A stretch of 64,000 nucleotides of DNA from Bryobacteraceae bacterium (GTDB lineage: Bacteria > Acidobacteriota > Terriglobia > Bryobacterales > Bryobacteraceae), in the NCBI GenBank assembly GCA_025056455.1, contig JANWVY010000002.1, positions 730,737 to 794,736 on the forward strand. The letters run 5' to 3'. The first letter of the stretch is position 1. Every line of letters starts with the position of its first letter. Under the pieces are notes generated by a model. That model was not told the origin of the DNA, ran no database searches, and worked only from the letters and a program-made list of their open reading frames with translations. Below, piece after piece: positions 1 through 64,000 of this stretch. The position numbers and the translations under genes were made by a program.

Positions 1-1
1 G

Positions 2-895
2 GCTCGCTTTGACGCCGTCAAGATGGCCGAGCCCTCCGGCTACCGCGTAATTCTCGACCGTATCTCGCAAGATGTGGACTTCTACCGCGCAGCCCTCAAA
101 AACGCCGTACTCGGCGGCACCATTGTCATTAACAATCCCTTTTGGTGGTCGGCGGATGACAAGTTTTTTAACTACGCCTTAATGTCGAAGCTCGGGATCG
201 CCATTCCGAAAACCGTAATCTTGCCCCATTTTCAACACCCTCCCGGAACAACCGCCAAGTCCTTCCGCAATCTGAACTACCCCCTCAACTGGGACGCCGT
301 GTTCGCCTACGTGGGGTTTCCGGCCTATCTCAAGCCCTACAGCGGCGGGGGATGGAAAAGCGTGTACAAAGTCAACTCTCCGGAAGAATTTTTCCGGGCC
401 TACCATGAGACCGAATCCCTGTGCATGACCTTGCAAGAGGGCATCGAGTTTGAAGAATACTTCCGGTGCTACGTCGTCCATCGCAAGCAGGTGCATGTCA
501 TGCGCTATGATCCCCGCAAGCCCCACGAGGATCGCTATGTGAGGAATCCAGCCCCCATCGATCCCCAGCGCTACGAGCGCATGCACCAGGATTGCCTCAC
601 AATTTGCCGCGCGCTTGGCTATGATCTCAACACCGTGGAGTTCGCCGTTCGAGATGGCGTGCCCTATGCAATCGACTTTTTGAATCCGGCTCCCGACGCC
701 GACCTTTATTCTGTGGGTGAGGCCAACTTTGAGTGGATTGTCCAGGCCGTGGCCGACATGTTGGTCGAACGCGCGCTGAGCGACGAGCGGCCGGCAAGAG
801 ATTACCGCTGGCAGGCGTTTCTCAACTCCGAGCACCCGGGCACCACAGAAGCCATCGAGCAGGCCACAAACAGGCAGGCTCCAACGAATTCGTAG
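2..895 (+). CDS. ATP-grasp domain protein (5' end outside window)
   Basis: The reading frame is open to the left edge, so the gene is probably truncated; the first ATG in the window is at 23. Counting from that ATG, a lysine plus glycine-rich loop (LKPYSGGG, about 103-110) is followed by a nucleotide-binding segment near 138-146 (LQEGIEFEE). A metal-ligand segment DFLNPAPD (about 218-225) preceded by VEF completes an ATP-grasp fold. Such enzymes make acyl phosphates from carboxylates and join them to amines or thiols. The substrate cannot be read from the sequence. It lies 54 bp upstream of a GCS2-type ligase and heads a same-strand series of amide-bond enzymes, which suggests a shared pathway. 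The fold is confident, the exact reaction is not. Confidence 0.75.
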   Translation, partial: ARFDAVKMAEPSGYRVILDRISQDVDFYRAALKNAVLGGTIVINNPFWWSADDKFFNYALMSKLGIAIPKTVILPHFQHPPGTTAKSFRNLNYPLNWDAVFAYVGFPAYLKPYSGGGWKSVYKVNSPEEFFRAYHETESLCMTLQEGIEFEEYFRCYVVHRKQVHVMRYDPRKPHEDRYVRNPAPIDPQRYERMHQDCLTICRALGYDLNTVEFAVRDGVPYAIDFLNPAPDADLYSVGEANFEWIVQAVADMLVERALSDERPARDYRWQAFLNSEHPGTTEAIEQATNRQAPTNS

Positions 896-949
896 ACGTC
901 ATCCTCTTGCCAGTCGTGGCCAAGGGCTAAACTTGAGAAGGGAGGAGTT

Positions 950-2095
950 GTGCGCCCCAGCTTTACGCTCGGTATCGAAGAGGAGTACCAAACCATCGAT
1001 CCGGAAACGCGCGACTTGCGCTCGCATATCGAAACGGAATTACTGAGCGCAGGCAAGCGCATCCTCAAAGAACGCGTGAAAGCCGAACTTCACCAATCGG
1101 TCGTAGAGGTCGGCACGGGAGTTTGCAAAACGATTCAAGAAGCTCGCGCCGACCTGCGCGAGCTGCGCGCCAACATCATCGAACTTGCCAAGCGCAACGG
1201 CCTGCGCATAGCCGCCGCAAGCACGCATCCCTTCGCCGACTGGAAAACCCAGGAAATCTACCCCGATCCGCGCTATCAAACCATCGTGGCCGACATGCAG
1301 CAGGTGGCGCGCGCCAACCTCATTTTCGGCCTTCACGTGCATGTGGGTATTGAAGACAAAGAAACGCTGATTCACATCATGAATGCCGCGCGTTACTTCG
1401 TGCCGCACATTCTCGCTCTCAGCACGAACTCTCCGTTTTGGCTGGGCTTGGACACGGGCTTGAAGAGTTACCGCTGCAAAGTTTTCGATAAATTCCCGCG
1501 CACGAACCTCCCGGACTATTTCAGCAGCTACTCCGAGTACGAGAACATGGTGAAGCTGCTGATTCAGACCAACTGCATCGACAACGCGAAGAAAATTTGG
1601 TGGGATATCCGTCCCCACCCTAACTTCTCAACTCTCGAGTTTCGCGTCATGGATTTACCGATGCGCCTGGACGAGACCATGGCCATCACCGCCTTGATCC
1701 TGGCCACCGTCGCCAAGCTCTACAAACTTTACGAAGCCAATCAAGGATTCCGGCTCTACCGCCGAATGCTCATCATGGAGAACAAATGGCGCGCCGCCCG
1801 TTACGGCATCGAGGGTAAACTGATTGATTTTGGAAAGCGAATCGAAGTCCCCTTTCGCAACCTCATGGCAGAATATTTGGAGCTTGTGGACGATGTTCTC
1901 GATGACCTTGGCTTGCGTCAAGACATCCAGTACATTCCCACGATTTTGGAACGGGGCACGGGCGCTGACCGGCAGCTGCGTGTCTTCCGCCAGACGGGCG
2001 ATCTGCGAAAGGTGGTCGACTATATCATTGAAGAAACCGAGGCCGGCGTGACATCGTCAAGCGAAGCCAGCGCGGCCGTTGTAGGTCAGCAATGA
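950..2095 (+). CDS. GCS2/YbdK-type carboxylate-amine ligase
   Basis: A 381-residue protein of the glutamate-cysteine ligase 2 (YbdK) family, close to the usual length of about 370. Visible family signatures are GIEEEYQ at 8-14, the HVHVGI metal/ATP segment at 129-134, WWDIRPH at 217-223 and TLEFRVMD at 228-235. Members use ATP to couple a carboxylate, often the gamma-carboxyl of glutamate, to an amine. The start is GTG at 950, chosen because GGGAGGAG lies just upstream and the family motif begins eight residues in. Its stop overlaps the next start in ATGA (2092-2095), so translation of the two is probably coupled. Neighbouring ATP-grasp genes argue for a multi-step peptide-like product rather than simple glutathione synthesis, but the substrate is unknown. 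Confidence 0.85.
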   Translation: MRPSFTLGIEEEYQTIDPETRDLRSHIETELLSAGKRILKERVKAELHQSVVEVGTGVCKTIQEARADLRELRANIIELAKRNGLRIAAASTHPFADWKTQEIYPDPRYQTIVADMQQVARANLIFGLHVHVGIEDKETLIHIMNAARYFVPHILALSTNSPFWLGLDTGLKSYRCKVFDKFPRTNLPDYFSSYSEYENMVKLLIQTNCIDNAKKIWWDIRPHPNFSTLEFRVMDLPMRLDETMAITALILATVAKLYKLYEANQGFRLYRRMLIMENKWRAARYGIEGKLIDFGKRIEVPFRNLMAEYLELVDDVLDDLGLRQDIQYIPTILERGTGADRQLRVFRQTGDLRKVVDYIIEETEAGVTSSSEASAAVVGQQ

Positions 2096-3120
2096 ACAAA
2101 GAAATCTTACGCAACACCCCCTTTGATCCTGAACTTTCGGCAGGCGCTCGGAATGCCGTGCGCACCTGTCTCGGCATCCAGCCCGAGGAGAAAACGACTC
2201 TCATTACCGACTACGCCTGTCTCGAGATTGCCGCAAGTCTCAGTCACGAACTGGAGGCTATTGGAGCCAGCTACCAGGCGTTCATTCTCGAGGAGCTGGC
2301 CCCGCGGCCCTTGGCGAGTATGCCACCCCAGATCCTGGCGGACCTCGAAACGAGCACAGCCTCCATTTACGCCGTCTGGGCCCAGCCCAACGAATTGAAG
2401 ACTCGCATGGAAATGATGGCAGTCGTGAACCGCCGCCATATCCGCCACGGGCACATGGTCAACATCGACAAGCAGATCATGATGGAGGGCATGCGCGCCG
2501 ACTTCATCCAAGTGGACGAAATCTCCATCCGCGTGCGTGACATTGTCCGCCGCGCGAGCTTCATCCGCGCCCGCACGCCCGCTGGCACGGATCTTCTGGC
2601 ACGCATCTCGCCACATTATAACTGGCTGAAAACAAGCGGCTTGATCACTCCCGCAAAGTGGGGCAACTTGCCCGGCGGCGAGGTCTTCACAACGCCCGAA
2701 GAAGTCAACGGCACCTTTGTCATCGACGGCGTCGTAGGAGATTATCTTTGCGCGAAATACGGGGATTTACGCCACACTCCACTCACCATCCACATCGAGC
2801 GCAGCCGCCTCGTTGCCGCCGAGTGCAGCAACCAGGAGCTTCGCGACGCCTTCTGGGCCTACACCCATACCGATGAAAACAGTGACCGCGTCGGCGAATT
2901 CGCCATCGGCACCAATATCGCTATCCGCGACGTCATCGGCAATATCCTCCAAGACGAGAAAATTCCCGGCGTGCATATCGCCTTCGGAAACCCCTACGGC
3001 GAACACACGGGTGCGAAGTGGCGCTCCACCACTCACATCGACGTCGTGGGACGCAATTTTGACATTTGGGCGGATGATCGCCAGATCATGCGCTCCGGCC
3101 GGTTCACGCTCGAGCAATGA
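2092..3120 (+). CDS. M29-like (aminopeptidase T family) metallopeptidase
   Basis: A 342-residue protein resembling the thermophilic aminopeptidase (M29) family. Expected metal-binding elements are present: NLPGGEVFTTP at about 192-202, GEFAIGTN at 268-275, and histidines in GVHIAFGNPYG (H295), GEHTG (H305) and THID (H315). M29 enzymes use two metal ions to remove N-terminal residues from peptides. No signal peptide is seen, so it is cytoplasmic. Both ends overlap neighbouring genes by four bases (ATGA at 2092-2095 and 3117-3120). In this amidoligase setting it may hydrolyse, or conceivably transfer, a peptide bond of the pathway product. That role is inferred from context only. Confidence 0.75.
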   Translation: MNKEILRNTPFDPELSAGARNAVRTCLGIQPEEKTTLITDYACLEIAASLSHELEAIGASYQAFILEELAPRPLASMPPQILADLETSTASIYAVWAQPNELKTRMEMMAVVNRRHIRHGHMVNIDKQIMMEGMRADFIQVDEISIRVRDIVRRASFIRARTPAGTDLLARISPHYNWLKTSGLITPAKWGNLPGGEVFTTPEEVNGTFVIDGVVGDYLCAKYGDLRHTPLTIHIERSRLVAAECSNQELRDAFWAYTHTDENSDRVGEFAIGTNIAIRDVIGNILQDEKIPGVHIAFGNPYGEHTGAKWRSTTHIDVVGRNFDIWADDRQIMRSGRFTLEQ

Positions 3121-4310
3121 TCCCGCGGTTGCGACGGCAATTCAACGAGCGCTTCACGCCAGACAAGTACGCCGCTTTTCTTGCCGCCATGGACCGGCGG
3201 ATGCGCACTCATGTCGGTTTCCGACAGTGCGAAACACCCTGCTTTTTCCCCCAGAAATTGCTCGACCGTCTGGCTCAGCTCGGCCGTGAATTAGTCGATC
3301 AGTTGCTGGCCAATTCGGAATATCTACGCGCCTCCTCGGCGATCATTCCCGAACGCTACCGCGCCCCAGGTGAAGCCCCTTACCCCATGTTCGTCCAGGC
3401 CGATTTTGGCTTGGTGGCTAAGCCATCGGGGGAATACGAACCGCGCCTGGTGGAAATTCAAGGCTTCCCTTCCCTCTACTGCTACCAGCCCGCCCTCGCC
3501 CGCCAGTATGTGGAAAGCTACCAGCTTCCTTCCTCCTTGCGGTTCTTCTTTGGAGACCTCAACGAAGAAAGCTACCGCGATCTGCTGGCAAGAGCAATTC
3601 TGCATGGGCACTCTCCCCAACATGTCGTGCTGCTTGAGATTGAACCCGAGCACCAGAAGACGCTGGCCGATTTTCACGCCACCGAGGATTTGCTTGGCAT
3701 CCCGTTTGTCTGCATTCGCAAGCTCCGCAAAGAAGGCCGCAAGCTCTTTTACGAACGCAACGGGCGCTGGATTGCAATCCACCGGATCTACAACCGCGCG
3801 ATTGTCGATGAACTAGAACGCCGGGAAGTCCGTCCCCCGTTCCACTTTAGCGACGATCTCGAAGTGGAATGGGCTGGACATCCCAACTGGTTCTTCCGTT
3901 TGAGCAAGTATTCGATTCCATTCCTGCGGCATGAATGCGTGCCCCGCACTCAGTTTTTACACGAGGCCGAACCGCTGCCCCCCGATCTCGATAACTGGGT
4001 TTTGAAACCCCTATTTTCCTTTGCGGGCCTCGGCGTCCTGATCGGCCCGCGGCGAGAGGACATCGAAAAGATTCCAGAGCGGGAGCGCAGCCAGTACATC
4101 TTGCAGGAACGCGTCGACTTTACTCCCGTTATTGAAACGCCGCACGGGCCAACCAAAGCCGAAATCCGGGTCATGTACGTGTGGCTGGAGGAAATGACCC
4201 CAGTCACTACGATTATCCGCATGGGCCGCGGCAAAATGATGGGCGTCGACCACAACAAAAACATGGAGTGGGTAGGGGCATCGGCTGCGCTCTATCCTCC
4301 CGAAGAATGA
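3117..4310 (+). CDS. Second, unrelated-looking ATP-grasp-like ligase
   Basis: A 397-residue protein that I recognise only by fold-level motifs. LVEIQGFPSLY (111-121) resembles the pre-ATP-grasp region. WVLKPLFSFAGLGV (294-307) supplies the ATP-binding lysine and flexible loop, LQERVDF (329-335) the nucleotide-contact glutamate, and EIRVMYVW (349-356) the following strand. The last 30 residues (IRMGRGKMMGVDHNKN and after) fit the metal-binding end of the fold. The order places the ATP-grasp core in the C-terminal half, unlike the first ligase at 2-895. It overlaps the genes on both sides by four bases, so it is made with the M29-like protein and the amidase. Substrate unknown. Confidence 0.65.
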   Translation: MIPRLRRQFNERFTPDKYAAFLAAMDRRMRTHVGFRQCETPCFFPQKLLDRLAQLGRELVDQLLANSEYLRASSAIIPERYRAPGEAPYPMFVQADFGLVAKPSGEYEPRLVEIQGFPSLYCYQPALARQYVESYQLPSSLRFFFGDLNEESYRDLLARAILHGHSPQHVVLLEIEPEHQKTLADFHATEDLLGIPFVCIRKLRKEGRKLFYERNGRWIAIHRIYNRAIVDELERREVRPPFHFSDDLEVEWAGHPNWFFRLSKYSIPFLRHECVPRTQFLHEAEPLPPDLDNWVLKPLFSFAGLGVLIGPRREDIEKIPERERSQYILQERVDFTPVIETPHGPTKAEIRVMYVWLEEMTPVTTIIRMGRGKMMGVDHNKNMEWVGASAALYPPEE

Positions 4311-5968
4311 TTTCCCGTCGAGATCTTGCCACCCTGCTGGCGCTTCTTGCTACTTCGGCGCCGGTTGGCGAAGGGGTCCAGCCAACCGAACAGCTCCCAG
4401 GCGTTACCAAGGCCCAGCTCCTTGCCGCGCTCCAGGTCATGGGCCTTTCCTTTCCAGACCCCCAGCTCGAGTTGATGTTGCCGCGGGTCAACCGCCTGCT
4501 CGGCCAGCTCGAGCGCTTGCGCCAAATTGAAGTGCCGCTGGACACCGAACCAGCCATCGCGTTTTCCGCTGCACCTCCCGCTACGGCTCGGTCCAAGAAG
4601 GTGAGTTACCGGCCTCTCAAACGCCGGCCGCGCCGCGATTGGAACGACGCAGTCGATCTTGCCTTTTGGCCGGTTTCCGAGCTTGCGCCCCTGCTTCGCG
4701 CGAAGAAGGTCACCTCCCTGGCTTTGACCAAGATGTATCTGGAGCGCTTAAAGCAGCACGGCCCCCGCCTAAACTGCGTCATCACGCTCACCGAGGAGCT
4801 GGCTTTGGAACAAGCTCAACGGGCCGACGCCGAGATTCGACAAGGCCGTTACCGCGGTCCGCTCCATGGCATTCCCTGGGGTGTGAAGGATTTGTTCGCC
4901 ACGCGGGGCATCCCAACCACGTGGGGCGCTGAACCATTCCAACATCAGGTGCTCGACTACGATGCTACGGCTGTCACGCGCCTGCGCGAAGCTGGAGCCG
5001 TACTCCTCGCGAAGCTTTCCGTAGGAGCGCTCGCCATGGGTGGCTTGTGGTTCGGCGGCATGACCAAAACGCCTTGGAATCCGGAGCGCAGCTCGAGCGG
5101 TTCTTCCGCCGGCTCAGCGGCCGCAACGGCCGCGGGTTTAGTCGGCTTTTCTCTCGGAACGGAAACCTTAGGTTCCATTATTTCCCCCTCAATCCGTTGC
5201 GGCGCGGTCGGCTTGCGCCCTACCTACGGGCGCGTGAGCCGTTTTGGCGTGATGGGATTGAGTTGGACCATGGACAAGGTGGGCCCCATCTGCCGCTCGG
5301 TAGAAGACTGCGCCCTGATCATGAAAGTGATTCACGGGCCCGATGGACGCGATTCCACCGTACGAGCCGCCCCCTTTAGCTGGGATCCCCAAATCCCGCT
5401 ATCGTCCCTCCGCGTCGGCGTACTGGAATCCGAGTTTCAAAAGGTCGACAACAAAGAGCGCCCAGTCTTTGAACAAGCGCTCCAAGATTTGCGCAAGGCG
5501 GGCGTCAACTGGCAGCCAACCGAGTTGCCTCAATTTGACGCCAGTGCGCTGCTCGTTATTCTAAACGCTGAAGCAGCCACCGCCTTTGATGACCTCACCC
5601 GCCAGGGTGGAGTCGACCAGCTCAAAGATCAAGGACCTGGAGCCTGGCCCAACACGTTTCGCTCCTCACGCTTAATTCCGGCTGTCGAATACCTCCGGGC
5701 CCAGCGAGCGCGCACCTTGCTCCAGAGGGCTATGCACGAGTTCATGGATCGCTGGGATGTACTGGTGTCGCCGCCTGGCGAATCCCTCACCGTCACCAAC
5801 TTAACCGGTCATCCGCAGATTGTCGTTCCGTGCGGTTTTGTTGATGGCCTACCGCGCGGCCTAGTCTTTACTGGACGGCTTTGCGAAGAAGGGCTTGCCA
5901 TGCGCGTCGCCTGGGCCTATGAGCAAACCACCCCCTGGCGCAAGCAGCGGCCGCCCGGTTTTGCTTAG
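4307..5968 (+). CDS. Amidase signature family protein, Tat-exported
   Basis: A 553-residue amidase. The start at 4307 overlaps the previous stop (ATGA) and gives a leader MISRRDLATLLALLATS that resembles a Tat signal (twin arginine at 4-5). An extra N-terminal region of about 110 residues precedes the catalytic core. The core has the lysine in GIPWGVKDLFAT (K194), the serine-rich loop SSSGSSAG (262-269) and the segment GTETLGSI (284-291) expected to carry the nucleophile, forming the Ser-cisSer-Lys triad. These enzymes cleave amide bonds. As the last gene of the amidoligase set it may release, trim or recycle the product outside the cytoplasmic membrane. Family assignment is firm, the substrate unknown. 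Confidence 0.85.
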   Translation: MISRRDLATLLALLATSAPVGEGVQPTEQLPGVTKAQLLAALQVMGLSFPDPQLELMLPRVNRLLGQLERLRQIEVPLDTEPAIAFSAAPPATARSKKVSYRPLKRRPRRDWNDAVDLAFWPVSELAPLLRAKKVTSLALTKMYLERLKQHGPRLNCVITLTEELALEQAQRADAEIRQGRYRGPLHGIPWGVKDLFATRGIPTTWGAEPFQHQVLDYDATAVTRLREAGAVLLAKLSVGALAMGGLWFGGMTKTPWNPERSSSGSSAGSAAATAAGLVGFSLGTETLGSIISPSIRCGAVGLRPTYGRVSRFGVMGLSWTMDKVGPICRSVEDCALIMKVIHGPDGRDSTVRAAPFSWDPQIPLSSLRVGVLESEFQKVDNKERPVFEQALQDLRKAGVNWQPTELPQFDASALLVILNAEAATAFDDLTRQGGVDQLKDQGPGAWPNTFRSSRLIPAVEYLRAQRARTLLQRAMHEFMDRWDVLVSPPGESLTVTNLTGHPQIVVPCGFVDGLPRGLVFTGRLCEEGLAMRVAWAYEQTTPWRKQRPPGFA

Positions 5969-6083
5969 CGGGTTCAAGCTGTGTGTTGGCGCATTCCTAA
6001 CCCCTTCGGTCCCTCGTTTCAGGCAGCTGCTTCAAACCCTGGGCGAAGCCCCGCGCGGCCCCGCTGTCAAGCACAATGAGGAT

Positions 6084-6464
6084 ATGTCGCGCGTGAGGAT
6101 TGACAAGTGGTTGTGGGCCGCTCGCTTCTTCAAAACCCGTTCTCTCGCCGCCCGGTCTTGCGAGCTAGGCCGCATCCTTGCCAACGGTCACATCGCCAAG
6201 CCGGCACGTGAGGTCCAGGCTGGAGATCTTCTCCGAATCACAAACCCAAGCGGCGAGTTCGAAGTCGAGGTGCTTGCGGTGAGCGAGACTCGCGGGCCCG
6301 CCTCGGTCGCGCAAACTCTATACCGGGAAACCGAGGCAAGCCGCCAAGCACGACAGAAGGCAGCCGAAGAACGCAAGGCCATGCCCTGGTTCGAGAGCTA
6401 TCCCTACGGCCGGCCAACCAAGCAAGACCGCCGGAACCTAAACCGTCTCCGCGGCCGTTTCTAA
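6084..6464 (+). CDS. S4-domain RNA-binding protein, Hsp15-like
   Basis: A 126-residue protein that begins with an S4 domain: RIDKWLWAARFFKTR at 5-19, then CELGRILANGHIAKPAREV. The C-terminal tail is rich in basic residues (RPTKQDRRNLNRLRGRF). Length and layout match the Hsp15/HslR family, which binds stalled 50S subunits carrying peptidyl-tRNA. ATG at 6084 is preferred over further-upstream in-frame starts because the S4 motif begins immediately after it. It stands 115 bp after the amidase and converges with kbl. Confidence 0.8.
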   Translation: MSRVRIDKWLWAARFFKTRSLAARSCELGRILANGHIAKPAREVQAGDLLRITNPSGEFEVEVLAVSETRGPASVAQTLYRETEASRQARQKAAEERKAMPWFESYPYGRPTKQDRRNLNRLRGRF

Positions 6465-6589
6465 CAGATCGCAAATCTAGGCCGAGTAGTGGCCGATTCG
6501 AGCCTGGCGTCGCTGGCGCGAGGTCGCCACCTCAAGGTTTGCCGTCCCGTTCAAAATTCGAGCCACAGTATTGGCCGCCCGCGCATCCC

Positions 6590-7771
6590 TTAGCCAACCA
6601 GCTTCCGAGCTTCCGCAAAGGCTTTCAAAGCGAACTCCAGATCCTCCCGCGTGTGAGCGGCGCACATCTGGGTACGGATCCGGGCCCGTCCCCGCGGCAC
6701 GACTGGATAGGAGAAAGCGATTACATAGACTCCCAGCTCGAGAAGTGCTTCCGCTAGCCGCACCGCTTTCACCGCGTCGCCAATCATGATGGGAATAATC
6801 GGATGAGCCCCAGGCAGCACTTCAAACCCTAGTTTCTCAATGCCCTCCCGGAAGAACCTGGTATTGTCCTCCAACCTTTCGATCAAATCGCGAGACTGCT
6901 CGATCAGCTCGAGCGCAGTCAGCGAAGCGGCCACAATGGCCGGGGCCACGCTGTTTGAAAACAAATAGGGTCTTGAGCGCTGGCGCAGGATTTCTACAAT
7001 CTCCCGCCGTGCCGCCGTATAACCGCCGCTGGCGCCGCCCAGCGCCTTGCCGAGCGTTCCCGTGAGAATGTCAATGCGTCCCATCACGCCATGGTATTCC
7101 GGCGTGCCCCGTCCGTGACGCCCCAAGAAGCCCACCGCGTGGGAGTCGTCAACCATCACCAGCGCATCGTACTTCTCAGCCAGATCGCAGATTTGCGGCA
7201 GGGGCGCAAGGTAGCCGTCCATGGAAAACACGCCATCGGTCACAATCAGCTTGAAACGCGCGCTTGAGGCTTCCTGAAGTCGCGCCTCCAAATCGACCAT
7301 GTCGCAGTTCTTGTATCGAAATCGCTGCGCTTTGCACAACCGCACGCCATCAATGATGGAGGCGTGATTCAATTCGTCGGAAATCACCGCGTCCTCGGCG
7401 CCCAGGATCGTCTCAAAAACGCCGCCGTTCGCGTCCCAGCAACTGGAATAGAGAATGGCGTCATCCATGCCGAGAAATTCACTGATGCGCCGCTCCAGTT
7501 GCTTGTGGATACCCTGCGTACCGCAGATAAAGCGCACGCTCGCCACGCCAAAACCCCAACGGTCGAGCGCCTGTTTGGCGCTTTCCACCATGGCCGGATG
7601 ATTGGCGAGGCCGAGATAGTTGTTCGCACAAAGATTTAACACTTGCCGCCCGTCAGATGTGCGAATGTGCGGAGATTGCGCCGTGTCGAGAATTCGCTCG
7701 CTCTTGTAGAGGCCCGAGGAACGGATCTCTTCGAGTTGCCCCAAAAGATGCTGGCGGATGGCTCCGTACAT
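6590..7771 (-). CDS. kbl: Glycine C-acetyltransferase (2-amino-3-ketobutyrate CoA ligase)
   Basis: A 393-residue PLP-dependent alpha-oxoamine synthase, close to the E. coli Kbl length of 398. It splits 2-amino-3-ketobutyrate with CoA into glycine and acetyl-CoA. The pyridoxal lysine lies in [25 protein letters not shown] and [10 protein letters not shown] are other family blocks. I chose ATG at 7771 because [17 protein letters not shown] aligns with the family N-terminus and GGAG lies upstream; a TTG at 7792 would overlap tdh. The start is four bases after the tdh stop. The two genes form the standard threonine-degradation operon. Confidence 0.93.
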
Positions 7772-7775
7772 GAGT

Positions 7776-8804
7776 TCACTGGCTCCAGTCAAGAATTACT
7801 TTCCCAGACTCGCCTGACATCATCGCCTGAAACCCCTTTTCGAACTCGTCATAGGCATAGCGATGCGTGATGACTGGCGTGATGTCCAGGCCCTGTTCCA
7901 CCATCACCGACATCTTGTACCAGGTTTCGTACATCTCACGGCCATAAATGCCTTTGATGGTGAGCATGTTGAAAATGACTTTATTCCAGTCGATGGCCAT
8001 CTTGGTAGGCGGGATGCCCAGCATGGCGATCTTCGCCCCATGGGCCATGTTGTCGATCATACTGGTGAATGCGGCCTCCGAGCCCGACATCTCGAGGCCT
8101 ACATCAAAGCCCTCTTTCATGCCGAGCTCCTTCTGAACCTCGAAGAGTGATTTTTCCCTTGGATTGACCGCTCGGGTCACGCCCACCTTTTGAGCTAGCT
8201 GGAGCCGCCAGGGGTTGAGGTCGGTAATCACGATGTGACGGGCACCGGCATGACGCACAACGGCTGCCGCCATAATGCCAATTGGCCCTGCGCCGGTGAT
8301 CAACACATCCTCGCCCAGAACAGGGAAAGAGAGCGCCGTGTGCACAGCGTTGCCGAAAGGATCGAAGATCGCGGCCACCTCGAGTGGAACGTTGTCCCAG
8401 TGCCGCCAGATGTTTGTCATGGGCAACACGATATATTCGGCAAAGGCCCCTGCACGGTTGACGCCCACCCCCTGGGTGTCCTTACACAAGTGCCGCCGTC
8501 CGGCCAGGCAGTTTCGGCACCGACCGCAAGTGACGTGCCCTTCCCCGGAGACAATCTCACCGGGCCGGAAGTCGGCCACATTCGAACCCACCGCCACAAT
8601 TTCCCCGACAAACTCATGCCCGATCACCATGGGCGTTCGGATCGTTTGTTGCGCCCAGCTGTCCCATTGATAAATGTGCACATCTGTGCCGCAAATTCCG
8701 GTCTTTTTGACCCGGATGAGAACATCGTTGATGCCGTAGGAAGGCTCGGGAACCTCTTCCAGCCACAAGCCGGGGCTGGCTTGCTTTTTAACCAGCGCTT
8801 TCAC
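7776..8804 (-). CDS. tdh: L-threonine 3-dehydrogenase
   Basis: A 342-residue zinc-dependent medium-chain dehydrogenase, matching E. coli Tdh (341). It oxidises L-threonine to 2-amino-3-ketobutyrate with NAD+. Catalytic zinc segment: [11 protein letters not shown] near 38. Also present are GHEFVGE, the structural zinc cysteines in [15 protein letters not shown], and the Rossmann segment [12 protein letters not shown]. The start is GTG at 8804: the following residues [20 protein letters not shown] match the family start. A GGAGGG purine run lies almost against the start codon, closer than usual. kbl follows four bases after the stop. Confidence 0.95.
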
Positions 8805-8828
8805 CCCTCCAGATTAGCGCGAGTCGGT

Positions 8829-10064
8829 TTATTGGGGACGCGGGCGATAACGAAACTTGGTCCAATCCGTGGCCGCCAGCCCGTTCAGATCCCACATCAC
8901 TTCTCCCTTGCGGATGGTGAGCTCGGCAACCAGGCGCTGCGTCCCCCTCCTGCGCGCCCCTGCCGAATCGAGGAAACCAAATTCGCCTTTTTCTAATCGC
9001 AAAACCGTGATGTCAGCCTCGGCACCCTCGCTGAGATGACCGAATTGCTCGCGGCGAATCTCGCGCGCTGGGTTCCAAGTCGACATGCGGATCACTTCCG
9101 CAAGCGGCACACCAAGGTTGAGAATCTTCGACATGACATTGGTCATGTCTTTCATTCCCGCGTTCATACTCCCTGTGTGCAGATCCGTAGAAATCGAGTC
9201 CGGGTAGAACTTGGCTTCAAAGGCGGGCACAGCAATATTCCAGTAAAAGCTGCCGCCGCCATGACCAACGTCAAAAAGAATGCCCCGCTTGCGGCCCGCC
9301 ACCATGGCCGGGTTCAGCTTCCCATCCACTACTTCTTGGCGGTGACCGGCATAACAGTGCGTGTAAATGTCACCGGGCCGCAGCTTATCGAGAAACAGCG
9401 CATTTAAATTTCGCTCGTGGTTGAGATAGCCGAAGTCCACCATAACCGGCAGCCCGGTCAAGCGGCCCGCCTGCACAGCACCGTCCACCGAAGGCCAGCC
9501 CTCCCCTTTGTAATGCGCCGTTTTGAAACCAACAATCACGTCGCGGTGAGCCTGAGCCATCTTGGCCGCTGCCTCGGCATCCATATCGGCTGGATCATGC
9601 TCATTGTTCGGCCCCATGCCGCCGCCGACAATGTTGAGGAAAGCAAGGACACGAGTCTTCACCCGTTCAATGATTTTCTTCCGGAAATCCGGAAAATTGC
9701 GCCATCCCGCCGTACCAGCATCCACCATGGTGGTCACGCCAGAACGGAAGGAAAAGGCGTCCGGAGCCACACTTGCATCCCCGGTCAGCACGCCCGGCAA
9801 ACCTGTATTGGCGTAAACGTGCACATGAATGTCCACCAAGCCTGGCGTCACGTACAATCCGGCAACATGAACCACCTGGCGCGCCTCGGAGGCCGGAATA
9901 TCTGCCGCGACTCTGGCGATTTTCCCACCCGCCACCGCGACGTCCATCACTCCGTTGCGCGAATTCTTCGGATCAATGACGTGACCACCTTTCAGGAGCA
10001 TGTCATAGGGTTGCGCACAGGCGCCACCCAAGAGGAGAAGAAATCCAGCTACCGATCGCATCAT
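8829..10064 (-). CDS. Exported amidohydrolase (deacetylase/dihydroorotase-like)
   Basis: A protein of about 411 residues with an N-terminal leader (MMRSVAGFLLLLGGACAQ) that could be a signal peptide; LGGAC is only a weak lipobox. Amidohydrolase-superfamily metal motifs are visible: VDIHVHVYAN, the lysine in GFKTAHYKGE, the histidines of YTHCYAGH and DVGHGGG, and the aspartate segment STDLHTGSMN. These TIM-barrel enzymes hydrolyse cyclic or acyl amides; this subgroup is usually annotated amidohydrolase/deacetylase. In-frame starts are GTG at 10073 and ATG at 10064 or 10061. It is separated from tdh by only 24 bp, so co-transcription is possible. Substrate unknown. Confidence 0.8.
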   Translation of the reverse strand: MMRSVAGFLLLLGGACAQPYDMLLKGGHVIDPKNSRNGVMDVAVAGGKIARVAADIPASEARQVVHVAGLYVTPGLVDIHVHVYANTGLPGVLTGDASVAPDAFSFRSGVTTMVDAGTAGWRNFPDFRKKIIERVKTRVLAFLNIVGGGMGPNNEHDPADMDAEAAAKMAQAHRDVIVGFKTAHYKGEGWPSVDGAVQAGRLTGLPVMVDFGYLNHERNLNALFLDKLRPGDIYTHCYAGHRQEVVDGKLNPAMVAGRKRGILFDVGHGGGSFYWNIAVPAFEAKFYPDSISTDLHTGSMNAGMKDMTNVMSKILNLGVPLAEVIRMSTWNPAREIRREQFGHLSEGAEADITVLRLEKGEFGFLDSAGARRRGTQRLVAELTIRKGEVMWDLNGLAATDWTKFRYRPRPQ

Positions 10065-10137
10065 GGACTCCACAGGATACTACGCGGGATGGCTTCCGCA
10101 CAGCGCGTCGGCAGGTTCACCTGGCCCGCAGCCGCTA

Positions 10138-10233
10138 CAGGCTCCCCCTCCGAGGTCAGCAGCGAGCGCCAGCCCCAGTCGGCGACAGGCTCCGCCCCAC
10201 AGGTCAGCAGCAGGCGCCAGCCCGTCCGTCGAT
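10138..10233. repeat. Imperfect tandem duplication, 48-bp period, two copies
   Basis: CAGGCTCC at 10138 and again at 10186 begins two copies that share AGGTCAGCAGC and GCGCCAGCCC at the same offsets. The copies lie in the 190-bp spacer between the amidohydrolase start and the rmlB stop. No coding function is evident. Confidence 0.6.
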
Positions 10234-10259
10234 CGTAGAGACTTCGCTGTACCAGCCCC

Positions 10260-11276
10260 TTATCGCCCGGCGTAATTCAACTCGTAATATCTCTGATACT
10301 CTCCGCTCCTCACACGGCGCACCCAGTCGCCGTGCTCCTGATACCAGCGCACGGTCAGCCGCAGGCCTTCCGAGAAGTCCACACAAGGAGCCCAGCCTGT
10401 CTCCTGCATGGTTTTCTCGCTGCGGATTGCGTATCGCCGGTCGTGACCTGGGCGGTCCTTCACGCTTACCATCAAGGTTTCAGGTTTCCCCGTGATGGCG
10501 AGAATCCTCCGCACTACCTCGCGGTTCGGTAAAGCCAAGCTGCCACCCACGTTATAAATCTCGCCGGGACGCCCCTTCTCCAAAAGCGCTACCAGCGCCC
10601 GGCAGTGATCGTCAACAAACAACCAGTCGCGAACCTGCATCCCGTCGCCATAGATTGGCAGCGGCTTGTCCTCAAGCGCGTTGCAAATCATCAGAGGGAT
10701 CAATTTCTCAGGAAACTGATAAGGCCCGTAGTTATTGGAAGCGCGCGTCACGAAAACAGGTAGCTTGAACGTCGTGAAATAACTGAGTGCGAGCAAATCC
10801 GAGCCCGCCTTCGAGGCCGAATAAGGGCTCGAAGGCCGAAGCGGGTAATTTTCATCAGCCTCGAACGGCTCCTCTAAGCTCCCATAGACTTCGTCGGTTG
10901 AAACATGAAGAAATCTCCCCACGCCGTGGCGTCGGGCCGCCTCGAGCAAGGCGTAGGTGCCAAAAACGTTTGTCCGCACCACAGGCTCAGGAGAGAGAAT
11001 GCTGCGGTCCACATGACTTTCCGCAGCAAAATGGACAATCGCGTCGGGTTTTTCTTGCCCTATCAAATCCAAGACAAAATCCAGTTCCGTGATGTCGCCG
11101 CGCACAAAACGGTAACGTGGTGAATCCTGAACGGCGGCGAGATTCTCGAGGTTGCCTGCATAGGTGAGCTTGTCCAGGTTCAACACCTGGTACTGGCGAA
11201 ACTCACGGATCACCAGCCGGATGAAGGCCGAACCGATAAACCCAGCCCCGCCCGTCACCAAAAGCTTTACCGGCAT
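10260..11276 (-). CDS. rfbB: dTDP-glucose 4,6-dehydratase
   Basis: A 338-residue extended short-chain dehydrogenase, the usual RmlB length. It converts dTDP-glucose to dTDP-4-keto-6-deoxyglucose using bound NAD+. Motifs: TGGAGFIGS (9-17) for NAD binding, STDEVYGSL with the catalytic Thr-Asp-Glu, YSASKAGSD with the Tyr-x3-Lys pair, and NNYGPYQFPEKLIP. It lies downstream of rmlA in the same direction with a 46-bp gap. rmlC and rmlD are not in the window, so the final sugar (rhamnose or another deoxysugar) cannot be told. Confidence 0.95.
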   Translation of the reverse strand: MPVKLLVTGGAGFIGSAFIRLVIREFRQYQVLNLDKLTYAGNLENLAAVQDSPRYRFVRGDITELDFVLDLIGQEKPDAIVHFAAESHVDRSILSPEPVVRTNVFGTYALLEAARRHGVGRFLHVSTDEVYGSLEEPFEADENYPLRPSSPYSASKAGSDLLALSYFTTFKLPVFVTRASNNYGPYQFPEKLIPLMICNALEDKPLPIYGDGMQVRDWLFVDDHCRALVALLEKGRPGEIYNVGGSLALPNREVVRRILAITGKPETLMVSVKDRPGHDRRYAIRSEKTMQETGWAPCVDFSEGLRLTVRWYQEHGDWVRRVRSGEYQRYYELNYAGR

Positions 11277-11322
11277 GAAAGCCTCCCTCGAGATTTTCTA
11301 CCCCTGTTTTGCGGTTGGAATT

Positions 11323-12099
11323 CTAGTCTTCGTCAGCGGCGGCAGCTGCAGCGCTTTGGGCAATTAGCGCCAGATCGCGCTTGCGCTCGGTTTCGGCCAC
11401 CAGGTTCGTGGCGCGTAGCAGGGAATCAAACGTTCCGGCGTCGGTCCACCAGCCTTCCAGAAAGGCGAACGTCATGGTGCCCTCTCGCACATAGGCGTTG
11501 TTGACGTCGGTGATTTCGAGTTCACCCCGCTGAGAGCGTTCCACCTGGCTGATCTTGTCAAAAACGGTGTCATCGTAAAGGTAAATGCCCGTGACCGCGT
11601 AGTTGGATTTCGGACGGCGAGGCTTTTCTTCAATCCCAACAATCTTTCCATCTCGGAGTTCGGCCACGCCGAAACGCTCAGCGTCAGGCACCTCCTTGAG
11701 CAAAATCTTTGCCCCGCGCTCCTGACGCTTGAAGTCCTCCACCGCCTGGCGGATACTGCCTTCAATGATGTTATCGCCCAGAATGACACAGATCTTCTGG
11801 CCGTCAGCAAAGTGCTGGGCTAAGGCTAGCGCCTCGGCGATTCCCCCCTCGCCTTCCTGATAGGTGTAGTTCAGATGCTTTAGGCCAAATTCCTTTCCGT
11901 TGGCCAGTAGCCGTAGAAAATCGCCTGAATTTCGCCCGCCCGTTACGATCAAAATATCCTTAATTCCCGCATCCACGAGCGTCTGGATGGGGTAGTAAAT
12001 CATTGGCTTGTTATAGACCGGCAACAAATGCTTGTTCGTAATCTTAGTCAGCGGAAACAAGCGGCTGCCCGTGCCGCCGGCAAGCACTATCCCTTTCAT
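11323..12099 (-). CDS. rfbA: Glucose-1-phosphate thymidylyltransferase
   Basis: A 258-residue nucleotidyltransferase that makes dTDP-glucose from dTTP and glucose-1-phosphate. The signature GGTGSRLFPLTKITNKHLLP follows the start directly, and LGDNIIEGS, GEGGIAEAL, YAVTGIYLYDD and GWWTDAGTFDSL are RmlA blocks. It is shorter than enterobacterial RmlA (about 290). ATG at 12099 fits the family start and has a GGTGG run upstream; the open frame extends to 12210 without homology. The alanine-rich tail (last 12 residues) looks non-conserved. It feeds the RmlB gene immediately downstream. Confidence 0.92.
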   Translation of the reverse strand: MKGIVLAGGTGSRLFPLTKITNKHLLPVYNKPMIYYPIQTLVDAGIKDILIVTGGRNSGDFLRLLANGKEFGLKHLNYTYQEGEGGIAEALALAQHFADGQKICVILGDNIIEGSIRQAVEDFKRQERGAKILLKEVPDAERFGVAELRDGKIVGIEEKPRRPKSNYAVTGIYLYDDTVFDKISQVERSQRGELEITDVNNAYVREGTMTFAFLEGWWTDAGTFDSLLRATNLVAETERKRDLALIAQSAAAAAADED

Positions 12100-12326
12100 G
12101 GAACCACCTGGAAAAACGCTACTAACTCTAAGATCATAGCTTAGCTCAACCGCCGGGCATCCTCCCTCAGCTGTCTGGCGCACCCGCCCTCGGCCGGCAA
12201 CCCGCCCCACGACCGCGTTTCAAAACGCACATTTGCCGCAAAAGCGCGAATAGCTCGGCTTCGGTTTGCCAAGTTGGGCCCACCGTGTTGAAAAACACGC
12301 GCTCGCTCTCACCCGAGCCGCAGGGC

Positions 12327-13661
12327 TTAAATCTGAATGAGGTCCCAAGGTTTCCGCAACGTTCGGGTGAGCAGGGCGGAAGCTTCGGGAGCCTCTAGGA
12401 AATCCTCTTTGGCGGCATCCCACTTCAGCTTTTTGCCCGTCTTCCAAGCGATGTTACCCAGCAAACACACCGTAGTGGAACGATGTCCAATCTCAATATC
12501 CGCGTTGGGCATCTTTCGCGACCGGACGCAATCGATAAAGTTGGCCGCATGCGCCTTGGTCGGTTCCTCGACGTTCTCCCACATCCGCTCGAGTTTTCTC
12601 GCCGGCTTGCGAAGAGGCGTTTCGGGCTCTGGAAAGGTCTCCCATCCAATTCTCTCCGCAAAAATCGTCCCATCGGTGCCGTAGAAGGCGATTCCATTGG
12701 GTTGGTCCCACTCGCCGCGCGAATTGTAATATCGATGCCCCGGTGTGCGACCGCCCACTCCATGGCTGTTGAGGTTATTCCCTTCGTAGGTCACCACAAA
12801 GCCGTCATACTCATAAGTCACAGTCAGGAGATCCGGAACATCGCCATCATCCTGGAGAACGAAACGCCCGCCCGAAGCTGAGATGGTATGTGGCGCCGTC
12901 ACTCCCATGATCTGCTGCATGGTGTCCAGACGGTGGTTTCCAAAGTCCGTGATAAAACCGCCTGAGTAATCGAAAAAGTAACGGTAAGTGCGCAGGAAAC
13001 GGTTTGGGTTAAAGTCGACCTTGGGCGAGGGCCCTAAGTACATGTCCCAATCTAGGCCGGGAGGAACTGGTTGCGCCGGCTTGCGTCCGATCCCATTTGG
13101 CGAAAGGTTCAAATAATTCCAGACGCGAATGAAATTCACTTTGCCAATCGCCCCTTCTTGAATCATCCGGGCGATTTTTTGAAAATGGGGCGCCGACCGG
13201 TGCTGTGTGCCGACCTGCACGATTCGCCGGTATTTGCGGGCCGCATTCACCATGGCCCTGCCCTCGCGAACCGTGAGCGCCACGGGCTTTTCAACGTATA
13301 CATCTTTGCCAGCCTCACACGCCAGCACGCAGGCAATGGCGTGCCAGTGGTCCGGCGTGGCGATCAATACGGCGTCAATATCCTTTAATTCCAGCAGACG
13401 GCGGAAGTCGCGAAACTGCTTCGCATCCGCGCCAGCCCATTCTCTGGCCTGGCGCGCGTTCTCATCATAGACATCCGCCACCGCCGGAAACGCCACATTC
13501 GACGCTTCCCTCATCAGCCGAGCCACATACCGGCCGCGTCCCCCGCATCCGATCAGACCCACACGGACACGGTCGTTGGCCCCAAGTACGCGACGGGCTG
13601 AGAGTGCAGAAACACCGACCGCTGCGGTTTTCGCGAATTTGCGTCGCAACATGGCGCTCAT
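12327..13661 (-). CDS. Gfo/Idh/MocA-family oxidoreductase with Tat leader
   Basis: A 444-residue NAD(P)-binding oxidoreductase. The N-terminus (LRRKFAKTAAVGVSALSARR) is a Tat-type signal, followed by the Rossmann motif GLIGCGGRGRYVARLM at about 35. The dinucleotide-binding EKPVALTVREG block and the C-terminal Gfo/Idh/MocA substrate domain follow. Periplasmic members like this are common in Acidobacteria and Planctomycetes and act on sugars or cyclitols, but the substrate is not predictable. ATG at 13661 or 13652 could start the protein. It is divergent from the Oar receptor gene, with a 118-bp spacer. Confidence 0.85.
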   Translation of the reverse strand: MSAMLRRKFAKTAAVGVSALSARRVLGANDRVRVGLIGCGGRGRYVARLMREASNVAFPAVADVYDENARQAREWAGADAKQFRDFRRLLELKDIDAVLIATPDHWHAIACVLACEAGKDVYVEKPVALTVREGRAMVNAARKYRRIVQVGTQHRSAPHFQKIARMIQEGAIGKVNFIRVWNYLNLSPNGIGRKPAQPVPPGLDWDMYLGPSPKVDFNPNRFLRTYRYFFDYSGGFITDFGNHRLDTMQQIMGVTAPHTISASGGRFVLQDDGDVPDLLTVTYEYDGFVVTYEGNNLNSHGVGGRTPGHRYYNSRGEWDQPNGIAFYGTDGTIFAERIGWETFPEPETPLRKPARKLERMWENVEEPTKAHAANFIDCVRSRKMPNADIEIGHRSTTVCLLGNIAWKTGKKLKWDAAKEDFLEAPEASALLTRTLRKPWDLIQI

Positions 13662-13714
13662 TCTACTGCATCCGGCTCAAAAGCGGAAGCTACGGTAAGC
13701 CCGCCAAGTTCCGA

Positions 13715-13738
13715 TTCTCGAGCGAAGTGTGATACGAT
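13715..13738 (+). promoter_or_regulatory. Weak candidate promoter for the first Oar gene
   Basis: TACGAT at 13733-13738 is a fair -10 sequence. Upstream TTCCGA-like bases are a poor -35. The position, about 42 bp before the GTG start at 13780, is sensible, but sequence support is weak. Confidence 0.25.
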
Positions 13739-13779
13739 GCGCACCCAGTTTGCCTGGATCCCGTTCTGGAGGTGAGCGC

Positions 13780-16700
13780 GTGTCCTACCAGCGCCTTTGC
13801 TTGGCCCTACTCGTCGGGATACCGGTCGTCCCCGCTGTCCTGGCTCAGTCGTTTACCGCATCCATCCGAGGCACGGTGACCGATAAGTCTGGAGCCGTGA
13901 TTCCTAACGCGGCAATCATCGTCACGGAGGCCGCCCGCAACGTGCAACATAAAACCGCCTCCGACCTCGCCGGCCGGTACTTTGTAACCGCTCTTCCACC
14001 CGGGGCCTACACGCTGGTTGTGGAAGCGCCCGGCTTTCGCCGTTACTCCCAGTCGGCGTTCCCCCTCACCGTGCAGCAGCAAGCCACCATCGACGTTCAG
14101 CTCGAGGTGGGCGAGGTTTCCTCCACCATTCAAGTTGCCGGCGAAGCACCCCTGCTCAACACCACCATCTCAAGCCTCGGACAGACCGTAGAAAACAAAT
14201 ATATTCTGTCGCTGCCCAACATCGGCCGCGATTCGCTCGCTCTCGCCTATATGACGCCGGGCGTCGTGGGTTCGGCTGGACGCCGGGGCGATACAAACAC
14301 GAACTTCGTAGCCAATGGCGCACGCAATTCGACTTCAGACGTCTTAGTGGACGGCGTCACCGTAACAACCGTCGAGCAGAATTCCGGTATCACTGACCTC
14401 AAATACAAACCTTCCGTCGATGCCGTCCAAGAGTTCAAAATGCAAACCAATTTTTTCCCCGCCGAATATGGCCAGACCGGCGGCGCGGTCATCAATATGG
14501 TGACCAAGTCCGGAACCAATGAATTCCACGGCACCGGTTTTTATTTCCTCCGCGACGCGGCTTTAAACGCCAACGGCTGGTTTGCCAACCGCGCCGGCTC
14601 ACCGCGGGCCAATTTCCGCCGAAATCAAATTGGCGGCGTACTCGGCGGTCCCCTCGTCAAGAACAAAACATTCTTCTTTGTCACTTACGAAAGAACCCAC
14701 CAAAAGAGCCCCTTGAGCTACACTGCGACCTTCCCCACCGATGAACAGCGCAACGGAGATTTCTCCAAAACTTATCAAGCTAACGGACAACTTATTGTGA
14801 TTTACGACCCGTTTGACATTACCCGAAATGCCGCAGGGGTGGCCGAACGTCGGCCCTTTGCCGGCAATATCATCCCCCGTTCCCGCTTCGACCCGATTGC
14901 AGTAAAAGCGCTAGAGTATTTTCCGCGAGGAAACCAGGTTACAAATCCTGTGACGAATACAAACAACTGGTTTGCCCAAGGTGTCAATGTCAGCAACACC
15001 CAGCAAATGGATTTTAAGGGCGATCATAACTTCAGCGACAAAAACCGGATTACAGGCCGATTTAGTCACTTGCGGAATCGCGGCAATCCCCCCAATCTCT
15101 TCGGTAAGGGAAACCCGGCATTCACTTTTAATAATGGTCCGAGTGGCACCAAGACTTACTCTACAGTCACGGACTTTACACGGGTTCAAAACGCGACCAC
15201 TCTTTGGACCGTACGCTACGGGCTGGTCTACTCGGATTTTTTCCGAAATCCCATGGAACCGTTTGACCTGACGGCCCTGGGCTTTCCCGAATATATGAAG
15301 CGCAATGCAACCAACCTCGTCTTCCCCACGATTGCGCCAGACGGTTATACCGACATTGGAACGGAAGGCTGGCTGATCATGGACCGGCAAGAGGGCGTCC
15401 ATCAAATTTCCGGGTCTTTGACAAAAACAGCCGGCAGTCACAATTTGAAGGTGGGCGGCGAGTTCCGGCACTTTTTCCTTGACTACTTACAACCGGGTTA
15501 TCCTTCCGGCCGGGTCACCTTCTCGGCGCAGACCACACGGCGCTTTGTAAATGTCGGCGACAATTTCCAGGGCAACGGTCTGGCATCGATGTTGCTGGGC
15601 TGGGGAAGCGGCGGTGATTTTCACATCGATCCTAAGGTATTCACGCGCTCGCGCTATATGGGCTACCACATTCAGGATGATTGGAAAATCAACCGCAGGC
15701 TCACCATTAACTTGGGACTGCGCTACGAGTTCGACATTCCGCGCTGGGAAGCGCAGGACCGGCAAAGTTACTGGGATCTTGCGGCGCCAGCCCCGGTTCA
15801 GGTTCCTGGCTACGATTTACGCGGAGTTTTTCGTTTTACAGACCGCAGCCGCCGGTCACCTTTTCGCGGTGACTACAATAACTTTTCGCCGCGCTTTGGC
15901 TTTGCCTACGCCCTCAATGAGAGAACAGCCATTCGAGGGGGGTATGCAATCTTGTATCAGCTGTCGCGCGCCACGGTTTACGGACACACCGGGGCCGGTT
16001 TTGTCGTCAACTCATCCCCAGTCTTTTCCCTTGATTCCGGAGAAACCCTTTTTGCCCGGCTCAACAACCCTTATCCTCAAGGCATGCAGCTTCCCCCCGG
16101 TCGTTCTCTCGGCGACCGCACCTTTCTCGGTTTGGGAGCTGGCACGATCGTCCCGGAAAACAACAGCAATCCTCAGTATTACTCCTGGAATCTTTCTTTG
16201 CAGCGCGCGCTCCCCATGCAATCGGTCCTGGAAATCAACTACACCGGTAGCCGCGGGGCTCACTTGTTTGTGCCCTTCACGAACTTGACACCCTGGATCC
16301 CATCTACTGGGACCTTGGGCGAAACGCACTGCAAGCTCACGTCCCAAATCCCTTCTTTGGCGTGATTACCGATCCGCTCGCCGTCAACATGAACCGTCCA
16401 ACCATTCAACGTTTCCGTCTGCTGCGCCCCATGACTCACTTCGACGGCGCAAACGCAGGTACATCAGAACCACCCGCTGGCAACTCGTACTACCATGCGC
16501 TTCAGATCAAATGGGAGAAGCGGTTCTCGAAGGGTCTCACCTTTGTCGGCCACTACACTTGGTCGAAGTTGATCGATGACTCTTCCATTTCTTCCGGCAA
16601 CGTATCCTGGCTGGGCGGAACCACCTCGATGCAAAATCCTCTAAACCGCAAGCTCGAGAAATCGCTTTCTGCCCATGACATCCCTCACCGTGTTGTGCTG

Positions 16701-17222
16701 ACCGGCGCCTATGAATTGCCGTTTGGACGTGGCCGGGCTCTGGGCGGTAGGATGAGCCGGATCCTTGATGCCTTCCTGGGAGGTTGGGAACTCAGTGGCT
16801 TTCTCACCCTTCAAAGCGGCAACCCGCTACAGGTCTTTCAAAACGGGGGACAGCTTTGGAACGGCACACAGCGCCCGCATTTAATCGGAGATCCATCGAC
16901 AGCTGGGCCCGTCTCCCAGCGCCTAAATGGTTACTTCAACCAAGCAGCCTTTTCACGACCCGAGATCGACACCTTCGGAACAGCGCCCCGCTATCTCAAC
17001 TACCGCGGACCAGCCATTCGAACGCTTGACGCCGCCCTTTTAAAGAGCGTACCCACGAAGGAGGGACAGCGTTTTGAGTTCCGCTTAGAAACCACAAATA
17101 CAACCAACACCCCAATCTTTGGCGATCCGGCAGGCAGCTACGGCGCTCCCAATTTCGGTCAAATCACCGGGGTGAAAGTCGGCGCCCGGAACGTGCAACT
17201 GGGCTTCAAATACTACTTCTGA
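13780..17222 (+). pseudogene. Oar-type TonB-dependent receptor, broken by a one-base frameshift
   Basis: Two adjacent frames encode one receptor. Frame one runs from GTG 13780, with GGAGG seven bases upstream, to 16365. It carries a signal peptide, a carboxypeptidase-regulatory-like domain (TASIRGTVTDKSGAVIPNA) and a plug (NGARNSTSDVLVDG). Frame two runs to 17222 and ends with the outer-membrane barrel terminus QLGFKYYF. Near 16287-16290 the expected reading TNLN-x-LDPIYWDLG is obtained only if one A is added in CTTGACACC. The restored gene would be 1147 codons, normal for the family. Either the base was lost in sequencing or assembly, or the gene is recently inactivated. An intact protein would import oligosaccharide or peptide substrates across the outer membrane. 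Confidence 0.85.
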
Positions 17223-17528
17223 ACTTCGAGCCGCTCAGACCTCGCCGCCTCCCCCAGCAACAGGTCGGTGGAGAGCAAGCCCACTCAAAAGCCCCTTCTT
17301 GAGTTCCAAGAAGCCCATCCACCAGACGTGCCACCGCCTCCGCATAAGGCCGGCCAAGGCGGTTGACTCGCCTGGTCTTCCAACATCCCTCCGACGGAAG
17401 TGAGCGCCGTGTGGCACGTTATTCTAGCCTCCCGCTCGTAGCTCAATCGCGTCCGCCGATCAGCCGGCAAGGACCGCCCAGCTTGAAACTTTTGGACTGC
17501 GGAGGATTCAGCGCTAGCGTGGAAGTTC
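17223..17528. other. 306-bp intergenic stretch without a recognised feature
   Basis: No RNA gene, strong promoter or terminator is evident. Short open frames on the minus strand (such as 17235-17417) show no recognisable motifs or codon pattern. The stretch separates the frameshifted receptor from the propeller/SUMF1 gene. Confidence 0.5.
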
Positions 17529-19634
17529 ATGCGCACTCTTGCCTTTCTGGCCTCCGCAGTTCTTCTTTGCGCTGTCGCTGCGGCCGTCGAACCGGGACAT
17601 CAATGGACTGGCTTCCGCGGAACGGGCGATTCTCACACCAGGGCGCGGGACTTACCGCTTTCCTGGTCTGACCGTCACAACTTAGCCTGGAAGCGTTCCT
17701 TGCCAGGTTTCGGACAATCGACGCCGCTGGTATGGCACCAGCACATCATTCTGACCGCCGTGGAGGGACCTAAAAAAGAGAAACTCCTGGTCCTCGTGCT
17801 TGACCTCAAGTCTGGTGACGAGGTTTGGCGTCGCACCTTCGATTCCTCTCGCCCGCAAGAAGCCGGTGAGCGCGTCGCACGCGCAGCGCCGACCCCAGTG
17901 GTAGACTCCTCCGGCATTTTCGCCCTGTTTGATTCCGGCGATTTATTCGCTCTTGACCACCAGGGCAAACTGATTTGGTCGAAAGACTTCAATAAAGAGT
18001 TTGGGCGAATTGAAAACGGTCATGACTTCGGGAGCTCACTCCGTCAATCGGAAGACCGACTCTACGCTTTCGTCAATCATGTCGGACCTTCTTATTTGGT
18101 TTCGCTCAGCAAGAAGGACGGCGCCCTGAAGTGGAGGAGAGACTTCGGCAAAGAAGGCGGTTGGAACACGCCCCTTTTGGTGAGATGGAACCAGCAAGAC
18201 CTGCTCCTGATTCAGCGTCAGGGTGGAGTCGCTGCCTATGAGGCGAAGACCGGCGAGTTGCTCTGGGAAGACTTGCGCGGCTTCTCCCGAGATTCCGCCA
18301 TTCCCTCCCTGTCTGTCTCAGGCGACATCGCAGTGATTCCCTCGCAGGCCAAAGGAGGCACCTGGGCGCTTCGACTTCAAAACCCGAAGACACCGCTGTG
18401 GACCGCCAAGATGGCCAACAACGCCTACTCCTCCCCCTTGCTAACGGCCAAGCGTGCCTACTTCGTGAATTCGGTGGGCGTCCTCTTCTGCGTCGATCTT
18501 GAATCTGGCCGTGACCTGTGGTCGACGCGACTGCCAGCCACAACTTGGGCTTCAGCCCTTGCTGCCGGCGACCGGCTGTATTTCTTCACCGGGGATGGAA
18601 ACACCGTGGTGTTTCGTGACAGCGACACCATGGAAAAGTTGGCCGAAAATTTTCTTGAGGCAGATTCCACGGTCTATGCCGCTACCCCGGTGGACGGAGC
18701 GTTGTTGATCCGGAGCGGAAAGACGATCTGGAAAGTCGCCAATCTTGGACAATCCGACCCGGATCCGTCCCAAGCCAGGCGGCCACCGGTGTCCGCCGCC
18801 AAAACGATTTCTCTCCCAGATCCTCCGCCGGTTTCTCCTGGCAGGCCCGGCGAGATCCGACGTAATCCCCGAGATGGCCTTGATTACGTGTGGATCGCGC
18901 CGGGATCTTTTGACATGGGTTGCTCTCCGCAAGACTCCGAATGCGAGGCAGACGAAAAGCCAACACATCCGGTGAAAATCAGCAAGGGATTTTGGATGGG
19001 CAAGACGGAGGTCACCGTGGGCGCCTATCGCAAATTCACCCAAGCGACCGGATTGCCCCTGCCTCCTGAGCCCACCTCGAGCGCCATGTCTCTCAATCCC
19101 GGTTGGAAGAACGAACTCTTGCCCATGGTGCGCGTCTCCTGGGAGGAGGCCTCCTTGTACTGCCGCTGGGCTGGTGGAAGGCTTCCGACCGAGGCCGAGT
19201 GGGAGTATGCAGCGCGCGCTGGTTCCAGAGCCCCACGCTACGGCGCCTTGGACCAAATCGCCTGGTATGCCGACAACGCCGGTAAATCGGCCCTCGACAG
19301 CGAACGACTCGCAAGAGAGCAACGGGGCTCCTATTTGGTGACGCTACGCGACAACGGCAATACCTTCCATGCCGTGGCGCAGAAAAAGCCTAATGATTTC
19401 GGCCTGTTCGACATGTTAGGGAACGTGTTCGAATGGACAGCCGACTGGTACGATGTCTACACCGCGGCGGCTGCCCTCGACCCGAAAGGGCCCCCGGATG
19501 GAGAAAGACGAGTCGCTCGCGGCGGTTCGTGGACCATGTTTCCCTCGAAGGTTCGCGTCTCCTCGCGTCTGAGGTTAGCCGCAGACGCAAAGAATGACTT
19601 CGTCGGGTTCCGATGCGTTCAACCGGCTCCCTAA
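17529..19634 (+). CDS. PQQ-type beta-propeller fused to a SUMF1 (formylglycine-enzyme-like) domain
   Basis: A 701-residue exported protein. Residues 1-19 form a signal peptide ending at an alanine run. Residues about 30-410 contain repeated tryptophan/glycine blades of a PQQ-like propeller (GDEVWRR, GKLIWSK, GALKWRR, GELLWED, GRDLWST). After a proline-rich linker near 430, a SUMF1 domain runs to the end: PGSFDMGCSPQDSE, GRLPTEAEWEYAARAG, DMLGNVFEWTADWY, RVARGGSW and GFRCVQP. The segment after RGGSW (MFPSKVRVSSRLRL) lacks the paired cysteines that bind copper in true formylglycine-generating enzymes. It is therefore probably a binding or structural SUMF1 domain, not a sulfatase activator. The next gene, an Oar receptor, starts 53 bp later, suggesting a shared uptake role. 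Confidence 0.82.
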   Translation: MRTLAFLASAVLLCAVAAAVEPGHQWTGFRGTGDSHTRARDLPLSWSDRHNLAWKRSLPGFGQSTPLVWHQHIILTAVEGPKKEKLLVLVLDLKSGDEVWRRTFDSSRPQEAGERVARAAPTPVVDSSGIFALFDSGDLFALDHQGKLIWSKDFNKEFGRIENGHDFGSSLRQSEDRLYAFVNHVGPSYLVSLSKKDGALKWRRDFGKEGGWNTPLLVRWNQQDLLLIQRQGGVAAYEAKTGELLWEDLRGFSRDSAIPSLSVSGDIAVIPSQAKGGTWALRLQNPKTPLWTAKMANNAYSSPLLTAKRAYFVNSVGVLFCVDLESGRDLWSTRLPATTWASALAAGDRLYFFTGDGNTVVFRDSDTMEKLAENFLEADSTVYAATPVDGALLIRSGKTIWKVANLGQSDPDPSQARRPPVSAAKTISLPDPPPVSPGRPGEIRRNPRDGLDYVWIAPGSFDMGCSPQDSECEADEKPTHPVKISKGFWMGKTEVTVGAYRKFTQATGLPLPPEPTSSAMSLNPGWKNELLPMVRVSWEEASLYCRWAGGRLPTEAEWEYAARAGSRAPRYGALDQIAWYADNAGKSALDSERLAREQRGSYLVTLRDNGNTFHAVAQKKPNDFGLFDMLGNVFEWTADWYDVYTAAAALDPKGPPDGERRVARGGSWTMFPSKVRVSSRLRLAADAKNDFVGFRCVQPAP

Positions 19635-19687
19635 TCCCGCTCCTTCAACCGGAATCCGAGCCGACAACCCCCGACCGAGGAGGAAGG

Positions 19688-22630
19688 ATGATCTTTGTTT
19701 TCCTGATTCTGTCGCTGTACATGCCCCGCGTTTGGAGTCAAAGCCAGGGACGGATTTCTGGCTTAGTTCTCGATGTTCGCCAGGCATCCGTGCCCGGGGC
19801 TAAAGTGGTTGCCGAAAGCCAGGCCCTCGGCCTTCAGCGAACCGCGCAATCGGACGCTGAGGGACGCTATGCCATTCCCGACCTACCGATTGGCAAATAT
19901 ACGGTGACGGCCGAGGCCCCGGGATTTGCCTCTCAACAAGCCCCCGAAGTCACTGTAACGGTCGGAGCATCCGTTCAGGTCGATTTTCGCTTGCCGGTCG
20001 CGGGCGTCTCGCAATCCGTTGAAGTGCGCGCAACGGCTTCCGCCATCGAGCCGCAGGAGGCAGCCGGGACAGTGCTTACCAATCGTTCCCTTCTCGAGCT
20101 GCCAATCAATGGCCGTGATTACGCCCGGTTTACTTTGCTAACTCCGGGAGCGGTCGCCCGCAGTGCGGGTATCTCCGATCTCGCCTTCAACGGACTTCAT
20201 CCTGCTCACAACAATTTCACAATTGACGGAGTCGACGCTTCCCGCGGCGACCAGCCCATCGTCAACTCCGGCTTTGAGCGTGGCGCCCGTCTTTTGACCG
20301 GATCGCTCGACTCCATGGCGGAGTTCCGCGTACAGACTTCCAACTACCGAGCCGAGTATGGCCGCGCGGCTGGGTCCGTCATTACCGTGGCCACGCGCAG
20401 CGGCACGAATGAATTCCACGGATCGCTGTTCGAGTTTTTCCGCAACTCCGCCCTTGACGCCCGCAATTTCTTCAATACTCTGCCGCAGCCACAGGATCCG
20501 TTCCGCTACAACAATTTCGGGGCCAATCTGGGCGGCCCGATCCAAAAAAATCGCATGTTCTTTTTCGCCAACTACGAGGGGTCTCGTCAGCGCCTCGGCG
20601 TGCGCGGAACAGGCACCGTGCCTTCGGCCGCCATGCGCGAACAGACCCTGCGCACCTCCCCGCAACTCGGCTTCCTGCTTGAGAACTTTCCGCTCGGCAC
20701 CTCGCCAACCGCCAATCCTCTCGTTGATTCCTATACGCGTTTTCAAACGTCCAAGCTGACGGAAGACACCGCCAGCCTCCGCATCGACCGCAATTTTTCC
20801 CCCCGCAACCGGTTGTTTGCCCGCCTGAACATGAACAACTCTCTGGTGGACGGTCCTCTGTTCGCCATTCTGCCTTCCGCACTTGGCGTCACGGATTTTC
20901 AACTGGTCTCATCAAAATCCCGGAATGCTGCTTTGAACTGGCAGCGCATTTTCGGCAGCGCCACCGTGGTGGACTTAACCGCTGGCATGCAGCGCACCAT
21001 GACCCAAGGATCGAGCGAAACCCCTTACCCGCAAGTCAACATCATGGGGCTGACCGTGGTGCCCGGATCGCGCCGCTTCAACCTCTCCAACAACACGGTA
21101 TTTCAGTGGGGCGGTACGGTTTCTCAAGTTCGCGGAGCTCATACCTGGAAAACAGGAGTCACGGTGTGGCGCACCCGGGTGAACAGCTGGACAACAGGCT
21201 TCACGTCGGTCACCTTCCTGTCCCCGCAAGACTTCATCAACAACCGCGTCGCACAAGCCAATCTCACGTCTGGAACCTTTGGCAACGGCGTGCGGCAAAC
21301 TCATCTTGGTGCGTTTCTTCAAGACACCTGGCGGGTAAGCCCCTCGCTCACCCTCGACCTCGGTTTGCGCTACGACGTGACGACGCCGAATCACGACGCT
21401 CAGAACCGGCTGCAAGTCTTCGACCAGCGGACCGGCCAGCTCGCCCCGCCGGGCGCTCCCTGGTATGCCTGGGACCGCGATAATTTCGCTCCCCGCCTGG
21501 GCCTTGCCTGGCAACCTTTCCGCCGCTTCGCCATCCGTACCGGCTACGGCCTATTCTTTCAGCAGTTCGCACCCGGACACGGAAATAACGTCGCCTTGAA
21601 CACGCAACCGGGAAACGCGCAACTGGTGCGGCAGCAAATTCCCGATCTCAGCTGGCCTCTCACGCCGTTCCTCAGCCAAGGGTTGACGCCGCCTCCCGTG
21701 GCCAACGGTTTCCATTGGGACAAACCAGATCTCTACACCCAGCAGTGGAACTTCACCCTGCTCGGAGAGCTACCCGCCGCCTTCTCGCTCGAGATCGGAT
21801 ACGTGGGCAATCGCGGTATCAATCTCCGCCGCAACGTCAACATCAACTGGATTGATCCAGCGGTTGGACGCCGCCCCCTGCCCCAGTTCTCGCGGGTCGG
21901 CATTGAATTCGCCAACGCCACCTCAAACTATCATGCTCTTCAAGCCAACGTCCGCCGCCGCTGGAGCCAAGGATTGCTCATGGCCTTGGCCTACACCTAC
22001 GGCAAAGCAATCGATACGGTGCCAGATGCCGCCATCGGCGCAACCGAAGTGCAGAACCCGAATTGTTTTGCCTGCGAGCGGGGACTGGGCGCCACCGATA
22101 TCCGACATAATGCCAGTGTTCACGGATTGTGGGAACTGCCCTGGGCGCGGCGCAGCCGCTTGCTTGGCGGTTGGAAGCTGGGAGGCTTGATGCTGGCTCG
22201 CACCGGCGCAGCATTGAACGTCACCCAACCCGTGAACACAGCAGGGAGCGACAACCTCATCAACCAGCGGCCAGACCGCGTGCTTGGCGTGAATCCGTAC
22301 CGCAAAAATCCAACACCCGAGTTGTGGCTGGATCCTGCAGCCTTTCTGCTCGCTCCGCGCGGCCGCTTCGGCAATTCGGGCCGGAATCCGATCCATGGCC
22401 CCGGCTTCCTCCAACTGGACGCCTCCGCCATCAAGGACATCCGCCTCACCGAACGCTTCGTTCTCCAATTCCGGTCGGAGATTTTCAATGTCCTCAACCG
22501 TCCCAACTTCGCCAATCCCAACACCGTGGTGGGTACGCCCAACTTCGGCCGAATCTTTAACACTTTCGGCCGCACCATCGGTTCGGGAACGTCGCGGCAG
22601 ATCCAGCTCGTCTTGCGGCTGAACTGGTAG
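19688..22630 (+). CDS. Oar-type TonB-dependent receptor (second)
   Basis: A 980-residue outer-membrane receptor. ATG at 19688 is chosen because GAGGAGGAAGG ends just upstream and a signal peptide (MIFVFLILSLYMPRVWS) follows. Residues about 20-105 form the regulatory-like beta-sandwich (GRISGLVLDVRQASVPGAK). The plug carries NRSLLELPINGRDYARF and NNFTIDGVDASR, and the barrel holds the family turns VTVATRSGTNEFHGSLFEFFR and ends QIQLVLRLNW. TonB-dependent energy input would open the plug for large substrates. The gene follows the propeller/SUMF1 gene by 53 bp and precedes selB by 37 bp. Substrate unknown. Confidence 0.9.
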   Translation: MIFVFLILSLYMPRVWSQSQGRISGLVLDVRQASVPGAKVVAESQALGLQRTAQSDAEGRYAIPDLPIGKYTVTAEAPGFASQQAPEVTVTVGASVQVDFRLPVAGVSQSVEVRATASAIEPQEAAGTVLTNRSLLELPINGRDYARFTLLTPGAVARSAGISDLAFNGLHPAHNNFTIDGVDASRGDQPIVNSGFERGARLLTGSLDSMAEFRVQTSNYRAEYGRAAGSVITVATRSGTNEFHGSLFEFFRNSALDARNFFNTLPQPQDPFRYNNFGANLGGPIQKNRMFFFANYEGSRQRLGVRGTGTVPSAAMREQTLRTSPQLGFLLENFPLGTSPTANPLVDSYTRFQTSKLTEDTASLRIDRNFSPRNRLFARLNMNNSLVDGPLFAILPSALGVTDFQLVSSKSRNAALNWQRIFGSATVVDLTAGMQRTMTQGSSETPYPQVNIMGLTVVPGSRRFNLSNNTVFQWGGTVSQVRGAHTWKTGVTVWRTRVNSWTTGFTSVTFLSPQDFINNRVAQANLTSGTFGNGVRQTHLGAFLQDTWRVSPSLTLDLGLRYDVTTPNHDAQNRLQVFDQRTGQLAPPGAPWYAWDRDNFAPRLGLAWQPFRRFAIRTGYGLFFQQFAPGHGNNVALNTQPGNAQLVRQQIPDLSWPLTPFLSQGLTPPPVANGFHWDKPDLYTQQWNFTLLGELPAAFSLEIGYVGNRGINLRRNVNINWIDPAVGRRPLPQFSRVGIEFANATSNYHALQANVRRRWSQGLLMALAYTYGKAIDTVPDAAIGATEVQNPNCFACERGLGATDIRHNASVHGLWELPWARRSRLLGGWKLGGLMLARTGAALNVTQPVNTAGSDNLINQRPDRVLGVNPYRKNPTPELWLDPAAFLLAPRGRFGNSGRNPIHGPGFLQLDASAIKDIRLTERFVLQFRSEIFNVLNRPNFANPNTVVGTPNFGRIFNTFGRTIGSGTSRQIQLVLRLNW

Positions 22631-22641
22631 CCCGCCGCAAG

Positions 22642-22667
22642 GGCGTTACGATGGAAACAGTAACGCC
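22642..22667 (+). promoter_or_regulatory. 8-bp perfect hairpin abutting the selB start codon
   Basis: GGCGTTAC (22642-22649) and GTAACGCC (22660-22667) pair perfectly around a 10-nt loop (GATGGAAACA). The ATG of selB follows with no spacer, so the stem buries the region where a ribosome-binding site should be; the only purine run, GGAAA, is in the loop. No T-tract follows, which argues against a terminator for the receptor gene ending 11 bp upstream. In E. coli a SECIS-like stem in the selAB leader is bound by SelB and represses translation. A similar role here is inference. Confidence 0.55.
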
Positions 22668-24527
22668 ATGCTTCATTGCATCGTCGGCACCGCCGGTCAC
22701 ATCGACCACGGTAAAACCGCTCTGGTGCGTGCCCTTACCGGAATCGACACGGACCGCTTAAAAGAGGAAAAACAGCGCGGAATCTCCATTGACCTTGGCT
22801 TTGCCGATCTGGCCCTGGCCCCTGACATTCACTGCGCCTTCATCGACGTTCCTGGTCATGAGCGGTTTGTGAAGAACATGCTGGCTGGCGTCGCTGGCAT
22901 CGATATCGTGTTGCTAGTGATTTCCGCCGAAGAATCCATCAAACCCCAAACCCGGGAGCACTTTGACATCTGCCGCCTGCTGGGCTTGCGCCGCGGCATC
23001 ATAGCGCTTACCAAGACCGATCTGGTGGACGCGGAAATGATCGAGCTCGTGCGATTAGAAGTCGAAGATTTTGTCCGCGGCTCTTTTTTGGAAGGCGCCC
23101 CTGTTGTCCCCGTAAGTTCTGTCACCGGGGCCGGACTCGAGCAGCTGAAGTGCGAACTCGCCAAGCTTGCCCGCAACCTTCCTCCCCGTCCCACCGACCA
23201 GCATTTTCGCCTGCCCGTGGACCGATCCTTCACCATCAAAGGATTTGGTGCGGTCGTGACCGGCACCATTACGGGTGGTCAGCTCAAGCCAGAAGACGAC
23301 GTCGAGCTGCACCCGCTCGGCCTAAAATTGCGTGTCCGGGGAGTGCAAGTGCACGGGCGAACCGTCCCTCGCGCTGTCGCCGGGCAGCGTGCAGCAGTCA
23401 ATCTTGTGGGCATTGACCACCAGCAGGTCCGGAGGGGAATGACGCTCACCGCTGTGGGCGCCTTCGCTGACACCAAGCTCGTGGATTGCCTGATCGAACT
23501 ACTTCCCTCGGCCAGACCCTTGAAGCACCGGGCGCCGGTCCACTTTCACGCCGGAACCGCAGAGATCGAGGCCGAAATCCGGCTCATGGATCGGAACGAG
23601 GTGAAGCCCGGCGAGCGGGCCTATGCACGCCTGGCGCTGCGTCAGCCCGTCTTGCTGCTGCCCGGCGACCGTTTTATCTTGCGCCAGTTTTCGCCCGTTG
23701 TGACGATCGCCGGCGGCGAAATCCTCGACCTCGCCCCCCCGCGAAAGTTAAAAGGCGGACAGCAGCGGCTGAAAATTCTCGAAACAAGCGACCCAACAGA
23801 ACGGGTGAAGCTGTTTCTCGCCGAATCGGCCTGCGGAATGAGCCTGCGCGATTTAATTGCGCGTACCGGTCTGTCTGAGCGCGCCTTGAAGGACGCTTTG
23901 TCCCTGAGCGGCGTAATCTGGCTCGAGGCCCAGCAGTGGGCGGTGAGCCTTGATTGGTTCCGTCAAGCTCAGCAAAAAACCCGCCAGGCGCTCGCAGTGT
24001 TTCACCAGCAAAATCCGTTAAAACCGGGACTCAATCGCGAAGAGCTGCGTAGCCGCGAATTTCCCCAAGTCCCAGCCTTTCTCCTGGACGCGGTATGGAA
24101 CTCATCACCCGACATCGCTGCCGAAGGCGAACTGCTGCGGTTGTCCACCCACAAGCTGGCCTTGAAACAAGAAGAAGAAAACGCCCTCCGCAAGATCGAA
24201 GACGCCTTCCGCCTCGCCGCCCTCACTGTGCCTTCCGCTCAGCAGGTGCTTCAATCTTGCGGCGTCGATTCGGCCCGCGCCCGCAATCTCCTTCAAATCC
24301 TCATCCGCGAAAAACGCGTAGTGAAAGTAAGCGATGACCTGTTGTTTCATCCGTCCGCTTTGAGCTCGCTGCGGCAAATTCTCAGCGTCCATAAGGGCCA
24401 ACGTTTCACGGTTGCCGAATTCAAACAGTGGACTGGGGTTTCGCGAAAGTACGCCATCCCGTTGCTCGAGTACCTCGACCGCGAGCGCATCACGCGCCGC
24501 GAGGGAGATCTCCGTATCGTGCTTTGA
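22668..24527 (+). CDS. selB: Selenocysteine-specific elongation factor SelB
   Basis: A 619-residue translational GTPase, matching SelB (about 610-630) rather than EF-Tu (about 395). It delivers Sec-tRNA to UGA codons marked by a SECIS hairpin. G-motifs: [19 protein letters not shown] (7-25) containing the P-loop, [23 protein letters not shown] and TKTD. Domains II-III follow, for example [17 protein letters not shown]. The C-terminal third holds winged-helix repeats with the typical ending [25 protein letters not shown]. The organism should therefore decode selenocysteine, but selA, selC, selD and a selenoprotein gene are not in the window. The start sits directly after a hairpin. Confidence 0.95.
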
Positions 24528-24561
24528 TGGAATAAAGTACAAAGGTGGAAGAAGGAGTGAA

Positions 24562-25134
24562 ATGAGACGACGCCGCGTGCTTCAAGCAATTACCGCGTTT
24601 CCGGCCTTCCGGGCACCCGCTCAGTACCTGTCTCCGGGACAGGCGGCAGAAGAAACGCCCAAGTTGCGCGAGACCGCCCCCGACGGCGTTGCCCAACCCA
24701 AGACTCGCTTCCTGCGCCCGGATCAGCTCGCCGCCTTTCGCAATCTAGCTGAGATTCTGGTTCCCAAGGGCCCGGACCGGCCCAGCGCTGTCGAGGCAGG
24801 AGCGGTCGAGTTTCTGGATTTCCTGCTTTCTCAATCCTCCCCAGAACGTCAAGCCCTCTTCAAAAATGGCTTGGATGTTTTAAACAATCAATCTCAGAAA
24901 CGGTTTGGCAAACCGTTCGCCCAGCTGACCTCCGCCGAGGCCAAACCGCTGCTCGAACCCCTCACCCGTCCTTGGACCTATCATCCTCCACAAGATCCAC
25001 AAGAGCGCTTCCTGCGAGAGGCCAAGGAAGACCTGTTGCTGGCGACGGCCAACTCCAAGCCTTTCGCTGACGCCATGTCGAAACGATCCCGCGCCGCCGC
25101 AGGCTTGGGCGCCTATTGGCTGCCTTTCGATTAA
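24562..25134 (+). CDS. Gluconate 2-dehydrogenase subunit 3 family protein
   Basis: A 190-residue small subunit that accompanies GMC-type membrane dehydrogenases. ATG at 24562 has GAAGGAG just upstream; the first residues MRRRRVLQAITAFPAF look like a Tat-type leader. The body shows the family pattern FLRPDQLAAFRNLAEILVP, then GAVEFLDFLLSQS and a C-terminal YWLPFD. Such subunits are needed for export and assembly of the flavoprotein partner, which begins 24 bp downstream. Together with the GMC protein and the pentaheme cytochrome it forms a three-gene periplasmic dehydrogenase module. Confidence 0.8.
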   Translation: MRRRRVLQAITAFPAFRAPAQYLSPGQAAEETPKLRETAPDGVAQPKTRFLRPDQLAAFRNLAEILVPKGPDRPSAVEAGAVEFLDFLLSQSSPERQALFKNGLDVLNNQSQKRFGKPFAQLTSAEAKPLLEPLTRPWTYHPPQDPQERFLREAKEDLLLATANSKPFADAMSKRSRAAAGLGAYWLPFD

Positions 25135-25158
25135 TTGCAAGCTTCAGGACGAAAACGC

Positions 25159-26739
25159 ATGAAAACTTACGACGTGCTTATTATCGGCTCGGGAGCTGCC
25201 GGTGGGATGGCGGCTTGGGTCTTAGCCCGTGGCGGAGCCGACTGCCTTTTGTTGGAAGCCGGCCCCCTTTTTGATTACGAAAAACAACGCGTGATGAAGG
25301 CTGTTTATGAGTTGCCATATCGCGGTTTCAACCGCCCCGGGCGTTTCCCCCACATCACCCAAGCAAGCGAATTTGACGCCAATCTCTGGGCCGACGAAAA
25401 GCAAAACCCCTATAGCTACCCGCCCGGAGACCCTTTTTACTGGGTGCGGATCCGCGCCGTGGGCGGCAAGACGCTCCGCTGGGGACGGGCTTCTTGGCGG
25501 CTGAGCGATTACGAATTTAAAGGCAAGGATCACGACGGGTATGGCGAAAACTGGCCGATCTCCCTTGCCGACTTAGCCCCCTACTACGATCGCGTCGAGC
25601 CCATGTTTCGCGTGAGCGGACGCAACGAGGGATTGCCACAACTGCCCGACGGTAAACTTATTGTTGACGAGTCGAGAGATTCGCTCAGCGTGCAGCGATT
25701 TATCGCTGCTTGCAAGAAGCGCAACATTCCAACAACCAAACCGCGCCGCGCCACCGGCACTTTGGCTAGCTCCTACAACTTGCTGCTGCCCGAAGCGCTC
25801 GAGTCCGGCAATCTCACCATTACCCCCAACGCGGTCGTTCGAGAAATCACGCTCGATCCGAAGACCGGCCTGGCAAATGGCGCCGCTTTCGTCGACCGTA
25901 GATCCAAGCGCGAATATCAGGTGTCCGCAAAAATCGTGGTGTTAGCGGCCTCGACCTTGGAAAGTACCCGCATCCTGCTCAACTCAAAATCTCCGCGTTT
26001 CCCAACTGGCTTGGCCAATTCCAGCGGCGTCCTGGGCCATTTCCTCGTCGATCAGTTCTACGTGAAAAATACTGTCGTGGCAGTCGTGCCCGAGGCGCGA
26101 GGCGGAAGGGGAGGTCGCACGCTCATGGGTGGTGGCGGCTACGTCCCCCGCTTTCGGAACCTCGACCGGAAAGAGAAAGACTATATTCGCGGCTGGGCCT
26201 GGGACTTTGGCAGCGGCTTTACTCCTCCAGCCAAGTATCTGCCGCTCTATGGAGAGGAATTACAAAAACAGCTGGCCGATCTCGCTGGAACGGGCTTCGC
26301 GCTCACTACGATGGGCGAGGCCTTGGCGCGGAAGGAAAATCACGTGCGCATCCACCCCACGCTCAAAGACGAGTGGGGAATCCCCTGCCTTCACATCACC
26401 CAAAAATACGGCGACAACGAGTTCCGCATGGCCCAAGATGCCATGGAAACGGCGGTTGAGCTTTGCAGGGAGGCCGGCTTTGAAATCCTTGCCCAGCACG
26501 CCCAAATGGTGCCTCCAGGAGAGAGCATTCACGAGCTCGGCACCTGCCGCATGGGTCACAACCCGAAAACCAGCGTCTTGAACGCCTGGAACCAAGCGCA
26601 CGATGTCAAAAATCTCTTTGTCGTCGATGGCAGCTGTTTTGTTTCCGCCGGCGTGCAAAACCCGACGCTCACCATCCTGGCTCTGAGCATGCGCGCGAGC
26701 GAATATATTTTGGATCAGAAAAAGAAGGGGTTACTTTGA
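25159..26739 (+). CDS. GMC-family FAD-dependent dehydrogenase
   Basis: A 526-residue flavoprotein of the glucose-methanol-choline family, of the gluconate/sorbitol dehydrogenase large-subunit type. The dinucleotide fold begins at once: [19 protein letters not shown] (5-23). [13 protein letters not shown] marks the FAD-linked region. Near the C-terminus [12 protein letters not shown] and [19 protein letters not shown] carry the GMC active-site histidine and asparagine. It should oxidise a sugar, sugar acid or alcohol. It has no signal peptide and probably travels with the Tat-type small subunit encoded just upstream. The stop overlaps the cytochrome start (TTGA, 26736-26739). ATG at 25159 is preferred to TTG at 25135. 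Confidence 0.88.
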
Positions 26740-27215
26740 AGCGGCTCTGGATTCTTCTCTTACTCTCTCTCAGCCACTTTGCGCAACCGATCCACAAACC
26801 TCCGGCGCAACCGGTTCCCTATAGCCACAAAACCCACGTCGGCTTGGGACTTTCCTGCAAAAGTTGCCATCACAACCCTGACCCCGGGGAATGGATGGGA
26901 ATACCCGAGACCAAAATCTGTATGGGCTGCCACGCTTCCATCAAGACCGATTCTCCCCACATTCAAAAGCTTGCAAGCTTCCACAACCAGCAGAAACAAC
27001 TGCCTTGGGTACGCATTTACTCCATCCCCGGCTATGTCTTCTTCTCCCACCGCGCGCATCTCGAAGCGGGCGCAAAATGCGAGAACTGTCACGGACAAGT
27101 GGCGCAGCGCGATGCGTTGTACCGCGAGGGCGATATCTCCATGGGCGCCTGCATGAAGTGCCACGAGGAAACGAAAGCCAGCAACGATTGCGGCTTTTGT
27201 CACGAACCTCGCTGA
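26736..27215 (+). CDS. Pentaheme c-type cytochrome, c3/c7-like
   Basis: A 159-residue exported cytochrome starting at TTG 26736, overlapping the GMC stop. Signal peptide about 1-17. Five CXXCH haem sites occur at 41-45 (CKSCH), 62-66 (CMGCH), 115-119 (CENCH), 139-143 (CMKCH) and 152-156 (CGFCH). Histidines in YSHKTH and FSHRAH can serve as distal ligands, the pattern of small bis-His cytochromes of the c3/c7 type. Classical gluconate dehydrogenases use a three-haem class I cytochrome subunit instead. It probably takes electrons from the GMC flavoprotein and passes them to a periplasmic or membrane acceptor. Confidence 0.85.
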
Positions 27216-27321
27216 GGCGTTAGATCGCGCGCATCCCCTCGGCCAGCAACCTACCAGCCCAACCGAAAAACATCTCGCAGGCCACACACCGGTTCACCTG
27301 GCAATCCCTAACGCAGCCCCT

Positions 27322-28719
27322 TCAGTCACTTGAAACGTTAGCCTCGCGCCTCTTTCGCGCCCACCCTTCTTTCAACACCTGGCGGGCACGGCCCAGAGCC
27401 AGCGCATCTTGCGGCACCTCATCGGTGATCACCGAGCCTGCGCCCACATACGCCCCGTCGCCGATTTCCACTGGAGCCACTAGCGTCGAGTTACTGCCAA
27501 TAAACGCACCCTCTCCAATCTTCGTCGGATGCTTGGCGCGTCCGTCGTAGTTGCAAGTAATCGTCCCCGCGCCAATGTTGACCGAGGCGCCAATGGTGGA
27601 ATCGCCGAGATAGGCGAGATGCTGCGCCTTCGCCCCGCGCCCAAGCCGTGTCTTTTTTAACTCCACAAAATTCCCGATGTGGGCTCCCGCACCCACATGA
27701 TTTTCTAGCCGTAGCCGGGCGTAGGGTCCAATCTGCGCACCGGTCTCAACATATGAGCTCGAGATCATGGAAAATGGCAGGACTTGGACCTGATCTTCGA
27801 GCTTCGAGCTGTGGATGATGCTGCAAGCTCCCAGGTGGCACTCGGATCCAATCACCGTCTCCCCCGTGATTCGGACAAACGGCTCGATCACCGTATCCGC
27901 CCCAATTTGCACATCCAGATCAATCGTCACTGTGTCAGGCTTCTCAATCGTGACACCTGCCAGCATGAGCTCCTGCGCCTTGCGCTTGCGAAGAATCCGG
28001 TCTGCTTCCGCCAGCTCAATACGGTTGTTGATCCCGAGTAATTCAGTCGAATCTTCTACCACCAGCGGCGATACTTTTTCCCCGACACGGTTCAGAATCT
28101 CCACCATGTCCGTGAGATAGTATTCGCCAGCCGGATTGTTGGGTTGAATTTCCGGAAGATGTTTCCACAGCTGTGGCGCGGAAAAACAGTAAATGCCTGC
28201 GTTAATCTCGCGGATCTGGAGCTGCTCGGAACTGGCGGCTTTCTGTTCCACCACTGCGAGCACATCCCCTTGCTCGTTGCGCACAATGCGCCCGTAGCCC
28301 GTCGGATCGTCAAGATAAGTGGTGATGGCCACGGCAGCCACACCGGTTTCCGCCTGCAACTGACACAGCCGCCTTAGCGTTTCCACCCGCAACAGCGGCG
28401 CATCCCCGTACAGAACCACAACTTGGCCCAGCTGCGCCGGCACCTGGGACGCGCATATCATCACTGCATGACCGGTGCCTTTTTGCTGTTCCTGGAAGAC
28501 GAAACGGACCCCGCGGGGCGCTAACACTGCCTTCACCATCTCTGCTTGGTGGCCCACGACGACAAAAATGTTGTTCGCCGCGGTCAACTTCAAGGCAGCG
28601 TCAACTACGTGCTCAACGAGGGCTTTCCCGCCGGCCCGGTGAAGCACCTTCGCCTTCTGCGATTTCATGCGGGTGCCAAGTCCCGCCGCTAGGATGATGA
28701 CACTTAACGGAGAGCTCAT
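27322..28719 (-). CDS. glmU: Bifunctional GlcNAc-1-phosphate uridylyltransferase / glucosamine-1-phosphate acetyltransferase
   Basis: A 465-residue protein, the normal GlmU length (E. coli 456). The N-terminal pyrophosphorylase half has LAAGLGTRMKSQKAKVLH (12-29), QKGTGHAV and YGDAPLLR. The C-terminal half is a left-handed beta-helix of hexapeptide repeats (VNIGAGTITCNYDGRAKH, IGDGAYVGAGS). It makes UDP-GlcNAc for peptidoglycan and lipopolysaccharide. It converges with the pentaheme cytochrome gene across 106 bp in which I see no clear terminator. Confidence 0.95.
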   Translation of the reverse strand: MSSPLSVIILAAGLGTRMKSQKAKVLHRAGGKALVEHVVDAALKLTAANNIFVVVGHQAEMVKAVLAPRGVRFVFQEQQKGTGHAVMICASQVPAQLGQVVVLYGDAPLLRVETLRRLCQLQAETGVAAVAITTYLDDPTGYGRIVRNEQGDVLAVVEQKAASSEQLQIREINAGIYCFSAPQLWKHLPEIQPNNPAGEYYLTDMVEILNRVGEKVSPLVVEDSTELLGINNRIELAEADRILRKRKAQELMLAGVTIEKPDTVTIDLDVQIGADTVIEPFVRITGETVIGSECHLGACSIIHSSKLEDQVQVLPFSMISSSYVETGAQIGPYARLRLENHVGAGAHIGNFVELKKTRLGRGAKAQHLAYLGDSTIGASVNIGAGTITCNYDGRAKHPTKIGEGAFIGSNSTLVAPVEIGDGAYVGAGSVITDEVPQDALALGRARQVLKEGWARKRREANVSSD

Positions 28720-28772
28720 GGAAGGTCTGCATCCATTAGAGCATCCTAGCAGGGAACGCTTCAGCGCCGGTC

Positions 28773-29984
28773 CTAGTCGGATCGGGCTTTCATTCGCTGA
28801 GCTGTTTTTTCTACCTCCCGCATGACGCGCATCAGGTTGCCACCATAAATCTTTCGAATTTGTTCGGCGGAATAGCCCTTCTCCAGCAGCGCCCGTGTGA
28901 GGTTTGGAAATTTTGAAACATCGTCAAGGCCTTCTGGCACGCAGCCCACCCCATCAAAATCGCTACCGATTCCAACATAGTCGACGCCAGCAATTCGCAC
29001 GACGTGATCAATGTGGGCGACCACGTCGGCTAGTTTGGCGCGCACCCTGGGCCGGGCTTCTCCATAAAGCTTCCGCATGGCGGCGCGGCGTTCTTCGGGC
29101 GATTTGTCCTTCATTTCGGCCATGACCTTGCTCATCTTCTCACGCATGGCCGGATCGAACATTGGCGATGACTTCGCCGAATCCGCATTCACAAATTCAC
29201 AGCCGAAGTTGATTTGAATGACTCCATTCTTGCGAGCCAGCGCCTGAATCATCTCGTCTGACATGTTGCGTGGAATGGGAGAAATCGCGCGGCAGGAGGA
29301 GTGCGAGGCGAAGACGGGGGCTTGGGAAGTTTCAAGAACATCCCAAAATGTTTTGTCTGAAACGTGGGAAATATCCACCATCATGCCCAGCCGGTTCATT
29401 TCCCGGATTACTTCCTTCCCAAAATTCGTCAGGCCTGGCGCGTTTAGCTCGCCTGAGGATCCTGCCCAGTTGTTTGAATTCGAATGCGTCAGCGTCATGT
29501 AGCGCACACCAAGCGCATAAAAGTCTCGCAGCAAACGGAGGCTGTCCTCAATGGCATGGCCGCCTTCAATCCCCATCAAGGCGGCGATTTTGCCCCGCTT
29601 CCGCACCTCGAGGATCTGGTCGGCCGTGACTGCTAGTTCAAAAGCGTCTGGATAACGACCCACAATATCATGACGCACCGTGTCGATCATCTCCAAGGCG
29701 CGGCGCGCCGAGCGGTTGCCCTCTACGTAGCTGCCGGCGACGAACACGGCAAAGAAAACGGCGCCCACCCCACCTTCGCGCAGACGGGGCAGGTCAGTGT
29801 GACCTTCGGCGCGCCGCTTCCCCAAATCGAGACCGGCGACGGTGGCGGAAGTGACATCGTTGTGCGTATCGATCAAGATCGCCGAACGGTGCACATCGAG
29901 CACTTCCGCCTCACTCCACTGGCGTCGGCCTTGCTGGGCATTGACGCTTGAAACCAACCACAGCAGGGTCAGGATAATTTTCAT
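28773..29984 (-). CDS. Exported membrane-dipeptidase-like peptidase (M19)
   Basis: A 403-residue zinc dipeptidase of the renal dipeptidase family. ATG at 29984 gives a clear signal peptide (MKIILTLLWLVSSVNAQ); the frame stays open to 30317 but that part overlaps the receptor gene. Metal ligands: DTHND near 39-43, the glutamate in GIEGGHAIED, the histidines in DISHVSD and ASHSSCRAISPIPRN, and the aspartate in GIGSDFDG. The enzyme cleaves dipeptides in the periplasm. It follows the third Oar receptor by 11 bp on the same strand. This suggests that the receptor brings in peptides which this enzyme degrades, an inference from position. Confidence 0.9.
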   Translation of the reverse strand: MKIILTLLWLVSSVNAQQGRRQWSEAEVLDVHRSAILIDTHNDVTSATVAGLDLGKRRAEGHTDLPRLREGGVGAVFFAVFVAGSYVEGNRSARRALEMIDTVRHDIVGRYPDAFELAVTADQILEVRKRGKIAALMGIEGGHAIEDSLRLLRDFYALGVRYMTLTHSNSNNWAGSSGELNAPGLTNFGKEVIREMNRLGMMVDISHVSDKTFWDVLETSQAPVFASHSSCRAISPIPRNMSDEMIQALARKNGVIQINFGCEFVNADSAKSSPMFDPAMREKMSKVMAEMKDKSPEERRAAMRKLYGEARPRVRAKLADVVAHIDHVVRIAGVDYVGIGSDFDGVGCVPEGLDDVSKFPNLTRALLEKGYSAEQIRKIYGGNLMRVMREVEKTAQRMKARSD

Positions 29985-29995
29985 AAGAAGCCTGC

Positions 29996-32900
29996 TCACC
30001 AGATTAGCTTGAGCGCCAGCTGGACGTTGCGCGGCTCCCCAAAGCCGATTCCCGGCGCTGAGCCGCCGTTGCGCGTGTTGGTGATCAGACCGAAAGTCGA
30101 AGCCGCGTTCAAGTTGACGCCTGGCGAGGCGAAGTTCGCTCGATCGGCGAGATTGAAAATCTCCACCCGGAACTGCGTGCTGATCCGCTCGGTGATGTTT
30201 GTCGTTTTGAATACACTGAAATCCACCGCGCCAAACGACGGTCCATACAGCACATTCCTTCCGATGTTGCCAAACGTAGCTGGGGCCGCGGCAGCGAACG
30301 CCCTGGGATTGAACCACGGCACTGCCCCGAAAGGAGTTGCGCGGGCTGGCACGCCGGAAAAGGCCTCACCCACCACATCGACTCGGTCGCGGTTGTCCAG
30401 TGAACCGCTCCGGTTGGTTCCCGATAGTAAATCGATTGGTTCTCCTGTGTGGAATGTCATCAGCGCGTTCAGTTGCCAGCCCTTTGTCAACCTGGGCAAA
30501 CGAGACGTAAACGTCGGAACCTCGTACGACACGAATCCAGTAAAAATCTGCCGGATGTCGAAATTCGAAGATCCGTACTCCCGTCTAAGGTCAAAGCTGT
30601 TCGCAGGAATCGAGTTTCGCACGTTGGAGCCGTTATCCAGTGCATGGGCCCAAGTGTAATTCGCGGTTGCGGAAAAATTCTTCCATCGCGTCACGCGTAA
30701 TTGCGCCTGTAACGAGTTGTAGTTCGAATTCGCGATCGTGCCTAGAACATTTACCGCTCCCAGCAAGGGAAATTCGTTGGCAAGCAAACGCACACCGTTT
30801 CGGACGGGATTGATCGAACGCAACAGGCTCAGTTTTCGCCCCGCGCTGCCGACATAACCCACCTGAAGTACGCTCGAGGAAGAGAGCTGGCGCTGGATAT
30901 TCAAGTTGTAATTTTGGACGTAAGGGGTGCGAAAATCTGGACTTACCCCGTAGGCGCCCACGTTGCGCGGCGCTGCCGTCGTGGCAGGAAAAATGGGTTG
31001 CCCAAAGACCAGGTCGATTCCCGGACGCACAATCGTAAACACCGGATCCGGGCCTGCTGGGTTGGCGTGCACGCCCGCTGAACCTCCATTTGGCATATTC
31101 GTATTGGCCACGATGAAGTTGAGGGGCGGTATGTCATAGAAAATCCCGTAGCTGCCGCGAAGAACGGTCTTGCCTGTAACCTGATAGGCAAACCCAACGC
31201 GAGGCGCGAAGTTATTCCAATCTCTGGGCCATAACCGGTTCTGGCGGTCAATAATCTGGAAGCCACGGCCAGGAATGAAACTGGTGATACTTTCCCGCGT
31301 ATCATACAGTGGGCCAATGTAGCTCCACCGCACGCCGAAATTTAAATTCAGCTTGGGATGAAGCTGGAAGTTATCGTGAACCCACCAGTCCACCGTATTC
31401 TGACGATAATCGCGCTGTAGCTGGCCACGCACGATGCTGGCGCCGTTGTTATTTGTCACATAGCCGGCCAGAAAATCCGATAACGATCGGAGGGGAGCCG
31501 ACACGGAGGCGTCTTGGGCCCACGGCCCGCGCGTTCCATCAAAAGTGAAGCTGCCCCGCTTGTTCGTGTCGTAGAAAATATCGAAGTGCGCTCTCCGGTA
31601 TTCTCCTCCGAGCTTTAGCTGGTGACGGCCTACGGTCACACTGAGATTGTCAGTAATGTGTCCTGTCGTATCAATCCGGCCTAGCGGCTGCGTGGCGCTG
31701 GCCCCTGCAAAGTTCGTGATCCGGAGCGTGGGCGAACCCGCTAGCGACCCATTTTGCGGTACTCCCGTGTTCAAACCCGCCGCAATCGGATCGAAGCTGA
31801 TATCCGCATCATTGAACACTTGAAGGAAATAATTCGTTCCCAGCAGGAGCTGATTTACCACCCGGGGCGAGAGCGTGCTTGTTAGGTTTACGGCCACATT
31901 ATGCATCCGGCTCGGCGCAACTTGAAAGTATTCCCGATACGGCACGTCGTTGTTCACCAAAGCCGCCTGCTCCCCAGTACCCCCGAAATAGCGCATGGAC
32001 AAATTGTGTTTGGAATTCAGAGCAAAATCGATTTTGCCAATGCCATTGTAACTGTCATAGTCATTGCGGTCCGAGGCAACAAAGTTATTCACGACAGCTG
32101 GCAGCCCGTTATACCGCGAGGGCCAAAATGACAGCAGGTTCACCGATACTGGATTCACCGGAATGCCGTAGCGAGCGAGGACGTTTCGAGCTTCATTCAC
32201 CCACGCCGTCGAGGGGTGAGTGGCCCGCAAGGACAAATTGGCGATCGCTTTCTGTGCTTCGAAGGTCGTGAAGTAAAAAAGCCGGTTTCTTACTACCGGG
32301 CCCCCCGCCGAAAATCCCCACTGGTCATTACGCATGACACGCTTGCGGTCGGTTGCAGGATTCTGAAACGGGCTAAAGGAGGCGAAGAATTCGTTGCGGT
32401 TGAAATAATATGCGCTGCCGTGAAAAACATTGGTTCCCGACTTGATGACTAAGTTCACGTTGGATCCGCCATTGCGCCCAAAGTCCGCGCTCGAGTTCGT
32501 CACCACCGAAAACTGGTCGATTGCTTCCACCGGCAAGAGCGTGCCGGCAATTCCAGCAACTCCGCCCTGGTTCACCGCAGAAGTGTTATGGAAGGCATCG
32601 TTGTTGTCGGCGCCGTCAATCTGATAATTGTTGCCCGAGGTTCGCATTCCGTTGACGGAGTTTGAAGAGGGCGAAACGCCGGGATTGAGCTTCAACATCT
32701 GGCGAAAGTCGCGCCCATTCATTGGCAGATCCTGCACCATCTGCGGTCCAACCACACTGGCGAGGGTCGAAGAAGTCGTTTCTAAAGTCACGCTTGACGC
32801 CATGACTTCGACCACCGTCGCTTGCTGGGAAACCGCTAACGTCACCGTCAGATTGGTCGTCCGGCTGACCGCTACTTCCACATCTTTTACGGTGGTGGTC

Positions 32901-33148
32901 TGAAATCCGGCTTTGCTGACAACCACGCTATACATCCCGAGGGGTAGATCGGGAATTCGGAAATCGCCGCTCTCCGTGGTGGTGGTTTCCCGCGTGAGCC
33001 CGGTCGACAAGTTCGTGACCCGAACGTTTGCGGTAGGGATCACGGAATTCGTCGAATCGACGACCACACCCGCAAGGCTGCCGCGAAAAGTTTGTGCCTG
33101 CACGGAAAGTACAGCAAACAAGACCCCTAGAACAAGTTTCGATACCAT
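29996..33148 (-). CDS. Oar-type TonB-dependent receptor (third)
   Basis: A 1050-residue outer-membrane receptor. ATG at 33148 is preferred (AGGGAG lies eight bases upstream; a GTG at 33157 is also possible). Signal peptide VSKLVLGVLFAVLSVQAQ, then the regulatory-like domain (GSLAGVVVDSTNSVIPTANV). Plug motifs are LPMNGRDFRQMLKLNPGVS and NNYQIDGADNNDAFHN; barrel turns include NLVIKSGTNVFHGSAYYFNR, and the chain ends NVQLALKLIW. Intact, unlike the receptor at 13.8 kb. It is the first gene of a probable two-gene unit with the M19 dipeptidase and is divergent from the aldo/keto reductase across 269 bp. Confidence 0.9.
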   Translation of the reverse strand: MVSKLVLGVLFAVLSVQAQTFRGSLAGVVVDSTNSVIPTANVRVTNLSTGLTRETTTTESGDFRIPDLPLGMYSVVVSKAGFQTTTVKDVEVAVSRTTNLTVTLAVSQQATVVEVMASSVTLETTSSTLASVVGPQMVQDLPMNGRDFRQMLKLNPGVSPSSNSVNGMRTSGNNYQIDGADNNDAFHNTSAVNQGGVAGIAGTLLPVEAIDQFSVVTNSSADFGRNGGSNVNLVIKSGTNVFHGSAYYFNRNEFFASFSPFQNPATDRKRVMRNDQWGFSAGGPVVRNRLFYFTTFEAQKAIANLSLRATHPSTAWVNEARNVLARYGIPVNPVSVNLLSFWPSRYNGLPAVVNNFVASDRNDYDSYNGIGKIDFALNSKHNLSMRYFGGTGEQAALVNNDVPYREYFQVAPSRMHNVAVNLTSTLSPRVVNQLLLGTNYFLQVFNDADISFDPIAAGLNTGVPQNGSLAGSPTLRITNFAGASATQPLGRIDTTGHITDNLSVTVGRHQLKLGGEYRRAHFDIFYDTNKRGSFTFDGTRGPWAQDASVSAPLRSLSDFLAGYVTNNNGASIVRGQLQRDYRQNTVDWWVHDNFQLHPKLNLNFGVRWSYIGPLYDTRESITSFIPGRGFQIIDRQNRLWPRDWNNFAPRVGFAYQVTGKTVLRGSYGIFYDIPPLNFIVANTNMPNGGSAGVHANPAGPDPVFTIVRPGIDLVFGQPIFPATTAAPRNVGAYGVSPDFRTPYVQNYNLNIQRQLSSSSVLQVGYVGSAGRKLSLLRSINPVRNGVRLLANEFPLLGAVNVLGTIANSNYNSLQAQLRVTRWKNFSATANYTWAHALDNGSNVRNSIPANSFDLRREYGSSNFDIRQIFTGFVSYEVPTFTSRLPRLTKGWQLNALMTFHTGEPIDLLSGTNRSGSLDNRDRVDVVGEAFSGVPARATPFGAVPWFNPRAFAAAAPATFGNIGRNVLYGPSFGAVDFSVFKTTNITERISTQFRVEIFNLADRANFASPGVNLNAASTFGLITNTRNGGSAPGIGFGEPRNVQLALKLIW

Positions 33149-33417
33149 TCTTCTCACTCCCTGCTGTCGGAAAAAAACAATGTGCGATTCAGGGAACGAC
33201 AGGGTTCGAACGCGAAACGGAATTAGGCCCCGGAATAAAACCTGAGTGTAACACCAGAAGTTCGCGCGAGCTCATCGGAAAAAGTAATCGACCTAATAAA
33301 GAAAACTTCCTGCCCTTCCCCAGAAGGAGAACTTTCTCCCGCCTTGCCGCAGGCTTCACTTCAACTAGCGGTTGGCTTGTGATAGAGTTGGCGGAGAGTT
33401 CTTCGGAAGGTCTTGCC

Positions 33418-34293
33418 ATGACAACTCTAAATCGCCGTCATTTTTTGCGAAGCGCAGTAGGTCTCGCAGCGACTGCTCTGGCCCCAGCCGCTCAAAAACG
33501 TTCCGCCACCGATTGGGTGGAGCTTGGAAATTCCGGCGTAAAGGTCACCCGGCTAGCGTTTGGTACGGGCACCTTTGGCGGGCGCGTTCAACGCGAGCTC
33601 GGCCAGGAAGAATTCACAAAATTGGTGCGCTACGCCTATGACCGCGGTATCCGCTTCTTTGAAACCGCGCAGAACTATGCGGGCATGCACGAAATGCTCG
33701 GCAAGGCCTTAAAAGGGCTGCCGCGCGATTCCTACCGCTTGATGACCAAGTACCGGCTCAAAAATACAGAAGATCCCAAACTCGTCATCGACCAGTTCCG
33801 CAAGGAACTCAACACCGATTATTTCGACATCTTGCTTCTCCACTGTGTGCGCACCGCGGACTGGACGACTCAGTTCGCAAAGCTTCAGGATGAATTTTCC
33901 GAAGCCAAACACCGGAAAATCATTCTCGCGCATGGCGCCTCATGCCACGGATTGTTGCCTCTGCGAGCTTTCCCCGGACACCGTTGGCTGGATGTGGCGC
34001 TGCTGCGCGTCAACCACAAAGGCACGAGAATGGACAACCTTCAGGGTGACGATCGCGCCCCGGGCGTCGTCGAGGAACCCGTCCAGCACATCGCCAAACT
34101 GCATGAGCAGAAGGTAGGTGTGATCGGCATGAAAATTATGGGTGAAGGTGCATTCCAAACCCCCCAAGAGCGCGACGCTTCGATCCGCTTCGTCATGAAG
34201 CTCGGAACCGTGGATGCGATTACCATCGGTTATAAGAATACGCAGGAGATTGACGAGGCAATCGAGCGCATGAACCGCCACCTCAACTCCTAG
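33418..34293 (+). CDS. Aldo/keto reductase-like protein with Tat leader
   Basis: A 291-residue TIM-barrel oxidoreductase. ATG at 33418 is preceded by GGAAGG, and TLNRRHFLRSAVGLAATALAP is a good Tat signal (RRHFLR). After it comes WVELGNSGVKVTRLAFGTGTFGG, the aldo/keto reductase N-terminus. The family catalytic segment reads FFETAQNYAG, with glutamate where aspartate is usual. The lysine in LMTKYR and histidine in LLLHCV are in place. NADPH binding in the C-terminus is weakly conserved. Periplasmic aldo/keto reductase-like proteins of this kind are common in Acidobacteria; the substrate is unknown. Confidence 0.82.
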   Translation: MTTLNRRHFLRSAVGLAATALAPAAQKRSATDWVELGNSGVKVTRLAFGTGTFGGRVQRELGQEEFTKLVRYAYDRGIRFFETAQNYAGMHEMLGKALKGLPRDSYRLMTKYRLKNTEDPKLVIDQFRKELNTDYFDILLLHCVRTADWTTQFAKLQDEFSEAKHRKIILAHGASCHGLLPLRAFPGHRWLDVALLRVNHKGTRMDNLQGDDRAPGVVEEPVQHIAKLHEQKVGVIGMKIMGEGAFQTPQERDASIRFVMKLGTVDAITIGYKNTQEIDEAIERMNRHLNS

Positions 34294-34378
34294 GTCACGA
34301 GCCGCTCCACGCCGCAGCTCGAACTCCTCTCAACCCCCCGTAGCTAAATTCGACAACCCCGTCGCTACAATAAGGGGG

Positions 34379-35143
34379 ATGCCTTTTGAACGGGAACTCG
34401 AGGTGGCGCGTCGGGCTGCCAAGCAGGCAGGCGAGCTCGCTCTCCGCTACCTAGAACAGGGCGTGAGAACCGAGTCGAAAGCTGATGAGTCTCCAGTAAC
34501 CATTGCGGATCGCGAGGCCGAAAAGCTTATCGTTCAGCTTTTGAGTGAAGCCTTCCCCGAAGACGGATTGCTGGGGGAGGAAGGTGCTGGCCGCCCTTCG
34601 AAAAGCGGACGGCAGTGGATCATCGATCCCATCGACGGAACCAGAGATTTCGCGCGCGGCAGCACGCTTTGGTCTGTTCTGATTGGCCTCGAGGCCGGCA
34701 ACGAAGTCATTGTGGGCGTGGCCAACATTCCCATGTGGAACCAGGAATACTATGCCACGCGTGGAGGTGGAGCTTTCTGCAACGGCCGGCGGCTGCGAGT
34801 TTCCGATATCACCGATCCGGCCCAGTCTGTGCTCTTTTTCAATGGCTTGCGCGAAGCCCACCGCCAGCCGTTCGCTCCCCGCCTCATCGAATTCATGGGC
34901 AAGTTCTGGGCCGTACGCAGCATGAGCGGCGCACCCGACGCGATGCTCGTGGCTGGCGGACACGGCGAAATTTGGGTGGAGCCCTCCGCGAAACCTTGGG
35001 ATCTAGCACCCATTCAGGTCATTGTGGAGGAAGCAGGCGGCAAATTTTTCAACTTTCAAGGCGGGCGGAGCATCTACGCGGGCAACTGTGTAGTCTGCAG
35101 CCCAGGCCTTGAGCAGGAGGTCCGGCAATTTTTGCGAGGTTAG
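34379..35143 (+). CDS. Inositol monophosphatase-family phosphatase, possibly histidinol-phosphatase
   Basis: A 254-residue magnesium-dependent phosphatase. Motifs: DESPVTIADREAEKLI (about 39-54), LLGEEGAG (metal glutamate), WIIDPIDGTRDFARG (the Asp-x-Ile-Asp-Gly-Thr core) and PWDLAPIQVIVEEAGG. The aromatic spacing and the TRDFARG variant resemble HisN-type histidinol-phosphate phosphatases more than classical IMPases, but the two are hard to separate. A TACAAT box at 34366-34371 ends seven bases before the ATG, and GGGGG touches the start codon, so the mRNA may be nearly leaderless. Its 3' end may overlap the next gene by 16 bases. Confidence 0.82.
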   Translation: MPFERELEVARRAAKQAGELALRYLEQGVRTESKADESPVTIADREAEKLIVQLLSEAFPEDGLLGEEGAGRPSKSGRQWIIDPIDGTRDFARGSTLWSVLIGLEAGNEVIVGVANIPMWNQEYYATRGGGAFCNGRRLRVSDITDPAQSVLFFNGLREAHRQPFAPRLIEFMGKFWAVRSMSGAPDAMLVAGGHGEIWVEPSAKPWDLAPIQVIVEEAGGKFFNFQGGRSIYAGNCVVCSPGLEQEVRQFLRG

Positions 35144-35847
35144 CTGTCTGCTGCGTTTTCAGTTTCACTCTGGTTGGAGAAACTAGCACACCACCTACGA
35201 GCTCCTCTCCGGAGAATGGCGGCCAAGGGGTCAGCTGGGGACCTCTCTTGCGCCAGTCTGGCATGTTCTTAGGGCTTCAGCATGGATTCCGGCTCGCCAC
35301 TCAACCGGGCACGCGAGAGGCTCTTAAAGGCCGCTATTTCCGCGACTGGTTCAATTCGGTCGGCGGCTTAGGTGGTTGGGACGATGGCGATGGTCCGCTC
35401 GCCAATTATGTGGGCCACAGTCTTCAGGGCGCCATCTCCGGCTACATCTGGATTCAGAATGACCCCTTCGGGCGTCGCCAGCAATTCTCCTGGACGCGAG
35501 CCTACGTTCGCAGCCGTCTACGAGCCTTCGCCTGGAGCACGCTCTACAGCACACAGTACGAGATCGGCCCAATCAGCGACGCCGCGATCGGCAATGTGGG
35601 ATTGCGCCCGGAAACCAAGGGCATGGTGGATCTGGTCATTACCCCGACGGTCGGAATGGCTTGGCTGGTCACCGAAGACGTTTTGGATCGCCATTTCATC
35701 CAATGGATCGAACGCCGCACCGGCAGTCCATGGATTAAGTTGATGACCCGCAGCTGGCTGAATCCAGGCCGTTCGATGGCCAACATGTTGCGGTTCCGCG
35801 TGCCCTGGTACCGGGACACGCGGGAGGGAGTTTTCCGCCGGCCCTGA
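35128..35847 (+). CDS. Conserved exported protein of unknown function, Acidobacteria type
   Basis: A protein of about 239 residues that I recognise as an uncharacterised Acidobacteria family but cannot assign a function. Conserved-looking blocks: ENGGQGVSWGPLLRQSGMFL, LQHGFRLATQPGTR, LANYVGHSLQGA, TQYEIGPISDAAIGNVG and DLVITPTVGMAWLVTEDVLD. The first conventional starts are TTG 35248 and ATG 35263. Family-like sequence (GQGVSWGPLL) already begins upstream of both, and the frame is open back to 35113. An AGGAGG at 35115-35120 sits seven bases before an ATT codon at 35128, and from there a typical signal peptide (FARLAVCCVFSFTLVG) would be read. I therefore propose a rare AUU start; the safe minimum is 35248-35847. 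Confidence 0.65.
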   Translation: MFARLAVCCVFSFTLVGETSTPPTSSSPENGGQGVSWGPLLRQSGMFLGLQHGFRLATQPGTREALKGRYFRDWFNSVGGLGGWDDGDGPLANYVGHSLQGAISGYIWIQNDPFGRRQQFSWTRAYVRSRLRAFAWSTLYSTQYEIGPISDAAIGNVGLRPETKGMVDLVITPTVGMAWLVTEDVLDRHFIQWIERRTGSPWIKLMTRSWLNPGRSMANMLRFRVPWYRDTREGVFRRP

Positions 35848-35948
35848 CCAGCCGGTTCCTTAACTGCCAACTCTAGTTGGTAGTCTCCAGCCAGGGGCGT
35901 AACCGAAAGCTGTGGAATAATAACAACACGCTTTTAGGAGGTTCCACC

Positions 35949-37511
35949 TTGCCTCAGCTACCCGCGCTCGCCCTTCCCCTGGTTGTCGCCTTTTTACTCC
36001 TCACGGTTTTGATTGCGGCGGCTCTGTTCAGCCGCAACTATCTGAAAGTTCCGCCCAACCAGGTGGCCGTCCTCAGCGGGCGGAAACGAAAACTGCCTGA
36101 CGGCCGGGTGGTCGGCTATCGCATGGTGCGCGGCGGCGCGGCCTTGCGGATCCCACTCTTAGAAAAGGTGGATTATCTCTCCCTCAACGTCATCACGATT
36201 CCCCTCGAGATCCGCCGCGCTTACACCCTCAAAGGCGTACCGGTGAGCGTCAAGGCCGTGGCCAACGTCAAGATTCGCTCCGACGAAACCTCCCTCCATG
36301 CGGCCGCCGAGCGATTTCTGGGCATGAGCCAGCGTGACATCCAAGCAGTGATCTTTCAAACACTTGAAGGACACCTCCGCTCCATTCTCGGCACGCTCAC
36401 GGTGGAAGAAGTCAACAGCGACCGGAATTCCTTCGCCCAGAAACTTACTTCAGAAGCAGCCAACGATCTCGAAAAAATGGGGCTCGGCGTTGACGTGCTG
36501 ACCATTCAGGAGGTCAGCGATGACGAGGATTATTTAAATGCACTCGGCAAACGGCGCACGGCGGAAGTCAAACGAGATGCCGTCATCGGAGAAGCGGAAG
36601 CAACGCGCGACGCCAAAATCAAGTCCGCGAGCGCCTTGCAGGAAGGCGAGCGCGCGAAACTCATGGCCGAGGCCGAAATCGCTCAAGCACAGCGCGACTT
36701 CCAAATCCGCCAAGCCAAATACATGGCTGAGGTCGAAACCGAGAAAGCGCAAGCTTCCCAAGCCGGCCCGCTAGCTGAAGCGCGCGCGCGCCAGGCAGTG
36801 GTTGCAGAAGAAGTCAAAATCGAACGGACCCGCACTCAGGAGATGATCGCCGTCCAGGAACAAGAAGTGCTCCGGCGCACAAAAGAACTGGAGGCCACCG
36901 TGCTCCGCCCTGCCGAGGCCGAACGCCAAGCCACTATCCTGAGGGCCCAAGCCCAGAAAGAAGCGAGCGTGCTCGAGGCCGAGGGCAAACGCCAGGCGCT
37001 CATCGCGCTCGCAGAAGCAGAACAAGAACGGCTGCGCCAGGAAGGTTTGGGACGCGCTGCGGCGCTCGAGGCCGAAGGCCGCGCGGAAGCCGCCAAAATT
37101 GAGGCCATTGGTCTGGCCGAAGCCAAGGCCGTGGAAGCGAAAGGTGTCGCAGAAGCGGCAGCCATTTTGCGCAAGGCCGAGGCTTGGAAACAATTCAACG
37201 ACGCGGCGCGGTTGCAGACCATTCTCGAGAAACTGCCCACGATCCTGGAGGCTTCGGCGGGAGTCTTTGGCGCCGTCGCCGCGCCGCTTGGCAACATCGA
37301 CCGCATGGTGGTCATCGATGGCGGCAATCACGCTGGCAACGGCGTTTCGGGAGTGAATCGAATCGCGCAAGCTGGTCCCACCGTCGTCTTTCAGTTTCTA
37401 GAACAGCTGCGCGCGCTCGGCCTGGATGTTCCCGGCATCCTCGAGCAGCTTGGTTTAAAAAATGAAGCCAACGCAAAGGCGGCCGCCGCAAGTGAAAAAC
37501 AGGGCGATTAA
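35949..37511 (+). CDS. Flotillin-like SPFH membrane scaffold protein
   Basis: A 520-residue flotillin/band-7 protein. TTG at 35949 is the start: AGGAGG lies seven bases upstream and the membrane helix (LPLVVAFLLLTVLIAAALF, about 7-25) follows at once. Residues about 28-210 form the SPFH domain (KVPPNQVAVLSGRKRK, then TLEGHLRSILGTLTVEEV). Residues 210-420 are a long charged coiled coil rich in Ala-Glu repeats (AEAEIAQAQRDFQIRQAK). The end (FGAVAAPLGNIDRMVVIDGG) matches the flotillin C-terminus. Bacterial flotillins organise ordered membrane patches. No NfeD-type partner gene is adjacent. Confidence 0.9.
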   Translation: MPQLPALALPLVVAFLLLTVLIAAALFSRNYLKVPPNQVAVLSGRKRKLPDGRVVGYRMVRGGAALRIPLLEKVDYLSLNVITIPLEIRRAYTLKGVPVSVKAVANVKIRSDETSLHAAAERFLGMSQRDIQAVIFQTLEGHLRSILGTLTVEEVNSDRNSFAQKLTSEAANDLEKMGLGVDVLTIQEVSDDEDYLNALGKRRTAEVKRDAVIGEAEATRDAKIKSASALQEGERAKLMAEAEIAQAQRDFQIRQAKYMAEVETEKAQASQAGPLAEARARQAVVAEEVKIERTRTQEMIAVQEQEVLRRTKELEATVLRPAEAERQATILRAQAQKEASVLEAEGKRQALIALAEAEQERLRQEGLGRAAALEAEGRAEAAKIEAIGLAEAKAVEAKGVAEAAAILRKAEAWKQFNDAARLQTILEKLPTILEASAGVFGAVAAPLGNIDRMVVIDGGNHAGNGVSGVNRIAQAGPTVVFQFLEQLRALGLDVPGILEQLGLKNEANAKAAAASEKQGD

Positions 37512-37537
37512 CTTTCAAACTTTGCTGCCCTTTATGT

Positions 37538-38044
37538 CTATTTTGGTGGTTTTGAAGATGAACTTTTAAAACCCTCGGCCAGTTTGGGCGTGAGCATCCA
37601 CTTCAGCACGCCACTCGGACGCGGGTTGACATGCTCCAGGTCGATCCGCGTCAAGGAACCTTTCTTCACCTCTGCGCGCGCGCCACACAGAAAGTGGATT
37701 AGCTCGCTGGTCAGCGGTTCATGGCTGCTGACCAGAATCGATTTTGCAGCCTTGTGGATGCGGATCTCGGCCCAGGCCTCGGCCGCGTCCGCCTCGGGAA
37801 CAAGCTGGGGAGTTTCGAGAAGTGGTTCGTTGTATTCGAGCAGCTCGGCGGCAATCTGCGCTGTTTCCACTGCACGACGGTAAGGGCTGGTGAGGATGAG
37901 ATCCGGCCGGAGACCCGCGCGCCGGGCGACGCCTAGCACGAGGCGCAACTTTCTTTTGCCTTCCGCCGTTAAAGCGCGGTCAGCGTCCCGGCTACCTGGC
38001 TTGGCCTCTTCAGCTAGGCCATGCCTTAGCAAATACAATTCCAT
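37538..38044 (-). CDS. sixA: Phosphohistidine phosphatase SixA
   Basis: A 168-residue histidine phosphatase of the branch 1 superfamily, the size of SixA (about 160). The catalytic histidine is in YLLRHGLAEEAKPGSRDADR at the N-terminus. Further motifs are SPYRRAVETAQIAAEL and the second histidine in LVSSHEPLTSELI. SixA removes phosphate from histidines in phosphotransfer or PTS proteins. It converges with the flotillin gene (26 bp) and is divergent from the O-antigen ligase-like gene (50 bp). Confidence 0.88.
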   Translation of the reverse strand: MELYLLRHGLAEEAKPGSRDADRALTAEGKRKLRLVLGVARRAGLRPDLILTSPYRRAVETAQIAAELLEYNEPLLETPQLVPEADAAEAWAEIRIHKAAKSILVSSHEPLTSELIHFLCGARAEVKKGSLTRIDLEHVNPRPSGVLKWMLTPKLAEGFKSSSSKPPK

Positions 38045-38094
38045 GGATCATCCCCTGAAACCTCTCATTCTGTCATACTGGTGCTGTTTGCAGA

Positions 38095-39330
38095 ATGACG
38101 ACACACACCCCGTCGCCAAGGCTTGAGAAGCTGGCTTATCTTTTAGCCTTTGGCGCTTCGGCTGCTGTGTTTGTTTCCGGCGCCGTTTCCAATATTTTAA
38201 TTGCGCTTGCGCTGGCGGCTTTGTTGCTGTCGGGAGCAAGGCTCCGTTTTCCACCCATTGGCTTGCCGCTGGGACTGTTCGTGTTGGGCACGGTCCTCTC
38301 GCTTGCCGTGTCCGCGGATCCTTGGGGCGGCCGCGTACAGATTCGGAAGTTTTATTTGTTTCTCATCCTGCTGTTAGTCAGTTCAACGTTCCGCTCACTG
38401 GGGCAAGTCCGGAGGCTGTTTCTGGCCATGGGGGCGCTGGCGGCGCTGTCGGCTCTTCGCGCTCTGTTTCAATTCAACTCCATGCTAAAACTCTGCGGCG
38501 GTTCCTATGGCTGTATGGTGGGTGAGCGGATTAGCGGCTTTATGAGCCACTGGATGACTTTCGGAGGTCAGATGACGGTTGCCTTGCTGCTGCTTGGCTC
38601 ATATGTTTTCTTTGCCGGCCCGCCCAAGCGCAAGCTGTGGGTTTGGATTCTGGCGGCGGGCCTGATTGCTGCGGCGATTTTTGCGGGCGGCACGCGCAGC
38701 GTGTGGCTGGCCACGGCGATTTCCGGCGCCTACCTGCTTTGGAGCTGGCGGCGGTTGAGCGTCCTGGTGCTCCCTGTCGTGGTCGCGGTCGCATTTTTGG
38801 CCGCTCCGCGATTTCTCCAGCAGCGTTTGACTTCCGCCTGGAAGCCACAAGGCGAGTTGGACTCTAACGAACACCGGCGGGTCTCGTGGCGAACCGGTTT
38901 GCGAATGATTCAGGCACACCCGCTACTGGGGTTGGGTCCCGAACAAGTCAAGGCGCAATTTCGGCGGTGGGTTCCCGACGATGTGAAACAGCTGCCCGAG
39001 GGTTGGTATGGCCATCTCCACAACATCTATTTACACTATGCTGCCGAACGAGGCATTCCCACACTGCTCGCCCTGCTGTGGATGCTAGGCAGAATGCTGA
39101 GCGATTTTTTCCGGGCGCTAGGCCGCTTGCCCTCGGGCCCGGACGATGCCCGGTTTATCTTGCATGCGGCCATCGCCACCATCCTGGCGATTCTTGTTCA
39201 AGGGCTGTTTGAGCACAACCTGGGCGATAGTGAGGTGCTGAGCTTGTTTTTGTCCGTCACCAGCTGCGCCTATGTTGCGGTCCGATCTTTAGAAAACAAG
39301 CAGCATGTGGAACACGCTACACAACCGTGA
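38095..39330 (+). CDS. O-antigen ligase / polymerase-like membrane protein (Wzy_C)
   Basis: A 411-residue protein with about ten to twelve predicted membrane helices. The large loop typical of WaaL/Wzy-like proteins carries RRVSWRTGLRMIQAHPLLGLGPEQVK and HLHNIYLHYAAERGIPTLLALL (about residues 262-330). An arginine motif GGTRSVWLATAISG lies in an earlier helix-loop region. Such proteins join or polymerise lipid-linked glycans at the periplasmic face. The stop overlaps the SDR gene start by 26 bases. The dTDP-sugar genes at 10-12 kb could supply substrate, but there is no direct evidence of linkage. Confidence 0.85.
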   Translation: MTTHTPSPRLEKLAYLLAFGASAAVFVSGAVSNILIALALAALLLSGARLRFPPIGLPLGLFVLGTVLSLAVSADPWGGRVQIRKFYLFLILLLVSSTFRSLGQVRRLFLAMGALAALSALRALFQFNSMLKLCGGSYGCMVGERISGFMSHWMTFGGQMTVALLLLGSYVFFAGPPKRKLWVWILAAGLIAAAIFAGGTRSVWLATAISGAYLLWSWRRLSVLVLPVVVAVAFLAAPRFLQQRLTSAWKPQGELDSNEHRRVSWRTGLRMIQAHPLLGLGPEQVKAQFRRWVPDDVKQLPEGWYGHLHNIYLHYAAERGIPTLLALLWMLGRMLSDFFRALGRLPSGPDDARFILHAAIATILAILVQGLFEHNLGDSEVLSLFLSVTSCAYVAVRSLENKQHVEHATQP

Positions 39331-40027
39331 GGTCATCCTCGCAGGCGGCTCGGGGGGTCTTGGCGCTGCCACTGCCGAGCTGCTGGCCTGTGAACAAGCG
39401 CGGCTCACCATTAGCTACTACTCCCAGGCGGACCGTGCACAACGGCTGGCTAGCTTGGGAAAAGTGGTGCGAGCCGACCTGCGCTCGGCCAGCGACCGTT
39501 TAGCGCTTCTCCAGGAAGCGCCCCATCTCTACGGGCTGGTGGTCTTCACAGGGGATCCGGCCCGGCCAGCGGACCCATCCGCTTGGGAAGAAACACTGCG
39601 GCGGGCGCTCGAAGTGAATTATCTCGGGCCGATCCAGCTGGCCCGGGAAGCTGCCTCGCGCATGCAGGCTTCTGGCACCGAAGGTTCCATCGTGTTGTTT
39701 TCGACGATGCAAGCCAATGCGCTGTTTGCTGGCTCGACAGCGTATGCTGCGGCCAAGGCAGCTCTGCAACATGCGGCGCGGATTCTGGCCAAGGAGTTAC
39801 GCGGCAAGCCCAATATCCGGGTCAACGTCGTGGCGCCGGGCGTGACCGCGGCGGGGATGGCCGAGTCCAGCATTCGCAGCGGAAAATATGATCATCTGCT
39901 GGCAAGCGGCGTCATCCCGCGGTTTGGCCGGGCCGCGGATGTGGCGCGAGCCGTTCGTTTCTTTTTAGAGCCGGACAATTACATCACCGGCCAGGTGCTG
40001 TGCGTGGATGGCGGAGCGACGCTTTAA
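39305..40027 (+). CDS. Short-chain dehydrogenase/reductase, FabG-like
   Basis: A 240-residue SDR. NAD(P) motif LAGGSGGLGAATAELL (12-27), the catalytic serine in IVLFSTMQAN, the Tyr-x3-Lys pair in STAYAAAKAAL and the C-terminal GQVLCVDGGATL are clear. The N90-equivalent motif reads NYLGPIQLAREA. It begins inside the end of the O-antigen ligase-like gene (26-base overlap), so both are co-translated. Substrate unknown; in this setting a sugar or lipid intermediate is plausible. Confidence 0.87.
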   Translation: MWNTLHNREVILAGGSGGLGAATAELLACEQARLTISYYSQADRAQRLASLGKVVRADLRSASDRLALLQEAPHLYGLVVFTGDPARPADPSAWEETLRRALEVNYLGPIQLAREAASRMQASGTEGSIVLFSTMQANALFAGSTAYAAAKAALQHAARILAKELRGKPNIRVNVVAPGVTAAGMAESSIRSGKYDHLLASGVIPRFGRAADVARAVRFFLEPDNYITGQVLCVDGGATL

Positions 40028-40055
40028 ACCGTTGCCTGAGTTGTTTCCTGGTGGC

Positions 40056-41636
40056 TTATTTCTCCAAGAAGAAACTCCCCACAAACATGGCGTCAATCCC
40101 CGAAGAATAAAAACTCCGGACGGCATCCCGGGGCGAGCAGACCAGAGGTTCGCCGAAGAGATTAAACGACGTGTTGTAAAGTACGGGCAGCCCCGTTTTT
40201 TTGCCAGCGGCGTGGAGCAAACGCCAGTAAACGGGATTTTCTTTCTCCGAGACGGTGTGGACGCGGATCGCGCCGCTCGGACCAAGCAGAGCTGCTTCAA
40301 ACGTTTTGCGGTGATTTTCTCTCACCCGCCCGACCGTGGCCAGATAGCGGGCATTTGAGCCCACGTCAAAGTAATCGCTCGCGAGTTCCTCGGGCACGGA
40401 AGCAGCAAACTTGCGGAACGGTTCGCGGTGTTTGATGAACTCATTGAGGTTTTCGGTGGAGTAAGGATCCAGAGGCGAGGCGAGAATGCTGCGGTGGCCA
40501 AGTGCGCGCGGTCCCATCTCCATGCGTCCTTGAAACCAGGCCACGATTTTGTTGTCCCCGAGCACCCCAACCGCCCGTTCCACGAGTTCGTCAGTGGTTT
40601 GGAGGTATTGAAAGCGGAGCTTGCAGTTTTCAAGAACTTGCTTGATTTCTTCGGCAGAGTAGCTCGGGCCGAGGAAAAGATCTTCCATGCACACCCGTTG
40701 CTGCTGGCGGCAAGGCCCGTGCCACGTATAAGTAGCCGCACCAAGGGCGGTGCCAGCGTTTCCAGCAACTGGCTGCACGTAGACCTTCCTCCAGCGACCG
40801 GAACGCTCGAAGGCAGCAATGAGGAGGGCGTTCAAGGCGAGCCCACCGCCAAGACACAAGGACTCGCCGCTGCCAGCCATTTCGAGCGCGACTTGCTCGA
40901 TCGTGCGCTGCAAGCCAGCGGCAAGGTGTGGTTTCATCTCACCCGGAACTGGCTCATTGTCCAGAAGTCCGAGCCGTTCGTAGAATTTTGCGCTAAAGGC
41001 GCCATGGCTTAAGCGGTCGCTGTCAAAGAAGCTCCGGTCGACTCGCGGCCAGTTTTCTTGCGACAAGGGCAAGATCTCGCGAAACAAGGGGACGAAGCGG
41101 TCATCGCCGGATGCGGAAAGCCACTGGACTTTGTGTTCGTCGGCCTGCGCACGGTAGCCCAATAGCTCAGTGACACGGCCATAGAGATGACCAAGAGAGT
41201 CCGGGAAATACAGTTCGCGGTTGAGGTGAAGCATGGTTCCCTGGGCGTTCCACAGCGCGCCACAGCGGAAATCTCCCGTGCAGTCCAGGGTGAGAACCGT
41301 GGCCTGCTCGAAAGGAGAAACGTAGTAGGCCGCCGCGGCATGAGCGGTGTGATGGTCGACGAGGATGACTTGCGCCTTGGGGAATCGAGACCGCAACGCG
41401 AGATGGAGCTTGGATTCCGGCGAGGAGTCGATGGGCCGCGCGAGGGCCACATAATGAACTTGACTTGCCTCTAACTTCGCCTGCGATAAACAAAACGCAA
41501 TCGAATGTTCGGGCAGCTCGCCTGGATGGTGACGGCGGGCAATTTTCTTTTCCTCAACCGCAGCCCTCAGATGTCCCTCTTGTAACAAAGCACAGGAGGC
41601 ATCGCTGCGGATTCCGCCAATTCCGAGAATGTTCAT
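40056..41636 (-). CDS. NodU/CmcH-family carbamoyltransferase
   Basis: A 526-residue carbamoyltransferase. The N-terminal Kae1-like domain has MNILGIGG, AAVEEKKIARRHH, VDHHTAHAAAAYYVSPF (metal histidines, about 113-129) and LGGGLALNALL. The C-terminal domain has QGRMEMGPRALGHRSILA and LPVLYNTSFNLFGEPLVCSP. These enzymes use carbamoyl phosphate and ATP to carbamoylate a hydroxyl on a sugar, antibiotic or polysaccharide. It converges with the SDR gene and lies beside the O-antigen ligase-like gene, so glycan decoration is a reasonable guess. A TATACT box on its strand lies at 41691-41696. Confidence 0.92.
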   Translation of the reverse strand: MNILGIGGIRSDASCALLQEGHLRAAVEEKKIARRHHPGELPEHSIAFCLSQAKLEASQVHYVALARPIDSSPESKLHLALRSRFPKAQVILVDHHTAHAAAAYYVSPFEQATVLTLDCTGDFRCGALWNAQGTMLHLNRELYFPDSLGHLYGRVTELLGYRAQADEHKVQWLSASGDDRFVPLFREILPLSQENWPRVDRSFFDSDRLSHGAFSAKFYERLGLLDNEPVPGEMKPHLAAGLQRTIEQVALEMAGSGESLCLGGGLALNALLIAAFERSGRWRKVYVQPVAGNAGTALGAATYTWHGPCRQQQRVCMEDLFLGPSYSAEEIKQVLENCKLRFQYLQTTDELVERAVGVLGDNKIVAWFQGRMEMGPRALGHRSILASPLDPYSTENLNEFIKHREPFRKFAASVPEELASDYFDVGSNARYLATVGRVRENHRKTFEAALLGPSGAIRVHTVSEKENPVYWRLLHAAGKKTGLPVLYNTSFNLFGEPLVCSPRDAVRSFYSSGIDAMFVGSFFLEK

Positions 41637-41690
41637 TCCTTATGCCTTTTTTGCCACCGCGGTCGGAGACTTTTTCGCACCAAAGTTTTC

Positions 41691-41696
41691 AGTATA
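41691..41696 (-). promoter_or_regulatory. Candidate -10 box (TATACT) for the carbamoyltransferase gene
   Basis: On the minus strand TATACT lies about 55 bp upstream of the ATG at 41636. No good -35 element is seen at the normal distance. Confidence 0.3.
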
Positions 41697-41821
41697 ACGA
41701 GTTCTTTCTAGTCGGCTCCCAACAAGGCGTGAGCGCTGGGTTTTGAGATCGGGGGTTTGGGAGGAGAAGCTCTGGTGGAGCTGGAATCGCGAGGCGCAGT
41801 TCGAAGCTTACCCGATCAGCT

Positions 41822-41830
41822 TGCTACACT
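41822..41830 (+). promoter_or_regulatory. Candidate extended -10 (TGCTACACT) for aroC
   Basis: TGC followed by TACACT ends 19 bp before the aroC ATG at 41850. A transcript would carry a leader of only about 13 nt with no Shine-Dalgarno, implying near-leaderless translation. Confidence 0.35.
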
Positions 41831-41849
41831 GGTAACTTAGAAATTTTTG

Positions 41850-43022
41850 ATGCTCCGTTTTGAAACCGCCGGCGAGTCCCACGGCGAGTGCTTAGTGGCG
41901 ACGCTCACCGGGCTGCCTGCCGGAATTCCTGTCTCTCTCCCCGCCATCAACCGCGAGCTCTGGCGCCGGCAACAGGGCTATGGGCGCGGTGGGCGAATGA
42001 AAATTGAGACCGACACCGTAGAGATTGTCTCAGGGGTGCGGCACTCGCAGACGATTGGCTCGCCCATTGCGCTGATTATCCGCAACCGCGATTGGAAAAA
42101 CTGGACCGAGGCGCTCCCGGTGGAGGATGTTGCTGGCAGCGAGGACAAGAAAAAGCCGGTCAAACGTCCGCGCCCAGGCCACGCCGATCTAGCAGGAGCC
42201 ATCAAGTACAACTTTCACGACGCCCGTTATATTCTGGAACGAGCAAGTGCGCGCGAAACGACCGCGAGAGTGGCCGTCGGCGCCTTAGCCAAGGCTTTTT
42301 TGGCGCAGTTTGGCGTGGGTGTGTTAAGCCACGTTGTGGCGGTGGGGAACGTGCGGCTCGAGCGAGCGGCAAGCTGGGAGGAACTGGTCGCCTTGTCGGA
42401 GCGGGATGAGGTGATGCTCGGTTGCGTGGATCCAGAAACCGAGGCGCGGATGAAGGAAGCCGTAGACCTGGCCTATCGCACTGGAGACACGATTGGCGGG
42501 GTATTTGAGGTGGTGGCGCACGGGGTTCCTCCGGGGCTTGGATCGCATATTACCTGGGACACCCGCCTGGATGGGAGGCTTGCGCAAGCCATTGTTTCCA
42601 TTCAGGCGGTCAAGGGGGTTGAGATTGGCTGCGCCCAGGAACAGGCCTCCAGCTATGGCTCGAAAGTTCAAGATACAATCCATTACGACAAGCAAGAGCG
42701 CCGTTTTTACCGAGGCGCCAACAAGGCAGGCGGCTTAGAAGGCGGAATGACCAACGGCCAGGATGTCGTTGTGCGGGGATTTTTAAAGCCCATCTCCACT
42801 TTGCGCCGCCCGCTTGAATCGGTGGACCTCGATACCCGGGAGCCTTCGCTGGCCGCTTACGAACGAAGCGATGTTTGCGTCGTTCCAGCCGCCGGAGTGA
42901 TCGGCGAAGCCATGGTGGCGATTGTCTTGGCGCAAGCGTTTTTGGAGAAGTTTGGCGGCGATTCTTTGGTGGAAACCAAGCGGAACTACGAGGGTTACCT
43001 CCGGCAAGTGAGTGATTTCTGA
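41850..43022 (+). CDS. aroC: Chorismate synthase
   Basis: A 390-residue enzyme of the last common step of aromatic amino acid synthesis, converting EPSP to chorismate with reduced FMN. The family start MLRFETAGESHGECLVATLTG begins at ATG 41850, so I prefer it to TTG 41847. Other signatures: RPGHADLAGAIKYNFHDAR, ERASARETTARVAVGA and EGGMTNGQDVVVRGFLKPIS. It heads a same-strand group aroC-def-fmt-argJ; def starts one base after its stop. Confidence 0.96.
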   Translation: MLRFETAGESHGECLVATLTGLPAGIPVSLPAINRELWRRQQGYGRGGRMKIETDTVEIVSGVRHSQTIGSPIALIIRNRDWKNWTEALPVEDVAGSEDKKKPVKRPRPGHADLAGAIKYNFHDARYILERASARETTARVAVGALAKAFLAQFGVGVLSHVVAVGNVRLERAASWEELVALSERDEVMLGCVDPETEARMKEAVDLAYRTGDTIGGVFEVVAHGVPPGLGSHITWDTRLDGRLAQAIVSIQAVKGVEIGCAQEQASSYGSKVQDTIHYDKQERRFYRGANKAGGLEGGMTNGQDVVVRGFLKPISTLRRPLESVDLDTREPSLAAYERSDVCVVPAAGVIGEAMVAIVLAQAFLEKFGGDSLVETKRNYEGYLRQVSDF

Positions 43023-43023
43023 A

Positions 43024-43533
43024 ATGTTCAAGATCGTGAAGTATGGCGATCCCATATTAGAGCGCCCTTGTGCCCCGGTTACGGAGTTCAATACCAAAGA
43101 ACTTCAGGAACTGGTCGAGGGAATGTTTGAGACCATGTACGCGGCCAAGGGCGTGGGATTAGCTGCGCCCCAAGTGGGTATTTCGCAACAGCTCACGGTG
43201 ATTGATATTTCCGCGGGCGAGGATCCAGCCCAAAAGCTGGTGTTAATCAATCCTCAAATCGTCGCCAAGGAAGGATTGCAAACGGGTGAGGAAGGGTGTC
43301 TTTCCATTCCCGGCTTTCGCGAGGATGTGACGCGCGCCTGGAAGACGACGGTACGGGCGAAAAACATCTATGGAGAGGATTTTGAGGTCACCGGAGAGGA
43401 GCTTTTGTCGCGCGCCCTTCAACATGAAATCGACCATCTTCATGGCATCCTTTTCCTCCAGCATTTGAGCCCGCTGAAGCGAGATCTGATCAAGCGCAAG
43501 ATCCGCAAACTGATGAAGGCGGGCGAATGGTAG
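43024..43533 (+). CDS. def: Peptide deformylase
   Basis: A 169-residue metallohydrolase that removes the formyl group from nascent proteins. The three family motifs are intact: GVGLAAPQVGI (about 43-53), EGCLSIPG (with the metal cysteine) and HEIDHLHG (two metal histidines and the catalytic glutamate). ATG at 43024 starts the conserved MFKIVKYGDPIL; it is one base after the aroC stop. fmt follows after 11 bp, the common def-fmt pairing. Confidence 0.96.
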   Translation: MFKIVKYGDPILERPCAPVTEFNTKELQELVEGMFETMYAAKGVGLAAPQVGISQQLTVIDISAGEDPAQKLVLINPQIVAKEGLQTGEEGCLSIPGFREDVTRAWKTTVRAKNIYGEDFEVTGEELLSRALQHEIDHLHGILFLQHLSPLKRDLIKRKIRKLMKAGEW

Positions 43534-43544
43534 AAGTTTAGGGC

Positions 43545-44477
43545 ATGCGGCTGGTGTTTATGGGAACCCCCGAATTTGCAGTGCCTTCGCTTGAGGCGCT
43601 GCTCGGGCGGGGACACGAAGTGGCGGCGGTGTTCACGCAGCCCGACCGGCCGAAAGGACGGGGACAGCAGGTCACGGCTCCGCCGGTGAAACAATGCGCC
43701 CTGGCTCACGGCTTAGTGGTCTATCAACCGGAACGGATTCGCCAGCAAGAGGTGCGAGAGCAACTTGCAAGCCTCGCTCCCCGGGTGATTGTGGTGGTGG
43801 GATATGGCCAGATCCTTCCTGCGGACATGTTGGATTTACCGCCGCTGGGATTTTTGAATGTGCACGCCTCGCTGCTGCCGAAGTATCGCGGTGCGGCTCC
43901 CATTCAGTGGGCGATCGCCAGCGGAGAGCAGCGCACCGGGGTTACGATCATGCGCATCGACGCGGGCCTGGATACGGGCGATATTCTCCGCCAGCGCGAG
44001 ACCGACATTGGCGAGGAGGAAACCGCCCCAGAACTGGCCGCGCGACTTGCCGTCATGGGAGCCGAGCTGCTGGTGGAGACGCTCGATGAGGCGGAGCAAG
44101 GCTTAATTCAACCGCAGAGGCAAAATCATGAAGAAGCGACCTACGCCCCGATTCTCAAGAAAGAAGATGGCCGCATTGACTGGTCCTTGCCGGCACGGAC
44201 GATTTATAACCGGATTCGGGGTTTCCTTCCCTGGCCGGGCGCCTACACGACCTTCCGCGGCCAGGTCCTCCACATCTGGCGGGCGCGAGTAACGGGAGAG
44301 AGGCTCCCCTATGCGCCGGGTACGGCCTGTACAGGCTCCAACCGGCTCCTGGTTGCTTGTGGCGACAACACGGCGATAGAGTGTTTGGAGCTGCAACTCG
44401 AGGGGCGGAAAAAAATGCCCGCCTCTGCTTTCCTCAACGGGCAGCGGTTGGTAGAGTTAGAAAATTTAGGTCCATGA
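43545..44477 (+). CDS. fmt: Methionyl-tRNA formyltransferase
   Basis: A 310-residue enzyme that formylates initiator Met-tRNA using 10-formyl-THF. Motifs: FMGTPEFAVPSLEAL at the N-terminus, the folate/catalytic block NVHASLLPKYRGAAPIQWAI (with the essential Asn and His), and the Asp-containing DAGLDTGDIL. Length is the normal 310-315. The stop overlaps the argJ start (ATGA, 44474-44477). Confidence 0.96.
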   Translation: MRLVFMGTPEFAVPSLEALLGRGHEVAAVFTQPDRPKGRGQQVTAPPVKQCALAHGLVVYQPERIRQQEVREQLASLAPRVIVVVGYGQILPADMLDLPPLGFLNVHASLLPKYRGAAPIQWAIASGEQRTGVTIMRIDAGLDTGDILRQRETDIGEEETAPELAARLAVMGAELLVETLDEAEQGLIQPQRQNHEEATYAPILKKEDGRIDWSLPARTIYNRIRGFLPWPGAYTTFRGQVLHIWRARVTGERLPYAPGTACTGSNRLLVACGDNTAIECLELQLEGRKKMPASAFLNGQRLVELENLGP

Positions 44478-45655
44478 TGAAACTGCCGCTGGGCTATCGC
44501 TATGCCGCTGTCTACGCCGGCATTCGTAAGACGGTAAAAGATGATCTCGCTTTGATTGTTTCGGATTTACCAGCCGCGACCGCGGGCGTGTTTACACAAA
44601 ACCGCGCATGCGCTGCGCCGGTGCGCTTATGCCAGCGCCATTTGAAAATCTCCCGGGGAACAGCCTCGGCCATTCTGGTGAACGCGGGCAACGCCAACTG
44701 CGCGACGCGGACAGGGGAGAAAGTGGCTGCGGTCACGGCCAAGGCCGTGGCAAAAATGCAAGGTATTCCGATCAACCAGGTGCTGGTTGCCTCCACCGGT
44801 GTGATTGGCGTTGAGCTGGACGCATCGCTCATTCTGAAGGCTCTGCCGGCGCTTCGCAACCGGCTGTCGAGTTCGAATTTTGAGCAAGTGAGCCGGGCGA
44901 TTATGACCACCGATACGCGGCCCAAAACGGCCTGGGCAGAAGTCGAGCTGGCGCGAGGCGCTGTGAATTTGGCTGGCATGACGAAGGGGGCGGGCATGAT
45001 CATGCCCATGATGGCCACGACATTAGGCTTCATTTTGACCGATGCCGCCACGAGCGCCGCAACTCTCAGAGGCATGTTGCGCGAGGCCTGCGAGCACAGC
45101 TACAACCGGATTTCGGTGGACGGGGACACCTCGACCAACGACACTGTGCTGTTGCTCGCCAACGGGGCATCTGGAAATAAGATCACCAAGAAGGACCAAG
45201 AAAATTTTTTGGGGGCGCTTACTCACCTGATGCAGGATCTCGCCCAGCAGATTGTGCGCGATGGCGAAGGGGCGCGCAAACTGGTCACCATTGAGGTGGA
45301 AGGCGCACGAACGGACCAAGACGCGGCCCGGCTAGCGCGGACCATCGCCAACTCGCCGCTGGTGAAGACCGCCATTGCCGGATCCGATCCGAACTGGGGC
45401 CGGATTCTGTGCGCAGCGGGCAATGCTGGAGTTGCCTTTGAACCTTCGAAGGTGGATATTTACTTTCAACAAGTGCGGGTGTGCCGGGAGGGACTCGCCG
45501 CACCGTTTGATGAAGAGTCCTTGACGCAAAAACTGAATGAAAAAGATGTCGCCATCCGGTTCGTGATCCGGGGTAAGGGGCGGGGCTGGGCCCGCTTTTG
45601 GACTTGCGACTTTACCGAGGAATACATCAAGATTAACGGCAGCTACCGCACCTAA
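44474..45655 (+). CDS. argJ: Bifunctional ornithine acetyltransferase / N-acetylglutamate synthase
   Basis: A 393-residue Ntn-type protein of arginine biosynthesis. It self-cleaves before a threonine; the expected site is in MTKGAGMIMPMMATTLGF. The flanking blocks VNAGNANCATRTGE, MTTDTRPK and DGDTSTNDT are typical, and ANSPLVKTAIAGSDPNWGRI is strongly conserved. ATG at 44474 overlaps the fmt stop and opens with MMKLPLGYRYAAVYAGI. Whether it is bifunctional or only transfers acetyl between ornithine and glutamate cannot be told. Confidence 0.94.
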   Translation: MMKLPLGYRYAAVYAGIRKTVKDDLALIVSDLPAATAGVFTQNRACAAPVRLCQRHLKISRGTASAILVNAGNANCATRTGEKVAAVTAKAVAKMQGIPINQVLVASTGVIGVELDASLILKALPALRNRLSSSNFEQVSRAIMTTDTRPKTAWAEVELARGAVNLAGMTKGAGMIMPMMATTLGFILTDAATSAATLRGMLREACEHSYNRISVDGDTSTNDTVLLLANGASGNKITKKDQENFLGALTHLMQDLAQQIVRDGEGARKLVTIEVEGARTDQDAARLARTIANSPLVKTAIAGSDPNWGRILCAAGNAGVAFEPSKVDIYFQQVRVCREGLAAPFDEESLTQKLNEKDVAIRFVIRGKGRGWARFWTCDFTEEYIKINGSYRT

Positions 45656-46110
45656 TGCAGCGCCGGGCCTTTTTGCTTCAGTGCGCCACAACGGTTCTCG
45701 CCGCCCAGCAGCCAGGCAGCGTGAGGCAGGAGTTTACCAACTGGCTTGGTCAGTGGGCGGGAAACCTGAGCGCGGATAATCCTAGCAGTTTTATACGCGC
45801 TGTGGATCCCCAGATGCCAGGTCGAAATCTCCTGGCCAGCCACGTGGCCGCCCTCTTGCGAGGCTGGGTCGTCTCTTCCAGCGTTCAAATTCAATCCTTT
45901 GATGAGGAGTTGGGGGAAGCCTTGCTGGACTGGTCGGTTCATCTGGCGCCGAAAACGCCGCCCGGGGTTAGCGAGCGTCGCCGGGAATTGCTGCGTTTGA
46001 AGACGGTAAGACACAAAAAGAGGTGGCGGGTGGTACAGCTTGAGCCAGTGGATTTTTTCCGTCCGCCAGCGCTGGACGGAAACGGCTCAAGCGGTAGGAG
46101 TTCCCAATGA
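45655..46110 (+). CDS. Exported protein of unknown function, possibly NTF2-like
   Basis: A 151-residue protein whose ATG overlaps the argJ stop (TAATG), so it is coupled to argJ. The leader MQRRAFLLQCATTVLAAQ looks like a Tat or Sec signal. The C-terminal half (LAPKTPPGVSERRRELLRLK, then KKRWRVVQLEPVDFF) resembles the last strands of an NTF2-like fold; this is a weak, fold-level impression. The last 143 bases overlap the 3' end of the copper ATPase gene on the other strand. Function unknown. Confidence 0.6.
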   Translation: MQRRAFLLQCATTVLAAQQPGSVRQEFTNWLGQWAGNLSADNPSSFIRAVDPQMPGRNLLASHVAALLRGWVVSSSVQIQSFDEELGEALLDWSVHLAPKTPPGVSERRRELLRLKTVRHKKRWRVVQLEPVDFFRPPALDGNGSSGRSSQ

Positions 46111-48358
46111 CAGTGAGGCTGGAGACGACCATGGCGGCTGCAGCAAGGATGGGGTTTAACCAGCCTTGGGCCGCCAAGCCAATGCCCAACGTGTTGTAGA
46201 AGAACGCCCAGAACAAGTTCTGCCGGACAATGGCGTAGGTCTTGGTGGAGAGATCGAAGGCGTCGAGCACGCGCGTGAGATGGCTGGAGGTGAGCACCAT
46301 GGAGGCGGAACGCATGGCGAGATCTGTGCCGCTTCCGAGTGCGATGCCGAGATGGGCTGCGGCCAGGGCGGGAGCGTCGTTAATTCCATCGCCCACCATC
46401 GCCACGGTGCGTCCCTGACGTTTGAGTTGCTCAATCAGCTCGATCTTTTGCTCGGGCCGAGTGGCGCCCTGGAAGCGGTGCGCGCCAATTTTGCGGGCTA
46501 CTGCTGCGGTTGCTTGCTGGGTATCGCCAGAGAGAAGCCAGATCTCCATGCCGCGGGCACGGAGGCCGGTGGCTAGTTGTTGGGCGCTTTCTCGGACCCG
46601 GTTACCGAAGGTGAGCTTTCCGCGAATCACGCCGTCGACGGCATAGTAGGCGACGGTGTTTTCTCCGTGTTCTCCTCCGGAAATGGCTTCCGCTGCAAGC
46701 CAGCCAGGGGCGCCGACCTCGATGCGCTTTCCGTCAACCCGCCCTCGAATGCCCTGGCCGCGAACGATCTCGACCTCGCTGGCCTCTTTCAGCGTAATGG
46801 AAAGCTCGCGCGCACGCCGGAGGACGGCCTGCCCGAGGGGGTGCTCGGAATAGGCTTCTAGCGAAGCAACTTCGAGGAAATGGTCACCTTCAAAGGAAAG
46901 TAAGGAGAACTCGGCTTCGGTCACTGTACCGGTTTTATCCAAGACGACGGTGTCTACGCGGCGAACGGATTCGAGCACGCGGCAATCGCGCACCAAGATG
47001 CCGAGACGCGCCGCAGCCGTGACAGCTGCGGTCAGCGCGAGTGGTGTGGCGATGCCGAGCGCGCACGGGCAAGCGATCACCAAAACTGTAATGGCGCGGA
47101 GCAAGGGATCTTGCTCGGAGAAGGCGAACACCAGCAAGGCGACGCCGATGACAAAAGGAACAAACCAGCGCGAGACGCGGTCCACTTTTCGTTCCATCTC
47201 GCTGCGAGCGCCAATGGCTCGTTCCACCGCAGCGACGATCTGTGCGATTGTGCTGCCGGCGCCGGTGTTGGTGGTTTGCACCTTGAGGATGCCAGAGAGA
47301 TTGAGGCTTCCGCCCACGACGGGACTGCCGGCTTGCTTGGAGACGGGCGCCGATTCGCCAGTCAGCAAAGATTCATCGGCTTGGGAAGCACCATCGAGCA
47401 CGACGCCATCGGCGGGAATACGCTCTCCGGCCTTGACGACAAATACGTCGCCCGGGCGCAAAGCTTCAACGGAAACAAAACGCTCGGCGCCGCGCTCGAG
47501 CTGGCGTGCTTTTTTGGGAAGCATGCGGTGCAACAAACCGATGCTATGCGCGGCGCGCTGTTTGGCGCCTTGCTCGATCCATTTGCCGAGCAACACCAAA
47601 GTAGTGATGGCGCAGGCAATATCAAAATAGAGATGCGTGCCGCCGCGCAGCCCCTGCCACAGGCTGTAGCCAAAGGCGGAAACAATTCCGAGCGAAAGCA
47701 GGCTTTCCATGCGCAAAGCACCGTGGCGAAGGCCGCGCCAGGCGATACGCAAGACGGGCTGGGCGGAATAGAGGATGACTGGCAGCGTCACCAGGGCCGC
47801 GAGGATGGGCAACGAAGCTTCAAACGCCTCGAAGTATACGGCGAGATTCAGCCCCATGACATTCATCCAAAGGAAGGCGGCGACAACGAGCCTCACCAGC
47901 AGGTCCTTGTGTTCGGCCTCGGCGGCGGCTGTTTCTTCTTGCTCTTCGAAAGCCTGATAGCCGAGGTGTTTTACGATTTCCTGCACGCGACCGGCGGGTA
48001 GATATTTGGGGTAGTAGGCAATCTTCAGGAGGTCCGAAACAAAATGAACTTCGGCCTTGGCTACGCCACGTTGTTTGTTCAATGTGTGTTCGATGAGCCA
48101 GGCGCAAGCCGAGCACCACAATCCGGACAGCCGGTAGACGCGCTCTTCGATTGGTCCGTCGTAAACGGGGATTGGGGGGCGAGTTGCGGTTTTGCCGGAT
48201 TTCAAAATGGCGTAAACGGCGCGGCATCCGGCGCAACAGAAGCGGCGGCGAATTTCCCCTTCCTGGGATTCCAAGATGGTGGGACCACACTCAAGGCCGC
48301 AGTGGTCACACCAGATGACCGGTCGCTCGGAGCTTTGGTGTTCTCGCGTGTCTGTCAT
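45968..48358 (-). CDS. ccoI: Copper-transporting P-type ATPase, CcoI/FixI type
   Basis: A 796-residue P1B ATPase that delivers copper for cbb3 oxidase assembly. ATG at 48358 overlaps the stop of a 39-residue gene and starts MTDTREH. The N-terminus has a cysteine-rich region typical of FixI (CDHCGLECG, FCCAGC) and a heavy-metal domain LWCSACAWLIE. The membrane motif CPC is in VIACPCALGIATP, phosphorylation at DKTGTVTEAE, and GDGINDAPALAAA forms the hinge. The chain runs past the usual end (after SLTVIGNSYRL) for about 35 residues, overlapping the exported protein gene at 45655-46110. It is the last gene of the respiratory operon. Confidence 0.9.
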   Translation of the reverse strand: MTDTREHQSSERPVIWCDHCGLECGPTILESQEGEIRRRFCCAGCRAVYAILKSGKTATRPPIPVYDGPIEERVYRLSGLWCSACAWLIEHTLNKQRGVAKAEVHFVSDLLKIAYYPKYLPAGRVQEIVKHLGYQAFEEQEETAAAEAEHKDLLVRLVVAAFLWMNVMGLNLAVYFEAFEASLPILAALVTLPVILYSAQPVLRIAWRGLRHGALRMESLLSLGIVSAFGYSLWQGLRGGTHLYFDIACAITTLVLLGKWIEQGAKQRAAHSIGLLHRMLPKKARQLERGAERFVSVEALRPGDVFVVKAGERIPADGVVLDGASQADESLLTGESAPVSKQAGSPVVGGSLNLSGILKVQTTNTGAGSTIAQIVAAVERAIGARSEMERKVDRVSRWFVPFVIGVALLVFAFSEQDPLLRAITVLVIACPCALGIATPLALTAAVTAAARLGILVRDCRVLESVRRVDTVVLDKTGTVTEAEFSLLSFEGDHFLEVASLEAYSEHPLGQAVLRRARELSITLKEASEVEIVRGQGIRGRVDGKRIEVGAPGWLAAEAISGGEHGENTVAYYAVDGVIRGKLTFGNRVRESAQQLATGLRARGMEIWLLSGDTQQATAAVARKIGAHRFQGATRPEQKIELIEQLKRQGRTVAMVGDGINDAPALAAAHLGIALGSGTDLAMRSASMVLTSSHLTRVLDAFDLSTKTYAIVRQNLFWAFFYNTLGIGLAAQGWLNPILAAAAMVVSSLTVIGNSYRLSRFRPALADGKNPLAQAVPPATSFCVLPSSNAAIPGDAR

Positions 48359-48474
48359 CGCAGCGGCTTCCCGTGCACATCCACCATGACCGGGTTTGCC
48401 CGGCGCGCTCCGGCGTAGACAAACACCAGCAGGCCGAGGAATAACAAAAAGACAAAACCGAGAAATGCTCTCAT
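48355..48474 (-). CDS. 39-residue single-span membrane peptide in the ccoH position
   Basis: A short gene between ccoG and ccoI. The frame starts with ATG at 48474, reads MRAFLGFVFLLFLGLLVFVYAG (one transmembrane helix), then a short polar tail ending HGKPLR. Its TGA overlaps the ATPase start (ATGA, 48355-48358), and GAGG lies just after the ccoG stop, 14 bp upstream. In ccoGHIS operons this place is taken by ccoH, a small assembly factor with an N-terminal helix; this peptide is far shorter than CcoH (about 150 residues). It may be a reduced equivalent or a new assembly peptide. Confidence 0.6.
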   Translation of the reverse strand: MRAFLGFVFLLFLGLLVFVYAGARRANPVMVDVHGKPLR

Positions 48475-48488
48475 GGCTTGCGGGAACC

Positions 48489-49817
48489 TCACTGGGGGGC
48501 AAGAAAAGTCATGGCATGTTTGCTGACCGTTTGGTAGGGCTGGGCCTCGGCTCGAAACTGGAAGCGGCTGACTTCGGCCAGCCCAGCGCTTTCGACTTCC
48601 ACCTGAAAATGGACGAGCCGTGACTCGCCGGCTTTCACGCGCAAAGGACTGGCAAAACCCACCAGACGCGCCTGTGGCAAGCCCTCGACCGTGAGCAGGA
48701 GTTCGGCGTCCTGGCGGCCGCGATTATCTACACTGAGCCGGAACTGGTTCCGGATCTCACCGCGAGGGCCTTGGGTAAACAGCACGCCGCGGTCTGGGCT
48801 GATGCGCACCTGTACGGCATGCCGCATGGAGAGAGCGATGGCCAGGCCTGAAGCATAGAAAGCTAGCACCAGAAGCACAATCACCCGTTTCGAATCGCGC
48901 AATCCGAGGCGGCGCGGCCAGGATTGGGTTTTTTCATGCAAGGACTCGCCGTGCTCGCCCCAGCTGTAGTGAATCAGGCCGGGCTTCTTCAGACGCGCCA
49001 TTACCTCATCACATGCTTCGATGCATTCGCCGCAGTGGATGCATTCAATCTGGTAGGGCGACTTGCGGATGTCGACGCCCATGTGGCAAACGCGGACACA
49101 TTTTTTGCACTCAATACAAGCCTTATTTTTCCCCTCGCCGTCGCGGTAGGTAACAAGCAGCGTGTGCCGGTCAACGAGCATTCCCTGGAGATAGCCATAG
49201 GGGCACACCGTCGTGCAGAACTTCTGCCGCAGGAAGGCAAAGTCTAGAAAGGTGAGCAGCGTGGTGACAGCGCCGGCAAAGCCTCCCGCCGTCACGATAT
49301 CCAACGACAGGAGGCGGCGCAGCAGATCGCGAGGCTCGACAAAGAAAGAGATAAATACGAAGGCCAGAAACACCGAGGCTACGGCCAGCAGGGCATAAAA
49401 GATGGCGCTGGCCACCACTTTCCGCGTTTTGGCGCTCCAGTCAATGAAGTGTTTGTTGATCCACTTCCGGGTCCGCTTTTCAAGCGCGGTAGCGGCCTCG
49501 CCAAAGATCATCTGCGGGCACAAATAGCCGCAGTAGACCCGGCCATAGAGCATCGAGGCGGCGGCGATGGCAAACAGCAGGAACATCAACGTAAAAAAGA
49601 GAATGCCAAACTCGTTGATCCACAACTGCTGGCCAGCGAAATAGAAGCGCTGCTTCGGGATGTCAAACCGCATGACGTCGAAGAAAGGCAGCGCGACGAA
49701 GATCAAAAAGCAAAGCAAGTGAACCGTCTTGCGCAGCTGATGGTAACGCCGCGGCGGAGGCAGCAGGCTGGCACTCTCCCCACGCGGACAGGCGGGAGCC
49801 GTAGTGATCTGCGCCAT
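48489..49817 (-). CDS. ccoG: Cytochrome c oxidase accessory protein CcoG (copper chaperone/reductase)
   Basis: A 442-residue polyferredoxin membrane protein. Helices at about 33-51, 70-92 and 143-165 flank cysteine motifs CGYLCPQMIFG and CTTVCPYGYLQG. Two ferredoxin-type clusters follow: CIECKKCVRVCHMGVD and CIHCGECIEACDEVM. The C-terminal part, after another helix (VIVLLVLAFYASGLAIAL), is the immunoglobulin-like domain of the family. CcoG reduces Cu(II) for insertion into cbb3 oxidase. It sits between the TauE/SafE-type gene (3-bp gap) and the 39-residue gene (14-bp gap). Confidence 0.93.
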   Translation of the reverse strand: MAQITTAPACPRGESASLLPPPRRYHQLRKTVHLLCFLIFVALPFFDVMRFDIPKQRFYFAGQQLWINEFGILFFTLMFLLFAIAAASMLYGRVYCGYLCPQMIFGEAATALEKRTRKWINKHFIDWSAKTRKVVASAIFYALLAVASVFLAFVFISFFVEPRDLLRRLLSLDIVTAGGFAGAVTTLLTFLDFAFLRQKFCTTVCPYGYLQGMLVDRHTLLVTYRDGEGKNKACIECKKCVRVCHMGVDIRKSPYQIECIHCGECIEACDEVMARLKKPGLIHYSWGEHGESLHEKTQSWPRRLGLRDSKRVIVLLVLAFYASGLAIALSMRHAVQVRISPDRGVLFTQGPRGEIRNQFRLSVDNRGRQDAELLLTVEGLPQARLVGFASPLRVKAGESRLVHFQVEVESAGLAEVSRFQFRAEAQPYQTVSKHAMTFLAPQ

Positions 49818-49820
49818 ACG

Positions 49821-50501
49821 TCAGTGAGGATGCAAATGACATGCCAAGCTGACGGGGTTCAAGCCCCGCCACAACAAGACGGCTCCCATCAAGACAATGG
49901 CCAGCGCCGTGAGACGCATGCCCAGAGCAGCGTGTTTGCGCATCCAAACCTGGGATACGAGACCGATACCCCACAGTGGGATCGAAGTCGCCAGGCCGAA
50001 GCCGGCCATGGTCCACGCGCCGGAGGTCCAGTGGCCGGTTCCCAGGGCTTTGAGCAACCCGGCGTAGACCAGCCCGCAGGGCAACAGGCCCAACAACATA
50101 CCGGTGAATAACTTGGCCGTGGGCGAGGGAGACACCAGGAGGCGTGCGGCCAGGCGGGCCGCGGGGTTGATTTCCGTGATTTGGATGAGCGCGGGCTGAC
50201 GGAACCAGCCAAATAGAAATAGCCCCGCCACGACTAAAAGCAGGCCAGCGACGACAGCCGCCGTATTCCGCCAGGCCATCAAGAACGTGATGGATTGGCC
50301 AAGCCACCCGGCGGCTGCCCCAAGGCTTGCGTAGGTGAGGATACGGCCTGCGTGATATGCCCCAATCGCCAGGTTGCGGGAGCCCGGGAGAGCTGCGTGA
50401 ACTGGCGCAGTTACTGCGACGGCCAGCGGCCCACACATTTGCGCACAATGGAAACTGCCCGCTAGGCCGAGAGCAAACCCAAGGCTAAAATCACTCCACA
50501 C
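49821..50501 (-). CDS. TauE/SafE-family (UreH-like) membrane protein linked to cbb3 assembly
   Basis: A 226-residue integral membrane protein with about six helices. It starts with GTG at 50501, GGAG upstream. The first helix holds the metal-binding-like motif FHCAQMCGP (about 17-25), usual in the subgroup that occurs in cbb3 oxidase clusters and is usually annotated sulfite exporter TauE/SafE. A role in copper handling or cytochrome assembly is more likely here than sulfite export, based on context. It lies three bases upstream of ccoG. Confidence 0.8.
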   Translation of the reverse strand: MWSDFSLGFALGLAGSFHCAQMCGPLAVAVTAPVHAALPGSRNLAIGAYHAGRILTYASLGAAAGWLGQSITFLMAWRNTAAVVAGLLLVVAGLFLFGWFRQPALIQITEINPAARLAARLLVSPSPTAKLFTGMLLGLLPCGLVYAGLLKALGTGHWTSGAWTMAGFGLATSIPLWGIGLVSQVWMRKHAALGMRLTALAIVLMGAVLLWRGLNPVSLACHLHPH

Positions 50502-50528
50502 TCGCCATCTCCTCTGCTGGGCGGAGTT

Positions 50529-52475
50529 CTAAGTGGCGCCAACAGGCTGAAGCAACGCCGTGTTTGGCGTGGGAATGCGGACACATTCGCGGTAGTGTTC
50601 GAAACGTTGCATGGTGATGGCATGCGTGGGACAGCGCGAAGCGCACAAGGCGCAGCGGATGCAGGTGGACTCGTCCTTCATCATGAAAGCGCCGAGTTGA
50701 TCGAGCTCCTGGCGGCTGAACTGGCGTAGCGTGTTCTCATCGACTCCGAATTTCTCGCTGACCAAAGCGAGTCCGGCGGGATCCTCCGCCAGGGCGCCCA
50801 AGCCGACTAAACGAATGAGGCTCTTCGGGCAAATATCCACGCAGCCATGGCAGGCAATGCAGATCGAAGTATCGAAGACGGTGTTGATATTGCAGCGCAG
50901 ACAGCGGGAAGCCTGAGTTTCGGCCTCCTGGCGCGTGAAGTTGATTTCGGTGACTGCAAGCGAGGTGGAGCGCAACTCGCTGTCGAGGGCGCGCGTTTCT
51001 TGGCGGGGCAACTGGTGCCAGCCGGTCACCATGGTGTAGCTCGCAGGGGTCCACTTTTTGCGAACCACGACATCGGTGCGAGAACCGGTCAGAAAGTCGT
51101 GCATCGAGCGGGCGGCAATTTGCGCTGAGGCAATGGCATGGATGAACAGCTTCGGCCCATGGGCGATATCGCCACAAGCGAAAACGTCCGGGGCCGTAGT
51201 CTGGTAGGTCTCAGGGTTGACTTTGATGAGCCCGCGGGCCGTTTCAACGCCATCCTCCGGGGAGAGGAAGGAAAGGTCAGACGACTGGCCGATGGCGAAG
51301 AGAACGGTATCGGCCTCAATGTCTTCCACGGTGTGGGGGTCAAACTGCGGGTTGAACTTCCCGTCCTCGTCGAAGACGCGGAGGCATTTCATGACGCGCA
51401 AGGCCTTGATCTTGCCTTTTTCAATCACGACTTGCTGGGGGCCCCACCCATTGTACAGACGAATCCCCTCTTCTTCGCCTTCTTCAATCTCGCGAACATC
51501 AGCGGGCATTTCGTGGCGTTTTTCAAGGCAGACCACGGCGACGGACTTATCGCCGCTCATTCGCAGGGCGGAGCGGGCAACGTCATAGGCGGTTTTTTCG
51601 CCGCGCTCCATCTCTGCAACCTGCTCTTCGCGAGACTCAAAGGCCTCAAATGGCCGAATTGCGGAACGCGCGACATCATAGGCGACATTCCCCCCTCCAA
51701 TAACGACGATTTTCCGTCCGAGCGGGAGCGGTTTCCCTTCGTTAAAGGAGCGCAGGAACTCGAGGCCATCATAGACGGCTGGATGGTCCGATCCTGGAAT
51801 GGGCAACTTCCTTCCTTTTGGCAAGCCAATGCCAAGGAAGATCGCGCGGTAGCCCTGTTTGCGCAGACTTGAGATGGTGAAATCGCGGCCCAAGCGCATA
51901 TTGCACCGCAGCTCAACGCCGAGCGAAAGAATAGCCTGGATTTCATGGCGCACGACGTCGCGTGGCAGGCGAAAAATTGGAACACCCACGGTCAGCATGC
52001 CGCCTGGTTCTGAATGCGCCTCGAAGACGGTCACCTTGTAGCCGATTTGGGCCAGGTCGTGGGCGACGGTTAGACCCGAGACGCCTGCTCCCACTACGGC
52101 GATAGGGAGCTGATTGCCCGAACCGGGGGGCAACATCCGGCGGTCACAGGCTTCTTTATAGAGGGTGTAATCGCCCGTTTCCGGCCCATACATTTCATTG
52201 ACGAACCGCTTTAACGCGCGAATGGTGACCGGCGAATCCACCGCGCCACGGCGACAGTTGAGTTCACAAGGAGCGCCGCACACACGGCCGCAAATGGAGA
52301 CGAACGGGTTCGTGGCGCGAGCGATGCGGAAGGCGTCTTCATAACGGCCTTCAGCGATGGCAGTCACGTAACCACACGCATCGGTATGCACGGGGCAGGC
52401 ATCCTGACACTTCACCATCCGCACCCAGTAGTCGGTTGCATCTGGCGGCTGAACGGCATAGAGGGCCTGACCCAT
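50529..52475 (-). CDS. GltD-like NAD(P)H-linked Fe-S flavoprotein
   Basis: A 648-residue oxidoreductase related to the glutamate synthase small subunit. N-terminal cluster cysteines: CQDACPVHTDAC (23-34) and CGRVCGAPCELNC (62-74). FAD site VVGAGVSGLTVAHDL (127-141). A second Rossmann motif VVIGGGNVAYDVARSA (257-272) for NAD(P)H is followed by a 31-residue insertion that repeats AYDVARSA. FAD end motif FACGDIAHG. The C-terminus adds two ferredoxin-like clusters (CIACHGCVDICP and CIRCALCASRCP). No glutamate synthase large subunit is present. Its place inside the cbb3 operon suggests electron exchange with the respiratory chain or assembly of redox centres. Reaction unknown. Confidence 0.82.
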   Translation of the reverse strand: MGQALYAVQPPDATDYWVRMVKCQDACPVHTDACGYVTAIAEGRYEDAFRIARATNPFVSICGRVCGAPCELNCRRGAVDSPVTIRALKRFVNEMYGPETGDYTLYKEACDRRMLPPGSGNQLPIAVVGAGVSGLTVAHDLAQIGYKVTVFEAHSEPGGMLTVGVPIFRLPRDVVRHEIQAILSLGVELRCNMRLGRDFTISSLRKQGYRAIFLGIGLPKGRKLPIPGSDHPAVYDGLEFLRSFNEGKPLPLGRKIVVIGGGNVAYDVARSAIRPFEAFESREEQVAEMERGEKTAYDVARSALRMSGDKSVAVVCLEKRHEMPADVREIEEGEEEGIRLYNGWGPQQVVIEKGKIKALRVMKCLRVFDEDGKFNPQFDPHTVEDIEADTVLFAIGQSSDLSFLSPEDGVETARGLIKVNPETYQTTAPDVFACGDIAHGPKLFIHAIASAQIAARSMHDFLTGSRTDVVVRKKWTPASYTMVTGWHQLPRQETRALDSELRSTSLAVTEINFTRQEAETQASRCLRCNINTVFDTSICIACHGCVDICPKSLIRLVGLGALAEDPAGLALVSEKFGVDENTLRQFSRQELDQLGAFMMKDESTCIRCALCASRCPTHAITMQRFEHYRECVRIPTPNTALLQPVGAT

Positions 52476-52483
52476 AGGGCGAA

Positions 52484-52789
52484 CTAATCCTCCATTTTGC
52501 GGAATGCAAAGGCAATGACGGCGGCAAAGAAAAGTGCGGCCAGAGCAGCCACCAGGTACATGAGGGTATCGGCAGTGGCCGTCGCTGAGTTAAACTCGCG
52601 CACCAGGGCGCCGCGGTCTGGGTGCTGGATCTCGCCGTTCCGATACAGGATGCAGTAGCCGACGGTTCCGAGGGCGATGCAAACGTAGGCTAGTTTGAGA
52701 AAACTCGGAACACTGGTGTGCTCGCGTTCTGTGATCCAGCCGCCTGCGTATTCCTTGATGTCCTTTTGTGGCTGGTTGCTAACTGCCAT
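52484..52789 (-). CDS. CcoP-like membrane anchor without haem domains
   Basis: A 101-residue protein with two predicted helices (about 30-48 and 73-94). The N-terminal sequence KEYAGGWITEREHTSVPSFLKL, followed directly by a helix, resembles the start of CcoP, which has an Asp/Glu-Tyr-x-Gly segment before its anchor. No CXXCH is present. It lies exactly where ccoP would be (ccoN-O-Q-P). I infer that this is the anchor part of a split CcoP and that the haem domains are on the heptaheme protein at 54943-56757. Its start overlaps the 58-residue gene. Confidence 0.6.
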   Translation of the reverse strand: MAVSNQPQKDIKEYAGGWITEREHTSVPSFLKLAYVCIALGTVGYCILYRNGEIQHPDRGALVREFNSATATADTLMYLVAALAALFFAAVIAFAFRKMED

Positions 52790-52955
52790 GGCCTTCAGCC
52801 TCCTCGTCCTTGAGCATTTGGTACTTCACGTCCTCGCTTGTTGCACCCCAATAGCCGTCGCGAAACGAGCGCAGGAAAAAATAGAGCGCACCTGCGAGAA
52901 ACAGGAAGAATAAGAAATAGGCGAAATAAATGCTGGGATAGGTGTAGTCTGCCAT
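52779..52955 (-). CDS. 58-residue membrane protein in the ccoQ position (CcoQ/CcoS-like)
   Basis: ATG at 52955 opens a short frame: MADYTYPSIYFAYFLFF begins a single membrane helix of about 20 residues, and a charged tail with FRDGYWG and VKYQMLKDEE follows. The stop TAG (52781-52779) lies inside the start of the next gene, an 11-base overlap. CcoO ends seven bases upstream, so the gene sits in the normal ccoQ slot. The tail also recalls CcoS proteins, so the subunit/assembly-factor question stays open. Confidence 0.65.
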   Translation of the reverse strand: MADYTYPSIYFAYFLFFLFLAGALYFFLRSFRDGYWGATSEDVKYQMLKDEEAEGHGS

Positions 52956-52961
52956 CGTCGT

Positions 52962-53531
52962 TCACTTCTCGTAGTCGTTCTCCGGGCGCCAGTTTTTGGC
53001 CCTTCCAAGCGTTTGAAGATAGGCCACGATGGCCTGAAATTCGGATTCGTTGTTGGCGATCCAGGGGTAGGGGGGCATGATGGAACCGGGCACTAAGTCG
53101 CGCGGGTTGCGGAAGTGCGTGCGGTGCCATTGGGTGTCGTATTTTCCGCCGACACGCGAGAGATCAGGTCCCGTCCGTTTGGTGCCGAACAGATGCGGGC
53201 TGTCATAGACGAATTCATCGGGTGTGGACACGGGAGAATCAACGCCCCGCCAGCCGGACCGTTTGGTATCGGCGAGCAAGGTGCGGGTTTGCTGCGTGTG
53301 ACAATACCAGCAGCCCTCGCGCACATAAATGGCTCGGCCCCTCTGTTCCAGCTCAGTGAGCGGCCGAAGCTGTCCGGTGAGGCCCTTGCTGGGATCGGAG
53401 TTGGAAAAGGGGGCGGCCCACGACTTATCAATCAGCGGAGGGGCGACGGTGGTCAGCAGGCCTCCAATAGCAAAGAATACGAGCGCTAGAACAATAAACC
53501 AAACCGCGTTGGAATCAGCCTTGTTAAGCAT
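52962..53531 (-). CDS. ccoO: cbb3-type cytochrome c oxidase subunit II
   Basis: A 189-residue membrane-anchored monohaem cytochrome c. The anchor helix (NAVWFIVLALVFFAIGGLL) begins at residue 8, the haem site is EGCWYCHTQQ (CXXCH at 74-78), and the methionine ligand is in VPGSIMPPYPW. FGTKRTGPDLSRVGGKY is a strong CcoO signature. ATG at 53531 overlaps the end of ccoN by eight bases; the longer open frame lies inside ccoN and is not used. It passes electrons to CcoN. Confidence 0.94.
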   Translation of the reverse strand: MLNKADSNAVWFIVLALVFFAIGGLLTTVAPPLIDKSWAAPFSNSDPSKGLTGQLRPLTELEQRGRAIYVREGCWYCHTQQTRTLLADTKRSGWRGVDSPVSTPDEFVYDSPHLFGTKRTGPDLSRVGGKYDTQWHRTHFRNPRDLVPGSIMPPYPWIANNESEFQAIVAYLQTLGRAKNWRPENDYEK

Positions 53532-54936
53532 GGACAGCCTCCTGCGGACGGGGTCCGGCATGGATGACAGTAGCGAGGATGTTGTAGAGAAACGTCGCGA
53601 TTCCGCCAAAGATCAACACCCCAGAGAAGAAGCGAACCGCCCAGATCGGCTTCAGCGCGACGACGGTGTCGATAAACGGGATGGCCGGGTTGTTCCATTG
53701 CCATCCCTGCCAGAAGCCGCCGAGCCACAGCGTGACAAAGAACCCGATGCCGCCGATCATCGCAAGCCAGTAGCTCCAGTTGGCCAGGGCGTCTGAGTAG
53801 AGCTTGGTGTGAAAGATGCGCGGGATGCTGTAGTAAACTCCAGCAATGGCGAAAAAGGAGAAGGCGCCGAGCACGGCCATATGGGCATGACCGGGGATCC
53901 AGTCCGTCTTCGAGACGATCGCGTTCACCGAGCGGAGGCTGTGCATCGGACCTTGGAAGCAAGTCAGCAAGTAGAAGACGACGCCCGACATGAGAAACTT
54001 GAGCGGCACGTTGTCGCGCGTCAGCGGCCAGTGGCCCTTCATCGTGGCGAAGAAGTTGTAGACCACGGTCCAGACTGGTAGCAGCAACATCAAAGAGAAG
54101 GCGATGGAGATTGTTTGCAGCCACTGCGAAATCGGGCCGTGGATCATGTGATGCGCGCCAGTCCAGACATAGAAGAAGGCCAGCGACCAGAAGCCGATCA
54201 TCGACAGCTTGTGGCTATAGAGCGGAATGTTGCCAGCCTTGGGGATGAAATAGTAGGCCAGAGCGAGGCCCACGGGGGTGAAGATCAAGCCCACGGCGTT
54301 GTGCACATACATCCAGTTGAGATTGGCCTGGTTGACGCCGGTGGTGAACAACGTGGCGAAATTCCCTGTGAGATAGACAAACGCGGTCCAGAGAATGCAG
54401 CCCATGGTGTACCACAACGAGACGTACATTTGGGGATACCGTCGCGTGAAGACCGTGCCGAAGACATTGACCCCGAACAGGATCCAGGCGACGACCACGG
54501 CTACGTCTAAGACGAGAGGCAGCTCGGCGTATTCAAAGCCTTGATTCCAGCCCATCAACAACGAGACCACCGCGCCGAGGACAATCGCGTTCCACAGCAC
54601 AGCCGTAGCAACGCCGAGTTTTTCGCTATAGAGCTTGACGCCACAGAGCCGGGGAACAAAGTAGAAGACCAGACCCATGTCGGCGGCAAGCAACCAGCCG
54701 AACAGCATGCCGTTGACGTGCAGTGGACGCAGCCGGCCGTAGCTGAACATGGGGATCGTGCCGAGCAGCTCGGGCCAAACGAATTTGGCTGCGATGATGA
54801 GCGCAATCACACCGACAACAAAGAAATAAACGACGGAACTCATCAAAAACCACTTGGCCGCCGTGTCGGAGTGAACCGGGCGATGGCTGGCTGTGGCCGA
54901 GCTGGCGCCGCTTGGGATTTCCTTTTCTGCTGCCAT
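53524..54936 (-). CDS. ccoN: cbb3-type cytochrome c oxidase catalytic subunit I
   Basis: A 470-residue haem-copper oxidase of type C with about twelve helices. Haem and copper histidines are visible in RLRPLHVNGMLFGW (low-spin haem), NWMYVHNAVGLI (CuB), WTGAHHMIHGP (CuB pair) and WIPGHAHMAVLGAF (both haems). It reduces oxygen to water with high affinity and pumps protons. The ATG at 54936 lies six bases after the stop of the heptaheme cytochrome gene. ccoN here follows bc-complex genes, which is unusual and suggests a joint enzyme. Confidence 0.95.
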   Translation of the reverse strand: MAAEKEIPSGASSATASHRPVHSDTAAKWFLMSSVVYFFVVGVIALIIAAKFVWPELLGTIPMFSYGRLRPLHVNGMLFGWLLAADMGLVFYFVPRLCGVKLYSEKLGVATAVLWNAIVLGAVVSLLMGWNQGFEYAELPLVLDVAVVVAWILFGVNVFGTVFTRRYPQMYVSLWYTMGCILWTAFVYLTGNFATLFTTGVNQANLNWMYVHNAVGLIFTPVGLALAYYFIPKAGNIPLYSHKLSMIGFWSLAFFYVWTGAHHMIHGPISQWLQTISIAFSLMLLLPVWTVVYNFFATMKGHWPLTRDNVPLKFLMSGVVFYLLTCFQGPMHSLRSVNAIVSKTDWIPGHAHMAVLGAFSFFAIAGVYYSIPRIFHTKLYSDALANWSYWLAMIGGIGFFVTLWLGGFWQGWQWNNPAIPFIDTVVALKPIWAVRFFSGVLIFGGIATFLYNILATVIHAGPRPQEAVHA

Positions 54937-54942
54937 AGGTTT

Positions 54943-56757
<1,815 letters not shown>

Positions 56758-56773
56758 TGGGAGAAACCTCTCT

Positions 56774-58066
56774 TCACCATGGCGTGACAAACTCCCAGTT
56801 CGGACCCCGGAACAGTGTGCCGATCACGATTAGACCGACGTTAAACAGGGCGAAGGTGAGAAACAAGGTGTTCGCCAGCAAGCGCTCCTTGGCAAACCAA
56901 CGGCCTACGCCGTGAGGGCTGCGATCCAGATAAGGGACCAAGAGAAGCAAAAGCACTTCGAGCGCGGGAATGCCCACCCCTCCCCAGAAGGCGGAGTAGC
57001 TAACCAGCTCTTGTAGGCCGAGAAAGTACCACGGGGCCTTGGCCGGGTTGGGAGGATGCAAAGCGTTGACGGGCTCCTCAAGAGGCGCATGGAACAAGAG
57101 GGATACAACCAGCACTGCAGCGAGAGTAATGACAAAGACAAACAGCTCGGCGGTCAACAGGTGCGGCCAGCTGAAAACGGTGTTGTCAGGGACATTGCCC
57201 ACCTTGACAAACGGTCCCCGCACCAGGCCCATGAAGCCGAAGCTTTGTTTGCCGGCTGGGGGCGAGACGAGCTTGACCGCGATTTCGGAGGCCCCAGGCG
57301 CGACTTCCGCCTCCGGCGGCCGGGACAAGCCGCCGTCCTTGCGAATTCGCCAAAAATGGATCGCAATCAGCAAGGACATGAGCAGAGGCAGCACGACGAC
57401 ATGCAGCACGTAGAAGCGCAGAAGCGCCTCCTGACCCACGACGTTGTCGCCTAACAGGAGGAATTGGATCTTTTGCCCGATGAAGGGCGCATAGGTGGCG
57501 ATCGTGGCCCCGACGGTAATGGCCCAGAAGGCCAGCTGATCCCACGGCAAGAGGTAGCCGGTGAAGCTCGAAAAAAGGGTTAAGAGCAGCAACAACACAC
57601 CAATCACCCAGTTAAATTCGCGGGGCTTTTTGTACGAACCGGTGAAAAAGACCCGGCACATATGCAAGAAGACGACGATGACCATTCCATGCGCGGCCCA
57701 GCGGTGCATGTTTCTGAGGAAGGTGCCGAAGGCGACCGAGCCTCGCAGATCCAGCATGCGGTCGTAGGCTTGGTCGGTTGATGGGACGTAGTAGAACATC
57801 AACAACACGCCGGTGACGGTGAGAATCACAAACAAGAAGAACGACATCAGCCCCAGTCCGAGGGTGTAAGTGGGCTTGAGCGTGTGCCGGTTCACCTTCA
57901 CCGGGTGAATATGCAAAAAGAAGTTCGAGAAGGAGGTTTGTGCCTGGCCGAGCTCGGAACTAGGCAGGGGGTGGCGAAACACCGAGCTCCAGAGATTCCG
58001 CGGAAGCTGCCGGAGGACGCTCGACAGGCTGGTGTCGTTGGAGATTTTATCGTGAACCGCACTCAT
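56774..58066 (-). CDS. Cytochrome b of a bc-type complex (full-length)
   Basis: A 430-residue protein with the eight-helix pattern of cytochrome b (b6 plus subunit IV fused). Haem histidine pairs are in [19 protein letters not shown] and [20 protein letters not shown]. The quinol-site region reads [16 protein letters not shown], corresponding to the PEWY segment of mitochondrial-type proteins with a changed motif. ATG at 58066 overlaps the Rieske stop by four bases (ATGA); the longer open frame to 58270 is inside the Rieske gene. It oxidises quinol and hands electrons to the Rieske cluster. Confidence 0.92.
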
Positions 58067-58521
58067 ACGGTGTAATAGGTTCCCGGCTTGATTTCCACGC
58101 TCGTGTCCACTTCGAGCTCTCCGTTGGGCGCGAGCTTGACTTGATACCACGGCAGAGGCTTGGGAGCGGGCCCGCCCGTGACGTTTCCATCTTGGTCGTA
58201 GCGCGAACCATGGCAGGGGCACGAGAAGCCGGTGTCCGAGACGGCCACAATACAGCCCAGATGCGTACACGTGGTTGAGATGACGGCCACCTGATTGCCC
58301 TCGCGTGCTACGCAGATACGTCGCTGTTCGATGGCGATGCGCGAACCGGGAGGAAACTCCTCCGGCCTTCCGATGGAAAAGCGGCTCGGCGCGCCGTAGG
58401 TGGCTCGCGGCTTTAAGAACACGAAGTTCGCTAGCGCGCTAATGACGGCTGATCCGAATAAGGCCACGCTGGACACCCAAGTCAGCAGGCTACGTCGTGG
58501 AACCTCTTTCGATTCCTTCAT
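58063..58521 (-). CDS. Rieske [2Fe-2S] protein of the bc-type complex
   Basis: A 152-residue membrane-anchored protein. The leader [20 protein letters not shown] holds a twin arginine and doubles as membrane anchor. Cluster ligands: CTHLGC (85-90) and CPCHG (101-105), with both cysteines for the disulfide. The final [11 protein letters not shown] is typical. It starts within the last 32 bases of the CcoS-like gene and ends overlapping cytochrome b. Confidence 0.94.
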
Positions 58522-58699
58522 CTTCTTGCTCCACAGATCTGTCTACGAGTTCCTCCAGGTCCGACCAGAAGACGTGATATTTGGCTTCCTCAAGGTTGCG
58601 GAAGTAGTCCTTTTTTACGGCGTAAATGAACAGACACGCGCCGCCGAGCCCCATGAATAAACTTGCGGCAAGGGCGACCCACGTTAGTTCCGCACCCAT
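58490..58699 (-). CDS. CcoS-like small membrane protein, first gene of the respiratory operon
   Basis: A 69-residue protein starting at ATG 58699. One helix ([25 protein letters not shown]) is followed by [19 protein letters not shown], a pattern like the region after the helix in CcoS (small hydrophobic protein needed to insert haem and copper into CcoN). The tail is acidic. Identity as CcoS is likely but not certain, because the 58-residue protein at 52779-52955 has a similar tail. It overlaps the Rieske gene by 32 bases. Confidence 0.6.
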
Positions 58700-58742
58700 G
58701 ATGCATCTGCCCCTGTGCAACCGGTCTTCCAAAATTTGTTTC

Positions 58743-58768
58743 GCTCGAAAATCTTTGATTTTCCGAGC
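58743..58768 (-). promoter_or_regulatory. Near-perfect hairpin upstream of the respiratory operon
   Basis: GCTCG + AAAATC (58743-58753) pairs with GATTTT + C + CGAGC (58757-58768), a stem of 11 pairs with one bulged base and a three-base loop, 44 bp before the CcoS-like start. It could be an operator, an attenuator or a leader hairpin. No run of U follows on the operon strand. The rest of 58700-59007, the divergent spacer to the sulfatase gene, shows nothing else I can assign. Confidence 0.45.
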
Positions 58769-59007
58769 AAAATGCGCAATGTTTTCTGGGAAGCCTCGCC
58801 CACTTCGGTCAGGGGTGCGCAATTTGTCGCAAGTTCGCGCAGGGCCAAACAGCGCAATCGCGCAGCTTCGCCCACCCGCGTGGAGTTCGACTGGCCGAGC
58901 GGGCAGCTGGAAAACCAGTAGGCCACGTTGGGACAGGTTCGCCACCAGATGTCCGCCCTAGGATTCCAAGTGTCTCGCCAGCCCTGTGCCGGTGGCCCGA
59001 TTGGGAT

Positions 59008-60492
59008 ATGATGTGGATCGGGAAAAAGGACATGCGACAAGACGCTGTTCGGGGCAAGCTGGGCCGGCGGACTTTCCTCACTGCGACGGCAGCGGGGGCA
59101 AGTTTTGGCCAGAGCAAAAACAATCCGCCGAACATTCTCTACATCATGACCGACCAACAGCATGCCGGCATGATGAGCTGCACAGGAAACCGCTGGCTGA
59201 AGACGCCAGCGATGGACAGCCTAGCGGCTCAAGGGGTGCGGTTTGAACTGGCTTATGCCTCGAACCCAGTTTGCATGCCGGCGCGGACCTCCATGATGAC
59301 TGGACACTACCCGAGCCGCTTTGAAATGCGCGGCAATGGTCCGGGAAAGGTGCCGCCCGAAATCATGGCCAGCTCCCTTGGTCACCTTTTCCGGCGAGCA
59401 AATTACCGGACCGTGTTCGGCGGCAAAACCCACTGGCCTGCACCCATGACGCCGCAAAGAATCGGCTTTGAATACCTCACCCACGATGAGCGGCAGCAGC
59501 TGGCGGAAACCTGCGCCAGCTTCTTGCGCGAAAAGCACGACCGGCCCTTCTTGCTGGTGGCCTCGTTCATCAATCCTCATGACATTTGCTACATGGCGAT
59601 CGACGCCTACACCAAGGCCAGCAATCTTCCGGCCATGTATCCCAATTCGTCTGTGGAAAGGCAGTGCTTGGCGGAGGCCTCCGCTTTGCCAGCGGGTGTG
59701 AGTCGCGAAGAGTTCTTCCGGAAATATTGTCCGCCCTTGCCAGCCAATCATGCGCCCACTCGAGACGAGCCCCATGCCTTGGGACGCTATGAAAGCTTTC
59801 GAGGATGGGCGCGCAAGAACTGGAAAGAAGAGGACTGGCGGTTGCATCGCTGGGCCTACTGCCGGCTGACCGAGCGCGTGGATGCGGAGATCGCCATCGT
59901 GTTGAAGGCGTTGCGCGAAACAGGCTTGGACCGGAACACGCTCGTGGTCTTTTCGAGTGATCACGGCGACATGGATGCAGCCCATGGATTTGAACACAAG
60001 AGCTTGCCCTACGAGGAATCAGCACGGGTGCCCTTCATTGTCTCCTGGCCCGGACACACCCCTGCGGGTCGCGTCGATCGCAAACACCTGGTCTCCTCGA
60101 GCGTGGATCTTTTGCCAACGTTGTGCGATTACGCTGGAATCGAACCACCCCCCGGGTTGCCCGGCCGGAGTATCCGGCGCATCGTCGAAAGCGGTTCGGC
60201 GCCGGGCTGGCGGGACGACCTGGTCATCGAGTGTATCGATTCCCGGTGTCTGCGCACACGCCGCTACAAATACTCCGTGTTCGTCGGTCCGGGACAGCAA
60301 GAGCTTCTGGTTGATCTCGAAAAGGATCCCGGTGAGACGGTGAATTTGGCTGGTCACCCGCGCTACCAGACAATTCTTTCGGAACACCGTCAGAGACTCC
60401 GAACTCGAATGCAAGCAGTGGGGGACCGCTGGGGCCTGGCACTGCTCGAGGAACTGGATCGTAGCCGGGCAGCGCCCAGCTCGCTCGACTGA
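59008..60492 (+). CDS. Type I sulfatase (arylsulfatase family), Tat-exported
   Basis: A 494-residue sulfatase. The leader GKLGRRTFLTATAAGASFG is a Tat signal. NILYIMTDQQHAGMMSCTG supplies metal aspartate residues. NPVCMPARTSMMTGHYPS holds the CxPxR signature: the cysteine must be converted to formylglycine by another enzyme. VFSSDHGDMDAAHGFEHKS gives the second metal pair. It hydrolyses a sulfate ester in the periplasm. Start could be ATG 59008, 59011 or 59032. The only SUMF1-type domain in the window (17.5-19.6 kb) lacks the copper cysteines, so the maturation enzyme is elsewhere. Confidence 0.9.
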   Translation: MMWIGKKDMRQDAVRGKLGRRTFLTATAAGASFGQSKNNPPNILYIMTDQQHAGMMSCTGNRWLKTPAMDSLAAQGVRFELAYASNPVCMPARTSMMTGHYPSRFEMRGNGPGKVPPEIMASSLGHLFRRANYRTVFGGKTHWPAPMTPQRIGFEYLTHDERQQLAETCASFLREKHDRPFLLVASFINPHDICYMAIDAYTKASNLPAMYPNSSVERQCLAEASALPAGVSREEFFRKYCPPLPANHAPTRDEPHALGRYESFRGWARKNWKEEDWRLHRWAYCRLTERVDAEIAIVLKALRETGLDRNTLVVFSSDHGDMDAAHGFEHKSLPYEESARVPFIVSWPGHTPAGRVDRKHLVSSSVDLLPTLCDYAGIEPPPGLPGRSIRRIVESGSAPGWRDDLVIECIDSRCLRTRRYKYSVFVGPGQQELLVDLEKDPGETVNLAGHPRYQTILSEHRQRLRTRMQAVGDRWGLALLEELDRSRAAPSSLD

Positions 60493-60691
60493 AAGCCAAC
60501 CGGACAGGGTTTTACAGCGCCTTGGGGGCGGGCTGAGCATTCTTTCTGATGGTTCCATGAGCCGGGCCGTGGTTGGAGGGAGTGGCCAAGAAAACATTTC
60601 GCAAGTGATTTGTTTTATCCACAGGTCTTCCACTGAGGATTCGCTCTAAGGTACTGAAAACAAGCAAAATCGAGTTCAGTTGAAATTCTTG

Positions 60692-60720
60692 TTGCAATTC
60701 GTTTTTGGATTGACTACAAA
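60692..60720 (+). promoter_or_regulatory. Sigma70-like promoter in front of the structured RNA
   Basis: TTGCAA (60692-60697), a 17-bp spacer and TACAAA (60715-60720). Each hexamer matches the consensus at four of six bases. Predicted transcription start is near 60727, just before the 5' strand of the RNA closing stem. The local region is more AT-rich than its surroundings. Confidence 0.5.
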
Positions 60721-60740
60721 AGCGTTTCAGGCCAAGATGA

Positions 60741-61410
60741 GGGTGGTTCCAAGAGGCACGCGGAACAGCGAGCTGGACGGAACGTAGCGGACCTGGAACG
60801 ATGATCCACCGGCTAGGGTGACACTCAGACGGACGGTGGGGAGCGAAGGGAGATCGGGCGTTTCGAACCGGCAAGCTCGACGAGAAGCGGTCCGGGAGAG
60901 CGCGAGCATCGGCAGGTGGCAACACCTGGTGCGGTGCCGCCCGAAAGGGTGGATCCTGAGGGGCGAAAATCCCGAAGGGGAGCGGCTTCCGGATTGGAGC
61001 TTGTCGCCAAAATGCCACGTGCAGGCAACGGGTTGGGCGCGCGGCACACCGTAAGGTGAGTCGAAAAGTGACCAAGCCTCACAACCGCGTGGGGCGCGGA
61101 AGTGCCTGGACCGAACGGGCTTGTGGCGAGCATTTTGGGGTTGCGAAGCGCTACGCCAGGACCGCTAGACCCGACTAGGGTGAGGGCGAAAGCCGTAGTC
61201 CTTGTTGGCGAGGGAAAGGCGGGCGCGAGCAGCCGGTTTCGGTCAGTCTGGTGAGCAGGCGGGCTTGGATGCGATGAAGCGCAGTCGTCCAAAACGGCTG
61301 CGGGGAGCAGAAGAGAAGACGCCCAACCGGACTGGCTGCCAGTTCACGCCGGGTTAACACGGTGGGTGGACAGGCTGGGAACGTGGGTCACTTGGAACCA
61401 TTTTTCTTTT
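60741..61410 (+). ncRNA. Large structured non-coding RNA of about 660 nt, class not identified
   Basis: Ends pair perfectly: TGGTTCCAAG (60744-60753) with CTTGGAACCA (61391-61400), followed by TTTTTCTTTT. Inside, plus-strand hairpins with GNRA loops include CAGGTG-GCAA-CACCTG (60913-60928), CCGCCC-GAAA-GGGTGG (60937-60952), CACC-GTAA-GGTG (61047-61058) and GGC-GAAA-GCC (61185-61194). Others are CCACCG/CGGTGG (60806-60811, 60834-60839), CCGCG/CGCGG (61085-61099), AGGAC/GTCCT (61158-61162, 61198-61202), CTGC/GCAG (61298-61310), and AACCGG/CCGGGTT enclosing ACTGG/CCAGT (61325-61355). A long-range stem joins GGC-AAGCTC (60870-60878) to GAGCTT-GTC-GCC (60997-61008). No protein frame here looks real. 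It lacks RNase P, tmRNA, SRP and group II domain V signatures. Confidence 0.72.
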
Positions 61411-61441
61411 GTTCTCCTTTCCCCCTCGAATTCCCCCCGAA

Positions 61442-63049
61442 CTAGCCTTGAAGAAGTGAGGAGATGGGCGTTTCGGTTTCAGCGAGCTCCCGCAAAAAAG
61501 ACTCCTTTTCTTCCCGGGCCATGTTGAGCGCGGTTTCTAGAAAGAAACCGTAGCAGCCAGCCCCGAGGGCGGCAAGAGCTCCAACGATGGCATAGAAGAG
61601 GCTGTTGCTTTCCCAAACCTCCCGGGCGAAGTAGGCAAAGGCAAAAGGCGCGCCAAGAAGGGGATAAATCAGGAGGAGCAAGAAACGGAAGCGGCCCGGA
61701 TTTCCCCGCCTCCAGCTCCGGTTGGGATCGGATGGCCTCGGGTATTTCAACGAGCTCCAATTTCCGATTCCCAGCAGATATACAAGGATTGTCAGCGAGA
61801 CAAGATAGCCGTCCAAAACGGCCTGCCAGGACTGAATGAGGCCGGCGAGAAAACAAACCACCGTGATCATCCCGAGCTCGAAAACAACCAGCGCTACGGC
61901 GGCGATGTTCTTGGCGATGACGACGTCGCCGAAACCGACCGGCGCCAGAAAATACCATGCCGTTGCGCCACGGTCAAAACCGAAGTAATTCCAAATCAAG
62001 GTGTCGCTGAGCAGCAAGATGGCATAGACGCAGACGATCACGAAAAACCGGTCCGGGGAGAAGCTGCCGCGGTAGCGCATGGGGAACCAAATCAAGACCC
62101 CGAACGTGAATCCCATAAGGAACAGCAGACGGAAGGCTGGGGAGCGGAACAGGGAACGAAGTTCCTTCTCTACCAACACAGCCAGTGGATCGCGGAGCCA
62201 GAGATGCGGCCATTGAAACAACCAGTCGGTCCAGCAAGCAGTGGCTGCGGGCTCGGCGCGGGCTCGCGCGGCGTCTTCGTCAAAGCGGAGTCCTTTTTCA
62301 AACATCCAACGGCCGAATGCATAGGAAGCCGCAAGCCAGCCTATCATGGCGATCCAGTTGCTCCAGACTAGGTCGCCTGTTACCAGATGGGCGGTCGCTG
62401 TCCAGGGCCAGACTGCGCTCGGGACCGAGCGCCAGAGCTCGAAGAGATGGTCAGAGCGCTCAACTAGCAGAGCAAGTTGCGGGACCGTGGCAAGCAGCGC
62501 GAGCAAAAAGACGATCCATTCGCGCGTTTTGTTTTGGGAAAAAAACCGAATCAACGTCTGGCGCACGCCGGCGGCCAAGAACAAGTTGAAGGCTAGAAAG
62601 GGCAAAAAGAACCCTGCGAGCCAGGCGTTGAGCACTGGACTCAGAGCCAAGCCCAGGCTCATTCCGCTCAGAAGAATCAGCATCTCAAGGCCGTTGCTGA
62701 AGCGCAGCAGCAGCTCGAGCTGAAAGAGTTCGGAGTGGGGAATAGGATAAACAAGGAGCTTTTTAATTTCGAGTGAAGCCCCCGTGCTGACCATGAGGAC
62801 GGGCAGCAGCTGCCAGTAGAGCAAAGCGATCATGAGACCGCCGGCAAGAAAACTGTAGGCGCGTTCACGGTCCGTTGTTTCGCTTAGAAAGAGGACGGAT
62901 GCGACCGCACCCAGAATCCACAGTCCGTACCAGACGAGGCTGCCAACGGCTGCAAGAAGCAGGCTTCCGCGGCGAGCGCGGGGTAACACGTTGCGCCAGC
63001 TGCGCCACTGCGCCCAGAGAATGGCCCGCGCTTGAAGGTTTAAAGCCAC
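61442..63049 (-). CDS. ABC-2-type transporter permease
   Basis: A 535-residue membrane protein with about twelve helices in two halves (for example WYGLWILGAVASVLFL near 40-55 and FFVIVCVYAILLLSDTLIWNY near 330-350). The layout, paired with a separate ATPase, fits ABC-2 exporters. It starts with GTG at 63049, overlapping the ATPase gene end by ten bases. The transported molecule is not predictable. Its stop is 31 bases past the U-tract of the structured RNA on the opposite strand. Confidence 0.8.
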   Translation of the reverse strand: MALNLQARAILWAQWRSWRNVLPRARRGSLLLAAVGSLVWYGLWILGAVASVLFLSETTDRERAYSFLAGGLMIALLYWQLLPVLMVSTGASLEIKKLLVYPIPHSELFQLELLLRFSNGLEMLILLSGMSLGLALSPVLNAWLAGFFLPFLAFNLFLAAGVRQTLIRFFSQNKTREWIVFLLALLATVPQLALLVERSDHLFELWRSVPSAVWPWTATAHLVTGDLVWSNWIAMIGWLAASYAFGRWMFEKGLRFDEDAARARAEPAATACWTDWLFQWPHLWLRDPLAVLVEKELRSLFRSPAFRLLFLMGFTFGVLIWFPMRYRGSFSPDRFFVIVCVYAILLLSDTLIWNYFGFDRGATAWYFLAPVGFGDVVIAKNIAAVALVVFELGMITVVCFLAGLIQSWQAVLDGYLVSLTILVYLLGIGNWSSLKYPRPSDPNRSWRRGNPGRFRFLLLLIYPLLGAPFAFAYFAREVWESNSLFYAIVGALAALGAGCYGFFLETALNMAREEKESFLRELAETETPISSLLQG

Positions 63050-63795
63050 TCTAACGCTTCCCGGCGCCGTTCTCCGCCGATGGCTCGTACAAACAGGTCC
63101 TCGAGCGTTTCGCCGCCGAGCCGCAAGTCGGCCATCGAGCTTTCCATAATGAGCTTGCCTTGGTGAATAATAGCGACGCGGTCACAAAGCCTTTCGACGA
63201 CCTCGAGCACATGAGAAGTGAGAAAGACGGTAGCCCCGCGTCGCACTTGTTCAAGGAGCAGGTTTTTCATCATCCGCGCTCCCACGGCGTCGACCCCTTC
63301 AAACGGCTCATCCATCAAAAACAGCTCGGGCCGGTGGATCATCGAAGCGGCCATGGCTAAGCGTTTACGCATTCCCTTAGAGTACTCGCCCACGAGCTGG
63401 CCGGAAGCGCCATCGAGCTCAAAAAGGTGCAACAATTCGACGGCTCGCTCGCGAGCGATCGAACGGGCAAGACCGTACATGCGGCCGACGAATTGGAGAA
63501 ATTCCAAGCCAGTGAGTTGTTCAAACAGCAGCGTTTCGTCTGGCACCAGGCCGATGCGTGCTTTGATCTCGTTTTCGGCCTGGGGCATGGGAAGGCCGAG
63601 AATTTCGATGGCGCCCGAGGTAGGGGGTGCAAGCCCCATGAGCATCTTGATGGTGGTTGTTTTGCCGGCGCCGTTGGGGCCAAGGAATCCGAAAAAGCAG
63701 CCCCGAGGTACGGTGAGATTGAGGCCGTCCACGGCCGCTTTTGCTCCATAAAGCTTGCGCAGCTGGGTGATCCGGATGGCGGGCAGGCTGTCCAT
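63040..63795 (-). CDS. ABC transporter ATP-binding protein
   Basis: A 251-residue ATPase. Walker A GPNGAGKTT (39-47), signature segment GEYSKGMRKRLAMA (near 135-148), Walker B LFLMDEPFEGVD and switch histidine in FLTSHVLEVVE are all intact. Its ATG overlaps the stop of the upstream hydrolase gene (TAATG at 63797-63793), and the permease start overlaps its 3' end. It powers the ABC-2 permease encoded next. Confidence 0.93.
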   Translation of the reverse strand: MDSLPAIRITQLRKLYGAKAAVDGLNLTVPRGCFFGFLGPNGAGKTTTIKMLMGLAPPTSGAIEILGLPMPQAENEIKARIGLVPDETLLFEQLTGLEFLQFVGRMYGLARSIARERAVELLHLFELDGASGQLVGEYSKGMRKRLAMAASMIHRPELFLMDEPFEGVDAVGARMMKNLLLEQVRRGATVFLTSHVLEVVERLCDRVAIIHQGKLIMESSMADLRLGGETLEDLFVRAIGGERRREALEWL

Positions 63796-63998
63796 TAGGC
63801 TCCCAAGTGCTGGGCGAGAAAAGACAGGCCTCGAACGCCATGCCAGACGTGGCCGGCTGGGAAAACTTCGCTCTCAAGGCGGTCGCGAGCACCCATCACC
63901 TCGTAGATGCGCTGAAGCTGGGAAACGCTTTCGCGGAAGGCCTGGAGGGGGAAGATCTCATCTTGGGCGCCAGACTCGGCAAAGAACGGCCGGGGAGC
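63795..63998 (-). CDS. C-terminal end of an alpha/beta-hydrolase (partial, runs off the window)
   Basis: The last 67 codons of a gene entering from the right edge. The sequence contains APRPFFAESGAQDEIFPLQA, the aspartate-bearing strand of an esterase-like hydrolase, and later the likely catalytic histidine in FPAGHVWHG. Ending AQHLGA, then TAA. This looks like an acetyl-xylan-esterase-type or related alpha/beta-hydrolase. Its stop overlaps the ATPase start. Confidence 0.7.
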   Translation of the reverse strand, partial: APRPFFAESGAQDEIFPLQAFRESVSQLQRIYEVMGARDRLESEVFPAGHVWHGVRGLSFLAQHLGA

Positions 63999-64000
63999 GA

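Follow-up and report, generated by a model that had tools for sequence, protein, structure and literature searches.

The window, by which is meant the whole stretch of 64,000 nucleotides of DNA that was analysed, carries on its + strand a structured RNA gene (60745..61408) that represents, with near certainty, a real family of large structured RNAs absent from Rfam. These limits are those of the inferred transcript, whose 3' end is approximate, and they are based on homologues and covariation. What is new is the family itself, the loose group of large ornate RNAs being already known; the original prediction had likened the RNA to this group, a guess that is supported here, and both the size and the palindromic loop justify its comparison with OLE, GOLLD and ROOL. 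The existence of the family, its promoter motif, the covarying structure, the anatomy of kink-turns (k-turns) and the palindrome were established by computation; transcription, Mg2+ folding and dimerisation are inferred only, and any function is conjectural. The preferred explanation, given a probability of about 0.7 as a combined mechanism and without any cellular role, is a self-folding, stand-alone RNA that would dimerise via a kissing loop.

Homologues and covarying structure

The signals carried by the window sequence on its own are only suggestive, and the comparative data decide. The ten-base pairing on which the original prediction relied (60744-60753 with 61391-61400) is present and exact; taken as a lone observation it is weak evidence, an exact 10-nt inverted repeat with arms at least 300 nt apart being found also in 12 of 100 shuffles of 60600-61500. 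The arms at the predicted ends do pair, but the 5' end of the RNA had to be corrected, the transcript probably starting at about 60745, an inference made without transcript data. The four named hairpins with GNRA loops (60919, 60943, 61051 and 61188) all exist in the window copy, but their conservation among relatives is uneven: the place of 61188 carries GNRA in 73/89 copies, the segment of 61051 has it in only 25/86, and the loops at 60919 and 60943 fall in a stretch left unpaired by the family structure. The window copy, 655 nt long from GGUUCC to GGAACC, contains six hairpins with GNRA-type loops, a number equalled in 10 of 500 shuffles. Compared with shuffled sequences, its fold stability has a z of -5.7 on the + strand and of -2.3 on the - strand (20 shuffles each).

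The observation of this RNA is solid because relatives exist. BLASTN recovered the region, complete or fragmented, from 46 of 101 genomes. At E<=0.001, a model of the 5' domain (R1) matches 143 of 237 genomes of the same taxonomic family, which corresponds to 58 of 76 genera and to 96 of 148 high-quality genomes, and a model of another domain (R2) matches 145 of the 237 genomes and 97 of the high-quality ones. In one genus (g42), R2 matches 14 of the 19 genomes listed and R1 only 5. At this threshold 94 (R1) and 92 (R2) of the 237 genomes remain without match, and whether the RNA was lost there, is too diverged or was missed is left open. Three genera (g5, g50 and g284) have no genome among the matching rows of either model; loss, strong divergence or a filter miss are all conceivable in their case. 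When the order was sampled (100 genomes), 53 matched, namely 51/80 in the same family, 2/2 in a second family and 0/18 in a third one. A phylum-wide sample of 396 genomes gave strong matches in two only, both of the same family; the weak hits, five with R1 (E 0.006-0.008) and one with R2 (E 0.003), were rejected as being about what chance would produce for 396 genomes. The pattern of the 3' end was listed for 80 contigs, of which 70 have Acidobacteriota-type titles (Bryobacterales, Bryobacteraceae, Solibacteraceae), 8 are Lactobacillales and 2 are apparently mislabelled. R1 was run on 21 of the 80 and matched 13, the two mislabelled-looking ones included; none of the 8 Lactobacillales contigs was matched by R1, and they were set aside. 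The two odd contigs, titled Arcobacter and Acidimicrobiia (L134 and L157), carry the RNA and are probably mislabelled bins. As far as searched, the family has been seen only in the Bryobacterales (Acidobacteriota), and many of its carriers are soil acidobacteria.

The genome of the window has a single copy. Some genomes of the same family have two or more, and among the matches listed the number is mostly one or two with few exceptions. Two R2 matches lie 1.27 kb apart in one genome (G662:C66:38737-40101), perhaps as tandem copies, and two single-contig genomes (G592 and G593) each have one R1 match but two R2 matches.

No Rfam family (4227 searched at the gathering threshold) matched over the window RNA. 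The best permissive match over the RNA was c-di-GMP-II, with 18.4 bits against a cut-off of 53.5. On the loci of ten relatives, the same search found only two tRNAs, both outside the RNA, and on two further loci (L268 and L073) nothing near the cut-off. OLE, GOLLD, ROOL, HEARO and raiA are all present in Rfam. No paper recognised as describing this RNA was found in the literature searched, supplements being outside the search.

Comparative analysis was performed on 59 loci (the window genome included) and on 40 more fetched from diverged or new genera. Both ends could be located at 53 of the 59 loci, 50 copies longer than 560 nt entering the first alignment, and at 38 of the 40, L247 and L272 being left out. 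The resulting 91 copies have one architecture in common and measure 492-735 nt, with a median of 597 and with 82 copies within 570-640 nt. The main alignment comprises 89 of them, without L049 (493 nt) and L087 (492 nt). RNAalifold, applied to 50 and then to 89 copies, gave a multi-branched structure, the helices of which delimit successive domains on the + strand of the window: a 5' domain hairpin that holds k-turn module m1 (60772..60872, also the subject of model R1), a domain with module m2 (60878..61006), a domain that carries m5 in relatives (61008..61137), the window copy being without the G.A pairs at 61044/61100, a domain with module m3 and the GNRA loop 61188-61191 (61141..61232, supported by the k-turn core in 73/89 copies, by the loop and by pair counts), a domain with module m4 (61240..61338) and a 3' hairpin with a palindromic loop (61342..61371).

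A tree-aware covariation test detected 21 significant pairs (E<0.05) among about 169,000 column pairs, and all 21 belong to the structure. This test is not R-scape: it uses a G statistic with average-product correction, and its null alignments were obtained by reassigning the substitutions inferred along the tree to columns drawn at random. The null is broad-tailed and only 21 of 185 predicted pairs are significant. When pairs are ranked by covariation, all of the first 20 lie in the structure, as do 45 of the first 50 and 79 of the first 100. In the R2 domain, the paired cells amount to 88.8%, against 67.6% after shuffling and at most 46.1% after sliding, and 30 of 31 pairs show changes on both sides, the structure being derived from the same alignment. 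The alignments and columns used for the structure and the k-turn counts were chosen after inspection, and the tree comes from the same alignment. Homologues with covarying stems, the absence of which would have refuted the large-RNA reading, do exist. No significant covarying pair was found outside the secondary structure, so that a second inter-chain contact is unsupported; tertiary contacts were sought by covariation and none was significant.

The two ends of the RNA are joined by a terminal stem whose arms are GGUUCCAAG (60745..60753) and CUUGGAACC (61391..61399), both on the + strand. All nine pairs of this stem can form in 88 of 91 copies, of which 80 are identical, and compensatory changes do occur, as GGCUCC/GGAGCC in two copies and as GGUUCCGAG/CUCGGAACC in two others. 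Three copies of a single diverged genus (L237-L239, genus g42) use a shifted register of 14 bp, UCCAGGRUUYACGG with CCGURAAYCCUGGA, in which R and Y co-vary with their partners across 534-600 nt, as read from the sequences. In these three copies the RNA begins with AGUUCCAGG, and they belong to an early branch or to a fast-evolving lineage. Downstream, the T-rich run announced for the window is found at 61401..61410 (+), the probable end of the transcript, and at least 7 T are present in the 12 nt that follow the RNA in 85/91 copies. Folded locally, only 22/91 copies have 6 or more of their last 9 nt paired. The U-tract comes directly after the terminal stem, and for this reason the stem probably doubles as an intrinsic terminator hairpin; the terminal stem itself may be the terminator, although this is an inference and termination is untested.

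Probable kink-turn modules and the palindromic loop

The pattern NNN-GA-N-CC ... GG-N-GA-G recurs within the RNA. In the standard k-turn, as described in PMC5061560, a C helix and an NC helix flank a 3-nt bulge and the G.A and A.G pairs that come after it. This core is met, for modules m1 to m5 respectively, in 85/89, 84/89, 73/89, 61/85 and 60/85 copies, and the corresponding means after permutation of the rows are 0.92, 0.85, 0.77, 0.43 and 0.19. It follows from these means that m4 and m5 keep their anatomy through sequence change and that m1 and m2 are merely conserved; these two yield little covariation evidence, permuted rows scoring nearly as high. The scan also passes strands taken from different modules (m2 with m1, 79/89), the strands being alike, but the helices of such mixtures do not fit. 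A strict single-sequence rule was abandoned: it gave on average 2.8 candidates per copy (0.57 in shuffled sequences) but missed modules and counted chance stems, and it was replaced by the column-wise counts given above.

In the window copy (+ strand), m1 spans 60799..60843, with C60799, a bulge at 60800-60802 and G60803-A60804 opposite G60841-A60842, and m2 spans 60952..60981 (G1b 60952, G2n 60980). Module m3 (G1b 61168, G2n 61210) has a 4-nt bulge there and m4 (G1b 61276, G2n 61305) a G.G as its first NC pair. With m1 present, extra hairpins directly 5' of m2 and m5 lost, this copy meets the standard definition only in part. Across the family, the second C-helix pair of m1 is formed in only 30/88 copies, a weak C helix. 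RNAalifold has no notion of k-turns, yet in m2, m4 and m5 its whole-RNA fold leaves unpaired exactly the positions expected for the bulge and the G.A pairs, and the domain fold does so for m3; the whole-RNA fold pairs m1 and m3 otherwise than in a k-turn. All considered, the presence of real k-turns in this RNA is likely.

The nucleotides that are published as controlling k-turn folding were also counted. In m1 to m5, the 3b:3n pair is Watson-Crick in only 1/89, 1/89, 1/89, 3/87 and 3/85 copies. Either 3n=G or 3b=C, but not the two together, is found in 85/85, 83/83, 70/73 and 56/61 of the copies with a core for m1 to m4. PMC4382518 gives the rule, also found in PMC8191799, that metal ions alone suffice for folding when the 3b:3n pair is not Watson-Crick and has 3n=G or 3b=C, and that a C:G pair at -1b:-1n helps. 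C:G is the commonest -1b:-1n pair in the modules of this RNA. In m1, m2 and m5, U.G is the most frequent pair at 3b:3n (80/89, 74/89 and 44/85). GU pairs are called poor folders in the accessible text of PMC4382518, and no measured value for U.G was found there; the U.G pair fits 3n=G, yet this remark tempers the inference of Mg2+ folding.

The alternative that survives best, although it remains on the unlikely side, is an RNA-protein particle like that of OLE, in which k-turns or other parts bind protein and the RNA has no function without it. Large conserved RNAs are often part of such particles, and this was counted in its favour. K-turns are sites of the L7Ae family, and OLE has a k-turn for which YbxF/OapC is needed (PMC9723947, in part). 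This OLE criterion, a k-turn protein of the YbxF/OapC type in the host, is not met: PF01248, the L7Ae family, was found in 0/237 genomes of the family, the controls being positive in 7/14 cases, Bacillus subtilis included. The idea of an L7Ae partner is thereby left unsupported, a partner of another protein family not being excluded, and the lack of an L7Ae-family match is consistent with protein-free folding. Also against a particle are the ion-folding type of the 3b:3n pair in nearly all core-bearing copies of m1 to m4 and the absence of a constant neighbour gene, the commonest one within 3 kb being found at 29/93 loci.

The 3' hairpin provides an argument for assembly of the RNA with itself. 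Its apical loop, GUUAAC in the window (61353..61358, + strand) and a candidate kissing loop, is a perfect six-base palindrome in 77/89 copies, with five different palindromes: GCAUGC (61), GCUAGC (12), GCGCGC (2), GUUAAC (1, the window) and UCUAGA (1). The palindrome rate is at most 28% at any other column and 1.3% for the background of all hexamers. By tree parsimony, the loop changed 18 times; 10 of these changes produced a perfect palindrome, which in 8 cases replaced another perfect one. Among the 12/89 imperfect copies, 6 retain an inner four-base palindrome and 3 are self-complementary with G.U; of the others, L077 has GCUAGC elsewhere in a longer hairpin, beside the column, and L241 and L253 have none. 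Since self-pairing of a short loop is impossible inside a single chain, the selection of palindromes points to pairing between two copies. Palindrome switching was used likewise for the kissing loops L9.3 of OLE and L21a of GOLLD (PMC12286853, in part). The RNA is therefore likely, though a little less so than it is to contain k-turns, to dimerise through this loop, a proposal inferred from palindrome switching without any oligomer data.

A ribozyme, the structure of which would serve a catalytic centre, is a doubtful reading. It draws on the size and the elaborate structure of the RNA, and catalysis has been suggested for OLE as well (PMC11332333); the search of Rfam, ribozymes and introns included, gave no match and the comparisons suggest no cleavage site.

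A probable stand-alone chromosomal gene

The promoter-like hexamers noticed upstream of the RNA are shared by most of the family. In the window they are TTGACT (-35 element, 60710..60715, + strand) and CAAGAT (-10 element, 60733..60738), separated by 17 nt and ending 6 nt before the start of the RNA. The motif TTGACn-N16-19-nAnnnT precedes the RNA in 85 of 90 copies, one of the 91 having too little upstream DNA, with a 17-nt spacer in 68 and a distance of 6 nt to the start in 80. With a rule of 5-8 nt for this distance, the motif is found in 81/90 copies and at 1/1820 random positions of the same loci. The copies show no open frame whose length stays constant, the longest + strand ORF varying from 39 to 137 codons across the 91 copies; this coding check considered ORF length only and no finer coding test.

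In the window, the upstream neighbour of the RNA gene is a sulfatase gene (PF00884, 59008-60492, + strand). Its other flank (61442-63795, - strand) is occupied by a convergent pair, an ABC ATPase gene (PF00005) and a 535-aa ORF which has no Pfam match and looks like its permease. Further away (54943-58270, - strand), a gene with four cytochrome c stretches adjoins a cytochrome b gene (PF00034, PF13631), the pair being probably a respiratory complex. Among relatives, neighbour families vary and none is constant; the sharing of the commonest family at 29/93 loci suggests a common ancestry of place and no obligate partner, and neighbour genes were dropped as a clue to function.

That the RNA might be a cis-acting leader or a riboswitch for the next gene is compatible with the 34/85 loci at which the nearest downstream ORF, picked mechanically with a minimum of 120 aa, is on the same strand, but this ORF is on the opposite strand at the other 51/85, the window among them. 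These opposite-strand ORFs, the promoter motif and the non-constant neighbours together make a leader or riboswitch very unlikely. A stand-alone, trans-acting gene is the best explanation. An origin from a mobile element, an intron or a phage has an equally slim chance. GOLLD and ROOL are often phage-borne, which was counted in favour of such an origin, as were the two or more copies of some genomes; no convincing match was obtained in phage (50,697) and plasmid (72,556) records, the best E being 0.05, the exact 3' pattern was not found in viral contigs, and a neighbour gene is shared at 29/93 loci. A diverged housekeeping RNA, namely RNase P RNA or tmRNA, would account for the strong promoter motif, the paired ends, the chromosomal location and the one or two copies mostly seen per genome among the matches listed, but it is the least credible reading of all and is largely refuted for these two RNAs (6S and SRP RNA being outside the search), as their Rfam models have no match in the window, exceed the cut-off in 30/31 (RNase P RNA) and 28/31 (tmRNA) genomes, with both located elsewhere in the genome of the window itself, and the third family of the same order has no match to the RNA (0/18).

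Proposed mechanism and comparison with known large RNAs

The self-folding, stand-alone RNA preferred here can be described as a series of predicted steps. A promoter of the sigma-70 type would start the transcript at about 60745, as inferred from the motif. The RNA would fold into a multi-branched body with both ends forming one stem, and this terminal stem, together with the U-tract, would probably act as an intrinsic terminator having the whole RNA as its 'loop'; if the stem is read in this way, transcription would end only once the 5' and 3' ends have met. Up to five k-turns would bend the body, their folding by Mg2+ alone being deduced from published rules, and two copies may join via the kissing loop, a palindrome of six bases close to the 3' end. 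The product would most likely be an RNA-only dimer, a scaffold or a catalytic body, and its cellular task is not known. The most complete version of this proposal, a chromosomal RNA that folds in Mg2+ by means of four or five protein-free k-turns, with its stem as terminator and with an RNA-only dimer or higher assembly as product, is tentative and has somewhat less than an even chance of being correct in every part.

Large ornate bacterial RNAs are few and their functions are open; the present family, with its strong covariation, enlarges the group by one class. It leads to two sharp predictions, kinking in Mg2+ only and dimerisation dependent on the palindrome, both testable in vitro with one transcript, and it constitutes a natural test of the number of k-turns per RNA in hosts without a detected L7Ae-family protein. 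The Bryobacterales have cultured members.

The demonstration of large oligomers made of RNA alone is recent (PMC12286853, in part). The same text describes OLE as a dimer that has a palindromic kissing loop, and GOLLD and ROOL as protein-free assemblies in which symmetric kissing loops are among the contacts; raiA is reported to be monomeric and HEARO to bind IsrB. The criterion used for homo-oligomers of large RNAs, a symmetric kissing loop with palindrome switching, is met by the present family. It resembles OLE in its length of about 600 nt, its wide conservation in its hosts, its k-turn and its palindromic, putatively kissing loop; it differs from OLE in having no Rfam match, in its hosts, which are Acidobacteriota and not Gram-positive bacteria, in the absence of a constant neighbour gene, and in several k-turn modules with no L7Ae-family match in the host genomes. 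GOLLD and ROOL share with it a large, ornate build, whereas the present RNA has no Rfam match, is chromosomal without phage match and offers only one candidate inter-chain contact. The raiA motif RNA and HEARO are comparable as large structured bacterial RNA classes, from which it is distinguished by the lack of an Rfam match and of a constant partner gene. The Solibacter-1 motif was listed in 2010 from Solibacter usitatus only, with uncertain RNA status and no Rfam number (PMC2864571, in part); a contig titled Candidatus Solibacter usitatus carries the RNA (L173), and an overlap of the two is not excluded, their sequences being uncompared. At the level of the modules, the closest known system is the Kt-7 type of k-turn, as defined in the available parts of PMC5061560, PMC4382518 and PMC8191799. 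The 3-nt bulge, the G.A and A.G pairs, the C:G pair at -1b:-1n and 3n=G are shared with it; in contrast, a single RNA of about 600 nt gathers here up to five such modules, three of which have U.G most often as their third pair.
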